Made by a program: the position numbers and the translations under genes
In this document: positions 1 to 64,000 of the stretch, piece after piece
Layout: the number at the start of each line of letters is the position of its first letter
Numbering within the stretch: position 1 is the stretch's first letter
The notes under the pieces: model-generated
Databases searched by the model: none
The model's input: the letters and a program-made list of their open reading frames with translations, nothing else
Told to the model about the DNA's origin: nothing
From: Clostridia bacterium
GTDB lineage: Bacteria; Bacillota; Clostridia; Peptostreptococcales; Acidaminobacteraceae
Direction of reading: 5' to 3'
DNA length: 64,000 bases
NCBI GenBank assembly: GCA_016937975.1
Contig: JAFGVN010000026.1
Span: forward strand, 1-64,000

Positions 1-24
1 ATCGCATAAATGTATGACGTTGAA

Positions 25-1185
25 TCACAGTAAATGGCGTGTTAATGCGATAAAAAGTTTAATGCCAATTTTCATACAGGATTCATCTACATCAAAATTA
101 TTTTGGTGTAATACATTTTGCTCTTCTGATTTTTTGCATCCCAGATGAAAGAAACTCGAAGGGACTCGATTAGAGAAATATGAAAAATCTTCTACGCCCA
201 TGCTGGGTTTTTCTTTTTCAAGAACATTTTCTTTTCCTATAAGATCCCAGGCAATGTTTCGTAAAATTTCTGTTGCGTTTTCATGATTGAACAAGGCTTC
301 GTACCCGTCGTGAATGATGACATCCCCTTGACCACCATAAGCTTGAGTCAAGGAATGGACTTGGTTTTTGACTTCTTCAATAACAAAAGCTCTATCCTTC
401 TCAGACAAGGTTCGTATAGTACCTTTTAGAAGGACCTCATCACATAAAATATTACCTTTTGTTCCGCCGTGAATGCTGCCGATTGTAATCACGGCACTAT
501 TCAGAGGTGACATTCTTCGACTTGGAATACTTTGAAGGCTAGTTATAATTTGTGAAGCAATGTATATAGCATCAATACCAATTTCCGGATAAGCAGCATG
601 ACTTTGCTTTCCTTTTACTTTAATGGTTAGTCCGTTAGAGGAAGCGTTTAATTGCCCACTTTTTACTTCAATTTGTCCAACGGGGAGATAGGGCATCACA
701 TGAAGTCCGTATACATAATCTACTGTTGGATTTTCTAAAACACCTGCTTCAATCATTGGTAAAGCACCACCAGTCGTTTCTTCTGCAGGTTGAAAAAAGC
801 ATTTAACGGTGCCTTTTAAATGTTCTTTATAAGATGAGATTATTTTTGCGAACCCCAGTAAAATAGTTGTGTGAACATCATGACCACAAGCATGCATAAC
901 GTTTTGATTTATGGATTTGTAAGGCGTGTCATTTGCTTCTTGAATAGGCAGTGCGTCAATGTCTGCTCTGAAAGCAATGGTCTTACCTTCATGATTGCCT
1001 CTAATAACCGCAACAACACCTGTATTGGCAACGGGATGACATTCGATGTTGTTGGATTTCAGAAATTCAAGTATTTTCCTTTGGGTATTATATTCTTCGT
1101 TGCTTAACTCAGGATTTTGATGAAAATATCTTCTTAGTTGAACGAGTTCTTCAAAATATTCATCAATTTCTTTAGTATAATTCAT
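25..1185 (-). CDS. M20-family metallo-amidohydrolase / peptidase
   Basis: A 386-residue member of the M20D amidohydrolase family (N-acyl-amino-acid amidohydrolase, N-acetyl-diaminopimelate deacetylase, hippurate hydrolase), which removes acyl or peptide groups using two metal ions. Seen: RADIDALP near residue 73, metal-binding ACGHDVH around residues 99-105, the catalytic/metal pair in QPAEETTGGA near 132-141, and a C-terminal metal region near VEDFSYF. There is no signal peptide, so it is cytosolic. The start is supported by AGGAGAAACCC just upstream. It is the last complete gene of a leftward five-gene operon and overlaps the end of the alanine racemase gene by 14 bases. With lysA and an LD-carboxypeptidase upstream, a substrate containing diaminopimelate or another wall-derived acylated amino acid is a reasonable inference, but the exact substrate cannot be read from sequence. 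Confidence 0.85.
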   Translation of the reverse strand: MNYTKEIDEYFEELVQLRRYFHQNPELSNEEYNTQRKILEFLKSNNIECHPVANTGVVAVIRGNHEGKTIAFRADIDALPIQEANDTPYKSINQNVMHACGHDVHTTILLGFAKIISSYKEHLKGTVKCFFQPAEETTGGALPMIEAGVLENPTVDYVYGLHVMPYLPVGQIEVKSGQLNASSNGLTIKVKGKQSHAAYPEIGIDAIYIASQIITSLQSIPSRRMSPLNSAVITIGSIHGGTKGNILCDEVLLKGTIRTLSEKDRAFVIEEVKNQVHSLTQAYGGQGDVIIHDGYEALFNHENATEILRNIAWDLIGKENVLEKEKPSMGVEDFSYFSNRVPSSFFHLGCKKSEEQNVLHQNNFDVDESCMKIGIKLFIALTRHLL

Positions 1186-2320
1186 GGGTTTCTCCTAACA
1201 TCTCATAAGAAATCAGATATGGTTTTTTATGCCTGATATAAAGTCGCGGCAGCCTTGCTGCTAAAGAACTAACAAATTCATTTTTGTTGGTTTGAACTTT
1301 CTTAGCAAGCTTACTGATAGACAACTGATTTGTATCGATTATAGAAACAATATCATCTGATTCAAAATTTGCATTACCTAAGTCTATCATGCACTGATCC
1401 ATACAGATAACGCCAGCAAAAGGATAGAAGTCTCCATTGACACAAACAAAACCATCTTTGTACAGGGCTCTAGGATAACCATCAGCGTATCCGAAAGGCA
1501 AGGTACCTATTCTGGAACCTTTCTTCACTTCCTTTCTCATGCCATAGCTAATAAAACTGTCTTCTTCCAGAATTTTGATATGAGAAAACTTTGTTTCCAT
1601 TTTAAGAATTTGTTGAATGCCTGGTATAAATTTTTCTTCGCCTTGTAAACCGTATAATAGTGCGCCAATACGAACCATATCCATATGCATATGAGGATAT
1701 AAAGTCATCCCAATACTATCGCAAACATGTTTTAATGGGATTTCAACATTGTGCTCTTCTAAAGATCGAATCACCTTTTGAAAAACTTGAAATTGGTTTT
1801 CATCAGCATTTTTATTTCTCAAGGCAAGATGCGTAAATATGCCCTTTATGTTTAAATGCTTTAACAAACTGAGCTTAAGAATGGAAGGGATTAACTTTTC
1901 ATTTACTGAGAAACCAAGCCTATTGAATCCTGTTTCAATTTTGATGTGAACTGTTGCAGTTGTCTTGTGCTTTTGAGCCAACTGATGGATTAACAGACCT
2001 TGTTCATAAGTAAATATCGTTAATTCCAAATTCTTAAGGATAGCTTGTTCAAGAAGATGATCAGGTGTGTGACCCATAATGAGGATTTGATACCTTGAAT
2101 CCTCATTGCGTAATTGAATCCCTTCAAGTAAAGTCGCAACAAGAAAATAGGATAATCCATATGCCATAAGTGTTTTAGCAATAACTTTTGAGCCGTGTCC
2201 ATAAGCATTTGCCTTTAATACGGCTCCAATCTCTGTTTTTTTAGAAAGGTGAGACTGAACAATTTCCAAATTGGCAATCAATGTATCTAAATTTATTTTT
2301 AAATGAGTATCTCTTAACAT
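1172..2320 (-). CDS. alr: Alanine racemase
   Basis: PLP-dependent alanine racemase (382 residues, the usual family length) that interconverts L- and D-alanine. Seen: the PLP lysine motif AVLKANAYGHG (Lys36), the barrel motifs GFNRLGF and HMDMVRIGALLYGL, and the second-domain ISYGMR with the catalytic tyrosine followed by FGYADGYPR and ICMDQCMIDL. AAGGAAAAG precedes the ATG, and the gene starts inside the last codons of the serine hydrolase gene, so the two are translationally coupled. D-alanine is needed for wall synthesis, but its position among peptide-degrading enzymes behind a sigma-54 promoter suggests a catabolic copy that converts D-Ala released from murein peptides to L-Ala. A second biosynthetic racemase elsewhere in the genome would support that reading. 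Confidence 0.95.
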   Translation of the reverse strand: MLRDTHLKINLDTLIANLEIVQSHLSKKTEIGAVLKANAYGHGSKVIAKTLMAYGLSYFLVATLLEGIQLRNEDSRYQILIMGHTPDHLLEQAILKNLELTIFTYEQGLLIHQLAQKHKTTATVHIKIETGFNRLGFSVNEKLIPSILKLSLLKHLNIKGIFTHLALRNKNADENQFQVFQKVIRSLEEHNVEIPLKHVCDSIGMTLYPHMHMDMVRIGALLYGLQGEEKFIPGIQQILKMETKFSHIKILEEDSFISYGMRKEVKKGSRIGTLPFGYADGYPRALYKDGFVCVNGDFYPFAGVICMDQCMIDLGNANFESDDIVSIIDTNQLSISKLAKKVQTNKNEFVSSLAARLPRLYIRHKKPYLISYEMLGETHELY

Positions 2321-3147
2321 AACTTTTCCTTTATGTAATGATAGAGGAGTTCTCCGATCTGGCTTATCTTTTCCTTTGTTTGTGGATTATTCCTTTGTTT
2401 GGAAGTCATGACAATAGCATAAACAGCAATGTCTTCTACAATCATGATCCCTGCATCGTGAACATGCCCCGTAATTTCTCCGGATTTTGAATACATTGTG
2501 ATTTCTTTTGGTTCAACATCGCCAGAGTACGTATTGCAACTACAATAATTGGATTTCAAAAGTTTCCCACAATGACCACATAAAACAACATGATTGGATA
2601 AGTAATGGTATTGTTGCTTTCCGAGGATGGACAGAGCGGTCTTTTGACTTTTTTCTGAAAGACCAATGCCTTCATAAAACGCTTTTAAAATAGTCAGTAC
2701 ATCCATAGGAACTGTTTCGTTAAATACACCAGGAATCATATGGTATAATTTTCTTTTGACCCATGTGCTTTTAATAGATAAAGTTTCAATAGCATCTTGT
2801 ATGTAGGGAATTGAAATGTAATCCAGGATCAAATTAGTGGCTGTATTGTCACTTACCGTGATCATTAAAGTCAACAAGTCGATTAAGGGAAGAGAGGACG
2901 TGGTCATGTCCTTTAGCACTCCGCTCCCAGGGACCTTTTCCTCATCTGGAATTTGAATGAGATCAGAATAATCAACCTTTTTCTCGTCGATTTTTTTTAA
3001 CGCACCGTATAAGATGAAAAGTTTAATGATGCTTGCAGGATTATAACTCACAAATTCATTTTCTTGAATATCTAAATTTAAATTAGGGCAATGAATGATA
3101 AAACTGCTGTGCTCATCTAAAATATGACTAATTTTCTCCTTCAGCAT
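2314..3147 (-). CDS. Class A beta-lactamase-fold serine hydrolase with a cysteine cluster
   Basis: A 277-residue protein of the penicillin-recognising serine hydrolase fold. The three active-site motifs are present: SIIK (Ser39/Lys42), SDN (99-101) and KSG (221-223). The omega-loop glutamate typical of true class A beta-lactamases is not visible, so antibiotic hydrolysis is unlikely; D-Ala-peptide cleavage or a related amidase role fits better. There is no signal peptide or membrane anchor, which is unusual for this fold and implies cytosolic action. Four cysteines, 190, 193, 202 and 204 (CxxC-x8-CxC), sit just before the KSG motif and could bind zinc. The gene lies 3 bases from ldcA and overlaps alr. 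The substrate is unknown; a cytosolic murein-peptide hydrolase is my inference from the context. Confidence 0.75.
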   Translation of the reverse strand: MLKEKISHILDEHSSFIIHCPNLNLDIQENEFVSYNPASIIKLFILYGALKKIDEKKVDYSDLIQIPDEEKVPGSGVLKDMTTSSLPLIDLLTLMITVSDNTATNLILDYISIPYIQDAIETLSIKSTWVKRKLYHMIPGVFNETVPMDVLTILKAFYEGIGLSEKSQKTALSILGKQQYHYLSNHVVLCGHCGKLLKSNYCSCNTYSGDVEPKEITMYSKSGEITGHVHDAGIMIVEDIAVYAIVMTSKQRNNPQTKEKISQIGELLYHYIKEKLC

Positions 3148-3150
3148 TTG

Positions 3151-4068
3151 TTACTCCTTTATGACACAAATACATTTTTCGTAGGTATTCATAGAAATTT
3201 TTTCCCCCATAGGTAAAGTAACATGAGGAAAATTATGTCCAGCTCTGAGATTGGAAATAATAGGTTTGTTGAAAGGCACAAGAATTTCATTGAAAATTGT
3301 TTTCAGTGGTAAATCTGCTTTTTTATCTGGAATGACTTCTGGTTCACAATGACTAAAAGTACCTAAAATAATCCCAGAACAGTCATGAAATTTCCCTGCA
3401 AGGGCTAAACTTGTAAGCATTCTGTCAACGCGGTAGGTTGCTTCGTGTACTTCTTCTATGAAGAGGATCTTTCCTTTCGTATCAATTTCATAAGGGCTTC
3501 CCAATGTGGATACCAATAAGGAAAGATTACCACCGATTAAAGTACCTACTGCTGAGCCTGGGTGAAGGACTTCGAGTTCTTCGCCATGTGGATTTTCAAT
3601 CTTTGCATTTTTACGATCCTCAATCCAATTTAAAAGAACATCATCTGTAAATGAATCCTCGTAAGCGCTACTGGCCATAGGACCATGATAAGTCATTAAA
3701 TTACTTTTCTGATTAAGTGCAAGATGTAGAGCTGTAATATCTGAATACCCTAAAAAAACTTTTGGATGTTTTTCAATCATTTCGTAATCAATTTGAGAGA
3801 GGAGTCGTGGGGTACCATATCCGCCCTTTAAACAGAAAATACCTTGATACGCATCATTGGAAAAAGCTTCATGTAAATCCTTGAGGCGGATGTCATCAGT
3901 ACCAGCAAAATGACCATGACGCGCGGTACAACTTGGGAGCATTTCGTACTTATACTGCCATTTGTCCATATTCATTGCAACTTGTTCTAACTGCATCTGA
4001 CTCGCGGGAGATGATGGTGCAATAATCGCAATTAAATCTCCCTTTTTTAATGATTTTGGTCTAATCAT
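3151..4068 (-). CDS. ldcA: LD-carboxypeptidase (peptidase S66 family)
   Basis: Serine peptidase family S66, 305 residues. Characterised members cleave the L-diaminopimelyl-D-alanine bond of murein tetrapeptides in the cytosol; relatives hydrolyse microcin C. Seen: IAIIAPSSP near the N terminus, LKGGYG around 80-85, the nucleophile motif GYSDIT with Ser109, IEEV with Glu205, and GHNFPH with His277, which together give the Ser-Glu-His triad of the family. No signal peptide. The ATG overlaps the lysA stop (ATGA), so it is coupled to lysA. An LD-carboxypeptidase next to diaminopimelate decarboxylase and alanine racemase is a coherent set for recovering D-Ala and diaminopimelate from imported murein peptides. 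Confidence 0.9.
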   Translation of the reverse strand: MIRPKSLKKGDLIAIIAPSSPASQMQLEQVAMNMDKWQYKYEMLPSCTARHGHFAGTDDIRLKDLHEAFSNDAYQGIFCLKGGYGTPRLLSQIDYEMIEKHPKVFLGYSDITALHLALNQKSNLMTYHGPMASSAYEDSFTDDVLLNWIEDRKNAKIENPHGEELEVLHPGSAVGTLIGGNLSLLVSTLGSPYEIDTKGKILFIEEVHEATYRVDRMLTSLALAGKFHDCSGIILGTFSHCEPEVIPDKKADLPLKTIFNEILVPFNKPIISNLRAGHNFPHVTLPMGEKISMNTYEKCICVIKE

Positions 4069-5348
4069 ACTTGCTCCAATCTTTTAGGAATGATATCCTG
4101 CATCAATAAATCTTCATAGGTTTGTCTTTTCACAATTAACTCATGAACATTATCGTGGACCAGCACTACTGCTGGAATGGGCTGTTTATTGTAGTTGTTT
4201 GCCATAGAATAGTTATATGCTCCAGTGCTCATAACCGCTAAAATATCTCCGGTTTCAACAAGAGGTAATTTAATATTCTTTATGAGTAAATCAGAAGACT
4301 CGCAGAATTTCCCTGAAATGGTGACTTCTTTCAAAGGTGATTCATTGAGTTTATTTGCAATGACCGCGTGATATTTAGCCTGATAAAGTGAGGGTCTTAT
4401 GTTATCAGTCATTCCGCCATCTATGGAAGCGTAAGTCACTTGACCGTTTTCTTTTATGGATCCAATGGTATATAAGGTTGTACCGGCCTCTCCGATAATC
4501 CATCTTCCAGGTTCTATGATGATTTTAGGACGTTTCAGGTGATGCTCTCTACAGAAGTCATCAATTAAAGTCATACAGGGATTTAGGAAATAGGAAATGG
4601 CATGAACAGGATCGTTTGGTAGGTATTGAATACCAAAACCACCACCAATATTTAATTCCTCAACTTCTGTATTGAGCTTCAAATAGATGTCTTCTATAAG
4701 GGATAAGGCTTTTTTTGTAGCATTTACATGGGAATCTATGATTAAAAGTTGTGATCCTATATGAAAATGTATCCCTTTAAAAATAAGATGAGGTGAGGCT
4801 AAAGCTTCTTTTAAGACCTCAAAAAAATAGTTGTTTTCAAGGGAGATTCCAAATTTCGAAGTTTTATGACCAGTAGAAATGTAATCATGTGTATCACTTT
4901 CTACATCAGGTACAATTCTAAATAAGATATTTGCTGTGGTATTGTGTGACTGACATACTTTTTCCAAGGTTTTAAGTTCTTGAAGATTATCAACAATAAT
5001 CCGACCTACACCTGTTTTTACAGCTAATTCAATTTCTTCTAAAGTTTTATTGTTGCCGTTGAATTCTACGTGATCCATAGGAAAATTATTTTTAAAGGCA
5101 GTATAAATCTCACCGCCTGACACGACATCTAGACCTATTTCCTCTTCTTTTAATATGTAACACATGGCAGAAGGTAAAAAGGCTTTACTAGCATACACAG
5201 CTTTTGTATGAGGGTATTTCTTTAAAAAATCTCTATGGATCTCCTGGCATTTCCTTCTTATTTGGGTTTCTGAAATAACATACAAAGGTGTACCGTATTT
5301 TTGGGCTAAATCTATCGCTTTTACTTTTTCAATCATAAGTGTATTCAT
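4065..5348 (-). CDS. lysA: Diaminopimelate decarboxylase
   Basis: PLP-dependent fold-type III decarboxylase (427 residues) converting meso-diaminopimelate to L-lysine. Seen: PLP lysine in YASKAF (Lys55), HIGSQ, the glycine-rich phosphate-binding GGGFGIQY, EPGRWIIGEAG, and the substrate-binding FCESSD motif. GGAGG lies 7 bases before the ATG. It is the first gene of the leftward operon and is preceded by a near-perfect sigma-54 promoter, unusual for a biosynthetic lysA. This, and the downstream LD-carboxypeptidase and alanine racemase, suggest a catabolic role, turning diaminopimelate from scavenged murein peptides into lysine, which many anaerobes ferment. A purely biosynthetic role cannot be excluded. 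Confidence 0.95.
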   Translation of the reverse strand: MNTLMIEKVKAIDLAQKYGTPLYVISETQIRRKCQEIHRDFLKKYPHTKAVYASKAFLPSAMCYILKEEEIGLDVVSGGEIYTAFKNNFPMDHVEFNGNNKTLEEIELAVKTGVGRIIVDNLQELKTLEKVCQSHNTTANILFRIVPDVESDTHDYISTGHKTSKFGISLENNYFFEVLKEALASPHLIFKGIHFHIGSQLLIIDSHVNATKKALSLIEDIYLKLNTEVEELNIGGGFGIQYLPNDPVHAISYFLNPCMTLIDDFCREHHLKRPKIIIEPGRWIIGEAGTTLYTIGSIKENGQVTYASIDGGMTDNIRPSLYQAKYHAVIANKLNESPLKEVTISGKFCESSDLLIKNIKLPLVETGDILAVMSTGAYNYSMANNYNKQPIPAVVLVHDNVHELIVKRQTYEDLLMQDIIPKRLEQV

Positions 5349-5371
5349 TTGATTACCTCCATCATAAAATT

Positions 5372-5390
5372 ATGCAATATTTGTGCCAAT
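5372..5390 (-). promoter_or_regulatory. Sigma-54 (-24/-12) promoter of the lysA operon
   Basis: Read on the minus strand the sequence is ATTGGCACAAATATTGCAT. This has TTGGCAC and TTGCAT elements with the invariant GG and GC exactly ten bases apart, matching the RpoN consensus almost completely. Transcription would start near 5362, just ahead of the lysA ribosome binding site at 5356-5360. The adjacent activator gene reads away from it. One TTCCG half-site of the putative activator operator lies at 5403-5407, about 15 bases above the -24 element. Confidence 0.85.
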
Positions 5391-5442
5391 ATTCAGTTTT
5401 CTTTCCGAGTTTTTGATGATATATTTATTTAAAGGAGGCTAT

Positions 5443-7317
5443 ATGGGGGATTTTGTACTTGATATAAAAGATTTTGTTGATGATATGAATGAAGGTTTGA
5501 TTGCAATTGATCGACACGCAAGGATAGTTGCTTATAATAGAAAAGCAAAGGATATGATTGGCGCAAGCAGAAATTGTATTCGAGGACATCAAAGTGGGAA
5601 GCTTGAGAAGGGTGATATTGTTATTTTGGCATTCACGGCATTTGGACAGGATGCAGGAGGGATAACAGAGGAAGATTTAAGATTGTTTGGCATAGATTTG
5701 CTGCATATAGAGAAGGGAACTACTTTGCTGGCTGTAGGCCAGTATGGTACGGGTGTTCCTGGAAAATCAAAGCTAAATGGCCCAAGTAATATAATTGAGC
5801 AATTTATTATGAGTGATGAATTTATGGATGCTCAATTTACATCAAAGATTGATTTTGTTGATCATTATGTAGAAATTAATATAGAAAAAGAAAAGTTTAG
5901 ATATTATTACAACAATTATTTTAATCATTTTGTTATTTTAGACCGAAATAAACATGTAAAGTTTTATCAAATGGGTGGTTATACCTTGTGGAATGAAGAT
6001 CTGAAAGATTTAATCAATGGTGCTAGTTTTTCTGCGAAGCAAGTGGGCTATAATGAAAAGACATTGTTGGATAGACCGTTAGTTGAATTCCACAAGGAAG
6101 AAGAGATTATTAAGGATTTAATGGATTGTGCCAAGGGTGATCATATTGGTTACTTTAGAAAAAGTGGATCCATTAATGGCATTAATGTGATCTCTACCTT
6201 GAAACCTATTCTTAGAGAAAAAGAAGTCGTTGGAGGCGTTTTGATTATCAGTGATATTACGCGACTTCAAATTACTGAAAATCAAAGAAATAGAGCTTAT
6301 CGAAAGCTAAAGGAAGTTAATGCCGTTTTAGAAGATGCAAAAAAATATGATGATACCTTTAGTTGTATCATTGGCTCGAGTCATCGTATACAGGAAATAA
6401 AAAAGATGGCTTATATGGCCAGTCGATTTAAGTCCACAGTTTTGATTTTAGGTGAATCGGGAACAGGGAAAAGTGTTTTAGCTCGTGGCATACATAAAGC
6501 ATCTGAATTAAGAGATGGTCCTTTTGTTGAAGTGAATTTAAATTCAATTCCTGAATCTCTCATTGAAAGTGAGCTGTTTGGTTATGAAAAAGGAGCATTT
6601 ACCGGTGCTAATCAAAAAGGTAAAAAAGGTTATTTTGAACTTGCAGATAGAGGAACCTTATTTTTAGATGAAATAGGTGATTTGCCAAAAGCTTTGCAAG
6701 TCAAACTGCTCCATGTAATCCAGAATCGTAGTTTTTATAGAGTGGGTGGTAGTGAAGAAGTACAGGTTGATGTGCGTATTATCGCGGCTACAAATCGCAA
6801 CTTGGAAAAAGATGTAAAAGAAAATCGCTTTAGAGAAGATTTGTATTATAGAATTAATGTATTTCCGATAAAGCAGCCACCTTTGAGAGAACGTATTGAA
6901 GACTTACATGAAATTGTTGCTTACATTTTGCCACGTTTAACAAAGAAGATTGGTGTAGAAGATAAAGTTGTGTCGCCTGAGACCTATGAAAAAATGAGTC
7001 AATACAGCTGGCCGGGTAATATTCGGGAGTTGGAAAATGTTTTAGAACGTGCCGTTGCCATTTCAGAAGGTCAAACCATTCTCCCTTCTCATTTGCATAT
7101 AAAAGTAGCTCATAAGCATTGGATGAATGATACGGCCATTTTAAAACCATTAAAGTCAACGTTGCAGGAAGTGGAGCTTGATGTTATTGAGAGATTAATG
7201 CATTATACCAATGAGGATAAAGATAAAGTCATGGAGATTTTAAACATCAAAAAAACAAAACTTTATGAGAGTTTAAAACTCATAAAAGGGAAGGATTCCG
7301 AAATTTCGGAATTATAA
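5443..7317 (+). CDS. Sigma-54-dependent transcriptional activator with PAS sensor region
   Basis: A 624-residue enhancer-binding protein. The AAA+ domain has Walker A GESGTGKS (337-344), the sigma-54 contact loop GAFTGA (384-389), Walker B LFLDEIGD (Asp409) and the arginine-finger region FREDLYYRINVFP. A short Fis-type helix-turn-helix occupies about 583-624. The N-terminal half contains a PAS-like segment (about 8-40) followed by a stretch I do not recognise (about 50-110), and a second PAS-like segment (about 165-285) ending in ISDITRLQ before a coiled linker. The start was chosen because AAAGGAGG lies 5 bases ahead; an earlier GTG at 5383 lacks a site. It sits between two operons that both have -24/-12 promoters, so it is almost certainly their activator. 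The ligand is unknown; peptides or amino acids are plausible. Confidence 0.9.
   Translation: MGDFVLDIKDFVDDMNEGLIAIDRHARIVAYNRKAKDMIGASRNCIRGHQSGKLEKGDIVILAFTAFGQDAGGITEEDLRLFGIDLLHIEKGTTLLAVGQYGTGVPGKSKLNGPSNIIEQFIMSDEFMDAQFTSKIDFVDHYVEINIEKEKFRYYYNNYFNHFVILDRNKHVKFYQMGGYTLWNEDLKDLINGASFSAKQVGYNEKTLLDRPLVEFHKEEEIIKDLMDCAKGDHIGYFRKSGSINGINVISTLKPILREKEVVGGVLIISDITRLQITENQRNRAYRKLKEVNAVLEDAKKYDDTFSCIIGSSHRIQEIKKMAYMASRFKSTVLILGESGTGKSVLARGIHKASELRDGPFVEVNLNSIPESLIESELFGYEKGAFTGANQKGKKGYFELADRGTLFLDEIGDLPKALQVKLLHVIQNRSFYRVGGSEEVQVDVRIIAATNRNLEKDVKENRFREDLYYRINVFPIKQPPLRERIEDLHEIVAYILPRLTKKIGVEDKVVSPETYEKMSQYSWPGNIRELENVLERAVAISEGQTILPSHLHIKVAHKHWMNDTAILKPLKSTLQEVELDVIERLMHYTNEDKDKVMEILNIKKTKLYESLKLIKGKDSEISEL
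7295..7312. promoter_or_regulatory. Putative activator-binding site 1 (perfect palindrome)
   Basis: ATTCCGAAATTTCGGAAT is a perfect 18-bp palindrome overlapping the last codons of the activator gene. The pattern TTCCG-N6-CGGAA recurs twice downstream with the same spacing. It is inferred to be an upstream activator sequence for the oppA sigma-54 promoter about 200 bases away, a distance normal for enhancer-binding proteins. Confidence 0.7.
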
Positions 7318-7356
7318 ATTTCTAAACTAAACAATTGAAATGACAAAGATTAAGTA

Positions 7357-7391
7357 GGAAAACAAGTTCTTGTTTTTCTATTTTTTTTTAA
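7357..7391 (+). terminator. Terminator of the sigma-54 activator gene
   Basis: A 9-bp stem (7357-7365 with 7370-7378, one G-U pair) with a GTTC loop is followed by a run of T residues to about 7389. It separates the activator transcript from the oppA operon. Confidence 0.75.
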
Positions 7392-7409
7392 TTTCCAAAA
7401 AAACGGAAA
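7392..7409. promoter_or_regulatory. Putative activator-binding site 2
   Basis: TTTCCAAAAAAACGGAAA carries the half-sites TTCCa and CGGAA separated by 6 bases, matching the palindrome at 7295-7312 with one change. It is centred 97 bases from site 1 and 43 bases from site 3, close to whole helical turns. Confidence 0.65.
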
Positions 7410-7434
7410 GAAGAAAGACGTTTTCATTTTATAA

Positions 7435-7451
7435 TTTCCGTAAAAACGGAT
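7435..7451. promoter_or_regulatory. Putative activator-binding site 3
   Basis: TTTCCGTAAAAACGGAT carries the half-sites TTCCG and CGGAt with a 6-base spacer. It lies about 55-70 bases upstream of the -24 element of oppA. Together with the two upstream copies it forms a typical enhancer cluster for a sigma-54 activator. Confidence 0.65.
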
Positions 7452-7501
7452 AATCTTAAAAGAAAAACAATGATAATTCAGAAAATTCTATCAATAACAT
7501 A

Positions 7502-7519
7502 TTGGCATAGGAATTGCGT
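7502..7519 (+). promoter_or_regulatory. Sigma-54 (-24/-12) promoter of the opp operon
   Basis: TTGGCATAGGAATTGCGT has GG (7504-7505) and GC (7516-7517) exactly ten bases apart, with TTGGCA and TTGC elements. The start of transcription would be near 7529, about 29 bases before the oppA ATG. It shares the TTGGCA element with the lysA promoter at 5372-5390. Confidence 0.85.
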
Positions 7520-7557
7520 TTTATATTTTTGTCAACGTAAAATATTAAGGAGGAAGT

Positions 7558-9495
7558 ATGAAACGACTATTAGTTATGTTATTGGTTTTGATCATCGCTT
7601 TAACATCATGTGCTACAAACAATGGCAATGATACAACAAATAATTTGCCAGAAAATGTTGAAGCAAATCAAAATAACACAAGTAGTAATTCAAATGCTAC
7701 AGAAGGTACTGGATCAGAGAATCAAGGTTCAACATTGGATATTACATATTCCGATAATCAGGTTTATAAAACTGTTTATTCTGGTGAGGTAACAACCTTA
7801 AATTATCTTGTAACCAGTACAACTGCAGAATTTGGATTTGCAGCAAATTTCATTGACACATTAGTGGATTATGACAGCTATGGGAAGTTGATTCCAAGTT
7901 TGGCAACAGATTGGGAAGTATCAGAAGATGGTCTTGTTTGGACATTTAAATTAAGAGAAGGTGTGAATTGGTATACCTCAACAGGTGATGTTTATGCTGA
8001 GACTGTCGCACAAGACTTTGTAGATGCCATTTTATATACCTTTAATCCTGAGAATGCCTCAAAAACAGCAAATATTGCTTATGATGCGTTAAAAAATGGA
8101 GCAGCATATTACAATGGTGAGATTACAGATTTTAATGAGGTAGGAGTTAAAGCCATTGATAAGTACACTGTACAGTATACTTTGGAAGAACCATTACCAT
8201 ACTTTGAATCGATGTTAACTTATGTGGCTTTTTTCCCTGTTAATGGAAAGTTTTTGGCTGAACAAGGGGATAAATTTGGCACAACAAAGGAATCACTCCT
8301 TTATAATGGGGCATATATCATGACTACCTTTGAGCCTCAAAACAAGAGGGTTTTAACTGCAAATGATAATTACTGGGATAAAGACCGTGTTTTCATTAAA
8401 GAAATTAATTACAAGTATAACAAAGAAGCTGCAACCGTTGCTCAAGAACTATTCTTAAGAGATGAAGTTTCACATGTTTCTGTAGGATCAGATACGATAG
8501 ATGCCTGGATGTTGGATGATAAATTAAGCAAAATGATTCGCCCAGACAACGCCAGTTATTATACATATTTTTATGCTTTAAATTTTGATCCTCAATACGA
8601 TGAAGCATACGCACCAGAAGATTGGAAAACTGCCGTGAACAATTTGAATTTTAGAAAAGCATTTTATCATGGTTTTGATCGTATAGCGGCATTAACAGTA
8701 GACGAACCTTATAGTCCAGATGACAAAATTAGTAACACCATTACACCTGAAACTTTTGTAAATATTGATGGAAAGGATTACGTCAATTTAAGTGAATTAA
8801 ATGCACATGCTTTAGAGAACAAGTTCAATGAAAACTTAGCAAAAGATTTTATGGAAAAGGCCGTAGCTGAACTTGGTGATACTGTGGAATGGCCAATTAA
8901 AGTGATTATGCCTTACAATACAGGTGGCTCAAATAATGCCATGAAAGCGCAAGTTATTGAACAACAAATGGAAAAATTATTTGGCGATCAAGTGATTGAT
9001 ATTTATATTTTACCATATCCGCCATCAGGCTATTTGTCAAATACGAGACGTGCTGGGAAATATTCCTTTATGGAAGTTAACTGGGGACCTGATTATGCAG
9101 ATCCACATACTTATACAGATATGTTTATTGACGGTTCATACAATCATCCAGAATTTACAACTGAAGTGGATGAAAATGGTGAAAATAAATATGTAGTTTA
9201 TGAAGAAATGGTAAAAAAAGCATCGGAAGAAAAGGTTGATCTATTAAAACGTTATTCGATGTATGCAGATGCAGAAGCATATTTACTTGAAAATGCATGG
9301 GTTATCCCATATAGAAAAGGTGGAGGCGGTTACGTTGCATCGCTACTTAATCCTTTCGAAGCGCCTTTCTCACCATTTGGTGTAGCAAGTGAAAGATGGA
9401 AAGGTATGCATATCTTATCAGAACCTATGAGTTCAGAGCAATATGAAGCTGAAAAAGCATCATGGGAAGCCTTAAGACAAGAAGCGTTGAAATAG
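7558..9495 (+). CDS. oppA: Oligopeptide ABC transporter substrate-binding lipoprotein
   Basis: A 645-residue solute-binding protein of the SBP_bac_5 (peptide/nickel) family. Seen: a lipoprotein signal peptide with lipobox LTSC (Cys18), a Ser/Asn/Thr-rich linker (about 20-58), then the binding domain with SLATDWEVSEDGLVWTFKLREGVNWY, a hallmark of the family. It would be tethered to the outer face of the membrane and deliver peptides to the permease encoded next. AGGAGG precedes the ATG. It is the first gene of the sigma-54-controlled rightward operon. Which peptides bind cannot be told from sequence; the neighbours suggest murein peptides. Confidence 0.93.
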   Translation: MKRLLVMLLVLIIALTSCATNNGNDTTNNLPENVEANQNNTSSNSNATEGTGSENQGSTLDITYSDNQVYKTVYSGEVTTLNYLVTSTTAEFGFAANFIDTLVDYDSYGKLIPSLATDWEVSEDGLVWTFKLREGVNWYTSTGDVYAETVAQDFVDAILYTFNPENASKTANIAYDALKNGAAYYNGEITDFNEVGVKAIDKYTVQYTLEEPLPYFESMLTYVAFFPVNGKFLAEQGDKFGTTKESLLYNGAYIMTTFEPQNKRVLTANDNYWDKDRVFIKEINYKYNKEAATVAQELFLRDEVSHVSVGSDTIDAWMLDDKLSKMIRPDNASYYTYFYALNFDPQYDEAYAPEDWKTAVNNLNFRKAFYHGFDRIAALTVDEPYSPDDKISNTITPETFVNIDGKDYVNLSELNAHALENKFNENLAKDFMEKAVAELGDTVEWPIKVIMPYNTGGSNNAMKAQVIEQQMEKLFGDQVIDIYILPYPPSGYLSNTRRAGKYSFMEVNWGPDYADPHTYTDMFIDGSYNHPEFTTEVDENGENKYVVYEEMVKKASEEKVDLLKRYSMYADAEAYLLENAWVIPYRKGGGGYVASLLNPFEAPFSPFGVASERWKGMHILSEPMSSEQYEAEKASWEALRQEALK

Positions 9496-9512
9496 TAAAC
9501 TGGATTAATTGA

Positions 9513-9537
9513 AAAGCCAGGAAAATTTCCTGGCTTT
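9513..9537 (+). terminator. Hairpin between oppA and oppB (attenuator or mRNA stabiliser)
   Basis: A near-perfect inverted repeat (9513-9524 with 9526-9537; practical stem GCCAGG/CCTGGC) lies 18 bases after oppA and ends in only TTTATTTCT. A weak terminator or 3'-stabilising stem here would make oppA more abundant than the permease genes, a common arrangement in binding-protein operons. Confidence 0.55.
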
Positions 9538-9568
9538 ATTTCTGACAGATATTGAGGAGGCATAAAAA

Positions 9569-10516
9569 ATGCTAAAGTATTTTGTAAAACGATTATTAAG
9601 GTCAATTTTAACCTTGTTTATCGTCATTACAGTTGTATTCCTTCTAATGCGCTTAATGCCAGAAGAAGGATACTTTGGTGAAAATGGTGTTGATAAGTTG
9701 GATGAAGCCCAACAAGAAGCCATTTTGGAGAGTATGGGTTTAAAGGATCCTGTTTATATACAACTGGAACATTTTTATACCGATTTATTGAAAGGCGATT
9801 TAGGTGAATCTTTGATATTCAGACCCAATGTACCGATCAAGGAAATTATTGCTCAGAAATTACCTTACTCCTTATGGTTTGGATTGTTTGCTTTAGGTTT
9901 ATCTCTTGTTTTTGGGATAACAATGGGTATTACAATGGCAAGACATAAAGGTAAATTAGCGGATAAGTTGGGTACAAGTTATGTCGTTTTTATTTCTGCA
10001 GTGCCTGCAATCATTTATTACTTATTCATACAAATATATGTAACAGGTATTTTGAATCTGCCTCTTTTGTTTGATGTGGAAATCAAAAAAAGCTGGTTAA
10101 TTCCTGGTATAGCAATGTCTTTGGGTAGTATTTCAGGATATGCAATGTGGATGAGACGATATATGGTAGATGAATTGAACAAAGATTATATTAAACTTGC
10201 TACTGCAAAAGGTCTGTCTAGAAGAAAAATTATGTATACCCATGTGATGCGTAATGCATTGGTGCCAATGGTTCAATATCTACCTTCTTCGATTTTGTTT
10301 ACCATAGCAGGATCCATCTATGTAGAATCACTGTTTTCAATACCTGGCATGGGCGGACTATTGGTTTCTGCCATTCAAATGCAGGACAACACCTTAGTTC
10401 AGGCTTTGGTATTGATTTATTCTTCAATTGGCATTATTGGACTTTTTCTAGGGGATGTTTTAATGGCAGTATTTGATCCAAGAATTAAACTACAAAAGGC
10501 TGGAGGTGGACGCTAA
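9569..10516 (+). CDS. oppB: Oligopeptide ABC transporter permease, OppB type
   Basis: Inner-membrane permease of 315 residues (BPD_transp_1 family), one of two half-channels. Seen: an N-terminal membrane segment (about 9-29), the OppB-type ectodomain after it, five further hydrophobic segments, and the coupling-helix EAA-like motif DYIKLATAKGLSRRKIMYTHVMRNA that contacts the ATPases. GAGGAGG precedes the ATG. Its TAA stop overlaps the ATG of the next permease by one base, showing tight coupling. Confidence 0.93.
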   Translation: MLKYFVKRLLRSILTLFIVITVVFLLMRLMPEEGYFGENGVDKLDEAQQEAILESMGLKDPVYIQLEHFYTDLLKGDLGESLIFRPNVPIKEIIAQKLPYSLWFGLFALGLSLVFGITMGITMARHKGKLADKLGTSYVVFISAVPAIIYYLFIQIYVTGILNLPLLFDVEIKKSWLIPGIAMSLGSISGYAMWMRRYMVDELNKDYIKLATAKGLSRRKIMYTHVMRNALVPMVQYLPSSILFTIAGSIYVESLFSIPGMGGLLVSAIQMQDNTLVQALVLIYSSIGIIGLFLGDVLMAVFDPRIKLQKAGGGR

Positions 10517-11496
10517 TGGCATTGGATTATTTAGAAGAAAATTATGAAACCTTTAATCAAGATCTTGAAGATGCCATGTTTGAGTTCGCTGATTATGATG
10601 CTAAAGAAGCTGAAAGAACAGGATACTCAAATTATTCTTATTGGCGTTCAACTTGGCGTTCATTTCTTAAAAATAGAATAGCGGTTGTGCTAATGCTCTT
10701 TGTGGTCTTTATTGTAGGATTTACCATCATTCAACCTTATCTGCCCAATCAATATGAGCCTACCGTTGTGAATATCAGTGAAGAGACTGGAAGACAGTTA
10801 AGGAATATTCCTCCGAATGATCAATTTTGGTTTGGTACGAATGCCATAGGTCAAGATTTATGGGCGAGAATATGGTCTGGTACAAGAACTTCATTATTCA
10901 TCGGTCTCATTGTAGGCTTATCTGAACTTACCCTTGGCATTCTAATAGGCTCAATATGGGGATATGTAAGAAAATTAGATACTTTGATTACCGAAATCTA
11001 CAATGTTATCAATAACATACCCAGAACAATTATTTTGGTTTTGTTTGCCTATATTATGAAGCCTGGGTTGTTTACCATTATATTTGCAATGGCTATAACC
11101 CGTTGGACTGAAATGGCAAGATTTGTACGCAACCTGATTATCATCATTAGAGATCGAGAATATAATCTTGCATCAAGGTGTTTAGGCACACCAACTTCGA
11201 GAATTATATCAAAGAATCTGCTGCCTTACTTGGTTTCAGTGATTATGCTGAGACTAGCCCTTGCAATTCCTTTGGCTATTGGCTCAGAAGTATTTTTAAC
11301 TTATATTGGTATTGGTCTTCCTGTCGATATCCCTTCTTTGGGAAATTTGATTAATGAAGGTCGTGTATTTATAATGGTTTCTGCGTTGAGATATCAGTTG
11401 TTATTCCCAGCTGCAGTACTTTCGATGATTACAATTTCTTTTTATGTCATTGGAAATGGGTTTGCTGACGCTGCAGATCCTAAGAATCATGTTTAG
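10516..11496 (+). CDS. oppC: Oligopeptide ABC transporter permease, OppC type
   Basis: Partner permease of 326 residues. Seen: an acidic N-terminal cytosolic extension (about 1-40), a first membrane segment (about 55-75), the OppC-type signature FWFGTNAIGQDLWARIWSGTR around 96-116, then five membrane segments with the coupling motif REYNLASRCLGTPTSRIISKNLLP. It pairs with the preceding permease to form the channel. It overlaps the OppB stop codon by one base. Confidence 0.93.
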   Translation: MALDYLEENYETFNQDLEDAMFEFADYDAKEAERTGYSNYSYWRSTWRSFLKNRIAVVLMLFVVFIVGFTIIQPYLPNQYEPTVVNISEETGRQLRNIPPNDQFWFGTNAIGQDLWARIWSGTRTSLFIGLIVGLSELTLGILIGSIWGYVRKLDTLITEIYNVINNIPRTIILVLFAYIMKPGLFTIIFAMAITRWTEMARFVRNLIIIIRDREYNLASRCLGTPTSRIISKNLLPYLVSVIMLRLALAIPLAIGSEVFLTYIGIGLPVDIPSLGNLINEGRVFIMVSALRYQLLFPAAVLSMITISFYVIGNGFADAADPKNHV

Positions 11497-11504
11497 GAGG
11501 CGTT

Positions 11505-12566
11505 ATGAGCAATTTATATCAAGAAAAAAACATTGTTCTCTCTGTGAAGGATTTAATTATTAAGTTTGAGTTACGGGGAAGAGTTTTAACGGCAATAAGA
11601 AATATTTCTTTGGATTTATATAAAGGAGAGAGTTTGGCCATTGTAGGGGAATCAGGTTCTGGAAAATCGGTTTTTACAAAATCATTTATGGGTTTGCTCG
11701 ATAGCAATGGCTGGATAGATCAAGGGAGTATTCTTTATGACAATAAAGATTTGTCAAAATTTAAAAGGGAGAAAGAATGGCTAGATTTAAGGGGTTCGAG
11801 GATTGCAATGGTTTTTCAGGATCCAATGACTTCTTTAAATCCCCTAAAAACCATTGGTAGGCAAGTTCAAGAAGCAATAGAATTACACCAAGGTTTAAAA
11901 GGGAAAGAAGCCAAATCAAAGGCGATTGAGTATCTAATTGATGTAGGGATTGCAATGCCAGAAAAAAGATTTAAGCAATATCCCCATGAGTTTTCAGGAG
12001 GCATGCGGCAGAGAGTGGTAATTGCCATTGCTGTAGCTTGTAATCCAGAAATTTTAATTTGTGATGAACCAACGACAGCTCTCGATGTAACCATACAAGC
12101 TCAGATTTTAAATCTACTCAAAGCCATGCAGAAAAAATATAAGTTAACCATCGTTTATATTACCCATGACTTAGGGGTTGTTGCCAATGTGGCAGACCGC
12201 ATAGCGGTTATGTATGCTGGTGATATTATTGAAATTGGAACGGCTCATGAGATTTTTTACAACCCACAACATCCCTATACTTGGGCATTGCTTTCTTCAT
12301 TACCCCAATTAGGCGTTAAAGGTGAGGATTTGTTTGCTATTCAAGGGACACCACCAAATTTATTTAAAGACATTGAAGGTGATGCCTTTGCACCAAGAAA
12401 TCCCCATGCCTTAAAAATTGATTTTCTAATGCGACCACCATATTTTAAATTATCGGAGACCCATAAAGCAAAAACTTGGTTGTTACATCCAAAAGCACCA
12501 GAAGTGAAGAAAGCAGAAGTGCTTCTGAACCTAAAAGAAAATATGGAGGAGTATCGTCATGTCTAA
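11505..12566 (+). CDS. oppD: Oligopeptide ABC transporter ATPase, OppD type
   Basis: ATP-binding subunit of 353 residues. Seen: Walker [10 protein letters not shown]-loop [15 protein letters not shown] signature FSGGMRQR, Walker [13 protein letters not shown], switch histidine in YITHDLG, and the C-terminal oligopeptide-transporter extension (PHPY-type [16 protein letters not shown]). It lacks the usual cysteine cluster seen at the C terminus of many OppD/DppD iron-sulphur-bearing relatives. AGGAGGC precedes the ATG. It overlaps oppF by 8 bases. Confidence 0.93.
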
Positions 12567-13497
12567 AGAAATCTTGTTAGAAGTTAAGAATCTTTCTGTT
12601 GATTTTGGCCGTGGTAAAAAGGCTTTCAGAGCAGTAGATGATGTAAGCTTCAATATTTATAAGGGTGAAACTTTTGGACTTGTTGGAGAATCAGGATCAG
12701 GAAAAACGACTATAGGCCGTGCAATTGTAAGGATAAATGAAGCCAGTGAAGGTGAAATTAGATTTCAGGGCAGAAAAATCAGTGGCAAACTTTCAAGAGA
12801 TGAAGATCGATTTGTTACTGAGAGGGTACAAATGATTTTTCAAGATCCGATGGCCTCATTAAACGAGAGAGCGAAGGTAGATTATATTGTTTCTGAAGGA
12901 CTGTATAACATTAAAGGGTTTAAAAGTGAAAAGGAAAGAAAAGAGAAAGTGGAAAAAGCTTTGCTCGATGTAGGTTTACTACCAGAGTTTGCTTCAAGAT
13001 TTCCTCATGAATTTTCAGGAGGACAAAGGCAGCGTATCGGTATTGCAAGAACCTTGGTTATGGAACCTGAATTGATTATTGCAGACGAACCAATCTCTGC
13101 GTTAGACGTTTCCATTCGTGCTCAAGTACTGAATATATTGTCACTCCTTAAAAAAACAAAATCTTTGACCTATTTATTTGTAGCTCATGATTTATCTGTC
13201 GTAAGATTTATTACGGATCGCATAGCAGTGATACATAAAGGTAAAATTGTTGAAATGGCAGAATCTGAAGAACTGTTTAAAATGCCAATGCATCCTTATA
13301 CGAAATCCCTTCTGTCGGCTATTCCTTTGCCAGATCCTATTGCAGAATCTAAGAAGAAACTATATGTTTATGATCCCAATATCCATGAGTATGATTTAGA
13401 TCCACCAAAATGGGTTGAGATCAAACCGGAGCACTTTGTTTTGGCTAACAAAAAAGAAGTTGAGATGTACAAAGTTGCATATGCACAAGGAGGTTGA
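12559..13497 (+). CDS. oppF: Oligopeptide ABC transporter ATPase, OppF type
   Basis: Second ATP-binding subunit (312 residues), forming a heterodimer with OppD. Seen: Walker [11 protein letters not shown]-loop [16 protein letters not shown], signature [12 protein letters not shown], Walker [15 protein letters not shown], and FVAHDLSVV. The C-terminal family extension [16 protein letters not shown] is present. It overlaps the end of oppD, and TATGGAGGA in the oppD coding end is its ribosome binding site. Confidence 0.93.
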
Positions 13498-13498
13498 A

Positions 13499-14470
13499 AT
13501 GAATCCGATATTCTATGAACCAAGTTTAGAAAAGGGGACTCACTTAAATACAGTTTTCGAAAATCAAACTTTGGTACTTAAGGAAGATTTTGAATTGGGA
13601 TTGTTTACTTCTGAAGAAATTTATACAGATACGTTTTCAAAATTGGTCATGTCTTGGAATGCAAGTACTGAAGCAGATACAAGCATAGAAATCAGTGTTC
13701 GTGTTTTTGAGGAGGTATGGTCGGAATGGATGTCCTATGGTATTTGGACCAGTGAAGGTCTAAACAAAGGCAGTGCTCGTATTTCAGAAAATGCCATTGC
13801 GAAAATGAATATTGATGAAGTGAAATGCCGTCGTCTCTGCAAGGGTTATCAATTTAGAGTTGCTTTAAAAAGAGAAGATTGCTCACTTAAAAAGCCAATT
13901 TTGAAGAAAATATTTATTTCTTGTGCCGTAGAAAAAACAACAGAGTTAACCCGAGTCATTAACACCGACATTGAGGTGCCACAGTACTCGCAAAAGGAAA
14001 TTCCTGATATTGGTCATGTTATATGTTCACCAACATCCCTTGCCATGGTTATGAATTATTATGGTGTTCAAGTCAACATCTTAGATGTTGCTAAAGGTGT
14101 ATTTGATCATGGTGCCGGCATCTATGGAAACTGGAGTTATAATATTGCCTATGCAGGTGAAAAAAATCTTACATCCATTCTTGCTTATTGTTATGATGTA
14201 AATATCCTCATGACATATATTAAAAGTGGTATTCCTCTAGTCGCATCGATAAAAACACAAAGTGTAGAAGAATTGAAAGGTTCGCCACAGGCCTATCCTT
14301 CTGGACATTTACTGGTTATAAGAGGTTTTGAATTTGATCAAGAGAGTTACATCGTTGTAAATGACCCGGCAGTAGAGTCTTCTGATTTTGTTAAAAGAAA
14401 ATATAAGTTAGAAGAATTTTTAAAGGTTTGGAATAATATTATCTATATTATTTACAAGGAGTATATTTGA
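13499..14470 (+). CDS. C39-like (papain-fold) cysteine peptidase, cytosolic
   Basis: A 323-residue protein. The C-terminal half matches the Peptidase_C39_2 family: oxyanion glutamine in PQYSQ (about 162-165), nucleophile in ICSPTSLAMVMNYYG (Cys176), general-base histidine in YPSGHLLVIRGF (His270) and Asn288/Asp289 in VVNDPA. The N-terminal 150 residues look like a beta-sandwich, not recognised. There is no signal peptide, unlike most C39-like hydrolases, so it would act in the cytosol. AGGAGG lies 6 bases before this ATG. It is translated directly after oppF and abuts the dipeptidase gene. By analogy with Bacillus dpp-ykf gene sets, where an NlpC/P60 endopeptidase accompanies LD-carboxypeptidase and a peptide importer, it may open imported murein peptides; that role is inferred. 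Confidence 0.75.
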   Translation: MNPIFYEPSLEKGTHLNTVFENQTLVLKEDFELGLFTSEEIYTDTFSKLVMSWNASTEADTSIEISVRVFEEVWSEWMSYGIWTSEGLNKGSARISENAIAKMNIDEVKCRRLCKGYQFRVALKREDCSLKKPILKKIFISCAVEKTTELTRVINTDIEVPQYSQKEIPDIGHVICSPTSLAMVMNYYGVQVNILDVAKGVFDHGAGIYGNWSYNIAYAGEKNLTSILAYCYDVNILMTYIKSGIPLVASIKTQSVEELKGSPQAYPSGHLLVIRGFEFDQESYIVVNDPAVESSDFVKRKYKLEEFLKVWNNIIYIIYKEYI

Positions 14471-15442
14471 ATGAAGGATTTTTTCATTGTTGATGGCCAT
14501 TTTGATTTGGGTGGAATCATATATAAAAGAAGAAAAAGAGGTTTGACAAGGATTCTTGAAAATGAATACTATTCTGCCATGTCCAAGAATCATGTTAAAC
14601 TGGTGGTAGCTGCTATTTTTATCGAAACAGATCAAGTTGATATGGCCTTAAAAGAATCTTTACTGCAAATTAATGCCATTTTGACAGATGTTCAAGAAAG
14701 TGAACATTTTGTGATTATTGAATCTAAAAAGGACTTGCTTAAACTTAGAAACTCAAAGGACATTGGATTGATTATGTCACTTGAAGGTGCAGAACCTATT
14801 TTAAGACAAAAGGAGCTTTTAAATATTTTCTACAAACTCGGTGTAAGAGGCTTAGGTTTAACTTGGAGTAGAAGAAATTTTGTTGCTGATGGCAGTTATT
14901 TTAGAAATCCAAGAGAAGGCATTAAAGGTGGTTTAACGCCTTTTGGTATAGAAGTATTAGAGTTTGCAGAAGGGTTAAATATGTTTGTTGATGTAAGTCA
15001 TTTGAATGATCCTGGATTTGAGGATGTGCTGCTCTATCACCAAAAGCCTTTTATAGCTTCTCATTCCAATGCAAGGGCAATCAACAATCTTGTGAGAAAT
15101 TTAACTTTAGACCAATTGAAATCCATCCAAAGTGTCGGTGGTGTGATCGGGATTAATGCTTATAAAAAAGTAGTTTCTGAAAATGAAGATTTACAAACGA
15201 TTAAAGGCTTATGTGATCATATTGAATATATGGTAAAAAACATTGGAGCTGATCATGTTGGATTTGGATTTGATTTTTGTACACCTTATTATGAAAGTGA
15301 TGTGTTGCTAGATGTTATGTCAGGGTATGAAGCATTACCTATGGTAATTGAGGAACTTAGAAGCAGAGACCTTGATGAAGCCACCATAAATAAAATAGCA
15401 GGAGAAAATTGGTATCAATTCTTTTTGAAGCATTTCAAGTAG
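14471..15442 (+). CDS. Membrane-dipeptidase family (M19) dipeptidase
   Basis: A 323-residue zinc dipeptidase of family M19, an amidohydrolase-fold enzyme that accepts dipeptides with a D- or dehydro residue in second position. Seen: metal motif DGHFDL (residues 8-13), bridging glutamate in SLEGAE, histidines in DVSHL and ASHSN, and GFGFDF near the C terminus. It starts immediately after the preceding stop codon. M19 enzymes commonly hydrolyse L-aa-D-aa dipeptides, which would suit L-Ala-D-Glu from murein. Last gene of the opp operon; no strong terminator follows, and a new promoter starts 30 bases later. Confidence 0.9.
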   Translation: MKDFFIVDGHFDLGGIIYKRRKRGLTRILENEYYSAMSKNHVKLVVAAIFIETDQVDMALKESLLQINAILTDVQESEHFVIIESKKDLLKLRNSKDIGLIMSLEGAEPILRQKELLNIFYKLGVRGLGLTWSRRNFVADGSYFRNPREGIKGGLTPFGIEVLEFAEGLNMFVDVSHLNDPGFEDVLLYHQKPFIASHSNARAINNLVRNLTLDQLKSIQSVGGVIGINAYKKVVSENEDLQTIKGLCDHIEYMVKNIGADHVGFGFDFCTPYYESDVLLDVMSGYEALPMVIEELRSRDLDEATINKIAGENWYQFFLKHFK

Positions 15443-15471
15443 ACGTAACAGGAATTCATCTCCAAATCGTA

Positions 15472-15499
15472 TTGACATTACTATCTTATGGTGTATAAT
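15472..15499 (+). promoter_or_regulatory. Promoter P1 of rpmE
   Basis: TTGACA (15472-15477) and TATAAT (15494-15499), both perfect consensus, are separated by 16 bases. This is one of the strongest sigma-A type promoters in the window, as expected for a ribosomal protein gene. Confidence 0.8.
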
Positions 15500-15521
15500 A
15501 ATTATGTTGTTTATTTTAGTG

Positions 15522-15550
15522 TTGCGTTGGAAATTTGAATATGCTATACT
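15522..15550 (+). promoter_or_regulatory. Possible second promoter of rpmE
   Basis: TTGCGT (15522-15527) and TATACT (15545-15550) are spaced by 17 bases, about 50 bases downstream of P1. Tandem promoters are plausible for a ribosomal protein gene. Confidence 0.5.
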
Positions 15551-15630
15551 ATTAAAGCCTATGAACGTAAATATTGATGGATATAAAATTCATTATAATA
15601 AAGAATTTTAGAAAGAAAGAGGTGAATTAA

Positions 15631-15828
15631 ATGAGAGAAGGCATTCATCCTGACTACAAGACAGTAGAAGTACACTGTTCATGTGGTAACACATTTGAAA
15701 CAAAATCTACTAAAGATGAAATCAGATTAGAAGTATGTGCTAAGTGTCATCCATTCTACACTGGATCACAAAAATCACTTGATCGTGGTGGTAGAGCTGA
15801 AAAGTTCAAGCAAAAATACGGTTTATAA
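15631..15828 (+). CDS. rpmE: 50S ribosomal protein L31 (zinc-binding form)
   Basis: Large-subunit ribosomal protein bL31, 65 residues. It starts MREGIHPDY, and the zinc ligands are Cys16, Cys18, Cys36 and Cys39 (CSC and CAKC), so it is the C+ type that holds zinc. The conserved HPFYTGSQ and [11 protein letters not shown] sequences confirm the family. AAGAGGTG precedes the ATG. It is monocistronic, with its own promoters and terminator. Confidence 0.97.
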
Positions 15829-15840
15829 GATCATCAGTTT

Positions 15841-15867
15841 ACCGAGACCTAGGTCTCGGTTTTCTAT
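15841..15867 (+). terminator. Terminator of rpmE
   Basis: The palindrome ACCGAGACCTAGGTCTCGGT is followed by TTTTCTATT, a GC-rich intrinsic terminator 12 bases after the stop. Confidence 0.85.
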
Positions 15868-15895
15868 TGTCTTTTAAACTGAATTTGTGTAGAAT
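15867..15895 (+). promoter_or_regulatory. Probable promoter of the aminotransferase gene
   Basis: TTGTCT (15867-15872) and TAGAAT (15890-15895) with a 17-base spacer. This gives a leader of about 100 bases before the gene at 16003. Confidence 0.5.
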
Positions 15896-15963
15896 GTAGG
15901 TAAGTGTTCATATTCAAACATTTTTGATGACAATTCAATAACCGGAATCTATCAAAAGTGTAC

Positions 15964-15985
15964 GTACGGTCAGGCAAAACCGTAC
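15964..15985 (+). promoter_or_regulatory. Hairpin in the leader of the aminotransferase gene
   Basis: GTACGGT (15964-15970) and ACCGTAC (15979-15985) form a perfect 7-bp stem with an 8-base loop, ending 3 bases before the GAGGAGG ribosome binding site. It has no T tract. It could be an operator or an element affecting translation or stability; no known riboswitch class was recognised. Confidence 0.45.
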
Positions 15986-16002
15986 CATGAGGAGGAAGAA
16001 AT

Positions 16003-17253
16003 ATGAAACAAGTACCAAAGTTGAATTTGGAAAATTCGATGAAGCTTTATGAAGAAGCAAAAAAATTGTCGCCAGGTGGACTTTTAGGCATCAGAAGACC
16101 TTACAATTTTATTGAAGGTGAGTATCCAGTATTTATTGATCATGGTTATGATGGCCATATTGTAGATGTGGATGGTAATGATTACATTGATATGCTTTGT
16201 GCTTATGGACCGATTATTTTAGGTTACAAAGAAGAAGAAATCAATGATGCTGTAAAAGAACAGATGGACAAAGGTTTCTGTTTTACAATGGTTCAAGAAA
16301 TTCAAAACAAATTAGAACAAAAATTAATTGATTTGATTCCTTCAGCTGAAAAAGTAGTTTTGGCTAAAACAGGTTCTGATGTAACAACGATGGCAGTAAG
16401 AATTGCCAGAGGTTACACCGATAAGGAATTGGTTCTAAGATGTGGTTATCACGGATGGCATGACTGGTGTGTTGAAGGACATGGTGGTGTTCCGAAACAA
16501 ACACTTGATATGACAAAAGAATTTGAATACGGTGACTTAGATGATCTTGAAAACCAACTTAAAGAAAATGATGGTAATGTAGCATGTATTATTGTAACGC
16601 CAGTAGGTCATCCTTTGGCTAAACCTGTTATGGCGCCACCAGAAGGTTATTTGGAAGGTGTTCGTGCACTTGCGGACAAATACAATGTTGTTCTTATTTT
16701 TGATGAAATTAGAACTGGCTTCAGAGTTTCAATGGGCGGTGCTCAGCAAAGATATGGTGTAACACCTGACTTATCTGTATTTGGTAAGGCTATGGCAAAT
16801 GGTTACCCAATCAGTGCTTGTGTAGGCAAGGCAGAAATTATGAACGTACTGGAAAGTAAAGTTTTCGTATCGTCAACATTCTTCCCAAATTCATTGGAAA
16901 TGGCAGCAGCACTTAAATGCATTGAGATTCTTGAAAGAGATCAAGTTATTGATGACATTTATAGAAAAGGTGAGAGATTCTTAAGTGAGTGTGAAAGATT
17001 AATTGAGAAGTATAATGTACCTGCAACGGTTTCGGGTATACCTCCAATGCCTTTTATCACTTTTGACAAATGTGCAAACTATAAAGAAAGAAGAACGCGT
17101 TTCTATACGGAAACCATTCGAAGAGGTTTGTTCATTCAACCATACCACCATGGTTATATCGCTTACAGACATACAGAAGAAGATATTGATAAGGCTATCA
17201 GTGCAATTGAAGAAGCATTAGCGATTGTTGCTGAAGTTTATCCAGAAAAATAA
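16003..17253 (+). CDS. Class III PLP aminotransferase (glutamate-1-semialdehyde aminotransferase-like)
   Basis: A 416-residue fold-type I class III aminotransferase. Seen: SPGGLLG near the N terminus as in glutamate-1-semialdehyde mutases, GYHGWHDW, the acidic PLP contact FDEIRTGFR, and the PLP lysine in FGKAMANGYP. The cofactor phosphate region reads AKTGSDVTTMAVRIAR rather than the NSGTEA of true HemL, and no haem genes are nearby, so I do not call it hemL. The reaction is likely amino transfer from an omega- or beta-amino acid; the substrate is unknown. GAGGAGG lies 8 bases before the ATG. It stands alone between rpmE and a convergent small gene. Confidence 0.8.
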   Translation: MKQVPKLNLENSMKLYEEAKKLSPGGLLGIRRPYNFIEGEYPVFIDHGYDGHIVDVDGNDYIDMLCAYGPIILGYKEEEINDAVKEQMDKGFCFTMVQEIQNKLEQKLIDLIPSAEKVVLAKTGSDVTTMAVRIARGYTDKELVLRCGYHGWHDWCVEGHGGVPKQTLDMTKEFEYGDLDDLENQLKENDGNVACIIVTPVGHPLAKPVMAPPEGYLEGVRALADKYNVVLIFDEIRTGFRVSMGGAQQRYGVTPDLSVFGKAMANGYPISACVGKAEIMNVLESKVFVSSTFFPNSLEMAAALKCIEILERDQVIDDIYRKGERFLSECERLIEKYNVPATVSGIPPMPFITFDKCANYKERRTRFYTETIRRGLFIQPYHHGYIAYRHTEEDIDKAISAIEEALAIVAEVYPEK

Positions 17254-17261
17254 GCATTAAA

Positions 17262-17290
17262 TAACCGATGAGAAATCATCGGTTTTTTTC
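17262..17290 (+). terminator. Terminator of the aminotransferase gene
   Basis: A 9-bp stem AACCGATGA/TCATCGGTT with a GAAA loop is followed by TTTTTTC. The same stem lies just after the 3' end of the convergent small gene but lacks a good T tract on that strand. Confidence 0.85.
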
Positions 17291-17296
17291 ATGGTT

Positions 17297-17455
17297 TTAT
17301 TCTTCTTTTTTTCTTTTCTCAAGTATGATATATCCAATGACAATCACTGCAACTAAGATAATAACTTTTGTAAATAAGTTGTGGACGCCAATCATATCTA
17401 AAGCAAAGAAACCCAAAACTCCTAAAAGAATTGAAAATATAGTTTGTTTTTTCAT
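17297..17455 (-). CDS. Small membrane protein, 52 residues
   Basis: A short leftward gene not obvious among larger frames. It is preceded by a good GGGAGG six bases before the ATG. The translation starts MKKQTIFSILLGVLGFF and ends GYIILEKRKKEE. It has two hydrophobic segments (about 5-20 and 29-45) joined by a short DMIGVHNLFTK loop and a positively charged tail, giving a two-pass membrane protein with both ends inside. A possible promoter lies in 17470-17540, divergent from the antiporter gene. No family was recognised. The strong ribosome binding site, membrane pattern and convergent terminator argue that it is real. Confidence 0.7.
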   Translation of the reverse strand: MKKQTIFSILLGVLGFFALDMIGVHNLFTKVIILVAVIVIGYIILEKRKKEE

Positions 17456-17560
17456 ATATGCCTCCCTTAACATTTAGTATACGAAGATTTCTTTTTAATG
17501 TAAACATCTTGTTGGTTTTTAACCATTTTTTAGGGTATATTAGAGTCAAGGAGAATGGAT

Positions 17561-19342
17561 ATGAAGAAAATTTTATGGATTATGATTCTTTTGATTCTGT
17601 TGGTAACACCAGTCTTTTCTGAAACTGGATCAGAAGGGGAATCAGCTTTACCAATTAATGATGAAATTTACAGCGATCAAGAGATGACTCAGATTAATGA
17701 GATTCTAGTCAATCGTATTGAAAAAGTACCTTTTAACTTGGTTGCAACATTGATTTTCTTGTTCGCTATTGTGCATACTATGGCAACAGGATTTATTTCC
17801 AAGAAGGCGCATCAGTTAGATGAGGCTTATGAAGTTCTTAAAGAAAAAAACAAAGTAGATAAGAATTCAAAATCCATACCCGCTGGGATCCTTCATCTTT
17901 TTGGAGAAGTTGAGGTTGTATTTGGTATCTGGACCGTAGTATTGGCTGTTGCCATAACCTATTTCTATGATTGGCATACTTTTACAAGTTATATTGATGG
18001 ACTCACATACCGAGAACCCTTATTTGTTATAGTCATAATGGTTATTGCTTCAAGTCGTCCCATTTTAAGATTTTTTGAAATGATAATGCAAAAAATTGTG
18101 AAATTACAAGGTGAATCACTGGAAGCTTGGTGGATTACTATTTTAATATTCGGTCCGTTATTAGGTTCATTTATTACAGGTCCTGCAGCCATGACAATTT
18201 GTGCCTATTTACTTTCCGAAAAAATCTTTTCTGTTGGTCCAACCAACAAGATAAAATATGCTACTATAGCGCTACTATTTGTGAACGTTTCCATAGGTGG
18301 TGCATTGACAAACTTTGCTTCTCCACCAGTATTAATGGTTGCAGACGTATGGGGATGGAGTAGTCTACATATGTTAATGAACTTTGGTATACCTTCCTTA
18401 CTGGGAATGGTTCTGTCAACGTTTTTGTATTTTTTCTGGATTCGAAAAGATTTTCATAGCATGAAAGAGGCGTATGAAAATTATATGTTCAAGAAGTATA
18501 TTCAAAAGGAATTTATCAGTCAGAGAGAATTGGAAAGCAGTTTTGATATTTTAAGTCGTTTGGTCAGTACAAATACAAAATTCTTTTCTGAAATGGACAA
18601 TTACAGTGAAATTCTGAAAAATAGAATTAAAGATATAGCAAAAGGGAAATTATGGGAATTTGACGACCAATCTAAAACTGTCGAAGAAGCCATTGATGAG
18701 AAATTCGATGCCATTAAGCTTAGAGAATATCAGAGGATGATTCCAGGTTTGTTGTCTAAAAGTGAAAAACCGGCATACCATGATCCGAATTGGGATCATA
18801 GAGATGATAGAGTACCGGCTTGGATTGTCTTGGTCCACATCTTATTCTTAATTTGGACGATTGTCAATGCACATCATACAGTTTTGGTCTTAGGTGGATT
18901 TTTATTCTTTCTTGGTTTTTTCCAAGCAACTATTTTCTACCAGAATCGTTTGGATTTAAAACAGGCATTACTGGTTGCCTTCTTCCTTGCAGGTTTAATT
19001 ATACATGGTACTTTACAAGCATGGTGGATCAGTCCAATACTTGGAAATTTGAAAGAAATCCCATTAAATCTGACAGCTATTGGTATTACAGCATTTAATG
19101 ATAATGCAGCGTTAACTTATCTTGCAACATTGGTACCAGGATTTTCAGCGGAATTAAAATTTGCAGTTGTTGCCGGGGCGTTAACTGGTGGTGGTTTAAC
19201 CATTATTGCAAACTCACCAAACCCAATTGGTGTGGCTATATTAAAAAAATACTTTAAAAAAGGTATTTCGCCGTTAAAATTATTACAATATGCACTCGTA
19301 CCAACAGTAATTACAACACTAATCTTTCATATACTCAAATAG
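17561..19342 (+). CDS. Putative Na+/H+ antiporter
   Basis: A 593-residue polytopic membrane protein resembling the putative Na+/H+ antiporter family (PF07399-like, ion-transporter superfamily). Seen: an N-terminal signal-like segment, about ten further hydrophobic segments, the repeated ion-transporter motifs GPLLGSFITGPAAMT and, in the second half, FNDNAALTYLATLVPG and TIIANSPNPIG. A cytosolic, charged region (about 305-420) separates the halves. The ATG at 17561 is preferred over 17555 because AAGGAG then sits 7 bases away. Antiport of Na+ would complement the Na+-type ATP synthase in this window; the transported ion is inferred only from family. Confidence 0.75.
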   Translation: MKKILWIMILLILLVTPVFSETGSEGESALPINDEIYSDQEMTQINEILVNRIEKVPFNLVATLIFLFAIVHTMATGFISKKAHQLDEAYEVLKEKNKVDKNSKSIPAGILHLFGEVEVVFGIWTVVLAVAITYFYDWHTFTSYIDGLTYREPLFVIVIMVIASSRPILRFFEMIMQKIVKLQGESLEAWWITILIFGPLLGSFITGPAAMTICAYLLSEKIFSVGPTNKIKYATIALLFVNVSIGGALTNFASPPVLMVADVWGWSSLHMLMNFGIPSLLGMVLSTFLYFFWIRKDFHSMKEAYENYMFKKYIQKEFISQRELESSFDILSRLVSTNTKFFSEMDNYSEILKNRIKDIAKGKLWEFDDQSKTVEEAIDEKFDAIKLREYQRMIPGLLSKSEKPAYHDPNWDHRDDRVPAWIVLVHILFLIWTIVNAHHTVLVLGGFLFFLGFFQATIFYQNRLDLKQALLVAFFLAGLIIHGTLQAWWISPILGNLKEIPLNLTAIGITAFNDNAALTYLATLVPGFSAELKFAVVAGALTGGGLTIIANSPNPIGVAILKKYFKKGISPLKLLQYALVPTVITTLIFHILK

Positions 19343-19371
19343 ACGAAGTTCTATTTAGGGTTTTATAGAAA

Positions 19372-19394
19372 AATAGGCATTGCCTATTTTTTTT
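19372..19394 (+). terminator. Terminator of the antiporter gene
   Basis: Stem AATAGG/CCTATT around CATTG, followed by a run of T residues to 19394, 29 bases after the stop. Confidence 0.7.
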
Positions 19395-19452
19395 GTGAAA
19401 ATTTGAGGGTCTTCACACGTTAAGTTTCTCTAAAGCGTCACAGGAACATATA

Positions 19453-19482
19453 TTCATAGTAGGGTTTTTATGCTATTATAGT
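19453..19482 (+). promoter_or_regulatory. Possible promoter of the tdk operon
   Basis: TTCATA (19453-19458) and TATAGT (19477-19482) with an 18-base spacer; a TATTAT overlaps at 19474. This is the only promoter-like pair in the gap before tdk. Confidence 0.4.
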
Positions 19483-19508
19483 AACGTGCAATTATGAGGA
19501 GGAGACTA

Positions 19509-20102
19509 ATGGCAAAATTATATTTTAGATACGGTGCTATGAATTGTGGTAAATCAACAGCAATAATGCAAGTCGCATATAACTACTTTGAGCGTGGTAT
19601 GAATGCGATGATTATGAAACCTTTAATCGATACAAAGGGAGACGATAAAGTTGTTTCCAGATTAGGAATAGATCGACAGGTAGATTTTTTAGTATCTAAC
19701 AACGACAATGTACATCAGTTGTTAAAGCATTACCAGCTTGAAAATGGACCGATTGATTGCCTTTTAGTTGATGAAGTACAATTTTTTAAAAAGCATCACA
19801 TTGATGAAATGTTAGAAGTTGCCGTGGATCTTAATATACCAGTGATTTGTTATGGTTTAAGAACTGATTTTATGATGAATGGATTTGAAGGTTCTGAAAG
19901 ATTACTTTTAATCGCACATACAATAGAAGAGTTGAAAACCATTTGTACTTGCGGTAAGAAAGCAACGTTAAATGGACGTAAAATTAACGGAAAATATGTT
20001 TTTGAAGGTGAACAAGTAGCAATTGATGGTGAAAACGAAGTAGAGTATCAGTCTCTATGCACTGAATGTTACTATAAATATAAGGGAGCGTTAAATGGCT
20101 AA
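19509..20102 (+). CDS. tdk: Thymidine kinase
   Basis: Type II thymidine kinase (197 residues) phosphorylating thymidine for nucleotide salvage in the cytosol. Seen: P-loop GAMNCGKST near the N terminus, the Walker-B-like LLVDEVQFF, the thymidine lasso region, and the structural zinc cysteines in CTCGKK and CTECY. The ATG at 19509 has GAGGAGGAG upstream; an upstream TTG/ATG would place the site inside the gene. It heads the tdk, yqhQ, prmC, prfA cluster common in Firmicutes and overlaps the next gene by 8 bases. Confidence 0.95.
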   Translation: MAKLYFRYGAMNCGKSTAIMQVAYNYFERGMNAMIMKPLIDTKGDDKVVSRLGIDRQVDFLVSNNDNVHQLLKHYQLENGPIDCLLVDEVQFFKKHHIDEMLEVAVDLNIPVICYGLRTDFMMNGFEGSERLLLIAHTIEELKTICTCGKKATLNGRKINGKYVFEGEQVAIDGENEVEYQSLCTECYYKYKGALNG

Positions 20103-21036
20103 AAATAAAACAAACTTTACGTCAATAGGTGGGCAAGCACTTATTGAAGGCGTTATGATGCGAGGCAAAGATGATATTGCCATTGTGGTTCGTAAACCAG
20201 ATGGTGAATTAGTGACAAAAGTAGATCCTATTAAGAAAGGTTTCTTGTTTAAATTTAGCAAATTGCCAATTCTAAGAGGAATATTTGCTTTTATTGGTTC
20301 TATGATTATAGGCATCAAGGCTTTGAATTATTCAGCAGAATTTTATGAAGATGGATCCAATGTGGAAAAAGGTAAATTTGAAAAGTGGGTAGATAAAAAG
20401 TTTGGAGATAAGGCAGACAGCGTTTTTGTAGGAATCTCCATGGTCTTTGCTTTAGCAATTACAATTCTTTTTTTCCTTGTATTACCTGCTTTTGTAAGCA
20501 AAGGCTTTAATAATGTCATTCACAATGACATTTTACTCAGTACAATAGAAGGTGTTTTTAAGTTTGGATTATTCTTAGGCTATATTTTACTTATTTCCAA
20601 AATGAAAGAAGTTAGAAGAGTATTCGAATATCATGGTGCAGAACATAAAACCATTCGATGCTATGAAGCGAAAGAAGAACTCACGCCTGAAAATGCAATG
20701 AAGTATTCTCGATTACATCCTCGATGCGGTACTTCCTTCTTGTTGATTGTAGTCGTATTGAGTATAGTGATCTTTGCTTTTCTTGGTAACTTTGATAATC
20801 CTTTCATGCGTGTTGCCTTAAAAATGATTTTTATGCCTATTGTTGCAGGTTTAGCCTATGAAATTATATCTTATGCAGGAAAGCATGATAATATCGTTGT
20901 AGACGCTATTTCATGGCCAGGTATGATGTTACAAAAGATAACGACAGCAGAACCGGATTTGGAACAGCTTGAAGTGGCAATTACATCATTAAAAGCTGTT
21001 TTAAATAAGGAAACAGTGGAAAATGATGAACATTAA
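20095..21036 (+). CDS. yqhQ: DUF1385 membrane protein (YqhQ family)
   Basis: A 313-residue membrane protein of the DUF1385 family, of undefined biochemical function, very often next to prmC and prfA. Seen: the family signatures GGQALIEGVMMRG at the N terminus and HGAEHKTIRCYEA with LHPRCGTSFLL in the middle, and four to five hydrophobic segments. AGGGAGC before the ATG lies in the end of tdk. It overlaps prmC by 14 bases, so the whole cluster is likely one transcript. Confidence 0.9.
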   Translation: MAKNKTNFTSIGGQALIEGVMMRGKDDIAIVVRKPDGELVTKVDPIKKGFLFKFSKLPILRGIFAFIGSMIIGIKALNYSAEFYEDGSNVEKGKFEKWVDKKFGDKADSVFVGISMVFALAITILFFLVLPAFVSKGFNNVIHNDILLSTIEGVFKFGLFLGYILLISKMKEVRRVFEYHGAEHKTIRCYEAKEELTPENAMKYSRLHPRCGTSFLLIVVVLSIVIFAFLGNFDNPFMRVALKMIFMPIVAGLAYEIISYAGKHDNIVVDAISWPGMMLQKITTAEPDLEQLEVAITSLKAVLNKETVENDEH

Positions 21037-21862
21037 TGATATATTAAAATACGGTGAGTCTAAGCTTGAAAATATAACACAGGATTATCTCATTGATGCA
21101 CGGCTGTTGTTGGAACATGTTTTAGAGTGTAACAGAATGTATTTGCTTCTAAATAAGTTTGAGGAAGTAGATGCACATAAAATACATCTATATGAAAAGG
21201 TTATTCAGAGAAGAGCTTCTGGTGAACCTTTACAATACATCGTAGGTACTCAAGAATTTATGGGGTTGACTTTTATAGTGGCACCAGGTGTTTTGATTCC
21301 AAGAAGTGATACTGAACCTTTAGTAGAAGCCCTTATGAAACGTATGAAGGGGAATGAACATTTCTTAGATATTGGAACGGGTAGTGGCGCAATTCATATA
21401 AGTTTATTGCATCACTTTAAAAATGCAACAGCAGTATCGGTAGATATTTCAGCCGAGGCTCTTGAAATTGCTAAGAAGAATGCTGAAAATTTGAAGGTCA
21501 CCAATCGGATTAAATATTTAGAAAGCAATTTGTTTGAAAAGATCCACGAAAAATTTGATGTGATTGTTTCAAATCCACCTTATATTCCTACAGAAGATTT
21601 GAAAACTTTACAAAAAGAATTAAGTCATGAACCTAAAATTGCGTTAGATGGCGGTGATGATGGGTATGATTTCTATAGAGCGATTATAAAGGCCGCACCA
21701 GAGTATTTTAATGAAGCTGGTCTGCTTGCTTTTGAAGTTGGTCATGATCAAGCAAGAACCATAAAAAAGCTATTGGAAGATGCTGATTATCAGCATATTG
21801 AAATTATAGAAGATTTAAGTCATATTGAACGTGTTGTTATAGCGCGTTATGAAAGGTTGTAG
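21023..21862 (+). CDS. prmC: Peptide chain release factor glutamine methyltransferase
   Basis: A 279-residue SAM-dependent methyltransferase that methylates the glutamine of the GGQ motif of release factors. Seen: an N-terminal helical recognition domain, GEPLQYIVG, the SAM-binding motif [15 protein letters not shown], and the catalytic NPPYIP. Two ATG codons lie in tandem (21023 and 21026); either could be used. Its substrate, release factor 1, is encoded 7 bases further on, the usual arrangement. Confidence 0.95.
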
Positions 21863-21869
21863 GTGTAAA

Positions 21870-22943
21870 ATGTTTGAAAAACTAGCGTTTATTGAAGAAA
21901 AGTATGAGAGTCTGGGTCATAAAATATCTGATCCTGAAGTCATATCTGATCAAAAACTTTGGATGAAATTATCTAAAGAATACGCAGAAATCACATCAAT
22001 TGTTGAAAAATATCGTGCCTATAAAAACGTATTAACTGGTATTGAAGAGTCAAAAGAGATTATTCATGAAGGTGGCGATCCTGAATTTGTTGAAATGGCA
22101 AAAATGGAGTTATCAGAATTGCAAGATCAAGTAGGTGTCTTGGAGGAAGAACTAAAGATTCTTTTATTGCCAAAAGATCCTAATGATGATAACAATATTA
22201 TCGTAGAATTACGTGCAGGTGCTGGTGGAGACGAAGCAGGTTTATTTGCTGCTGAATTGATGAGAATGTATATCCGTTATGCTGAAGGTCGTCGATGGAA
22301 AGTGGAAATGCTGGATTCCAATGAAACTGGAGTAGGTGGCATTAAAGAAGCTTCCTTCATGATTAAAGGTAAAGGTGCGTATTCTAGATTGAAATTTGAA
22401 TCTGGTGTTCATCGTGTTCAAAGAATACCAAAAACAGAATCAGGTGGTCGTATCCATACTTCTACTGCTACAGTTGCAGTACTACCAGAGGTTGAAGATA
22501 TTGAAATTGAAATTAACCAAAATGATTTAAGAGTTGATGTATACCGTTCTTCTGGTAATGGTGGTCAGTCTGTTAATACAACAGATTCAGCAGTACGTAT
22601 TACGCATTTACCAACAGGAATGGTCGTAACATGTCAGGACGGTAAATCTCAGTTGTCTAATAAGGAGAAAGCCTTACAAGTTCTTAAAGCGAGACTTTAT
22701 GATCAACAATTGGCAGAACAACAAAAGGAACTTGCTGACGAAAGAAAGAATCAAATTGGTACAGGTGATCGTAGTGGAAAAATCAGAACCTACAATTTCC
22801 CGCAAGGTCGTATTACCGATCATAGAATTCCATTAACAATTTATAAGTTGGATTCTTACATGAATGGTGAAATTGATGAAATGATTGATGCAATTATCAC
22901 TCACAATCAAGCAATTCTTTTAAAAACTATTGGTGAGAATTAA
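21870..22943 (+). CDS. prfA: Peptide chain release factor 1
   Basis: RF1, 357 residues, terminates translation at UAA and UAG. Seen: an N-terminal coiled-coil domain, [45 protein letters not shown], and the peptidyl-transferase GGQ motif in [17 protein letters not shown]. The start at MFEKL is the family's usual one; the ribosome site (AGGTG) is short. Last gene of the cluster. Confidence 0.97.
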
Positions 22944-22950
22944 TATAGAT

Positions 22951-22984
22951 GCTCTTTTGCTTAAGCAAAAGGGCTTTTGTTATT
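22951..22984 (+). terminator. Terminator after prfA
   Basis: A 10-bp stem GCTCTTTTGC/GCAAAAGGGC (one G-U pair) with TTAA loop, then TTTTGTTATT. Confidence 0.8.
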
Positions 22985-23076
22985 AGAATGACTTTTATAG
23001 TTTTAACAGAAGAAGGTTTAGTGATACTATACTTTTTACATATTATTTCAATCCAATTATGATTGTTAAAAAATTC

Positions 23077-23105
23077 TTGAAATTAAAAATGATAAGGCGT
23101 ATAAT
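23077..23105 (+). promoter_or_regulatory. Promoter of the CPA2 antiporter gene
   Basis: TTGAAA (23077-23082) and perfect TATAAT (23100-23105) with a 17-base spacer. The resulting leader of about 75 bases contains a small inverted repeat TCTACT/AGTAGA at 23107-23125, right at the likely transcription start, of unknown meaning. Confidence 0.7.
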
Positions 23106-23189
23106 TTCTACTGTATTGTAGTAGAGCGCATATAGAAATATTCTGTTATAAGACACTCTGTATAAGCAAATAAAAATTTGGGGGATATC

Positions 23190-24347
23190 ATGGAATCAAA
23201 TTTGGATTTCTTACTGCAGTTGTGTTTAATTCTTGGTGCAGCTACTTTAGGGGGCTTTATCAGTAAAAAGCTAGGACAACCTGAAGTGCTGGGTCAAATC
23301 TTAGCAGGTATAGTTTTAGGCGTGGCTACTTTGGAAAAGACGGAGTTTATTGAAAGCATTGCAGAAATTGGTGTTATTTTTTTAATGTTTATTGCAGGTC
23401 TTGAGACGGATGTAAAAGAGCTACTGGATTCTGGTAAGTCATCCTCCATGATTGCCTTAGGTGGTGTCGTTGCACCCGCAATACTCGTATTTATTGGCAT
23501 GTATTTTTTTACCCATGGTGAAATGGGACATGCTTTATTTATGGCAGTGATATCCACTGCGACATCGGTAAGTATTTCTGTTCAAACCCTAAGGGAAATG
23601 AATCAATTAAGGACAAGACAGGGCATTAGTATTTTAGGCGCTGCCATTATAGATGATATCGTTGGTATTGTTCTTTTAACCTTTGTTGTTGCAGCTGTTA
23701 AGCCCACTGAGGGCATGAGTGTAGGTAGTACTATTTTGCATATTGTAACTTTTTTTGGTATTGCTGCAGTGGCAGGATTTTTACTAACCAAGTTAATTAA
23801 ATTGACAGAGGGTCGATTTAACATCGATTCACAAGTCGTTACATACGCAGTTATTGTATGCTTTACTTTGGCGTTTCTATCTGAGGAGCTGGGAGTCGCT
23901 GCGATAACAGGATCTTATTTTGCTGGTGTAATGTTTTCTATGACACCACATCGTCACAAGGTATCCCATGAAGTCAATCAGATTGCAAGTGTTGTTTTTA
24001 CACCGGTATTCTTTGTATCTATTGGTATGGGTGTAGACTTTAAAGCTGCCTTGTCAGCACTAGGTATAGGCTCTTTCTTCATCATACTGGCAGTTATAGG
24101 TAAACTTATTGGCTGTGGATTGGGAGCAAAGCTTTCAGGTTTTGATTCAAAGAAGTCCTTTCAAATTGGTTTAGGGATGATTCCTAGAGCAGAAGTTGCG
24201 ATTATTATTGCAACCTTAGGTGTTAAATTGGAGGTTATTGGTGATCGTGAAATGGCTGCTGTCATTTTAATGGTATTGGTGACAACTTTAATTACACCAT
24301 CCTTATTGAAAATAGCTTTTCACAATAAAGAAACATCTCAAGCTTAG
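23190..24347 (+). CDS. CPA2-family cation:proton antiporter
   Basis: A 385-residue membrane antiporter of the Na+(K+)/H+ exchanger family (KefB/NapA type), with about 12-13 hydrophobic segments. Seen: GFISKKLGQPEVLGQILAGIVLG early on, FIAGLETD in segment 3, and the RAEVAII motif near the C terminus. There are no regulatory TrkA-N domains, so it is a transport-only form. The ATG at 23190 has GGGGG 5 bases upstream and is preferred over a TTG at 23178. It interrupts the otherwise conserved run from prfA to tsaC. Ion selectivity is not determinable. Confidence 0.88.
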   Translation: MESNLDFLLQLCLILGAATLGGFISKKLGQPEVLGQILAGIVLGVATLEKTEFIESIAEIGVIFLMFIAGLETDVKELLDSGKSSSMIALGGVVAPAILVFIGMYFFTHGEMGHALFMAVISTATSVSISVQTLREMNQLRTRQGISILGAAIIDDIVGIVLLTFVVAAVKPTEGMSVGSTILHIVTFFGIAAVAGFLLTKLIKLTEGRFNIDSQVVTYAVIVCFTLAFLSEELGVAAITGSYFAGVMFSMTPHRHKVSHEVNQIASVVFTPVFFVSIGMGVDFKAALSALGIGSFFIILAVIGKLIGCGLGAKLSGFDSKKSFQIGLGMIPRAEVAIIIATLGVKLEVIGDREMAAVILMVLVTTLITPSLLKIAFHNKETSQA

Positions 24348-24361
24348 GCTTGAGATTTTTT
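24335..24361 (+). terminator. Terminator overlapping the antiporter stop codon
   Basis: Stem ATCTCAAGC/GCTTGAGAT with loop TTAG, then TTTTTTGTG. The TAG stop codon (24345-24347) lies in the hairpin loop, so the last codons form one arm of the terminator. Confidence 0.85.
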
Positions 24362-24409
24362 GTGTAAAAGTGCAAAATAGATATAGAAGTAAAATTGAAA
24401 GAGGAAATT

Positions 24410-25444
24410 ATGAAAGATACAAAAATGATTCATATAAAAAATGGAGATGATTTAAATGTTGCGGCTGAAATTCTTAAAAAGGGAGGCACAGTAGCATTTC
24501 CTACAGAAACGGTTTATGGCTTGGGAGCAAATGCTTTGATGGAAGCAGCCATTGATCAGATTTATGTTGCAAAAGGAAGACCAAGTGATAACCCTTTGAT
24601 TGTTCATTTATCATCTTTAGAAATGATGACACCTTTAGTTGAAAATGTTTCTGAGAAAGCAAAGAAGGTTATGGATGTTTTTTGGCCGGGTCCAATTACT
24701 TTGATTTTGCAGAGTAAAGGTGTTGTTGCGCCCAATGTGACTGCTGGCTTGTCTACCCTTGGGATTCGTATACCGAGTCATCCCATAGCTAAAAAACTCA
24801 TCGAATTGTCTGGTGTGCCTGTTGCAGCACCTAGTGCGAATTTATCCGGAAAACCAAGTCCAACGGAAGGAAAGCATGTGGTGGAAGATTTGACTGGGCG
24901 CGTTGATGCCATTGTTATTGAAGAGCAATCAGAACATGGTCTTGAATCAACTATTTTGGACATGACACAGGAGCCTCCTATGCTACTAAGACCGGGTAGC
25001 GTAACGAGAGAAGCTATTGAAGCGGTCATTGGTTCAATTGAAGTAGATCCAGCATTGAATAAAAAAATGGCTGCAGATGTACAGCCAAAAGCACCGGGTA
25101 TGAAATATACCCATTATTCACCAGATGCAGATTTGAAAATTATTCAAGGTCCATTAGAAAAAGTTGTTACACATATCCAAACTTTGGTTAATAATACAAA
25201 GGGTAAAGTTGGTGTCATGTGTTGTGATGAGACGTTAAAAGAATATTCTGCAGAGGTTGTCCTATCCTTAGGCAAAAGAAGTGATCTCACAGAGATTGCA
25301 TCCAATTTATTTAAGACATTACGAAAGTTTGATGAATTAGGGGTTGATATTGTCTACTGTGAAGGGTATGATACATTAGGAATGGGTCAAGCTATAATGA
25401 ACCGGTTGAATAAAGCAGCAGGTTATGAAATTATAAATTTATAG
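24410..25444 (+). CDS. tsaC: L-threonylcarbamoyladenylate synthase (Sua5 type)
   Basis: A 344-residue long-form (Sua5/YwlC) enzyme that makes threonylcarbamoyl-AMP from threonine, bicarbonate and ATP, the first step of the universal t6A37 tRNA modification. Seen: the YrdC domain with KGGTVAFPTETVYGLGA, KGRPSDNPLIVHL, PSANLSGKPSPT, and STILDMT; then the C-terminal Sua5 domain from about residue 215 (after the linker KAPGMKYTHYSPD). GAGGAAA is placed before this ATG; a TTG further up lacks a site. Confidence 0.93.
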   Translation: MKDTKMIHIKNGDDLNVAAEILKKGGTVAFPTETVYGLGANALMEAAIDQIYVAKGRPSDNPLIVHLSSLEMMTPLVENVSEKAKKVMDVFWPGPITLILQSKGVVAPNVTAGLSTLGIRIPSHPIAKKLIELSGVPVAAPSANLSGKPSPTEGKHVVEDLTGRVDAIVIEEQSEHGLESTILDMTQEPPMLLRPGSVTREAIEAVIGSIEVDPALNKKMAADVQPKAPGMKYTHYSPDADLKIIQGPLEKVVTHIQTLVNNTKGKVGVMCCDETLKEYSAEVVLSLGKRSDLTEIASNLFKTLRKFDELGVDIVYCEGYDTLGMGQAIMNRLNKAAGYEIINL

Positions 25445-25453
25445 GAGGATGGC

Positions 25454-25903
25454 ATGAAAATAGCAATTGGATGTGATCATGGTGGTTACGAATTAAAAGA
25501 AGCATTGAAGTCCTACATTGAAGGTAGAGGTGCTGAAGTAATTGATTATGGTACTTATTCACCTGAATCTGTGGATTATCCAGTATATGGACAAAAGGTA
25601 GCTGAGGCAGTTAGTGAAAAAGAAGCAGACTTAGGTATTTTAATTTGTGGTACAGGTTTGGGCATGTCTTATGTCGCTAACAAAGTAAAAGGCATTCGTT
25701 GTGCATGTGTAAGCGATGTATTTAGTGCAGAAATGTCAAGACTTCATAATGATGCGAATGTATTGGCAATGGGTGCTAGAGTAGTAGGTGTTGGTTTAGC
25801 TATTAAAATTGCTGAAGCATTTTTAGGTACAGAGTTTGAAGGTGGTCGTCATCAAAAACGTGTTGATATGATTACTGCTGTAGAAGAAAAATATTTTAAA
25901 TAG
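25454..25903 (+). CDS. rpiB: Ribose-5-phosphate isomerase B
   Basis: A 149-residue RpiB/LacAB-family isomerase interconverting ribulose-5-P and ribose-5-P. Seen: [12 protein letters not shown] at the N terminus, the catalytic-cysteine loop [12 protein letters not shown], and [12 protein letters not shown]. It sits 9 bases after tsaC and 13 before upp, matching the Bacillus order, except that the low-molecular-weight phosphatase gene (ywlE) usually found next to tsaC is missing. Confidence 0.95.
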
Positions 25904-25916
25904 AAAGGACGTTCTA

Positions 25917-26546
25917 ATGGCAAAAGTATTTGAAATGAATCATCCTTTGATTCAACATAAAATTACAATCTTAAGAAGCAAGGATACTGGTACGAAGGAA
26001 TTCCGTGAAGTCGTTACAGAAATCGCTATGTTAATGGCATATGAAGTAACACGTGATTTCCCACTTGAAGATGTAGAAGTGGAAACACCAATTTGTAAAA
26101 CGAAGTCTAAAATGATTGCTGGTAAGAAAGTAGGTATTGTCCCTATTTTAAGAGCTGGTTTAGGTATGGTAGATGGTTTTATGAATTTAATTCCATCGGC
26201 AAAAGTAGGCCATGTAGGATTATATAGAGATCCTGAGACATTAGAACCAGTAGAATATTATTGCAAAATGCCAACCGATATTGAACAAAGAGAAATTATT
26301 GTTGTAGATCCTATGTTGGCAACTGGCGGTTCAGCAATTGCTGCAATTCAGTTTATTAAAGATCGTGGTGCTAAAAACATAAAATTCGCTTGTTTGATTT
26401 CGTGTCCTGAAGGGATTAAGGCTTTAGAAGCTGCACATCCAGATGTAGATATTTATGTAGCTGTTGTGGATGAAAAATTAAATGATCACGCTTATATCGT
26501 TCCAGGTCTTGGGGATGCTGGAGATCGTTTGTTTGGTACCAAATAA
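25917..26546 (+). CDS. upp: Uracil phosphoribosyltransferase
   Basis: A 209-residue enzyme making UMP from uracil and PRPP. Seen: the N-terminal [23 protein letters not shown], the PRPP loop [10 protein letters not shown], and the uracil-binding [14 protein letters not shown] terminus. AAAGGACG precedes the ATG. Pyrimidine salvage, functionally linked with tdk and the dCMP deaminase nearby. Confidence 0.97.
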
Positions 26547-26569
26547 GTTAGAACTAATATACAAATGTA

Positions 26570-26608
26570 AAATTAAAGGTTTGAGTTTTCATACCTTTAA
26601 TTTTTTTT
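26570..26608 (+). terminator. Terminator after upp
   Basis: An 11-bp stem AAATTAAAGGT/ACCTTTAATTT around a 12-base loop, followed by TTTTTT. It is AT-rich and so of moderate strength. Confidence 0.7.
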
Positions 26609-26647
26609 GTGTAAATTCTATAATTAAAATAGAGGAAGGGGACTATT

Positions 26648-27136
26648 ATGGACAGACGAGAAAAAGCAAACTACTATTTGGATATTGCAGAAACTGTGTT
26701 GGAACGCGGTACATGTTTAAGAAGAAACTATGGTGCATTGATTGTCAATAACGATGAAATCATATCTACAGGCTATGCTGGTGCTCCTAGAGGAAGAAAA
26801 AATTGTACAGATTTAGGCTTTTGTACACGAGAAATGCAAAGCATTCCGAGAGGTACAATGTATGAGAAATGTCGCTCCGTCCATGCTGAAGCCAATGCCA
26901 TTATTTCGGCAAAAAGAAGTGACATGATCGGTGCAACCTTATATTTGGTTGGAAAAGAAAAAAGTACAGGATTGTATATTGAAAACGCCAATTCTTGTAT
27001 GATGTGTAAGCGTTTAATTATCAATGCAGGCATTGAAACCATCATCATTAGAGATGACCGAGATAACTATCGACACATTGATGTATGTGACTGGGTATAT
27101 TACGATGATTCTTTAGATGAACATATAGGATATTAG
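26648..27136 (+). CDS. dCMP deaminase (ComEB-like)
   Basis: A 162-residue zinc deaminase of the cytidine/deoxycytidylate family that converts dCMP to dUMP. Seen: zinc-binding and catalytic HAEANAI, and SCMMCKR supplying the other zinc cysteines (the usual PC is SC here). The insertion GAPRGRKNCTDLGFCTRE matches long dCMP-deaminase forms. GGAAGGGG precedes the ATG. Fits the surrounding pyrimidine genes. Confidence 0.9.
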   Translation: MDRREKANYYLDIAETVLERGTCLRRNYGALIVNNDEIISTGYAGAPRGRKNCTDLGFCTREMQSIPRGTMYEKCRSVHAEANAIISAKRSDMIGATLYLVGKEKSTGLYIENANSCMMCKRLIINAGIETIIIRDDRDNYRHIDVCDWVYYDDSLDEHIGY

Positions 27137-27253
27137 TTGTAAACCTTTACTAAAGATGATTTCAAATATATTTCAAATCACCAAAAACCTTGATTTTTTA
27201 AAGGTGTGGGAGTAGAATAAGTTGACTTTAGATATGAAATATAGGAGACTTTC

Positions 27254-28276
27254 ATGAATAGATTTATATTACCTATGTTGGTAGCGTTTTTGATCAGCTA
27301 TTTTATGACACCTGTTGCCAAAAAAATCGCTGTTAAGGTAGGTGCAATTGATGTACCTAAAGATAATCGTAGAGTACATACAAAGCCAATTCCTAGAATG
27401 GGTGGTTTAGCAATATACATAGCTTTTACAGTTTGTATGTTTGCATTTTCTGAACTTGAGTTTACAAAGTTATTAGGTATTTTCATTGGATCAACTTTAT
27501 TGGTTGTCATGGGTATGGTTGACGATGTCAAGCCTTTAAGAGCAAGTTTAAAGCTTGTGATTCAATTGATGGCAGCATTAATTTTAGTGAAGTTTGGTTT
27601 CAAAATTGATTTCTTAACAAACTTTTTCCAAGATTCAGGTTATATCTTCTTCGATAAATTAAGTATTCCAATAACAATTATTTGGATTATCGGTATTACA
27701 AATACAATTAATCTAGTTGATGGTTTAGATGGTTTAGCGACAGGTATTGCAACGATTGCTGCATTAACACTTGCTTATGTCGCATACTCAATGGGCAATG
27801 TACCTGTTGCCGTTTTAACACTCATGCTAGCAGGTTCAAGTTTAGGGTTCTTGCCTCATAACTTTAATCCAGCAAGTATCTTCATGGGAGATACAGGGGC
27901 TTATTTTTTAGGTTATATTTTAGCCGCGATTTCCATTGAAGGGGCTTTGAAAGGTACTACTGCAATTACTGTAGTCATTCCAGTACTGGCATTAGGTTTA
28001 CCAATTTTTGATACAACTTTTGCAATTATCAGAAGAGCAATCTCGAAGAAACCAATTTTTGAAGCTGACAAAGGCCATATTCACCATAGATTATTGCATA
28101 TTGGATATGACCAAAAAGGTGCCGTACTTATTTTATATCTCATTAGTATTTTAATGGGAGCGACTGCAGTATCGATTATCAATAAGGATATGATTATTAT
28201 GTCTATTTTAATGGTTGTGACTTCATTGATGATCTTTATTCCAATTTATCGCAGCTTAGGATTAGAAAAAGAATAG
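27254..28276 (+). CDS. tagO: Undecaprenyl-phosphate N-acetylglucosaminyl/GalNAc 1-phosphate transferase (WecA/TagO family)
   Basis: A 340-residue polytopic membrane enzyme that starts a cell-surface polymer by moving a sugar-1-phosphate from a UDP-sugar onto undecaprenyl phosphate. Seen: RRVHTKPIPRMGG, the aspartate pair MVDDVKP, NLVDGLDGLATG, FMGDTGAYFLGY, and the cytosolic HIHHR motif of the family (GHIHHRLLHIG). About ten hydrophobic segments. Together with the downstream UDP-GlcNAc epimerase it points to teichoic-acid-like or other wall polymer synthesis. The symbol is chosen by analogy and the exact sugar is not proven. Confidence 0.9.
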   Translation: MNRFILPMLVAFLISYFMTPVAKKIAVKVGAIDVPKDNRRVHTKPIPRMGGLAIYIAFTVCMFAFSELEFTKLLGIFIGSTLLVVMGMVDDVKPLRASLKLVIQLMAALILVKFGFKIDFLTNFFQDSGYIFFDKLSIPITIIWIIGITNTINLVDGLDGLATGIATIAALTLAYVAYSMGNVPVAVLTLMLAGSSLGFLPHNFNPASIFMGDTGAYFLGYILAAISIEGALKGTTAITVVIPVLALGLPIFDTTFAIIRRAISKKPIFEADKGHIHHRLLHIGYDQKGAVLILYLISILMGATAVSIINKDMIIMSILMVVTSLMIFIPIYRSLGLEKE

Positions 28277-28303
28277 ATTGCATTTGCAATCTATTTTCTT
28301 GTT
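28274..28303 (+). terminator. Terminator overlapping the tagO stop
   Basis: Stem TAGATTG/CAATCTA around CATTTG, then TTTTCTTGTTTTC. The stop codon TAG is the first part of the stem. Confidence 0.7.
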
Positions 28304-28371
28304 TTCACCTAAAAACAAAATATTTTCAATAAAAGAAGATTTGTATATCAGATACAGTTTAAGGATTAATA

Positions 28372-28803
28372 ATGCGTATTAAAAATGAATTTACAAAATA
28401 TATTTTTTTTGGTGTGCTAACCACCCTTGTTAACTATTTTAGTTACTGGTGTTATAAGGATGTTTTAATGCTATCTCTTATGCTTGCAAATGGATTGGCT
28501 TTTTTTACTGCAGTCTTATTTGCTTATATCACCAATAGAAAGTGGGTTTTTAAAAGTAGCGCGCATCGTCTGATGGATCAGGTAAAAGAATGTACAACCT
28601 TTTATCTAGCCAGATGTTTTGGCTTTGTGGTTGATATGAGTATTATGTTTGTAGGCGTAAAACTCTTATCCATGAATGATTTATTTGTGAAAGTCAGTGC
28701 CAATATATTGGTTATCGTTGTAAATTATTTAGTCAGTAAATTTGTTGTTTTTAAATCCATTGAATACAATGAAGTAAAAAATAAAGAAAAAAGAGGTGCA
28801 TGA
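28372..28803 (+). CDS. GtrA-family membrane protein
   Basis: A 143-residue protein with four hydrophobic segments of the GtrA family, thought to move or present undecaprenyl-linked sugars across the membrane. Seen: the family's N-terminal FTKYIFFGVLTTLVNY, NRKWVFKS after segment 2, and the C-terminal NYLVSKFVVFK. AAGGA lies 7 bases before the ATG. It ends 1 base before the epimerase gene and is likely cotranscribed with it. Confidence 0.88.
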   Translation: MRIKNEFTKYIFFGVLTTLVNYFSYWCYKDVLMLSLMLANGLAFFTAVLFAYITNRKWVFKSSAHRLMDQVKECTTFYLARCFGFVVDMSIMFVGVKLLSMNDLFVKVSANILVIVVNYLVSKFVVFKSIEYNEVKNKEKRGA

Positions 28804-28804
28804 T

Positions 28805-29917
28805 ATGAAGAAAATTCTTTCAATCTTTGGAACAAGACCTGAAGCTATAAAAATGTGTCCACTTGTAAAAGGACTGGAAAAAGAAGCCGACATTGAATCT
28901 ATTGTATGTGTAACAGCTCAACATAGAGAGATGTTGGATCAAGTATTGGATTTATTTCAAGTGAAGCCAGATTATGATTTGAATATTATGTTGCCAAATC
29001 AAACATTAGGTCAAATCACAGCACGTATTTTAAGCGGCATTGAAGAAGTTCTAATCAAAGAAAAACCTGATATGGTATTGGTTCATGGAGATACTTCAAC
29101 GTCATTTACAAGTGCTTTGGCGGCGTTTTATAATCAAATTCCTGTTGGCCACGTTGAAGCTGGTCTTAGAAGTTTTGATAAGATGTCACCTTGGCCGGAA
29201 GAAATGAATAGAACTTTAACCGGTCGAATTGCAGATTTACATTTTTCACCAACAGTAAAAAACAGAAACAACTTAATTTCCGAAGGTATAAAGGCAGATA
29301 CCATTGCCTTAACTGGAAATACGGTTATAGATGCTTTAAAGATGTTTATTGATCCTGACTTTAAATTTGAGGATTCACTTCTGGATAGCCTTGATTTTGA
29401 GAAGGAAAAAATTATTACCATTACAGCACATAGACGAGAAAATCTTGGTGATCCTATGCGTAATATTTTTAGAGCAATAAAGCGCTTAGTTGAAGATTTC
29501 GGTGTAAGAGTGATTTATCCCATACATTTAAATCCAAAAGTAAGACAAGTGGCAGATGAAGTTTTTGGAACAATGGATAAAGTTCATTTAATTGAACCTT
29601 TAACTTATGCGCCTTTTGCAAATTTAATGGATCGTTCATACTTGATTATGACAGACTCTGGTGGCTTGCAAGAAGAAGCTCCTGCATTGGGAAAACCTGT
29701 ATTGGTTCTAAGAAAAGAAACAGAGAGACCTGAAGCTATAGAGGCAGGTACAGTTATGTTGGCAGGTATAGATGAAGAAACGATTTACAATATGGCAAAA
29801 GAACTTATTATCAATCAAGAAGCCTATGATCAAATGAGTAATGCAGTTAATCCATATGGAGATGGTACGGCTGTTGAAAAAACAATAAAAGCAATTAAAG
29901 ATTACTTTAAAATTTAG
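28805..29917 (+). CDS. wecB: UDP-N-acetylglucosamine 2-epimerase (non-hydrolysing)
   Basis: A 370-residue GT-B-fold epimerase converting UDP-GlcNAc to UDP-ManNAc for wall polymers. Seen: IFGTRPEAIKMCPL, VHGDTSTSF, HVEAGLRSFD, ITAHRRENLGDP, and DSGGLQEEAPALGKPVLVLR. The ATG at 28805 is used because AGAGGTG sits 6 bases upstream; a GTG at 28796 is inside that site. MnaA in Bacillus is the equivalent and likewise lies just before the atp operon. Confidence 0.95.
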   Translation: MKKILSIFGTRPEAIKMCPLVKGLEKEADIESIVCVTAQHREMLDQVLDLFQVKPDYDLNIMLPNQTLGQITARILSGIEEVLIKEKPDMVLVHGDTSTSFTSALAAFYNQIPVGHVEAGLRSFDKMSPWPEEMNRTLTGRIADLHFSPTVKNRNNLISEGIKADTIALTGNTVIDALKMFIDPDFKFEDSLLDSLDFEKEKIITITAHRRENLGDPMRNIFRAIKRLVEDFGVRVIYPIHLNPKVRQVADEVFGTMDKVHLIEPLTYAPFANLMDRSYLIMTDSGGLQEEAPALGKPVLVLRKETERPEAIEAGTVMLAGIDEETIYNMAKELIINQEAYDQMSNAVNPYGDGTAVEKTIKAIKDYFKI

Positions 29918-29940
29918 ATGTGCTGAGCACATCTTTTTTC
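29916..29940 (+). terminator. Terminator after wecB
   Basis: Stem AGATGTGC/GCACATCT with loop TGA, then TTTTTC. It begins at the wecB stop codon. Confidence 0.85.
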
Positions 29941-30354
29941 ATTTCCAAACTTATATGTACGATTAGAACACACATGAGAAATTCTAAGCTTTATCATAAA
30001 AAATATTCTTAAACAAAACTAAACGAAACCTCACTAATAATGATGAATCTTTAGAATTTTCAGTAAAGTGAAGGTTTTAATTTCTAGAAATTGTAGGTTT
30101 GTATGCAAGAATTCGAAAAACCTTGTATTTTTAGCAGTTTTAGCGAGTTTTTAGCAAAAAATTCCGCATTAAATGTTCATAAATAGACAAAAATATGGTA
30201 TTCTATTTCAGTAGAATGCTCCATCATCTTAAGGTGATTCTTTAGGAGAATTACAGGCACTTAAAAAGGAAGTAGGACACCTTTTTAATAAGATTGACTT
30301 CACGTTGATTTAAAAGTGCTCAAAAAAAATGGATATATAATGTAGGAGGACAGT
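29941..30354 (+). other. Long non-coding gap and structured leader before the CoA-transferase genes
   Basis: No gene is visible in these 414 bases. The first half is AT-rich with a small palindrome AATTTCTAGAAATT (30079-30092) and a loose inverted repeat at 30025-30076. A promoter-like pair TTCATA (30176-30181) and TATTCT (30199-30204) with a 17-base spacer would give a leader of about 145 bases. That leader can fold: ATTCT/AGAAT near 30236-30250, then a 9-bp stem TTAAAAAGG/CCTTTTTAA (30261-30269 with 30280-30288). There is no clear terminator T tract, and no known riboswitch class was recognised. Confidence 0.5.
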
Positions 30355-31014
30355 ATGAAAAAGATTTCGACTGTAGAACAAGCGATTGCAAATTTAAAAG
30401 ATGGCATGACCCTAATGGTTGGTGGCTTTTTAGGTGTTGGTGCACCTGAACTTTTAATTGATGCGATTATTGAAAAAGGTATCAAGGATTTAACTGTAAT
30501 ATGCAATGATACAAGTTTCCCTGATAAAGGTGTAGGCAGATTGGTTGCTCATCAATTAGTCAAGAAAGTCATTACATCTCATATCGGTACAAATGTGGAA
30601 ACGGGTAAACAAATGCATGATGGTTCTTTAGAGGTTGTATTATCACCTCAAGGCACAATAGCAGAACAAATTCGTGCAGCTGGTGCTGGTCTAGGTGGTG
30701 TCATTACGCCTACTGGAGTTGGTACAGTTGTTGAAGAAGGTAAAGAAACAATTGAATTAAACGGCAGAAAATACTTGGTAGAATTACCTTTAAAAGCTGA
30801 TGTGGCAATTATTCAAGCGAATGTGTCAGATCATAAGGGTAATTTGGTATATGATTTATCTGCTAGAAATTTTAATCCTCTTATGGCGATGGCAGCAGAT
30901 TTAGTAATTGTAGAAGCAAACAAAATTGTTGAGTCAGGTCAATTAGATCCAAATTTTGTTCACACACCACATATCTTTGTTGACAAAATTGTGGAAGGAG
31001 GAAAAAATGGATAA
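30355..31014 (+). CDS. CoA-transferase subunit A (3-oxoacid/butyrate-acetoacetate type)
   Basis: Alpha subunit (219 residues) of a family I CoA-transferase, which moves CoA between short-chain acids such as acetoacetate, butyrate and acetate. Seen: the CoA-binding glycine motif GGFLGVGAPELLIDAI near residue 22, GVGRLVAHQLVKK, and SPQGTIAEQIRAAGAGLGG. TAGGAGG precedes the ATG. It overlaps subunit B by 8 bases. In amino-acid- or sugar-fermenting clostridia such enzymes serve butyrate or lysine fermentation; lysine would link to lysA in this window, but that is speculation. Confidence 0.92.
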   Translation: MKKISTVEQAIANLKDGMTLMVGGFLGVGAPELLIDAIIEKGIKDLTVICNDTSFPDKGVGRLVAHQLVKKVITSHIGTNVETGKQMHDGSLEVVLSPQGTIAEQIRAAGAGLGGVITPTGVGTVVEEGKETIELNGRKYLVELPLKADVAIIQANVSDHKGNLVYDLSARNFNPLMAMAADLVIVEANKIVESGQLDPNFVHTPHIFVDKIVEGGKNG

Positions 31015-31663
31015 AGCAACGATCAGAGCAACGATTGCAAATCGAGTTGCCAAAGAATTTAAAGATGGGGACTTAGTAAATCTAGGAATAGGGCTTCCAA
31101 CAGAAGTAGCCAACTATGTACCTGAAGATATCGATGTGACTTTCCAATCGGAAAACGGTTTCATTGGTATGGGTCCAGCACCAGAGGCTGGACAAGAAAT
31201 TAACAATCTTACCAATGCAGGTGGATTGCCTGTAACGATATTTAAAGATGCAGCATTCTTCGACAGTGCCATGTCATTTGCAATTATTAGAGGTGGTCAT
31301 CTAGACTGTACAGTTCTAGGAGCACTTCAAGTAGATGCAAAAGGTAACTTGGCAAACTGGATGATTCCAGGTAAGAAAGTTCCTGGCATGGGTGGCGCAA
31401 TGGATTTGGTTACAGGTGCAAAAAAAGTAATAGTAGCTATGGAGCATACAGCAAAAGGTGATGTTAAAATTTTGTCAGAGTGTAATTTACCTTTAACAGC
31501 TGTAGGTGTAGTAGATTTAATCGTAACTGAAATGGCTGTTATGAAAGTTACGGATAAGGGTTTAAAGTTAATTGAAATTAATCCTGAATTTACAGTGGAA
31601 GAAGTTCAAGCTGTAACTGGAGCACAATTAATTGTAGAAGATGACCTAATCGATATGAAGTAA
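31007..31663 (+). CDS. CoA-transferase subunit B
   Basis: Beta subunit (218 residues) of the same enzyme. Seen: the catalytic glutamate in QSENGFIGMGP (Glu49, which forms the thioester), the N-terminal VNLGIGLPTEVANYVPE, GGHLDCTVLGALQVD, and GAMDLVTGAKKVIVAMEHT. GAAGGAGG precedes the ATG at 31007. The two-gene unit separates wecB from the atp operon, which are normally close neighbours, and so looks like an insertion into an older order. Confidence 0.93.
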   Translation: MDKATIRATIANRVAKEFKDGDLVNLGIGLPTEVANYVPEDIDVTFQSENGFIGMGPAPEAGQEINNLTNAGGLPVTIFKDAAFFDSAMSFAIIRGGHLDCTVLGALQVDAKGNLANWMIPGKKVPGMGGAMDLVTGAKKVIVAMEHTAKGDVKILSECNLPLTAVGVVDLIVTEMAVMKVTDKGLKLIEINPEFTVEEVQAVTGAQLIVEDDLIDMK

Positions 31664-31669
31664 CCACAA

Positions 31670-31694
31670 TAGGGGTATTATCACAATACCCCTA
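31670..31694 (+). terminator. Hairpin after the CoA-transferase genes
   Basis: A perfect 10-bp stem TAGGGGTATT/AATACCCCTA around ATCAC starts 7 bases after the stop. No T tract follows, so it may be a transcript-stabilising or processed end rather than a strict intrinsic terminator. Confidence 0.5.
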
Positions 31695-31753
31695 CAATTA
31701 TATGTAGGCGAAGTTTGGACAATTATGTCCCGCTGTGGCATACACTGTTATGA

Positions 31754-31781
31754 TTGTGATTGAAAAATCGGGGTATATAAT
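31754..31781 (+). promoter_or_regulatory. Probable promoter of the atp operon
   Basis: TTGTGA (31754-31759) and a perfect TATAAT (31776-31781) with a 16-base spacer, 28 bases ahead of the first atp gene. Confidence 0.6.
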
Positions 31782-31809
31782 GGCAGATTGGAAAATGTAA
31801 GGAGAAAAT

Positions 31810-32040
31810 ATGGATTTTAAGGCACTAAAAAATTTAGCTTATCTTACCCAAATTGCTTTTTTAATGTTAACCCCAATAATTGGAGGCGTATTCATAGGTA
31901 ACTGGTTAGATGAACATTTTAATACAAGTCCATGGTTATTATTGGTATGTATTATTCTTGGAGTAGGAACAGCCTTTATGAGTTTATATAAATTTGTAAT
32001 GAAAGTTACAAAGAATGATGATGAAGATACGAAGGAGTAA
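31810..32040 (+). CDS. atpZ: AtpZ/AtpI-like small membrane protein
   Basis: A 76-residue two-segment membrane protein of the AtpZ (ATPase_gene1) family, which heads many bacterial atp operons and helps assemble the c ring or handles Mg2+. Seen: two hydrophobic segments (about 15-32 and 42-62) with the conserved glycine-rich PIIGGVFIGNWLDE. AAGGAG lies before the ATG. The AAGGAG at its 3' end serves the next gene. Confidence 0.8.
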   Translation: MDFKALKNLAYLTQIAFLMLTPIIGGVFIGNWLDEHFNTSPWLLLVCIILGVGTAFMSLYKFVMKVTKNDDEDTKE

Positions 32041-32042
32041 AT

Positions 32043-32447
32043 GTGGATTCTGTAAAGGTATTACATAAGAAAATTTTTATGACAGCAGGTGTATTTACTT
32101 TTATTCTTGCTATGGTATTTCTGTTGTTTTTCGATTCAAGTAAAAGCTTGATATTAGGTTTGGTTTTTGGTGTCCTCATAAGTGGACTTAATTTTATAGA
32201 TTTAAGTAATACCCTTCAAAGAGCAGTATCAATGTCGCCTGAAAAGGCACAAAGTTATACTGTAAGGAAGTATTTTATGAGGTACATCATGAATGGTGTC
32301 GTGATTTTTGTAGCAGTGAAAACGCCGCATATTCATGTCATCAGTACAGTTTTAGGGATGTTGTTGATCAAGTTTTCAATCATGATAACAAATCTTTTTA
32401 ACGATAAACAATTTTACATCAATATTTTTAAGCGAAAGGAGGTGTAG
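32043..32447 (+). CDS. atpI: ATP synthase subunit I
   Basis: A 134-residue membrane protein with four hydrophobic segments, matching the AtpI family of c-ring assembly factors. It starts with GTG at 32043; an overlapping ATG at 32041 runs into a stop after four codons. AAGGAG (inside the preceding gene) is 6 bases away. Confidence 0.8.
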   Translation: MDSVKVLHKKIFMTAGVFTFILAMVFLLFFDSSKSLILGLVFGVLISGLNFIDLSNTLQRAVSMSPEKAQSYTVRKYFMRYIMNGVVIFVAVKTPHIHVISTVLGMLLIKFSIMITNLFNDKQFYINIFKRKEV

Positions 32448-32450
32448 TCA

Positions 32451-33703
<1,253 letters not shown>

Positions 33704-33711
33704 TTACATAA

Positions 33712-34023
<312 letters not shown>

Positions 34024-34067
34024 GGGTGAATTGTATATTGATCCAATTAAATGAGGAGGCGTAATTA

Positions 34068-34616
34068 ATGTTATCTAATTTATTTGCGGTGGCGGCTATA
34101 GAGCCCCACGTAAAAATGGGATTGGTTACAATTGATGCTACTCTATTTTTCCAAATTCTTAATACTTTAATTCTATTTGGTGCTTTAACTTATTTGTTAT
34201 TCAAACCAGTAAAGAAGATGATCGAGGATCGTCAAAATAAAATTGAAGATGCTTTAGATGATGCGCAAACAAAAAATACTCAAGCAGAAGCTTTAATTGC
34301 AGAGTATGATGGCAAAATCGCAAAGATTGAAGAAGAAGGCAGACAACTGATTCATGCAGCTTCAGTGAAAGCTGAAAAAAGAGCGAATGAAATCGTTAAA
34401 GCAGCTGAAAAAGATGCCGAATTAATCAAGAAAAGAGCAGAAAAGGAAATTGAAAGAGAAAAGTTAAAAGCAGTTAATGAGCTTAAAGAAGAAATTGTTT
34501 CATTATCACTTTTAGCAGCTTCAAAAATTCTTGAAAAAGATATCAACCAAGATCAACATAAGACATTGATCAATCAATTCCTAGAAGAGGTAGGGGATGC
34601 GTCATGGCAAAATTAG
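34068..34616 (+). CDS. atpF: ATP synthase Fo subunit b
   Basis: Peripheral-stalk subunit b, 182 residues: one membrane segment (about 24-46) followed by a long charged coiled coil rich in Glu, Lys and Ala. The membrane-proximal LLFKPVKKMIEDRQ is typical. ATGAGGAGGC precedes the start. It overlaps atpH by 13 bases. Confidence 0.95.
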   Translation: MLSNLFAVAAIEPHVKMGLVTIDATLFFQILNTLILFGALTYLLFKPVKKMIEDRQNKIEDALDDAQTKNTQAEALIAEYDGKIAKIEEEGRQLIHAASVKAEKRANEIVKAAEKDAELIKKRAEKEIEREKLKAVNELKEEIVSLSLLAASKILEKDINQDQHKTLINQFLEEVGDASWQN

Positions 34617-35146
34617 TATCTAAAACTTATTCAAGTGCTTTATTTGAATTGGCACTTGAAGAGCATATGATCGACACAATTTTAGCTGAATACGCATTTG
34701 TGAAACAATCCATCAATGAAAATCCTGAATTCTTTGAGATTATTGTATCTCCAAGAATTCCATTAGAAGAAAAGAAAACAATTTTAGATAAAACGTTTGG
34801 AAATCAAATTTCAGAGGTTTTACTGAATTTCTTTAAACTTTTAATAGACAAGAAACGTAGTCAGGTAATGATGGAAGTTTATGATGATTTCAAAGCGCTT
34901 GTGGACGATCACAAGGGAAACATAGTTGCTACAGTTGAATCAGTAATTGAATTGGACGCAGCTGAAATCAAAAATTTAGAAGAAAAGCTAAATACATTAA
35001 CAGGTAAAAATGTATCTGTCAACAATGTAATCAACCCAGACATCATGGGTGGACTAGTTGTAAAAGTAGGAGACAAAATTATAGATGGTTCTGTCAAGCG
35101 TAAGCTTGAAAATATGAAACATGAGTTGGCTCAAATTATAATCTAG
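34604..35146 (+). CDS. atpH: ATP synthase F1 subunit delta
   Basis: Delta subunit (180 residues), joining the b stalk to the top of F1. Seen: the N-terminal helical domain beginning SKTYSSALFELALEE, and the C-terminal signature NPDIMGGLVVKVGDKIIDGSVKRKL. It overlaps atpF, with AGAGGTAGGGG as its ribosome site. Confidence 0.95.
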   Translation: MAKLVSKTYSSALFELALEEHMIDTILAEYAFVKQSINENPEFFEIIVSPRIPLEEKKTILDKTFGNQISEVLLNFFKLLIDKKRSQVMMEVYDDFKALVDDHKGNIVATVESVIELDAAEIKNLEEKLNTLTGKNVSVNNVINPDIMGGLVVKVGDKIIDGSVKRKLENMKHELAQIII

Positions 35147-36682
<1,536 letters not shown>

Positions 36683-36698
36683 AGTCAGGAGATAAAAC

Positions 36699-37565
36699 AT
36701 GGCAGGTATGGGTACGCGCGATATAAAGCGTAAAATCAAAAGTGTAAACAATACACGACAAATTACCAAAGCGATGGAACTTGTATCAACTGCTAAATTA
36801 AAGAGATCAAAGGATCGACTTTCAGTGACTAAACCCTATTTTGATACAGTAATCGATGCAGTTCAAAGCATTATGGCTTCTGAAAAGAATCTTAAGCATG
36901 AATTTGTAAACAAAAGAGCTGTTGAAAATACATTGTATATTGTCATCACTGGTGACCGTGGTCTTTGTGGTGGTTACAATGTGAATGCAATGAAAAAAGT
37001 GGTTCATGATATGGTTGATCCAAGTAAAGCTTTAATTATAACGATTGGTCGTAAAGCTCAAAGTTACTTTAATGCAAATGGTTTTAATGTCATTGATTCT
37101 TTTGAAGGAATTTCTGAGAGTCCAATGTATACAGATGCACAAGCCATTGCTAGAATAGCACTTGAGCTGTATAAACAGGAAAAAGTAGATGAAATTAAGT
37201 TTGTATATACAAACTTGGTAAGTACAATTTCTCAAGAACCTGTAATGTTGAAGCTATTACCAGTTGAAGTGGGTGAGGAGGGCGAAGTTGATAAGAATGA
37301 GGATTTCGAGTTCATCAACTACGAACCGTCACCTGAAGAAGTATTAAGTTTCATCATACCAAAATATGTGGCAAGCACCATATATGGCGGATTAATTGAT
37401 TCAGCAGCTTCTGAACAAGCTGCAAGACGTGTTGCGATGGAAAACGCATCTAACAACGCTGATGAATTAATTGGTGATTTAACATTAACTTATAACCAAG
37501 CTAGACAAGCTGCAATTACTCAAGAGATTGCCGAGATCGTTGGGGGAGCAGAGGCGCTTAAATAA
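36699..37565 (+). CDS. atpG: ATP synthase F1 subunit gamma
   Basis: Central-shaft subunit, 288 residues. Seen: the N-terminal coiled coil DIKRKIKSVNNTRQITKAMELVSTAKL, ITGDRGLCGGYN, and the C-terminal ASNNADELIGDLTLTYNQARQAAITQEIAEIVGGAEAL. TCAGGAGA precedes the ATG. Confidence 0.98.
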   Translation: MAGMGTRDIKRKIKSVNNTRQITKAMELVSTAKLKRSKDRLSVTKPYFDTVIDAVQSIMASEKNLKHEFVNKRAVENTLYIVITGDRGLCGGYNVNAMKKVVHDMVDPSKALIITIGRKAQSYFNANGFNVIDSFEGISESPMYTDAQAIARIALELYKQEKVDEIKFVYTNLVSTISQEPVMLKLLPVEVGEEGEVDKNEDFEFINYEPSPEEVLSFIIPKYVASTIYGGLIDSAASEQAARRVAMENASNNADELIGDLTLTYNQARQAAITQEIAEIVGGAEALK

Positions 37566-37593
37566 GACTGTGAATTGGAAGGATGTGTAATAA

Positions 37594-38985
<1,392 letters not shown>

Positions 38986-39006
38986 TCTGCTTAAGGAGGT
39001 GCAAAG

Positions 39007-39411
39007 ATGAGCTCAATGTATAAATTGGAAATCGTAACACCAGATAAAAGCTTTTTCGACGAAGACGTGGAGATGACTATCATCAGAACGACTGAAGGCG
39101 ATATAGGTATTTTAAAGGATCATGAACCTGTTGTTGCTCCGGTAGCGGTTGGTTCAATCAAAATCAAGCAAAATGGTGAATTTAAGCTTGCTGCGTGTTC
39201 AGGTGGTTTTCTTACAATCGATGATGAACGTGTAATTGTGATTACTGATGCTGCTGAATGGGCAGAGGAAATTGATATACAAAGAGCAGAGGAATCTGCT
39301 CAACGTGCTGAAAGACGATTGAATGAAAAACAAGGGGAACTGGATGTTCTTAGAGCAAAAATTTCTCTAGAGCGCGCCATGAATAGAATTCGAATTTCAA
39401 AAAATATTTAG
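39007..39411 (+). CDS. atpC: ATP synthase F1 subunit epsilon
   Basis: Epsilon subunit, 134 residues: an N-terminal beta barrel with the typical EGDIGILKDHEP, and a C-terminal two-helix region (about 88-134) that can inhibit ATP hydrolysis. AAGGAGG precedes the ATG. Last atp gene; five tandem terminators follow. Confidence 0.97.
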   Translation: MSSMYKLEIVTPDKSFFDEDVEMTIIRTTEGDIGILKDHEPVVAPVAVGSIKIKQNGEFKLAACSGGFLTIDDERVIVITDAAEWAEEIDIQRAEESAQRAERRLNEKQGELDVLRAKISLERAMNRIRISKNI

Positions 39412-39421
39412 TGAATAAAAA

Positions 39422-39567
39422 GAAAGCGCCTAGCGCTTTCTTTGCTTTTTTGAAAGCGCCTAGCGCTTTCTTTGCTTTTTTGAAAGCGCTTAGCGCTTTC
39501 TTTGCATTTTTGAAAGCGCCTAGCGCTTTCTTTTCATTTTTTGATAACGCCTAGCGCTTTCTTTGTT
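39422..39567 (+). repeat. Array of five tandem 30-bp terminator units
   Basis: Five head-to-tail units start at 39422, 39452, 39482, 39512 and 39543. Each holds an 8-bp stem GAAAGCGC/GCGCTTTC with a three-base CTA or TTA loop, followed by a T-rich tail (TTTGCTTTTTT type). Units 1-4 have perfect stems; unit 5 (GATAACGC arm) has two mismatches and is decaying. Each unit looks like a full intrinsic terminator on the plus strand only. The array lies 10 bases after atpC. The rest of the 363-base gap to the next gene holds a promoter at 39689-39717 and no gene. Confidence 0.9.
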
Positions 39568-39688
39568 TCAATGTATAATACGCTACTTTGGTTTTAGTAA
39601 ATGAGCTAGATGTAATGTAAATAGATAAGGTGGTTGTAATTCTACTAAATTGGCAGTAGAATGAATAAGCAATGACCGTGTATCAACT

Positions 39689-39717
39689 TTTACAAATATG
39701 GGAATTAATTGTATAAT
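39689..39717 (+). promoter_or_regulatory. Promoter of the H-NOX chemoreceptor gene
   Basis: TTTACA (39689-39694) and TATAAT (39712-39717) with a 17-base spacer, giving a leader of about 50 bases. A second TATAAT at 39747-39752 lacks a -35 partner. Confidence 0.7.
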
Positions 39718-39774
39718 ATTAGATGAATAACTCGTGTGTAAAAGGGTATAATGCTTCCAAAGGAGTGTGATAAT

Positions 39775-41583
39775 TTGAAGGGTACAGTAGTAACTACTTG
39801 GGTAAAAACGTGTCGTAAAATTTATGGTGACACAGTTGTAAATGCAGCAATAAATGAAGTACATTTAGAAAATAATGGTGTCTATTCACCGCTTGTAGAC
39901 GTAAGTGATGACAAGGTTTTTAGTTTTATCAAAGCAATAGCATCAAAATCAAAAAATAAATATGATGATGTATGGGGAAAAATTGGTCTGGATAATATTG
40001 TTACATTCAGTTCAAATTATCCTGCGTTTTTTAGACATAAGCACGCCTTTCATTTTTTAAGCTCAATGAATGATGTACACCAAATTGTTCGTAAGAGGTT
40101 TAAAGGTTCAAACCCACCAGGATTAGATATGGAGCCTTTGAGAGGCAATAAGGCGAAATTTACATATCGTTCAAAAAGAGGAATGTTTCCTTATTTTCTT
40201 GGATTGGTAGAGGGTGTTTCAAAGCATTTTAATGAGAAAATTGAAGTTAAAGAATTAAGCAGAACAAATGATACTTTAGAATTGGAATTAACTTTTGAGT
40301 ATGAAACTGAAGTGGTCAAGAATTATCGACTAAACCGTTTTTTAACCTTTGGTTTTATAAAAAGTACCAGTTTAAAACTGGCATTGTTATCTGTGATTTT
40401 AACACTTTTTATAGTAGCACCGATGTCTTTACTAACTGATCGTGTGGATATTGTAACGGCATTGATATCAGCTGGCCTTGGCGGTTTGATGGTTTTCATT
40501 TCATCAAAATTGATTCATAGACCTTTAAGTTATGTTCTTGAAGAGCTGAGAGAGTTGAATAATCATAGCTTTGGTAAAAAAATAAAAGTTAAGACAGGCG
40601 ATGTTTACGAACTTATTTTTGAAGAGTTTAACAATTATAGAAGTATTACATCAAAAGATTTTGTTGGATTCAACAATATGTCGGACGAAATGAATACTTT
40701 TAGTGATGAATTGGCAAATATTGCAAGCAATATGACATTAACTTCAGATGAAATTTCAGATGTTGTTGAACAGTTAGCTGAGGCTGCAACGAATCAAGCT
40801 CATGAAACAGAATCTTCTATTAACACATTAAGTGAAAACATTGAAGAAGTTAAAAATATTGCAATGGAAGAAAACAGTAACAAGGAATTGCTTGAAGCTT
40901 CAGTTGGTAAAATAGAATCAAGTTTTACAAATGTTGAAAGAACTGCAGAAGAAATTAATCAGGTTTTGAAACAATTTGGTGTTGTAAAGGAAAATGGTAT
41001 CAAATTAAAGAGCTCTGCTCAAAACATTACAGATATTGTATCTATTGTTTCTAGCATTTCAGAGCAAACCAATTTGTTGGCTTTAAACGCTTCTATTGAA
41101 GCTGCAAGAGCTGGTGAAGCAGGTAGAGGTTTCGCAGTGGTAGCAGAAGAAGTAAGAAAGTTGTCTGAAGAAACCAGTAGGGCAGTTGATCGCATTAATA
41201 CGAGTTTGAACCAATTTGTCCGTGAGATTGAAAATCTCGTAGGAGATGTTGATAAGCAATATAATGTATTGGAAAATGAGAATGGTCAATTATCAAAAGC
41301 TGTTGATGAATCTTCTGAGGCTAAATCGACCATCAAGGAAGTTGCAAATGTAATGGTAATTACATCTAAAAAACTTATGGACGAAACTGCAAAGATTGCA
41401 AAAGTATTTACAAACATTGAATCACTTGCTGCAATTGCAGAAGAAAACTCAGCTTCATCTGAGCAAGTAAGTTCAAATGTAAGTGTCTATACAGATCAAA
41501 TAAAAGAATTATCGAATAACATTAAGGACTTCAAGGCATTAACAAATGAATTTAGTAAGGAATTAAGTGTTTATAAATTTTAA
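39775..41583 (+). CDS. H-NOX haem-domain methyl-accepting chemotaxis protein
   Basis: A 602-residue chemoreceptor with an N-terminal H-NOX gas-sensing haem domain (1-185), two membrane segments (about 200-222 and 229-248), and a C-terminal MCP signalling domain with the invariant tip [20 protein letters not shown] key residues match, at the same positions, the protein of Thermoanaerobacter/Caldanaerobacter tengcongensis as I recall it: proximal His102, Pro115, haem-propionate YxSxR (Tyr131, Ser133, Arg135), and the distal Trp9, Asn74 and Tyr140 that stabilise bound O2. It should therefore sense O2, and probably NO. The start is TTG with AAAGGAG 9 bases ahead, beginning MKGTVV as family members do; an ATG at 39751 has no site. 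Confidence 0.93.
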
Positions 41584-41585
41584 TC

Positions 41586-41615
41586 AAACTGCCTTTACAG
41601 GCAGTTTATTTTTTT
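41586..41615 (+). terminator. Terminator after the chemoreceptor gene
   Basis: A 9-bp stem AAACTGCCT/AGGCAGTTT with loop TTAC, then ATTTTTTT. Confidence 0.85.
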
Positions 41616-41645
41616 GGTAATTTTAAGTTAAGTGAGGAGGTTGAT

Positions 41646-42302
41646 ATGAAAGTTGCAGTCGTAGACGATGATAAAAACATAGCCCATCTACTTGAGTCTT
41701 ACCTAAAAAGAGGCCAATACGAAGTAGAAGTCTTTCATGATGGTATTTCCTTTTATCAATTTTTGAAAGGCAACAAGCCGGATCTAATCTTATTGGATGT
41801 AATGCTACCAGGGATTAATGGCTTTGAATTAAAAGAAAAACATATTTTTGATATACCTGTCATTTTTTTAACGGCCAAAAGTGATGTTGAAGACAAAATT
41901 AAAGGGTTGAAATTAGGTGCAGATGATTATATTACAAAACCCTTTGATGGACTTGAAGTTTTGGCAAGGGTTGAGGCTGTTCTAAGAAGGGTTAATCCTA
42001 TAGAACATCAAATTCTTACATTGCCAGGTGTTGTAATTGACAAGGACGCCTATGCCATCACTTATCATAATAAAGTACTCCATTTGCCACAAAAGGAATT
42101 TGAATTGTTTGTTTTTATGACCCATAACATCAACCATGTTTTCACAAGAGAACAGTTAATCGAGAAGATATGGGGTATTGATAGTTTATGTGATAATAGA
42201 ACGGTAGATGTACATGTGAAACGATTAAGAAGTAAGTTTACTGAAAATGACCCATGGGAGTTTAAAACGATTTGGGGTGTTGGTTACAAATTGGAGATGT
42301 AA
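41646..42302 (+). CDS. OmpR/PhoB-family response regulator
   Basis: A 218-residue two-component regulator. Receiver domain: acidic DDD at 7-9, phospho-acceptor Asp51 in LILLDVMLPG, and Lys in YITKPFDG near 100. A winged-helix DNA-binding domain follows (about 125-218) with the recognition segment NRTVDVHVKRLRSKF. GTGAGGAGG precedes the ATG. It ends 1 base before the histidine kinase gene. With the kinase and HtrA it resembles the CssRS secretion-stress module of Bacillus. Confidence 0.93.
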   Translation: MKVAVVDDDKNIAHLLESYLKRGQYEVEVFHDGISFYQFLKGNKPDLILLDVMLPGINGFELKEKHIFDIPVIFLTAKSDVEDKIKGLKLGADDYITKPFDGLEVLARVEAVLRRVNPIEHQILTLPGVVIDKDAYAITYHNKVLHLPQKEFELFVFMTHNINHVFTREQLIEKIWGIDSLCDNRTVDVHVKRLRSKFTENDPWEFKTIWGVGYKLEM

Positions 42303-42303
42303 A

Positions 42304-43710
42304 ATGAAATCACTTTTTTCAAAGTTTTTAATGATTGTATGTATTGTTTTGATCTTAAGCTTCTCAGTTATGTTCTTGAGTTTAAAAAACATGCTTGAAA
42401 ACCATTTTGTTGAGATGAAGGCTGAACAGCTCATCCACCATGCGGAAGGTATTCAAGAGACGTATATGAACAATAGAGTTTTTAATGGCTTGTCGACAGT
42501 CGATATAGAAAATGAAATGAATAATCTAGAACAATATTTTGATGCGGAAATATGGATTGTAGATCAAAGAGGTTATGTCTACATCACATCTGATGAACAA
42601 GATCTTGATAAAGTAAAATCTGAATTAAACATAAATGAAATTGCACAAATTTTTGATGGCAAAATTATTAATCGTGAAGGTCACTATCAAACTTTGTCAC
42701 AGGAAACTCTTATTACAATTGGCTATCCTATTAAGAATGCACAAGATGATGTTGTCTTTGCTCTTTACATTCACGTCCCAGTACCTGAGGTTCTTGAAGC
42801 GAATCAAGGATTGTTTCAGGTGACATTGTTTGCTTTCTTGATCATCTTGATGATGGCCATTGGAATTATTTTTGTTTTCACGAGAAAGATGATTAAAGAC
42901 ATCAAAAGGCTCAATAAAACAGTTGAAGCGGTTTCTAATGGTGATTACAACCAACGTTATGAAACCAAAAGGAAGGATGAAATTGGTCAGCTTAGCGTTC
43001 GTACAAATGAAATGGCAATTTCCCTAGAAGCTGCTGACGAATTCAGGAGACATTTCATTTCTGATATTTCTCATGATTTCAGATCGCCACTTACCAACAT
43101 TATTGGTTATTCTGAAGGCATTATAGATGGTACAATTCTCAAGGAGGACTATTTATCTTCCATCAGGGTGATTCGAGATGAAAGCAAGAGGTTGTTAAAA
43201 CTATCAGATAGTATTCTGACTTTAACAGATATTTCAAAACATAAGATGGAAATGACACCTATAAATTTGGAAGCAATGATACTACAAATTCTTGACTATG
43301 AGAAGTTGAAAATTGAACAGAAGTCTTTGACGATGGAAATTCAATTTCCTGAGAAACACTTTGATGTATATGGCGATGAGAACTTGATCCATAGGGTTAT
43401 TTATAATTTAGTAGAGAACAGTATTAAATTTGCACCTGAAGGAAGTGTGATTTATTTGGATGTTTTTAAAAAGGAACATCAAATTGTTTGTATCATAAAA
43501 AACAAAACCTATGATGAAGTTGATTTAAACAGAATATGGGATCGCTTTTCAAAAGGAGATACGTCGCGAAGTGAATTTGTATCCTCTTTTGGTTTAGGTT
43601 TATCCATTGTAAAAGAAATTTTGACTTTACATCATCAAGTGGCACAAGTATATTTTGAAGACCAATGGATATGCTTTGAATTTCATTTAGATATTTTCAA
43701 CAATCATTAA
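42304..43710 (+). CDS. Sensor histidine kinase
   Basis: A 468-residue membrane kinase. Seen: membrane segments at about 8-28 and 160-185 with an extracytoplasmic sensor loop between them, a HAMP linker (about 186-238), the phosphorylated His257 in DISHDFRSPLTNI, then a HATPase domain with NLVENSIKFAP and FGLGLSIVKEI. Partner of the regulator directly upstream. The start at 42304 follows GGAGATG in the regulator's end. Confidence 0.92.
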   Translation: MKSLFSKFLMIVCIVLILSFSVMFLSLKNMLENHFVEMKAEQLIHHAEGIQETYMNNRVFNGLSTVDIENEMNNLEQYFDAEIWIVDQRGYVYITSDEQDLDKVKSELNINEIAQIFDGKIINREGHYQTLSQETLITIGYPIKNAQDDVVFALYIHVPVPEVLEANQGLFQVTLFAFLIILMMAIGIIFVFTRKMIKDIKRLNKTVEAVSNGDYNQRYETKRKDEIGQLSVRTNEMAISLEAADEFRRHFISDISHDFRSPLTNIIGYSEGIIDGTILKEDYLSSIRVIRDESKRLLKLSDSILTLTDISKHKMEMTPINLEAMILQILDYEKLKIEQKSLTMEIQFPEKHFDVYGDENLIHRVIYNLVENSIKFAPEGSVIYLDVFKKEHQIVCIIKNKTYDEVDLNRIWDRFSKGDTSRSEFVSSFGLGLSIVKEILTLHHQVAQVYFEDQWICFEFHLDIFNNH

Positions 43711-43732
43711 TTTGTTCATAATTTGTTCATAA
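43711..43732. promoter_or_regulatory. Tandem 11-bp direct repeat, probable response-regulator site
   Basis: TTTGTTCATAA occurs twice in succession, one helical turn apart, directly after the kinase stop codon. OmpR-family regulators bind such direct repeats as tandem dimers. The second copy covers the -35 position of a promoter whose -10 is TACAAT (43741-43746). It is inferred to be the target of the upstream regulator controlling the HtrA gene. Confidence 0.75.
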
Positions 43733-43734
43733 TT

Positions 43735-43761
43735 CCTCCTTACAATAAAAGTGTAAGGAGG
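43735..43761. promoter_or_regulatory. Perfect 10-bp inverted repeat covering the -10 element and the ribosome binding site of the HtrA gene
   Basis: CCTCCTTACA (43735-43744) and TGTAAGGAGG (43752-43761) form a perfect stem with a 7-base loop. The right arm contains the AAGGAGG ribosome site, and the left arm includes most of the -10 TACAAT. A transcript running in from the kinase gene would hide the ribosome site; one starting at the HtrA promoter (near 43753) would not. Confidence 0.65.
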
Positions 43762-43770
43762 TTATTTTAT

Positions 43771-45078
43771 ATGGACGAAAAAACAAAAGATGAATTTTTA
43801 GAAGAACATAAAGAGGCTTTATTCGAGGAACAAAATGTTGATCAAAGTGAACCAGATCTTGAAAAAGAAGAAAAGTTAAAAGATTATGGTGAGGAATTAT
43901 TTGTTGAAGAAACAATCATCAATAATTCTAAACCCGATGAGTATATTCAGAAGAGTAACATGAAATGGACCTTTGGTAGAGTCCTTGCTTTAGTATTAAT
44001 TGCTGCTTTAGCTGGTGGTGCAGGTTTTGGTCTAGGCACTAATTTTTCTCCAAAGGATGTGGTGCAAACTAGCGCTAATTATGATTCCTTTGCTAAGACC
44101 TTAAGACTATCAACAGCATTTAACACAGATCAAATGGATGCAGTTTCAGTTGCAGAAAAAGTTTCTCCATCAGTAGTTGCCATTACCTCTACTGTAGAGG
44201 TTCAAGATTTTTTTAGAACCATGACTACAGAAGGCCAAGGTTCTGGTGTAATTTATAAAATAGAAGATAATAAAATTTTGATTGTGACCAATCATCATGT
44301 AATTGAAAATGCAAAAGAAGTTGTCGTTGAGTTTTCAGATGGATCATCTGCTACAGCTCAATTAATAGGTTCAGATCCAGAGACTGACATTGCACTGATC
44401 TCCATTGATTTAACAGCGGTTTCTGAAAAAAGTATGTCTGCCATTAAACCTATTGAAATTGGTGACTCGGATGTTTTATTAGTTGGTGAATCTGTTATGG
44501 CTGTTGGTAATGCTTTGGGTTATGGTCGTACGGTTACAACTGGTGTAGTCAGTGCACTTAATAGAGAGCTACCCTTAATGAATGGTAAAATGAAATTGGT
44601 TCAAACGGATGCTGCAATCAATCCTGGTAACAGTGGTGGTGCTCTTGTCAATTCAACTGGTCAGTTAATCGGTATTAACACCATTAAAATAGCGGATACA
44701 AAAGTAGAAGGTATAGGATTTGCATTACCAATCAATGAAGTATTAAGAATAGCCGACCAACTCGATAAAGATGGCTATATCTCAAGACCATACTTAGGTA
44801 TTTATGGTAAGAATATTGATGATACCTTATCAAATCTTTATGAGCTTCCAATAGGCGTTGTCGTCATGGAAATTGTTGAAGGTAGTGGTGCTTCAGCATC
44901 TGATTTACAAACTGGTGATGTCATTATAAAATTTGATGATGTAAAAATTACAAACATGGATGATCTAGTGAAAGCTGTTGAAACTAAAACAGTAGGTGAC
45001 AAAGTTTCCTTGACTGTCGTCCGAGATGATGAAAAGAAAGTAATTGATATTACTTTAACTGAAAAAAATACAAACTAG
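43771..45078 (+). CDS. htrA: HtrA/DegP-family membrane-anchored serine protease
   Basis: A 435-residue protease handling misfolded proteins outside the membrane. Seen: an acidic cytosolic N terminus (1-64), one membrane segment (about 68-90), a trypsin-like domain with the triad His176 (TNHHVIEN), Asp206 (ETDIALI) and Ser288 (NPGNSGGAL), and one PDZ domain (about 340-430). The ATG at 43771 follows TAAGGAGG. It is controlled from its own promoter with direct repeats, most likely by the adjacent two-component system. Confidence 0.93.
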   Translation: MDEKTKDEFLEEHKEALFEEQNVDQSEPDLEKEEKLKDYGEELFVEETIINNSKPDEYIQKSNMKWTFGRVLALVLIAALAGGAGFGLGTNFSPKDVVQTSANYDSFAKTLRLSTAFNTDQMDAVSVAEKVSPSVVAITSTVEVQDFFRTMTTEGQGSGVIYKIEDNKILIVTNHHVIENAKEVVVEFSDGSSATAQLIGSDPETDIALISIDLTAVSEKSMSAIKPIEIGDSDVLLVGESVMAVGNALGYGRTVTTGVVSALNRELPLMNGKMKLVQTDAAINPGNSGGALVNSTGQLIGINTIKIADTKVEGIGFALPINEVLRIADQLDKDGYISRPYLGIYGKNIDDTLSNLYELPIGVVVMEIVEGSGASASDLQTGDVIIKFDDVKITNMDDLVKAVETKTVGDKVSLTVVRDDEKKVIDITLTEKNTN

Positions 45079-45132
45079 TATTTCACATACATTCCTTATA
45101 TATTGCCCTAAAATGATATGTAATTTAGAAAG

Positions 45133-45159
45133 ACCCGATATTTGCCCATCGGGTTTTTC
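45133..45159 (+). terminator. Terminator after the HtrA gene
   Basis: Stem ACCCGAT/ATCGGGT around an 8-base loop, then TTTTCT. Confidence 0.8.
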
Positions 45160-45285
45160 TAATTGTTCCTATCAACTTTGGAAATGAAGTCGGTGGTATG
45201 AAATGCAATGTGATGCAAGTATTGTATTTTCAAAGGTTTGCATGTTAAACATTGCTGAATTAAGCTTTGGAACTTTTCGTATTTC

Positions 45286-45314
45286 TTGAAAGTATACTTA
45301 ATATGATATATAAT
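45286..45314 (+). promoter_or_regulatory. Promoter of murA
   Basis: TTGAAA (45286-45291) and TATAAT (45309-45314) with a 17-base spacer, about 48 bases before the start codon. Confidence 0.7.
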
Positions 45315-45361
45315 TGTTTGTTGTATACACAATGTGAAACATTTAGATAGGAGGACTCCAA

Positions 45362-46624
45362 TTGGATAAATTGGTTGTAAATAAAAGTGGTCCCTTAACA
45401 GGGGAAGTAATTATTAGCGGTGCAAAAAATTCTGTGTTAAAGTTAATGGCAGCATCGATCATGGCCAATGAAACTTGTGTAATTGAAAATGTTCCTAATT
45501 TACAGGACGTACGTGTTATGGCAGATATTCTTAGAGCCCTTGGCATGAGTGTAGAGTGGGTAGAATCGAATGTTATTGAAATTACACCTGCAGAGCAATT
45601 GGAGATTGAACCACCTTATGATTTGGTTCAATTAATGCGTGCTTCCATTGTGACAATGGGTCCATTGATTGCTAAGGCAGGTCATGCAAGACTTGCGCAG
45701 CCAGGTGGTTGTGCCATTGGTGAAAGAAAAATAGATTTACATTTAAAAGGTTTTGCAGCACTTGGTGCTGATGTAAAACAAACACATGGTTATGTAGAAG
45801 GTATTTCAAATGGTTTAGTTGGAACAACCATCTATTTGGATTTCCCAAGTGTAGGTGCAACTGAAAACATTATGATGGCTGCAACTTTGGCTGAGGGTAC
45901 CACTATTATTGAAAATGCTGCAAAAGAACCTGAACTTGTAGATTTAGCAAACTTTATTAATAAATTAGGAGGCAATGTAAAAGGTGCTGGTACGGATACC
46001 ATTCGTATTAAAGGTGTTAAAAGCCTTGGCGGTACTAGACATGCTGTATTGCCTGATCGAATAGAAGCAGGAACATTTATGGTTGCAGCTGCTATTACAG
46101 GTGGCGATGTGATGATAAAAAATGTTATGCCAAACCATTTAAAGGCGATGACTGCAAAATTAATTGAAAGTGGTGCAGAAGTAGAAGTTTTTGATGACGC
46201 TGTTCACGTGAAGGCAACAACACCTTTGAAAGCAGTGGATATTAAAACATTACCTTTCCCAGGTTTTCCTACAGATATGCAAGCTCAATTTATGGCCCTA
46301 AATGCTGTTGCTGAAGGTACAAGTACAATCACTGAAACCATCTTCGAAAATCGTTTTATGCATGCTACTGAATTTGCCTTAATGGGTGCAAATATTAAAG
46401 TGGAAGGTCATAGTGCGATCGTACAAGGCTGTTCAGAATTAGAAGGCGCTAATGTAAAGGCTACAGATTTAAGAGCGGGTGCAGCCCTTGTAATTGCTGC
46501 ATTGGTAGCTGATGGTCCTACTACAATTCACAATATTTATCATATTGATCGAGGATACGATCGATTTGAAGAAAAGCTTATGAAACTCGGTGTTTCCATT
46601 GAAAGAATTGTAGGCAAATATTAG
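45362..46624 (+). CDS. murA: UDP-N-acetylglucosamine 1-carboxyvinyltransferase
   Basis: A 420-residue EPSP-synthase-fold enzyme catalysing the first committed step of peptidoglycan synthesis, transferring enolpyruvate from PEP to UDP-GlcNAc. Seen: SGAKNSVLKLMAAS, the fosfomycin-sensitive catalytic Cys117 in PGGCAIGERKIDLH, and FPTDMQAQFMALN. The start is TTG (MDKLVV) with AGGAGG upstream; no in-frame ATG fits the family start. Many Firmicutes have two murA genes; this one lies near mbl, as one Bacillus copy does. Confidence 0.96.
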   Translation: MDKLVVNKSGPLTGEVIISGAKNSVLKLMAASIMANETCVIENVPNLQDVRVMADILRALGMSVEWVESNVIEITPAEQLEIEPPYDLVQLMRASIVTMGPLIAKAGHARLAQPGGCAIGERKIDLHLKGFAALGADVKQTHGYVEGISNGLVGTTIYLDFPSVGATENIMMAATLAEGTTIIENAAKEPELVDLANFINKLGGNVKGAGTDTIRIKGVKSLGGTRHAVLPDRIEAGTFMVAAAITGGDVMIKNVMPNHLKAMTAKLIESGAEVEVFDDAVHVKATTPLKAVDIKTLPFPGFPTDMQAQFMALNAVAEGTSTITETIFENRFMHATEFALMGANIKVEGHSAIVQGCSELEGANVKATDLRAGAALVIAALVADGPTTIHNIYHIDRGYDRFEEKLMKLGVSIERIVGKY

Positions 46625-46632
46625 AGTATGAT

Positions 46633-46668
46633 TGCGATCATGAAATTATTATGATCGCATTATTTTTG
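46633..46668 (+). terminator. Terminator after murA
   Basis: A 9-bp stem TGCGATCAT/ATGATCGCA with a 9-base loop, then TTATTTTTG. Confidence 0.8.
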
Positions 46669-46770
46669 TTCAATGGGAATATACACTTATAGAATTTGAT
46701 AGAAAATTATGGGATTTTTTAAGAATAAAAAATTACTTTTATAATATTTATTAAAAACTGTGAAAATAGT

Positions 46771-46799
46771 TTCCCAAACAGTTGGATATATTGTACAAT
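46771..46799 (+). promoter_or_regulatory. Possible promoter of mbl
   Basis: TTCCCA (46771-46776) and TACAAT (46794-46799) with a 17-base spacer, leaving a leader of about 95 bases. The rest of the gap between murA and mbl is AT-rich, without a gene. Confidence 0.5.
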
Positions 46800-46898
46800 A
46801 GTATGGTAAGAGTGGCTTTTTAAGCAATTTTGAGGTTTCATGACCTTTTATGATAAAGAGAAATTAAGTGGTCAATAGAGATAATGAAGGAGTAATTC

Positions 46899-47939
46899 AT
46901 GTTGGGTTTAGGTGCTGAAATTGGTATCGATTTAGGTACAGCAAGCGTTTTGGTTTATATCAAAGGCAAAGGAATTGTTTTACAAGAACCATCTGTAGTT
47001 GCCATTGATAAAAACACAGATAAGGTATTAGCTGTAGGCTCTGAGGCAAGAAGAATGTTAGGTAGAACACCTGGCAATATTGTTGCAATTCGACCATTGA
47101 AAGATGGTGTCATCTCGGATTATGAAGTAACAGAAAGAATGTTAAGATACTTCATTAATAAGACATGTGGTCGCAAAAGATTTTTCAGACCAAAAACAAT
47201 AGTCTGTGTACCGAGTGGTGTTACAGAAGTAGAAAAAAGAGCAGTAGAAGAAGCAACAGAAGATGCTGGTGGCGGTAAGGTATATCTTATTGAAGAACCC
47301 ATTGCTGCAGCGATTGGTGCAGGATTGGATATAACAAAACCTGATGGCAATATGATCATTGATATTGGTGGTGGTACAACTGATATCGCTGTAATTTCAT
47401 TAGGTGGTATTGTTGTTTCAAAATCTATTAAAGTTGCTGGTGATAAGTTTGATGAATCCATTATCAAATATATGAGAAAAGCACATAACTTATTAATTGG
47501 TGAAAGAACAGCTGAAGATTTAAAAATCAATATTGGTACTGCTTCACCAAGAGGTAAATCTATAAAAATGGACTGTAGAGGTAGAGACTTAATTACAGGC
47601 CTACCAAAGAACATTACCGTAACCAGTGAAGAAATGTTAGATGCTTTAAAAGAACCTGTAAACGCAGTTTGTGATGCTGTTCATGCAGTACTTGAGAAAA
47701 CGCCTCCTGAACTTGCTTCAGACATTAGTTCTAGAGGTATTGTTATGACTGGTGGCGGTGCTTTATTACATGGTTTAAACAAACTCATTGAAAAGAGAAT
47801 GGGTATTCCTACATATATTGCAGAAGATGCAGTCTCTTGTGTGGCAAAGGGTACTGGCATGTCTTTAGAACATATTGATGTGTTGGAACAAACTTCTATG
47901 CGTTCCAGTGGACGTAGCTCAAGAAAAAATCGCTATTAA
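46899..47939 (+). CDS. mbl: MreB-family rod-shape protein (Mbl type)
   Basis: A 346-residue bacterial actin that guides side-wall synthesis from the inner face of the membrane. Seen: phosphate-1 motif GIDLGTASVLVYIKGKGIVL, phosphate-2 IIDIGGGTTDIAVISLGGIV, and the adenosine motif IVMTGGGALLHGL. The place before flagellar rod genes and fabZ corresponds to Bacillus mbl-flhO-flhP, supporting the Mbl assignment. AAGGAG precedes the ATG. The C terminus is Ser/Arg-rich. Confidence 0.93.
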   Translation: MLGLGAEIGIDLGTASVLVYIKGKGIVLQEPSVVAIDKNTDKVLAVGSEARRMLGRTPGNIVAIRPLKDGVISDYEVTERMLRYFINKTCGRKRFFRPKTIVCVPSGVTEVEKRAVEEATEDAGGGKVYLIEEPIAAAIGAGLDITKPDGNMIIDIGGGTTDIAVISLGGIVVSKSIKVAGDKFDESIIKYMRKAHNLLIGERTAEDLKINIGTASPRGKSIKMDCRGRDLITGLPKNITVTSEEMLDALKEPVNAVCDAVHAVLEKTPPELASDISSRGIVMTGGGALLHGLNKLIEKRMGIPTYIAEDAVSCVAKGTGMSLEHIDVLEQTSMRSSGRSSRKNRY

Positions 47940-47966
47940 TCCTGTTTTTACAGGATTTTTTTTATT
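47938..47966 (+). terminator. Terminator after mbl
   Basis: An 8-bp stem AATCCTGT/ACAGGATT with loop TTTT, then a long T run; it begins at the stop codon. Confidence 0.85.
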
Positions 47967-47973
47967 TTTGAGT

Positions 47974-48000
47974 TAATAAAAATCCCAAGTCTTCCGATAA
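47974..48000 (+). promoter_or_regulatory. Sigma-28 (SigD/FliA) type promoter of the flagellar rod genes
   Basis: TAAT (47974-47977), a 15-base spacer, and TCCGATAA (47993-48000) match the motility sigma consensus TAAA-N15-GCCGATAA except at two positions. It lies 32 bases before flgF, directly after the mbl terminator. Confidence 0.7.
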
Positions 48001-48031
48001 TATATTTAGATGGATTAAGGGAGGCATAATA

Positions 48032-49102
48032 ATGCTTAGAGGAATGTATACAGCAGGCAGTGCAATGTTGGCAAATTCAAGAAGAATAGACGTTGTCAGT
48101 AATAACTTGGCCAATATTGACACAATAGCATTCAAGAAAGATCAAGTCTTGGTTGAATCCTTTGAAGAGGTTTTATTACAAAAGCAAAACGGATCACATC
48201 AAAATAATAATTATACGACACAAGGTTTCTCTAGTGAAAATTATGATGGCAGATATATTGTAAATGCACCGAATGCATTTATTAAATTAGATGGTAAAAG
48301 TACCTATAACTATAGTCATTCAGCAGAACTATATGTGGATGATGAAGGATATTTAAGTACCTTCTACAAGGATGGCAATGGTAGCATATATCCTAATAAA
48401 GGACAACGTGTTTATGGACAAAATGGTTATATCCAGGTTGGAGATCAAAATTTAGAGTTTGATGATGCTGGTAATGTTCTGCTAAATGGACAAGTTGTTG
48501 ATAATATTGTATACCTTCCAACGACTAACATTATCGGTACCATGGGCTATGGTATCCAAGTGGAGAGAACAGAAACTTTATTTGAACAAGGACAGTTGGA
48601 AAGAACAGATTATGCCTTTGATTTAGCCATAGATGGGAAAGGCTTCTTTGAAATAGAAGGACCTTCTGGACCGATTTATACCAGAGATGGTCGATTTAAG
48701 ATGAATGAGTTTGGTGAACTCGTGACCTCAGAAAATTTTAAAGTCAACGGTTTAAATGGCACAATTGCAGTAGATGGTGAAAATTTTCAAGTCAACCATT
48801 TTGGTGAAGTGATTGTAGATGGTGTTACTGTAGATAAAATAAAGACAGTTCAAATTGATAATTCTTATGATTTAGAAAAACTAGGATCAAGTTATTATCG
48901 ATTTGAAGCAGGACGTGAACTTTCAGAAGGTGAATTTACTGCAGATGTCCGACAAGGTTATATTGAAAAATCAAATGCTTCAAATTTAAATGAAATGATT
49001 GATTTAATGGAATTATACAGAAATTATGAATCCAACCAAAGAATGTTAACGGCATATGATGCAACTTTAGATAAAGCTGTTAATCAAATTGGCAGAGTAT
49101 AG
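48032..49102 (+). CDS. flgF: Flagellar basal-body rod protein, FlgF/FlhO type
   Basis: A 356-residue rod/hook-family protein. Seen: N-terminal rod motif RRIDVVSNNLANIDTIAFKKD, the central LAIDGKGFFEI domain, and the C-terminal helix NLNEMIDLMELYRNYESNQRMLTAYD. No signal peptide; it is exported by the flagellar type III system. It is longer than typical FlgF because of an inserted region (about 55-170) rich in Asn, Tyr and Gly. GGGAGGC precedes the ATG. Confidence 0.9.
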   Translation: MLRGMYTAGSAMLANSRRIDVVSNNLANIDTIAFKKDQVLVESFEEVLLQKQNGSHQNNNYTTQGFSSENYDGRYIVNAPNAFIKLDGKSTYNYSHSAELYVDDEGYLSTFYKDGNGSIYPNKGQRVYGQNGYIQVGDQNLEFDDAGNVLLNGQVVDNIVYLPTTNIIGTMGYGIQVERTETLFEQGQLERTDYAFDLAIDGKGFFEIEGPSGPIYTRDGRFKMNEFGELVTSENFKVNGLNGTIAVDGENFQVNHFGEVIVDGVTVDKIKTVQIDNSYDLEKLGSSYYRFEAGRELSEGEFTADVRQGYIEKSNASNLNEMIDLMELYRNYESNQRMLTAYDATLDKAVNQIGRV

Positions 49103-49118
49103 ATAAGGAAGTGAAATT

Positions 49119-49907
49119 ATGAGAGCTTTATATTCAGCAGCACAAGGTATGAAAGCACAACAACTGAATTTAGATACAATTTCGAATAACTTGGCCAATG
49201 TGAATACAACAGGTTTTAAGAAAACAAGAGTAGAATTTAAAGATTTATTATATGAGCAAATTAGAAGATCAAACTTTGCCAATGATGAAGGTCGACCAAC
49301 TGCAATGGAAGTTGGTAATGGTGTAGCTTTAAGTGCTACCTTAAGATCTTTTGAAGGCGGCTCATTTACTCAGACGCAAAATAGCTATGATATGGCCATT
49401 GATGGTGATGGCTTTTTCCAAGTGAGAGATGAAAACAATAATATTTTTTATACGAGAGATGGTAGTTTTAAAACAAGTATTACAAGTGGCGGTACAAAAC
49501 TTGTAACCTCAGAAGGTTATTTTGTACAAGGCGATGGTGGTGATATCGTTTTAGGTACTGATATCAGTGAAACCTCAGTTTCTAGAGATGGTGAAATTAG
49601 AGTAAAACGTTTGGATGGTACCGATGAAATCATTGGCAATATGAAACTTGTTAAGTTTGCCAATCCTGCTGGTTTAGAGTCGAAAGGCGGCAACTTGTTT
49701 GTTGAAACAGAAGCCTCTGGCGTCTCTGTTAACCCAACAGATGGTTCTGCTGGCAGTATTCTACAAGGGATGTTGGAAACCTCAAATGTTCAAGTGGTAG
49801 AAGAAATGATCAACTTAATTACGGCTCAAAGAGCATATGAAATGAGTTCAAAGGTTATCCAGACAGCAGATCAAATGTCTGAATTAGCAAATAATCTTAA
49901 AAGATAG
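49119..49907 (+). CDS. flgG: Flagellar distal rod protein FlgG
   Basis: A 262-residue distal rod protein, the usual length. Seen: MRALYSAAQGMKAQQLNLDTISNNLANVNTTGFKK, DMAIDGDGFFQV, and the C-terminal SNVQVVEEMINLITAQRAYEMSSKVIQTADQM. It begins 16 bases after flgF and is cotranscribed. Confidence 0.95.
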   Translation: MRALYSAAQGMKAQQLNLDTISNNLANVNTTGFKKTRVEFKDLLYEQIRRSNFANDEGRPTAMEVGNGVALSATLRSFEGGSFTQTQNSYDMAIDGDGFFQVRDENNNIFYTRDGSFKTSITSGGTKLVTSEGYFVQGDGGDIVLGTDISETSVSRDGEIRVKRLDGTDEIIGNMKLVKFANPAGLESKGGNLFVETEASGVSVNPTDGSAGSILQGMLETSNVQVVEEMINLITAQRAYEMSSKVIQTADQMSELANNLKR

Positions 49908-49916
49908 GTGAGATAG

Positions 49917-50321
49917 ATGAAAATTGATGCGAATACCATTACCCCTTTGGTTCAGGAAACCTTTAATAATGCAATCAGTCAATCTTCTGATACAGAAGGT
50001 GATTCATTTCAAGCAATTTTAGAAGCTGCCAAAGCAAGTGGTGACACGGAAAAACTAAGAGAAGTTTCCAATCAGTTGGAAGGTGTTTTCATTAACATGA
50101 TGATGAAAGTTATGCGAAATACCATTCCTGATTCAGAAGGAATTTTTCAAAAAAGTACAGCTGAAAAAATGTTTCAATCCATGTTAGATGAAACCTATGC
50201 AGATAAAATGGCTGAAGCAGGTGGTATCGGCATTAGTGACATGATATTTGACCAAATGGAAAAATACTTATATAATGAGGAAGATGAAAATCAAGGATCA
50301 TCTTTCGAGATGAAAGGATAA
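49917..50321 (+). CDS. Rod-binding protein (FlgJ N-terminal domain type)
   Basis: A 134-residue protein matching the rod-binding (Rod-binding/FlgJ N) domain that caps the growing rod. Seen: [25 protein letters not shown] and [27 protein letters not shown]. It lacks the muramidase domain of proteobacterial FlgJ, normal in Firmicutes. Starts 9 bases after flgG. Confidence 0.9.
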
Positions 50322-50335
50322 GTATTGGAGGCGTC

Positions 50336-50764
50336 ATGTTAACAAGTCAAGAAATTCAAGAAATTATACCACATCGTTATCCTTTTCTATTGGTAGATAA
50401 AATCGTAGAAATGGAAGTCGGAAAGAAAGCTGTTGGTATTAAGAATGTAACGATTAATGAACCATTTTTCCAAGGTCATTTCCCAGGATATCCTGTTATG
50501 CCAGGTGTACTTATTGTTGAAGCCTTAGCACAAGTTGGTGCAGTTGCACTTTTGGCTTCAGAAGAATACAAGGGTAAGATTGCATTGTTTGCTGGTATTG
50601 ATGAAGTGAGATTTAAACAACAAGTTGTACCAGGAGATACCTTAAGACTTGAAGTTGAAATCCTTTCAGTAAGAAGAGGTATTGGTAAAGGACAAGCAGT
50701 TGCTTATGTTGGTGACAAAGTTGCTTGTAAGGGCCAAATTATGTTTGGTGTGACTGATAAATAA
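50336..50764 (+). CDS. fabZ: 3-hydroxyacyl-[acyl-carrier-protein] dehydratase FabZ
   Basis: A 142-residue hot-dog-fold dehydratase of fatty acid elongation. Seen: [14 protein letters not shown], and the active-site stretch [20 protein letters not shown] with catalytic His and Glu. GGAGGC precedes the ATG. Placed at the end of a flagellar operon as in the Bacillus mbl-flhO-flhP-fabZ block, so it may be read from the flagellar promoter as well as others. Confidence 0.96.
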
Positions 50765-50795
50765 TCAAAAAAAATTGAAATTAGGAAAACGTTTT

Positions 50796-50821
50796 AACCT
50801 TGCTAAACAGCAAGGTTTTTT
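50796..50821 (+). terminator. Terminator after fabZ
   Basis: An 8-bp stem AACCTTGC/GCAAGGTT with loop TAAACA, then TTTT. Confidence 0.85.
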
Positions 50822-50904
50822 GATAGACTGTAAACGGTACCGGAAAAAAGAAATACTATGGTAGAATTCATAAGAATTGGATATAAATCCTCATAGGAGG
50901 TCCT

Positions 50905-52140
50905 ATGAAATATGCAATCGCTTTAGAAGGTGGCGGTGCAAAAGGCGCATATCATGCTGGTGCACTAAAAGCCTTGAAGGAACTGGGAATTGAAATAGAA
51001 GCAGTGACGGGTACATCTATTGGTTCTATCAATGGTGCCTTCTTTATTCAAGAAGGTGTGGAACCTCTCATTGAGTTTTGGGAGAACATCACACCAGAGA
51101 GGTTAATTCCGGATAAGTATCCCATTTTAAAAGAAGCCTTGGTTTCTGGTACCGTTAATGACTATAGAAAATTCTTGAAAGAAATTAGAGGTACAATATC
51201 TGATAGAGGGTTGGATTTAACCAATTTTAAACAGACCCTGTATGAGTTTATTGATGAAAAGACAATTCGAGAAAAATCAATTAATTTTGGCTTGGTAACC
51301 TATTCTCTAACGGATTTAAAGGCTGAAGAATTAATCCTTAAAGACATACCAGAAGGAAAATTAATTGAGTATCTTATTGCCAGCTCCTATTTGCCTGTTT
51401 TCAAAAGAGAAAGAATTTCTGGAAAAGCTTTTTTAGATGGTGCTTTTTATGACAATCTACCGGTGAATTTATTAATTGAAAATGGTTATAAAAAAATTAT
51501 TGCCATTGAACTGTTGGGTATTGGCTTAAAGAAGAAAGTAAAATCAGATGATGTGGAAATCATCAATATAAAGCCTTCGGATGATACAGGAGGCATTGTG
51601 GATTTCAGAGAAGGTTTGAGTCATAAGAATATCTTAATGGGGTATTATGATACCATGAGAATTTTCAAACTGCTCTATGGCAAATGGTACTATTTAACAG
51701 ATATGTGGTCTCCTAAAAAAGCCTATGATTTTATTGATCATTTGACAGAAGAACAAGTCCATGGTTTGGCAGATGTTTTATATCTGGATAGAATCCCTTA
51801 TAAGAGATGCTTATTTGAAAGAATTGTACCGGGGATGATGAAGCTTTTGGATATACCAGAGCAAGCAGATTATAATATGATTTTGCTATACATCTTAGAG
51901 TATTTAGGTAAAAAATTAGAAGTTGAAAGATATCAAATGTTAACTATGGATCAACTCATAGACTTAATAAAGGATCAACTCTATCAAACCAGTCAAGAAA
52001 CCATTGATTGGCGTGAATCTTTAGTTAAGTTAATGCAGACGACCAATATTTATAGTTCAACGTTTAAAGATAAAGTAATTTTAGCATGTGCACAAATTAT
52101 CATTACAGGAAAAAATGAAGGAGGTCCTGATGGATTATAA
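50905..52140 (+). CDS. Patatin-like phospholipase
   Basis: A 411-residue protein with an N-terminal patatin domain. Seen: oxyanion motif GGGAKGAYHAG (9-19), nucleophile elbow GTSIG, and the catalytic aspartate in DGAFYDN. The C-terminal half (about 230-411) is helical and unrecognised. No signal peptide, so it acts on the inner leaflet or intracellular lipids. AGGAGG precedes the ATG. It overlaps the phosphoglucomutase gene by 11 bases, implying cotranscription; a functional link is not evident. Confidence 0.88.
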   Translation: MKYAIALEGGGAKGAYHAGALKALKELGIEIEAVTGTSIGSINGAFFIQEGVEPLIEFWENITPERLIPDKYPILKEALVSGTVNDYRKFLKEIRGTISDRGLDLTNFKQTLYEFIDEKTIREKSINFGLVTYSLTDLKAEELILKDIPEGKLIEYLIASSYLPVFKRERISGKAFLDGAFYDNLPVNLLIENGYKKIIAIELLGIGLKKKVKSDDVEIINIKPSDDTGGIVDFREGLSHKNILMGYYDTMRIFKLLYGKWYYLTDMWSPKKAYDFIDHLTEEQVHGLADVLYLDRIPYKRCLFERIVPGMMKLLDIPEQADYNMILLYILEYLGKKLEVERYQMLTMDQLIDLIKDQLYQTSQETIDWRESLVKLMQTTNIYSSTFKDKVILACAQIIITGKNEGGPDGL

Positions 52141-53830
52141 AGCGAGATATGAAGAATGGTTAAGCAATACATATTTTGATGAAGCCTTTAGAAGCGAGCT
52201 ACAATCAATTGCTTCAGATGAAAAGGAAATTGAAGAAAGGTTTTATACAGATTTAGAATTTGGTACCGGTGGCATGCGAGGTATTATTGGTGCAGGAACA
52301 AATCGTATGAATGCCTATGTCATTAGAAAAGCAAGTCAAGGCTTTGCAAATTTTGCAAAGAAAAGATATGAAGAGAATGCCATTGTTATCGCCCATGACT
52401 GTCGTCATAAATCACCGGATTTTGCTTTAGAGACAGCTCTTGTTTTTGCTGCAAATGGTATTAAGGCTTATCTTTTTGAGTCCTTAAGATCAACGCCAGA
52501 GTTGTCATTTGCAGTAAGAAATTTAAAGGCTTCTGTAGGTGTAGTGGTTACTGCAAGTCACAATCCTCCTGCTTATAATGGTTTCAAAGTTTATGGGGAT
52601 GACGGTTGTCAGCTTTTACCTGCTGATGCAGACATGGTAGTTGATGAAGTGAAGAAAATTGAAACCTTTGATCAAGTAAAATATATGACGAAAGAGGAAG
52701 CCTTAGAAAAAGGATTATTGGAATACATCAGTGAAGCTCAAGATGATGCTTATTTAGATATGGTTGAAACTGTAGCTGTTAATCCAACAATCATTGAATC
52801 CTCCGATTTAAAGGTTGTCTACACACCTCTTCATGGTACAGGTGCAAGACCGATTTCTGAAATGCAAAAAAGAAGAAAGCTTAAAAATTTCTATCCAGTG
52901 GAAGCACAAATGATTCCGGATGCGAACTTTTCAACTTTAAAATCACCGAATCCTGAAGATGTAAGTGCCTTTGAAATGGGTATTGCATTGGCGAAAGAGA
53001 AGGATGCAGATCTTGTGATTGCAACAGATCCAGACTGTGATAGAGTAGGACTAGTGGTTAAAACAGAGCAGGGTTATGAAGCCTTAAATGGCAATCAAAC
53101 CGGTGTTCTTTTAGTAGATTATATTTTATCAAATTTACCAGAGTTACCAGAGAAGCCTTTATTGGTAAACACAATCGTGACTTCAGGTATGGCAGAAAAA
53201 GTTATTTTATCTTATGGTGCAGAACTTGAAAGTACATTAACAGGCTTTAAGTTCATTGGTGAGAAAATCAAACAATACGAAGATGGCTCAAAGACTTTCT
53301 TATTTGGTTATGAAGAAAGTTACGGTTATTTAGCTAGTACCCATGTTAGAGATAAAGATGCTGTTATTGCCACCATGTTAGCCGTTGAAATGGCAGCAAA
53401 ATACAAAAGTGAAAACAAATCTTTAATGGATCGATTGAATGAGTTGTTTGAGAAGTTTGGGTATTATCAAGAGAGCTTAACTTCTATTGTTCTAGAAGGT
53501 AAAGCGGGATTGGAAAAAATAAAGAGAGTCATGAGCTCATTAAGAGCAAATCCAATTCAAGAGGTTGCTGGTTTGAAAGTGGCTTCTGTCATGGATTGTT
53601 TGGATCAAAGCATTGTCGATGTGAACGGTAAAAGATCGAATAACTTACCAAAATCAAATGTTTTGAAATATTATTTGGAAGATGGTTCATGGTTTGCAGC
53701 AAGACCTTCTGGTACAGAGCCGAAATTAAAAATCTATTTTTCAATTAAAGGTGATACAAGGGATCATTGCCAAATGCATTTGAAAAAAGTTGAGGAAAAA
53801 GTATTAGAACTTGTTAATTCAGTGGAATAA
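52130..53830 (+). CDS. Phosphoglucomutase / phosphomannomutase (PgcA type)
   Basis: A 566-residue alpha-D-phosphohexomutase interconverting glucose-1-P and glucose-6-P for wall polymer and glycolipid precursors. Seen: EFGTGGMRGIIG, the phosphoserine loop TASHNPPAYNGFKVY, metal loop ATDPDCDRVG, sugar loop GYEESYGYL, and phosphate-binding RPSGTEPKLKIYF. AAGGAGG lies ahead of this ATG, inside the end of the preceding gene. Confidence 0.95.
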   Translation: MDYKARYEEWLSNTYFDEAFRSELQSIASDEKEIEERFYTDLEFGTGGMRGIIGAGTNRMNAYVIRKASQGFANFAKKRYEENAIVIAHDCRHKSPDFALETALVFAANGIKAYLFESLRSTPELSFAVRNLKASVGVVVTASHNPPAYNGFKVYGDDGCQLLPADADMVVDEVKKIETFDQVKYMTKEEALEKGLLEYISEAQDDAYLDMVETVAVNPTIIESSDLKVVYTPLHGTGARPISEMQKRRKLKNFYPVEAQMIPDANFSTLKSPNPEDVSAFEMGIALAKEKDADLVIATDPDCDRVGLVVKTEQGYEALNGNQTGVLLVDYILSNLPELPEKPLLVNTIVTSGMAEKVILSYGAELESTLTGFKFIGEKIKQYEDGSKTFLFGYEESYGYLASTHVRDKDAVIATMLAVEMAAKYKSENKSLMDRLNELFEKFGYYQESLTSIVLEGKAGLEKIKRVMSSLRANPIQEVAGLKVASVMDCLDQSIVDVNGKRSNNLPKSNVLKYYLEDGSWFAARPSGTEPKLKIYFSIKGDTRDHCQMHLKKVEEKVLELVNSVE

Positions 53831-53856
53831 GATGGCTTTGCCATCTTTTCTTTTTT
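53829..53856 (+). terminator. Terminator after phosphoglucomutase
   Basis: An 8-bp stem AAGATGGC/GCCATCTT with loop TTT, then TTCTTTTTT; it begins at the stop codon. Confidence 0.85.
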
Positions 53857-54015
53857 CAAATAAAGGATGATGATTTATTTTGTTCCATAAAGAATTTCAA
53901 GATGAGAATGGGATAGAATTCAGACAGGCTCTTTAGCGGGTAAGGGTACATAGACCTACTATGAGTTTTATTTACAAGATGATTGTGATACAATTGTTCT
54001 GAATTGAGGAAAGTT

Positions 54016-55125
54016 ATGAAAAATATTATTCACTTAAAGGATTATTCAGATATTTATAATCCACCTAAAGAAAAAAAAATATTTAAGAGAGCCTATTGCA
54101 CCCAGTCAAGGATGGTGGGCGTTATTGGCATAAGAATTCACTATGAAGAAGTGGTTTTGTTTTTTCATTTAGATTATGAAGAATACGGCTTTGATGGTTT
54201 TGAAGTCTGTGATGTTAAAGATGAAACACAAATCCATTTTATCACAGAGGAAATGATGGGTGGACTTGGTGCCCCCCTTGTTGAAATTACATTAGAAGAA
54301 GCTTCTGCATTGATTTATAAGGCTGTAGATATTGGCTCACAGTTTCTCTATGAAGTCCCATTGGCATTTTTTGATTACGAAGAATTCTTAGAAGAAACAT
54401 TCAATGATTTAACAAAAGATACCTATGAGAAAATCACAACTGAAATGACCAATGCCTATGAAAAAATCAATTACTTTCTCATGCGTACCGCTGGGTATGA
54501 TTTTGAATATCGCAATTTGATGTTAGGTGTTGAGTCGCTGAATTTTGTCATGTCTGATGAACCGACTATGCTTTTGAAAAACTCTATTGAAAAATCAAAA
54601 GATTGCTATGTTTGTCATGCGGTTACAGATTATAAAGATGCCTATAAAATGCAAGTCATTGAAATTAAAATGGACGGAACTATTGAAAAGGCGGAGATTA
54701 AAAGTGAAATGGTTATTTCACCTAAAGAAGCGTCCTTTCAACTGAATCGTCGAGAATATATATTAGTGGGATACGTTGACCATTTAGAAAGTTTTAAAAG
54801 GAATTTTGAAAGAAAACATCCATCCGCGATGAAGAATTTATATGATGGCGGCGATTTATATACGATTTTTCATAGCCACAATGATCATGTAAAGCATTCA
54901 GTTTATTACTTAAACGAAGATGTAAAGGGTATGATTTATGTTACAGATGCTCACCAAGTAATCATTGCAGCTTATAAGAACACTGAATTTGACGATTTGA
55001 AAGACCTTATTCATTTAGAATATCCTACGTTAAGTATGTTAATGGAACTGGAAGCAGAAATGCCTCTTGTTTATCAATTTGTCACTTCTGGTCAAGAAGA
55101 TTTTCTAGAGTTTGTAGGAGAGTAA
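54016..55125 (+). CDS. Protein of unknown function, 369 residues
   Basis: Not recognised. It is acidic, has no signal peptide or clear membrane segment, and is rich in aromatic residues and Asp/Glu. The first part (about 1-85) looks like a mixed alpha/beta domain; a helical part follows (about 105-160). Cysteines occur at CYVCHAV near 195, and a histidine-rich stretch IFHSHNDHVKHSVYY near 295. The ATG at 54016 follows GAGGAAAG, and an upstream TTG overlaps that site. It ends 1 base before an AEC-family transporter, so both are probably translated from one transcript. No function is proposed. Confidence 0.75.
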   Translation: MKNIIHLKDYSDIYNPPKEKKIFKRAYCTQSRMVGVIGIRIHYEEVVLFFHLDYEEYGFDGFEVCDVKDETQIHFITEEMMGGLGAPLVEITLEEASALIYKAVDIGSQFLYEVPLAFFDYEEFLEETFNDLTKDTYEKITTEMTNAYEKINYFLMRTAGYDFEYRNLMLGVESLNFVMSDEPTMLLKNSIEKSKDCYVCHAVTDYKDAYKMQVIEIKMDGTIEKAEIKSEMVISPKEASFQLNRREYILVGYVDHLESFKRNFERKHPSAMKNLYDGGDLYTIFHSHNDHVKHSVYYLNEDVKGMIYVTDAHQVIIAAYKNTEFDDLKDLIHLEYPTLSMLMELEAEMPLVYQFVTSGQEDFLEFVGE

Positions 55126-55126
55126 A

Positions 55127-56050
55127 ATGGATATAAACAAAATTATTTTATTATTTTTATTAATCATTATCGGCTATATTGCAAAGAAAGCAAAATTTGT
55201 CGAATCAGAAATCAAATCCCATATCAGTAGTTTAGTACTGAATGTCACTTTGCCACTGTATATTTTTACAGCCATGCAGTTCGATTTCTCAAGAGATGTA
55301 TTAAAGGAAACTGGGCAGTTGGTTCTAATTTCTTTTCTATATTATTTAGGCGTAACTCTACTTTCCTACCTGTATGCGAAAGGTTTTAAGTTGAAGGACA
55401 TGAAAAAAGATGTCTTTCAATATGTCATTATTTTCTCCAATGTCGGTTACATGGGCTATCCTATTATGAATGAAATTGCTGGAGATCAAGGCCGTTTTTA
55501 CGCTGCGATTTACAACTTATCTTTCAATCTGTTAACATGGACACTTGGCGTTTATATCATGTCTAGACATCAAAATAGATTAGAAAGACCAAGTGTCAAA
55601 GATCGCCTGAAGCATATTTTCAATCCGAGTTTAGTAGCGGTTATTTTAGGCTTTCTATGTTTTGTAACATCCTTTAAACTGCCAACAATTGTTATGGAAA
55701 CCTTCACTTCAGTCGGTGGTGTGACAACACCTCTCTCTATGATGTTTATTGGTATCATCCTAGCAGAAATAACGTTTAAAGATATGATTGCAGATTGGTC
55801 TGTTTTATTGGTATCTTCTATTCGATTATTCATTACACCTCTTCTAACATGGGTGATTTTAAGAACCTTTGGTTTTGAAGGTTTGGTTTTGACTATTCCA
55901 GTAGTTCTTGCTGCAATGCCTGCAGCTGCTAATACTGCCATTGTAGCTGCTCGTTATGAGAACGACTACCACATGGCTTCAAAACTCATTTTTATGACAA
56001 CCTTATTATCGATTGTAACAATTCCGATTATATTAAAAATAATTGGGTAA
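55127..56050 (+). CDS. AEC-family (auxin efflux carrier-like) transporter
   Basis: A 307-residue membrane transporter of the AEC/MleP family with about ten hydrophobic segments in two repeats. Seen: GYIAKKAKFVESEIKSHISSLVLNVTLPLYIF at the first segments, ILGFLCFV mid-protein, and MPAAANTAIVAARY near the C terminus. AGGAGA precedes the ATG. Such proteins carry small carboxylates, for example malate; the substrate here is unknown. The following SAM riboswitch has its own promoter, so a link with methionine is not implied. Confidence 0.88.
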   Translation: MDINKIILLFLLIIIGYIAKKAKFVESEIKSHISSLVLNVTLPLYIFTAMQFDFSRDVLKETGQLVLISFLYYLGVTLLSYLYAKGFKLKDMKKDVFQYVIIFSNVGYMGYPIMNEIAGDQGRFYAAIYNLSFNLLTWTLGVYIMSRHQNRLERPSVKDRLKHIFNPSLVAVILGFLCFVTSFKLPTIVMETFTSVGGVTTPLSMMFIGIILAEITFKDMIADWSVLLVSSIRLFITPLLTWVILRTFGFEGLVLTIPVVLAAMPAAANTAIVAARYENDYHMASKLIFMTTLLSIVTIPIILKIIG

Positions 56051-56058
56051 AAAAAGTG

Positions 56059-56087
56059 TTGCAATGGGTTTCGATATGTGTTATATT
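56059..56087 (+). promoter_or_regulatory. Promoter of the metK leader
   Basis: TTGCAA (56059-56064) and TATATT (56082-56087) with a 17-base spacer. Transcription would start near 56094, just ahead of the riboswitch. Confidence 0.6.
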
Positions 56088-56106
56088 TTAATCCGAATTA
56101 AATAAA

Positions 56107-56199
56107 CCTATTAAGAGAGACTGAGGGAATAGGCCCGATGACGTCCAGCAACCGGTTTTTTCACGGTGCTAAATCCTACAGAAGATTCTGAGAGATAGG
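56107..56199 (+). promoter_or_regulatory. SAM-I (S-box) riboswitch aptamer
   Basis: The conserved SAM-I core is present: an AGAGA...TGAGGGA stretch, GGCCCGATGACGTCCAGCAA with its kink-turn and J1/2 region, a variable P3 arm, and the closing GAGATAGG. P1 pairs CCTAT (56107-56111) with ATAGG (56195-56199). It senses S-adenosylmethionine and is followed directly by a terminator, so high SAM should switch off metK. Confidence 0.93.
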
Positions 56200-56209
56200 C
56201 GAGTACTTT

Positions 56210-56242
56210 ACCTTTTCTTTTAGAGAGGGTTTTTTTATTTTT
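56210..56242 (+). terminator. Riboswitch expression-platform terminator
   Basis: An 8-bp stem ACCTTTTC/GAGAGGGT (with two G-U pairs) around TTTTA is followed by TTTTTTATTTTT. It lies between the aptamer and metK and is the off state of the switch. Confidence 0.85.
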
Positions 56243-56324
56243 AAGATATAATACGTGTGTTAGAAGCTTTAAGCAAAAACAAAAGTAATCTGTTGACAGA
56301 TTCAAATAAAAGGAGGATTAATAA

Positions 56325-57509
56325 ATGAAAAGATTATTTACATCTGAGTCAGTAACTGAAGGTCATCCTGACAAAATGTGTGACCAAATTTCAGACTCAA
56401 TTCTTGATGCAATTTATGCTCAAGATCCAAATGCAAGAGTAGCTTGCGAAACATCAATTACAACTGGTCTTGTTTTAATTTCTGGTGAAATTACAACGAA
56501 CTGCTATGTTGACATCCAAAAAACAGTACGTGAGACTGTTAGAGAAATTGGTTATGACCGTGCGAAATTCGGTTTTGACTGTGACACTTGTGGTGTAATT
56601 GTTGCTTTAGATGAGCAATCAAGCGACATTGCAATGGGTGTAGATGATGCTTTAGAGCATAGAGAAGGTCAAATGGATGATATCGAAGCAACTGGAGCTG
56701 GTGACCAAGGTATTATGTTCGGTTTTGCATGTAATGAAACTGAAGAATTAATGCCATTACCGATTTCTTTAGCTCATAAGTTAGCTAAGCGTCTTTCTGA
56801 TGTTCGTAAAGATGGTACATTAGATTATTTAAGACCAGATGGTAAAACTCAAGTGACAGTGGAATACGATGATGCTGGTAAGCCAGTAAGAGTTGATACA
56901 ATCGTTATTTCAACACAACATGCTCCAGAAGCGACAAGAGAGCAAATTCAAAAAGATTTAATCAAACATGTTGTTGAGCCAATTGTTGACGCTTCATTGT
57001 TAGATGAAAATACAAAGTACCTAATCAACCCAACGGGTCGTTTCGTAATTGGTGGACCACACGGTGATGCGGGTTTAACAGGTAGAAAGATTATTGTTGA
57101 CACTTATGGTGGATACTCTCGTCATGGTGGCGGTGCATTCTCAGGTAAGGACCCAACAAAAGTTGACCGTTCTGCTGCATATGCTGCAAGATATGTAGCT
57201 AAAAACATTGTAGCTGCTGGTTTAGCAGACAAATGTGAATTAGAATTGGCATACGCTATTGGTGTTGCACACCCAGTTTCATTATTTGTTGAAACATTCG
57301 GTACTGGCAAGGTTGATGAGAAATTAATTCAAGAATTAATCATCAAGCACTTTGACTTAAGACCAGCTGCAATCATTAGAGACTTAGAATTAAGACAACC
57401 TATTTACAAGCAAACAGCTGCTTATGGTCACTTTGGTAGAACAGATATTGATTTACCATGGGAAAGAACTGATAAAGCTGAAATCTTAAGAAAAGAAGCT
57501 GGTTTATAA
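56325..57509 (+). CDS. metK: S-adenosylmethionine synthetase
   Basis: A 394-residue enzyme making SAM from methionine and ATP. Seen: [33 protein letters not shown], and [27 protein letters not shown] precedes the ATG. Under SAM-I riboswitch control, with the long untranslated leader (56094-56324). A terminator follows, so it is monocistronic. Confidence 0.98.
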
Positions 57510-57520
57510 GAAGATTAATG

Positions 57521-57551
57521 ACCTCGGTAAATTATTTTACCGAGGTTTTCT
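57521..57551 (+). terminator. Terminator after metK
   Basis: An 11-bp stem ACCTCGGTAAA/TTTACCGAGGT with loop TTAT, then TTTCTT. Confidence 0.88.
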
Positions 57552-57609
57552 TATTGATAGTGATTTTCAATAGGCAAACTGGGTATAGGACTTTCAGGAG
57601 GTGTTTTTT

Positions 57610-58017
57610 ATGAAATTTCAATGGGAAGAAAACCTGGTGTTAGGTATTACCCAAATCGATAAAGAGCATATGGAATTGGTACAGCAAGCCAACAAACTGT
57701 TCGATGCCTTAGGTGATCCAGACAAAAGTTCAAAGGAGATTTTAGAGACGTTGAATTTTTTAGCAGGTTATGTGGTGAACCATTTCAATTCTGAGGAAAA
57801 ATTACAATTGAAATATGGTTATCCTATGTTTAACCAGCACAAACGTATCCATGAGGATTTTAAGAAAGAAGTAGCGACTTTAATTCATGATATTGAAATA
57901 AATGGACTGAAAACCTCGCAAAAATTGTCTATTAACAAAATGGTAATTCATTGGTTAAAAAATCATATTGGCGTAGAAGATCGAAAAGTAGCAGAGTATA
58001 TAAAGTCAAAACAGTAA
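57610..58017 (+). CDS. Bacteriohaemerythrin
   Basis: A 135-residue single-domain haemerythrin with a di-iron O2-binding site. The seven expected ligands are all visible: His20, His58, Glu62 (HFNSEE), His77 and His81 (HKRIH), His119 and Asp124 (HIGVED). It can store, deliver or scavenge O2, or sense it. The start follows AGGAGGTG by 6 bases. A second O2-related protein in this window, after the H-NOX receptor; together they suggest an anaerobe that meets oxygen. Confidence 0.94.
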   Translation: MKFQWEENLVLGITQIDKEHMELVQQANKLFDALGDPDKSSKEILETLNFLAGYVVNHFNSEEKLQLKYGYPMFNQHKRIHEDFKKEVATLIHDIEINGLKTSQKLSINKMVIHWLKNHIGVEDRKVAEYIKSKQ

Positions 58018-58021
58018 GTGG

Positions 58022-58048
58022 AGATATCTCTTTGAGATATCTTTCTTC
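58022..58048 (+). terminator. Hairpin after the haemerythrin gene
   Basis: A 9-bp stem AGATATCTC/GAGATATCT with loop TTT, then TTCTTC, a modest T tract. Confidence 0.6.
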
Positions 58049-58182
58049 ATTGAGGACAGTTTATTTACTTTTATAAGTAGTGAAAGTTATAAATTATTAA
58101 ATTCTTGAACTGTGAAAGCAATTCCATAGAGCTTTGTCCATGAATATGTTATGATTGTTAAGAACATAAATTGGAGATGAAA

Positions 58183-60396
58183 ATGGAAATACAAGGTACA
58201 GTTGTTGAAATAATATTTAAAAATGATGAAAATGGTTATACCATTGCTTCCATAGATGACAATATGGAAATGGTCATTGTTGTCGGATATATGCCTTTGA
58301 TAAAAGAAGGTGAATATATGCGATTCATTGGAGAACCTACTTTTCACAAGACCTATGGAGAACAGTTTAAAGTAACGAGTTCCGAAGTCATTGAACCAAA
58401 GGAAGCGACAGGCATTATCAAGTATTTGGGTTCAGGAATCATTAAAGGCATTGGACCCTCATTGGCAGAAAAGATTGTAGAAGTCTTTAAAGAAACTGCT
58501 TTAGATGTGATGCGGTATAATCCTGAAAAATTGTTGGTGATTCCAGGCATTGGAAAGAGTAAACTTGAGCAAATTATGGCTTCTTTTGCTGAACAGAATG
58601 CCATGAGTGAAATCATCATGTTTTTGCAGAAATACAATATCTCTGTTGCATATGCGACTAAGATTTATAATACCTTTAAAGAAAAAACCATAGCCAAAAT
58701 AACTGAAAACCCCTATATACTTGCTGAAGAGGTGAAGGGTATTGGTTTTAAGATGGCTGATGAAATCGCTCATATGATGGGTGTTGAGAATGACAGTCCC
58801 TACAGATTGTTTTCGGGTATCAAGCATGTCTTGAATAGTATTGTAAACAATGGTCATACTTTTGCCTTCGAGCATCAATTGATAATGGAATCTTGTCAAA
58901 ATCTTGAAGTGACAGAAGAGGTGGTCAAACAAGAAATTACGGAATTGATTTTAAAAGGAGATTTGCACAGATCTGAAATAGAAGGTGAAAAAGCCATCTA
59001 TCTTACCAATTACTATAATGCCGAACTGGGTGTGTGTAAAAAACTGTCTCACTTGGCTTATGCACATATTGATATGATCAATGTGGATATGGATAAGGAA
59101 TTGGAGTATTGTCAACAGAACCAAAACATTGAACTCGCTGAAATGCAAAAGCATGCCATAAAAGAAGCTATTAATCATGGGGTTTTAGTGATTACTGGTG
59201 GACCAGGAACAGGTAAGACAACCATTATAAATTCTATCATTGAGATTTTTGAAAGACAAAAATTAAAGGTTCTTTTGGCTGCACCAACGGGAAGAGCTGC
59301 AAAGCGTATGTCAGAAGCCTGTTTGAAGGAATCCAAAACCATTCACAGACTATTGGAATATCAATACAGTGATTCAGGGTATTTGGCTTTTAACAAGAAT
59401 AGTCAGGATCCATTACAAGCGGATCTTATCATTGTAGATGAAGCATCTATGCTGGATATCTTATTAATGTATAGTTTATTGGATGCCATTTCCCATGGGA
59501 CACGAGTTATTTTCGTTGGAGACGTAGACCAATTGCCTGCTGTTGGTGCAGGGAATGTTTTAAGTGACATGATTGACAGTGAAATGATTGAAACGGTGAA
59601 ATTAACTGAAATTTTCAGACAAGCTAAAGAAAGTATGATTGTTATGAATGCTCATAGAATCAATACAGGACAGATGCCAACTTTAAATGAAAAAGATCAA
59701 GATTTCTATTTTATCAAGGCTGGGCGTCCAGAAGAAGTTGTATGGAATATAGTCAATCTATGCAAAGAGAGATTGCCGAATTATTATGGTTTTGATTCTG
59801 TACGAGATATTCAGGTGTTAGCACCTATGAAAAACTCCCCTGTTGGCGTCTTTGCATTAAATCAAGAACTTCAGTTTGTATTAAATCCTGAATCCAAAGA
59901 AAAAAGCGAAAAGAAATTTGGCGACCAAATCTTTAGAGTTGGCGATAAAATTATGCAAATTAAAAATAATTATAATATTAAATGGCAAAAGAAATATGGC
60001 TTTGAAAAGGGGGAAGGTGTCTTTAATGGTGATATTGGTTATATCACTGATATAGATACAAAAAGTAAAACGGTTTCAGTGTTGTTTGATGATGAACGGG
60101 ATGTTATCTATGAATTTAGTCAAATGGATGAGTTGGTTTTATCCTATGCTGTAACTGTGCATAAAAGTCAAGGATCAGAATTTCCAGTCGTTGTTATGCC
60201 TCTTTATAATATACCACCGATGCTTAGAAATAAGAATATTTTATATACTGCCATTACTAGAGCAAAAGCTTTAGTCGTATTGGTAGGAACACTATTTCAA
60301 TTGCAAAGCATGATTGAGAACGTCAGTCAAATCAAGCGTAATTCTGGCTTAAAGATGATGCTTAAAATGGTAAAAGAAGCTTATATTGAAAGATAA
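58183..60396 (+). CDS. recD2: RecD2-type ATP-dependent DNA helicase
   Basis: A 737-residue SF1B 5'-3' helicase of the RecD2/YrrC type, which acts without RecB and RecC in DNA repair. Seen: an N-terminal OB-like domain (EIQGTVVEIIF...), tandem helix-hairpin-helix motifs (GSGIIKGIGPSLAEKIV, LLVIPGIGKSKLEQIM), Walker A ITGGPGTGKTT, Walker B LIIVDEASMLD, and C-terminal VTVHKSQGSEF and LYTAITRAK. The ATG at 58183 fits GGAG 6 bases ahead; two alternative starts overlap that site. Confidence 0.94.
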   Translation: MEIQGTVVEIIFKNDENGYTIASIDDNMEMVIVVGYMPLIKEGEYMRFIGEPTFHKTYGEQFKVTSSEVIEPKEATGIIKYLGSGIIKGIGPSLAEKIVEVFKETALDVMRYNPEKLLVIPGIGKSKLEQIMASFAEQNAMSEIIMFLQKYNISVAYATKIYNTFKEKTIAKITENPYILAEEVKGIGFKMADEIAHMMGVENDSPYRLFSGIKHVLNSIVNNGHTFAFEHQLIMESCQNLEVTEEVVKQEITELILKGDLHRSEIEGEKAIYLTNYYNAELGVCKKLSHLAYAHIDMINVDMDKELEYCQQNQNIELAEMQKHAIKEAINHGVLVITGGPGTGKTTIINSIIEIFERQKLKVLLAAPTGRAAKRMSEACLKESKTIHRLLEYQYSDSGYLAFNKNSQDPLQADLIIVDEASMLDILLMYSLLDAISHGTRVIFVGDVDQLPAVGAGNVLSDMIDSEMIETVKLTEIFRQAKESMIVMNAHRINTGQMPTLNEKDQDFYFIKAGRPEEVVWNIVNLCKERLPNYYGFDSVRDIQVLAPMKNSPVGVFALNQELQFVLNPESKEKSEKKFGDQIFRVGDKIMQIKNNYNIKWQKKYGFEKGEGVFNGDIGYITDIDTKSKTVSVLFDDERDVIYEFSQMDELVLSYAVTVHKSQGSEFPVVVMPLYNIPPMLRNKNILYTAITRAKALVVLVGTLFQLQSMIENVSQIKRNSGLKMMLKMVKEAYIER

Positions 60397-60426
60397 ATCA
60401 CCACATTTGTGTGTGATTTTTTTTTA
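60395..60426 (+). terminator. Terminator after recD2
   Basis: A 7-bp stem AAATCAC/GTGATTT with an 11-base loop and a T run to 60425. Confidence 0.75.
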
Positions 60427-60432
60427 TTGGGG

Positions 60433-60483
60433 TATAATACAAAAGTAATTTAAGGCTGAAATCTCAACTGAGAGGTTTTTTTT
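60433..60483 (+). promoter_or_regulatory. -10-like box plus short hairpin ahead of the STAS operon
   Basis: TATAAT at 60433-60438 with only a weak -35. It is followed 20 bases later by stem AATCTC/GAGGTT (60460-60465 with 60472-60477) and a T run to 60483. It is either a second recD2 terminator or a tiny leader terminator inside the STAS operon's own transcript. Confidence 0.4.
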
Positions 60484-60513
60484 GTAGTTATTTGGATTGT
60501 TTAGGAGGACATC

Positions 60514-60858
60514 ATGGATAAGAGAATTGAAGCTTATTCCCATGAAAATATTCAGGTCATTCAATTCTTGGAAAGACTGACTTATGATGCTATACCCTTT
60601 TATAAGGAAGAATTTTTTAGTGCGATTGTACCTGCTTTTGGTTATGTTCTTGATTTAAGGAAAGTTTCATGGATTGATAGTACCGGTATAGGATTATTGG
60701 TTTCTGGGCTGAAGAGAATTGTTAATGAAGAACAACCGGTATCAGTGATTGTAACCAGTGAATTAATTAGAAAACTCCTTCATATATCCAAATTGGATGA
60801 GTTGTTTTATGTAACAGATGACTTGGATGACGCTTTAAGATATGTAAAGAAAAATTGA
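60514..60858 (+). CDS. STAS-domain anti-anti-sigma-type protein
   Basis: A 114-residue STAS protein, like SpoIIAA or RsbV. The phosphorylatable serine motif is in VLDLRKVSWIDSTGIGLLVSGLKR, with the conserved D-S-T-G-I-G at about 53-58. AGGAGG precedes the ATG. The phosphatase encoded next would dephosphorylate it in a partner-switching pathway. No anti-sigma kinase gene is in view, so the target is unknown. Confidence 0.9.
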   Translation: MDKRIEAYSHENIQVIQFLERLTYDAIPFYKEEFFSAIVPAFGYVLDLRKVSWIDSTGIGLLVSGLKRIVNEEQPVSVIVTSELIRKLLHISKLDELFYVTDDLDDALRYVKKN

Positions 60859-60870
60859 TGAGAGGATAAT

Positions 60871-62280
60871 ATGAAAATTAAAATAACAAATTATTATGAA
60901 ACTCAATCTACTTTGACTTTCTTGTCAGAAGAGAAGGCGTTGGATTATGAAGAACATACGATGGATTTAATACAATCCTATCAACCTATAGGCATTGTTG
61001 TATTGGATCATTTGACCAATCCCTTACCGATTGTTAAACAACTGAATGATATAGGCGTTTTAAACATTATTGTTGCACTGTCCAATGAGCAACTTTATTT
61101 GTCTGAGGCCTTATTGGACTTGGGTATTACGGATCTTATTTGGGATGCCATGCCGAGAAGGTTGGTGATTAAGGTCTTTAACAATGCCGTGAATATGATG
61201 TTTAAGAAATTCGTAGATCACATGAATATAATGTCTGTTATTTCAGACGCCAACGAAAAAATTATTTATGCAAATCCTACATTTTATCATGAGACAGGGT
61301 ATGATGAAAACGATGTCATTGGTAATAAAACAAACATTCTTAAGTCCGGTAAGCATAGCTTAATGTTTTATAATAATATTAAGCATACCTTAAAGGCTGG
61401 TTTTCCATGGGGTGGCATGTTTGTGAACAAAAGAAAAGATCAGTCTATGTTTAAGGAAAAATCCTATATCTTTCCTTTTGATCTCGATGGAACCAATTAT
61501 TATGGTAAGGCAGCTTTTAACGTCACTTTGGAAGAGAATATTGCGACTGAAAATAGACAAGCCCTTGAACTGGCTCGAATAATTCAACAGTCATTGCTTC
61601 CAGATGAAGTTTATGAAGAAAATATAACCATTCGTACCCGCTATGAACCCCTTGAGCATGTCAGTGGAGATATCTATAATATTTATCCTATTAATGAGGA
61701 TCTGTATGCTGTATTTTTGGCAGACGTTGTAGGTCATGGTATTGGGAGCTCACTTTTAAGTACCTCCATTATTGCCATTGCCAATGATTTGGTTAAAACA
61801 TATTATATGCCAGATGCGTTTTTAAATCGCTTAAATAACAAAATTATGGAATTATTCAAATCAAACGAGTTGCCACAAACCAGTTATTTTACTGCGATTT
61901 ATATGATTATTGATTTAAAGGAACATAAAGTGCACTATGCAAATTGTGGTCATCCATCCTTTTACTTAAAGGATGCTCATGGTCTTCAAAGTTTGATTAA
62001 AATAAACTTTTTTATTGGTATGTTTCAAAATGCAGCATTTGAATACAATACTTTTTCATATGAATCTGATTGTGAAATATTTTTGCATACAGATGGTTTA
62101 AATGAATTTAACAAAGGTTTAGAAGAAGGGGATATGTTGACTGAAGAACTTACATACTACTATAATTCACATACAGAGAAACCTCTTATTCAACATTTGG
62201 AAGAAAGTATTGTAAAAGCCAACAGAGATAAGTTAATTGATGATGTTACAATGATTCAAATAGATTTAAAAAGGAGCTAA
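60871..62280 (+). CDS. PAS-PP2C (SpoIIE/RsbU-type) protein phosphatase
   Basis: A 469-residue signalling phosphatase. The N-terminal segment (1-110) has a receiver-like outline, with VVLDHL near residue 46, but lacks the acidic cluster, so it is a degenerate receiver or other sensor. A PAS domain follows (about 113-225; ISDANEKIIYANPTFYHETGY). The C-terminal PPM/SpoIIE phosphatase (about 235-469) has metal motifs HVSGDIYN and LADVVGHGIGSS. It would act on the preceding STAS protein, encoded 12 bases upstream. Confidence 0.9.
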   Translation: MKIKITNYYETQSTLTFLSEEKALDYEEHTMDLIQSYQPIGIVVLDHLTNPLPIVKQLNDIGVLNIIVALSNEQLYLSEALLDLGITDLIWDAMPRRLVIKVFNNAVNMMFKKFVDHMNIMSVISDANEKIIYANPTFYHETGYDENDVIGNKTNILKSGKHSLMFYNNIKHTLKAGFPWGGMFVNKRKDQSMFKEKSYIFPFDLDGTNYYGKAAFNVTLEENIATENRQALELARIIQQSLLPDEVYEENITIRTRYEPLEHVSGDIYNIYPINEDLYAVFLADVVGHGIGSSLLSTSIIAIANDLVKTYYMPDAFLNRLNNKIMELFKSNELPQTSYFTAIYMIIDLKEHKVHYANCGHPSFYLKDAHGLQSLIKINFFIGMFQNAAFEYNTFSYESDCEIFLHTDGLNEFNKGLEEGDMLTEELTYYYNSHTEKPLIQHLEESIVKANRDKLIDDVTMIQIDLKRS

Positions 62281-62281
62281 A

Positions 62282-63496
62282 ATGAAAACCTTTATAGCCA
62301 GACAGCCGATGATTGACATCAATGGTGAAATTATTGGATACGAGTTGCTGTTTAGGAACAGTATGGTCAATCAAGCCGAAATTACGGATAATTATACAGC
62401 AACATTAAAAGTAATAAAGGATTTGATTATTAATTTTAATGTAAAGGAAATGTCCAATAATAAAAGAATGTTTATCAATTTTAACGATGAGACTATTTTA
62501 CAGGGCGCACCAGATTTATTTATGCCAGAAACTTTGGTTATAGAATTATTAGAAGACACTTCTGGCAGTGATGAACTTGTTGAAAAGCTCATGGCGTATA
62601 AAGATAAGGGATACCTTATTGCCCTAGATGACTTTTTATTTAAAAAAGGACTGGAAGCATTAATCGCCTTGGCAGATATTATTAAGTTGGATTTTTTTGA
62701 TCATGACCGACAAGCCGTTGTGGAAACCGTCAATTCATTAAAACCTTATAGAAAAATTCTACTGGCGGAAAAAGTTGAAACGGAAGAAGATGTGAATTTT
62801 GCAAAAGCTTTAGGCTGTACGATTTTTCAAGGTTATTTTTTCCAAAAACCAAAGATCTTTGAAGGCAAGGAAGTTGTAACGATGCCGACGGTATACCTGG
62901 AATTGTTAAAAATCCTCAATGAACCGGTAGTGGATTTTGAAGCATTGTCCAGTGTTATTTTGAGAGATTCGAGCTTAACCCTTTCTCTTTTGAAACTGCT
63001 AAATTCTGCAGCCTATTATTCCAATAAAAGAGTGACATCAGTGAAAATTGCATTGATTCGTTTAGGCATCAATGAAAGCAAGAAGCTCATTTTAGTCAAT
63101 ATGCTTAAAAACTTTATTGCAGAAGGAACCCTTGATGAAATCGTGAATATTTCCTTGAAAAGAGCCAAGCAAGCGGAATTACTTTCAGAGAAATTTAATT
63201 TAATCAAACGTAAAGATGAACTTTTTATTGTCGGTCTTTTGTCATTAATCAATATTATCATGAAAAGGCAAATGACGGATATATTAAGTAATGTGCCTTT
63301 AAATGGCGATGTCATAGATGCGTTGTTGGGCAAAGAGAATCAACTGAGCAAGGTCATTGACTTGATCATTTTATATGAAATGGGAGAAATCAATGGTGTA
63401 GAAGTGATTCTCACTCAAAGGAATCTTGATATTGAGACTTTCAATAGAATGTACATTGAAGCCACAATGTGGGCAGATGAGTTGTTAAGAGAGTAA
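62282..63496 (+). CDS. EAL-HDOD signalling protein (YuxH/CdgJ type)
   Basis: A 404-residue protein: EAL-like domain (about 1-200) then HDOD domain (about 205-390). In the EAL part the signature is YELL, Asp-Asp is kept in LIALDDF but the following glycine is Leu, and LLAEKVET and FQGYFFQKP remain. c-di-GMP hydrolysis is doubtful, as in relatives such as YuxH; binding or protein contact is more likely. The gene starts 1 base after the phosphatase stop, so it belongs to the same signalling operon. Vibrio CdgJ, of the same architecture, influences motility; the role here is inferred only. Confidence 0.88.
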   Translation: MKTFIARQPMIDINGEIIGYELLFRNSMVNQAEITDNYTATLKVIKDLIINFNVKEMSNNKRMFINFNDETILQGAPDLFMPETLVIELLEDTSGSDELVEKLMAYKDKGYLIALDDFLFKKGLEALIALADIIKLDFFDHDRQAVVETVNSLKPYRKILLAEKVETEEDVNFAKALGCTIFQGYFFQKPKIFEGKEVVTMPTVYLELLKILNEPVVDFEALSSVILRDSSLTLSLLKLLNSAAYYSNKRVTSVKIALIRLGINESKKLILVNMLKNFIAEGTLDEIVNISLKRAKQAELLSEKFNLIKRKDELFIVGLLSLINIIMKRQMTDILSNVPLNGDVIDALLGKENQLSKVIDLIILYEMGEINGVEVILTQRNLDIETFNRMYIEATMWADELLRE

Positions 63497-63529
63497 ATGC
63501 ACACCCCAAGGTGTGCATTACATTTTTAG
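63497..63529 (+). terminator. Terminator between convergent genes
   Basis: A 9-bp stem ATGCACACC/GGTGTGCAT with loop CCAA, then TACATTTTT. It ends inside the terminal codons of the convergent gene from the right. Confidence 0.75.
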
Positions 63530-64000
63530 ATGCATTTGGTCTAATTTTTCTTTTGCAAGCTGTACATAATCTAATAGAGTAGACTTAATTTGTAACCTAT
63601 CTGTATTCAAAAGATTGATGAGAAGTTTCTCTGAAAAATCTATGGTATCCACCAACACAAGATAGTCTGATTTTTCAGGTTCCAAAAGGTATCTTGAAAT
63701 TGATGCATAAATATAAAGTAATTCTTTGGTCCATACTCTGGCAACATGGTGTGGATCTTCTGTTTCCCAATCCTTATGATTGCCTTTTTCAATTAAAGTG
63801 GTGTAGAAGGCTCTTGTGGATTCTTCAAAGGATAAACCCATACGGAGAATAATAACATCTGAGCCTGGAAAAGCCATCATTTTCATAAGTTCTGGCCATC
63901 TTTCAAACTGCTCTTTTTTAAATCGGTTAATCGCTTCAAAGACACCCGTGAAAACTTTCTTATAGTCCTGATGATGATCTTCATAAAGATGATTTAAGTA
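63518..64000 (-). CDS. Unknown protein, truncated by the window edge
   Basis: A leftward reading frame of at least 160 codons, open to the right edge; the start lies outside the window. An ATG at 63886 is internal, because the frame continues upstream without a stop for another 38 codons to 64000 and lacks a ribosome site there. The visible part is mostly helical and charged (for example EDHHQDYKKVFTGVFEAINRFKKEQFERWPEL, with repeated Glu/Lys), has no membrane segment, and ends LDQMHLKM. No family recognised. Confidence 0.7.
   Translation of the reverse strand, partial: YLNHLYEDHHQDYKKVFTGVFEAINRFKKEQFERWPELMKMMAFPGSDVIILRMGLSFEESTRAFYTTLIEKGNHKDWETEDPHHVARVWTKELLYIYASISRYLLEPEKSDYLVLVDTIDFSEKLLINLLNTDRLQIKSTLLDYVQLAKEKLDQMHLKM

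Follow-up and report, generated by a model that had tools for sequence, protein, structure and literature searches.

The window analysed here is the whole 64,000-nucleotide stretch at the start of contig JAFGVN010000026.1 (GenBank assembly GCA_016937975.1), from a Clostridia bacterium of the Acidaminobacteraceae. On its + strand, with ATP synthase genes on one side and a response regulator/kinase pair on the other, lies a 602-aa open frame, running from a TTG codon at 39775 to a stop codon that ends at 41583, and encoding a predicted H-NOX chemoreceptor. The coordinates of the gene, of its flanking signals and of the codons and domains discussed below are collected in Table 1.

Table 1 Features of the H-NOX chemoreceptor gene and its flanks (positions in the 64,000-nucleotide window).
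Feature	Position	Strand	Remarks
Promoter-like site, sigma-70/sigma-A-type, TTTACA-N17-TATAAT	39689..39717	+	11/12 consensus matches only
Ribosome-binding-like sequence AAAGGAG	39759..39765	+	9 bases before TTG 39775
H-NOX-MCP chemoreceptor gene	39775..41583	+	602 aa, TTG start
H-NOX (HNOB) haem-binding domain, predicted	39775..40251	+	residues 1-159; profile match 2-159
Trp9 codon, distal H-bond triad	39799..39801	+	alignment; role as described in PMC7356049
Asn74 codon, distal H-bond triad	39994..39996	+	alignment; role as described in PMC7356049
His102 codon, proximal haem ligand position	40078..40080	+	alignment; role as described in PMC9814294
YxSxR motif, residues 131-135	40165..40179	+	alignment
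Tyr140 codon, distal O2-stabilising position	40192..40194	+	alignment; role as described in PMC9814294
Predicted membrane hairpin, two hydrophobic segments	40378..40515	+	within residues 202-247, hydropathy
MCP signalling domain	40939..41487	+	residues 389-571, Pfam
Intrinsic-terminator-like hairpin + T run	41586..41607	+	directly 3′ of receptor stop codon

An in-frame ATG is present upstream of the TTG, at 39751, but with this start the AAAGGAG sequence would sit inside the gene. Because AAAGGAG fits the TTG and falls between the two candidate starts, TTG 39775 is favoured, and this start, together with the residue numbering of the original prediction, is most likely correct. The promoter-like site is the best of 10 found in the region, where shuffled sequences gave 8.6 on average; terminator-like sites number 8, against 0.9 in shuffles. 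Since promoter-like and terminator-like sites of its own flank the gene, it looks like a separate transcription unit, as far as predicted signals of consensus type can indicate. The spacer between atpC and the receptor gene also contains a tandem array (39422-39565), in which a 30-base unit is repeated 4.8 times with 92% matches; four of the repeats score as intrinsic-terminator-like hairpins with a T tract. A 22-base pattern taken from the first hairpin of the array has a single exact match in the genome, at this same position, and the array was not seen in the corresponding stretch compared in two congeners (L138 and L027).

A close named counterpart is the H-NOX-MCP of Acidaminobacter sp. 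JC074 (L138/L015), assigned to the same genus by genome grouping, in a lineage that is anaerobic. That protein is also 602 aa long, with 74% identity over residues 1-172, and its gene likewise follows atpC, but starts with GTG and is separated from atpC by a different spacer. When the neighbouring genes were compared by tblastn with 80 named loci (the best 80 of 88 matches), atpC and atpD were found beside the gene only in L138, and response-regulator and kinase matches, which belong to common families, in five. Further along the window are flagellar rod/hook-type proteins (48032-49907), a rod-binding protein (49917-50321) and a stand-alone bacteriohemerythrin (57601-58017; NF033749 and TIGR02481, both over cut-off). 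These had been cited as fitting a receptor that guides swimming, and the genes are indeed present, but they begin ~6.4 kb (flagellar) and ~16 kb (bacteriohemerythrin) downstream of the receptor stop, past the terminator-like site, and are weak support for the role of the receptor, given that its gene comes with a promoter-like and a terminator-like site of its own. Beyond a RecD2-like helicase, at 60514-63496, lies a cluster encoding a STAS-domain protein, a protein with PAS and SpoIIE-type phosphatase-like domains and a weakly EAL-like protein, most matches being below curated cut-offs; on inspection, no cysteine motif of the LOV type was seen in the PAS domain.

The N-terminal part of the receptor matches the Pfam HNOB profile (PF07700) over residues 2-159 (E 1.3e-44; 152.5 bits, cut-off 25.5). 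Residues 1-190 were modelled with AlphaFold from 38 sequences and without haem; the model has a mean pLDDT of 89.1, and its top 18 PDB matches are all Tt/Cs H-NOX entries (assigned by title or sequence; TM 0.83-0.90), including 4it2 (TM 0.90) and the O2 complex 1u55 (TM 0.89, rmsd 1.5). Structures of Kordia, Shewanella and Nostoc H-NOX rank next (TM 0.77-0.83). Profile and predicted fold together place the protein in the H-NOX family. The fusion to a chemotaxis signalling domain that had been predicted is borne out by a Pfam MCPsignal match (residues 389-571, E 2.1e-31) and, with the hydrophobic segments at 202-247, indicates a membrane-bound MCP. These segments were called on the Kyte-Doolittle scale with a 19-residue window, overlapping windows being merged by eye; a crude scan of 121 MCP-fused relatives gave between 0 and 7 overlapping windows (none in 2/121), too wide a spread for scoring the hairpin family-wide. 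No HAMP domain was matched by Pfam in the receptor, although the residues following the hairpin look HAMP-like by eye; in the coiled region DUF489 matched weakly, below its cut-off, and was disregarded.

The H-NOX domain aligns with that of Caldanaerobacter subterraneus (Thermoanaerobacter) tengcongensis (Tt H-NOX; 1xbn, 1u4h) without gaps over residues 1-165 (E ~5e-38; 65/165 identical, 39.4%). Among 17 positions compared one by one, 16 are the same (W9, D45, W67, G71, N74, I75, F78, M98, H102, P115, Y131, S133, R135, Y140, G143 and L144), an agreement that, by alignment, is far beyond chance. The exception is I5 of the Caldanaerobacter protein, whose host is of a different lineage; the receptor has V here, as do 57/66 H-NOX proteins of the order sample described below. 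C. subterraneus DSM 13054 has a homologue of the same length (602 aa) that is likewise MCP-fused, as is the H-NOX of Clostridium botulinum (SONO). The domain thus carries both the haem-anchoring set (His102, Pro115 and YxSxR) and the distal set (Tyr140 with Trp9 and Asn74), all at the Tt positions, as the original prediction had it for all of these but Pro115. In accounts of the characterised proteins His102 is the iron ligand and Tyr140 stabilises bound O2 (PMC9814294), Trp9 and Asn74 being hydrogen-bonded to Tyr140 (PMC7356049). The H-NOX proteins of C. tengcongensis and C. botulinum, both with a distal tyrosine, are reported to bind O2 (PMC9814294, PMC7356049), and the match at W9, N74 and Y140 supports the predicted distal pocket of O2-binding type. 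C. botulinum is, moreover, an obligate anaerobe, and its protein resembles the receptor in having the distal tyrosine (PMC7356049), but its oxy complex is less stable. Possession of the triad does not determine affinity, because the C. botulinum and Caldanaerobacter proteins share the residues nearest the ligand and are described as behaving differently (PMC7356049).

A full-profile HNOB search of three overlapping whole-genome samples, at the level of order, class and phylum, gave matches in 66/198, 38/391 and 40/398 genomes, respectively, and in 138 distinct genomes altogether. Of these loci 137 were analysed, G752 being left out with a match below the family cut-off, and MCP fusion was scored by phmmer. 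At 121/137 loci, that of the receptor included, one and the same frame has Trp9, Asn74 and Tyr140 and also matches the MCP. At two loci (L051 and L076) the triad is present and the MCP part lies in a separate frame, two others are MCP-fused with the start of the domain missing and N74 and Y140 present, and three are fragments; L098, L099, L134, L136 and L137, broken or cut, were kept out of the three-position count and the tree. The triad was therefore found in 121/121 MCP-fused proteins readable at all three positions, and in the order sample all 66 H-NOX-bearing genomes have it.

The remaining nine loci, all from the phylum sample, encode stand-alone H-NOX proteins, which keep His102 (9/9) and mostly Y131/S133/R135 (7/9) but, unlike the receptor, have no MCP domain match, no Asn74 and no Tyr140. 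Position 140 is occupied by Leu, Ile or Phe, position 74 by Trp or Phe, and position 9 by Leu, Ile or Phe (Trp in 0/8 readable). Stand-alone proteins of solved structure, from Shewanella, Nostoc and Kordia, have the same fold as the receptor domain. In a tree calculated without the three triad columns (a quick method without bootstrap, with some long branches and an odd composition in four rows), the triad group and the stand-alone group fall on either side of a single branch, whose SH-aLRT support is 99%. In 123 sequences with a mean identity of 44% (2000 sampled pairs), 15 of the 159 columns are invariant, and these include W9, N74, H102, P115, Y131, S133, R135 and Y140; this set was chosen for the triad, yet no readable MCP-fused protein lacked it. 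A separate search of named loci also gave the triad in 80/80 (best 80 of 88 matches), a set not used as evidence of conservation, the search pattern having included Tyr140.

On these sequences, it is the MCP-fused H-NOX class that is characterised by the O2-type pocket in the sampled phylum. The statement that the tyrosine is missing from most other bacterial H-NOX holds for the stand-alone proteins (0/9) and fails for the MCP-fused ones (121/121), so that the original prediction was too strong on rarity: the triad is the rule among sampled MCP-fused H-NOX of the phylum, and its presence in the receptor is unremarkable for that reason. The receptor looks like an ordinary member of a family known from swimming anaerobic Clostridia. 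Two H-NOX chemoreceptors from the same order (L090 and L091, genomes G039 and G047), ~700 aa long, keep W9/N74/Y140 but have a longer and clearly different MCP part (E 7e-18 and 4e-17 against that of the receptor), which suggests that the output module has been swapped. A single-protein query of viral contigs, with a reach limited to close relatives, confirmed none there.

A role in chemotaxis is supported by the MCP domain, by three CheA (PF02895) matches in the genome of the receptor and by co-occurrence across the order sample, in which CheA is present in 64/66 H-NOX-positive and 51/132 H-NOX-negative genomes (Fisher p 1.7e-17, ancestry ignored). The two H-NOX-positive genomes without CheA are 85% and 63% complete. 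This is the pattern that a receptor feeding CheA should show. Read the other way, H-NOX is found in 64 of the 115 CheA-bearing genomes of the order sample, making the H-NOX-MCP class common among them.

Taking the gene, its domains and residues, the predicted fold, the distribution of the family and the CheA co-occurrence as the observed basis, the protein is probably an O2-binding-type H-NOX chemoreceptor that acts on CheA, with O2 avoidance the most likely response; haem and O2 binding we infer from the characterised relatives, and topology, signal transmission and direction of response are putative. The N-terminal H-NOX domain of this membrane-anchored receptor would be cytoplasmic, with ferrous haem, held by His102 and YxSxR, binding O2, and the bound O2 would be stabilised by Tyr140, which Trp9 and Asn74 would hold in place. 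Ligand binding would alter the shape of the haem and the domain by way of a glycine hinge (G71/G143) and Pro115, and the change would be relayed to the MCP helical bundle by the short membrane hairpin and a HAMP-like linker, altering CheA activity and hence swimming. For a strict anaerobe, movement away from O2 would be the most likely outcome. O2 chemotaxis has already been proposed in the literature for the class as a whole (PMC8738867, PMC9814294): in a 2022 review, H-NOX proteins of obligate anaerobes are described as O2-binding, with a distal Tyr, membrane-bound and MCP-fused, and are assigned to O2 chemotaxis (PMC8738867), while O2 avoidance is mentioned elsewhere as a presumed function which is said not yet to have been demonstrated even for the type protein (PMC9814294). 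A search of the open-licence literature found no behavioural test of an H-NOX chemoreceptor. To the class so described, the receptor adds one more member.

NO is the main rival to O2 as the signal. The receptor could physiologically be an NO receptor, with NO from nitrite/nitrate users or from hosts as its cue and O2 binding incidental, an account that we regard as unlikely. In its favour, NO too is a ligand of the tyrosine pocket, the relative in C. botulinum is described as an NO sensor of femtomolar sensitivity, and NO, CO and O2 are all given as ligands of Ct H-NOX (PMC9814294). However, the NO-specific H-NOX proteins of facultative anaerobes are reported to exclude O2, the distal Tyr marking the O2-binding group (PMC8738867), and Tyr140 in 121/121 readable MCP-fused proteins suggests that O2 binding has been selected for. 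Co-occurrence with Prismane, the family of the NO stress-linked Hcp, leans to NO in the order sample as a whole (64/66 H-NOX-positive against 105/132 H-NOX-negative genomes, p 0.0006), but among CheA-positive genomes the difference is gone (63/64 against 49/51, p 0.58), which undoes it as a means of telling O2 from NO; the family also holds CO dehydrogenases, a further point against reading it as an NO marker. Cytochrome bd, over cut-off in only 4/198 order genomes (3 of the 4 H-NOX-positive), is too rare to discriminate between the two gases. Because its subunit I is absent, at the same cut-off, from 63/66 H-NOX-positive genomes, including that of the receptor, O2 is probably not respired via cytochrome bd in these. 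That the gene is decayed or non-signalling is hardly credible: a TTG first codon and the lack of a HAMP match by Pfam could be read that way, but the 602-codon frame is open, ribosome-binding, promoter-like and terminator-like sites are all in place, and the JC074 homologue combines the domain identity noted above with the same position after atpC.

The supply of haem is the sole unexpected part of the case. In the genome of the receptor (a 98.66% complete draft) ferrochelatase (PF00762) has no match and AhbD (TIGR04545) none over cut-off, with scores of 20-23 bits against a required 500. Haem loading of the receptor is not assured, because neither marker is found there, and the missing synthesis step bears on whether the protein is haem-loaded in nature. 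In the order sample PF00762 matches 27/198 genomes at E 0.001, 6 of them over cut-off and one match being full length, and strong AhbD-like matches (E <= 1e-60) occur in 25/198. None of these is over cut-off (best scores in the 25 genomes 307-373 bits, against the curated 500); their identity as AhbD is putative. In 23 of the 25, a second, weaker match lies on the same contig, mostly adjoining, both genes being of radical-SAM type, which is the pattern that an AhbC/AhbD pair would give. AhbD-like matches go with H-NOX, being present in 22/66 H-NOX-positive against 3/132 negative genomes (Fisher p 2e-9); the contrast holds when CheA-positive genomes alone are considered (22/64 against 2/51, p 5e-5), with ancestry ignored in both comparisons. 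Nevertheless, 43/66 H-NOX-positive genomes, that of the receptor included, lack both an AhbD-like match at E 1e-60 and a ferrochelatase over cut-off, a count that drops to 39/66 once weak PF00762 matches are admitted.

One way to read this is that the receptor is largely a sensor of haem occupancy or redox state, its apo and holo (or oxidised) forms signalling differently in a cell that cannot make haem. This would accord with the missing PF00762 match, the weak AhbD scores and the 43/66 genomes without either marker, and heme-free V. cholerae H-NOX is reported to respond to cysteine oxidation (PMC7108781). It is nonetheless improbable, since every haem-pocket residue compared is kept in the receptor and haem may simply be imported. 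The V. cholerae protein, moreover, belongs to the stand-alone class. Since neither ferrochelatase nor an over-cut-off AhbD was matched in the genome, scavenged haem is plausible for the O2 chemoreceptor preferred here, and either imported haem or a route missed by the PF00762 and AhbD profiles is likely.

As a working rule for annotating H-NOX genes of this phylum, an O2-type pocket may be expected wherever there is an MCP fusion, there being no exception among 121 readable proteins, while the nine stand-alone proteins are without the tyrosine. Within the order sample, H-NOX is found either with an AhbC/AhbD-like (siroheme-dependent) route or without a recognisable last step of haem synthesis. 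The genome studied here falls in the second group, and we raise as a tentative possibility, itself somewhat doubtful, that a bacterium unable to make haem uses the receptor for O2/NO chemoreception, the sensitivity of the receptor being set by the haem that is scavenged. If this is true, the gas sense of the organism would be conditional on haem supplied by its neighbours.
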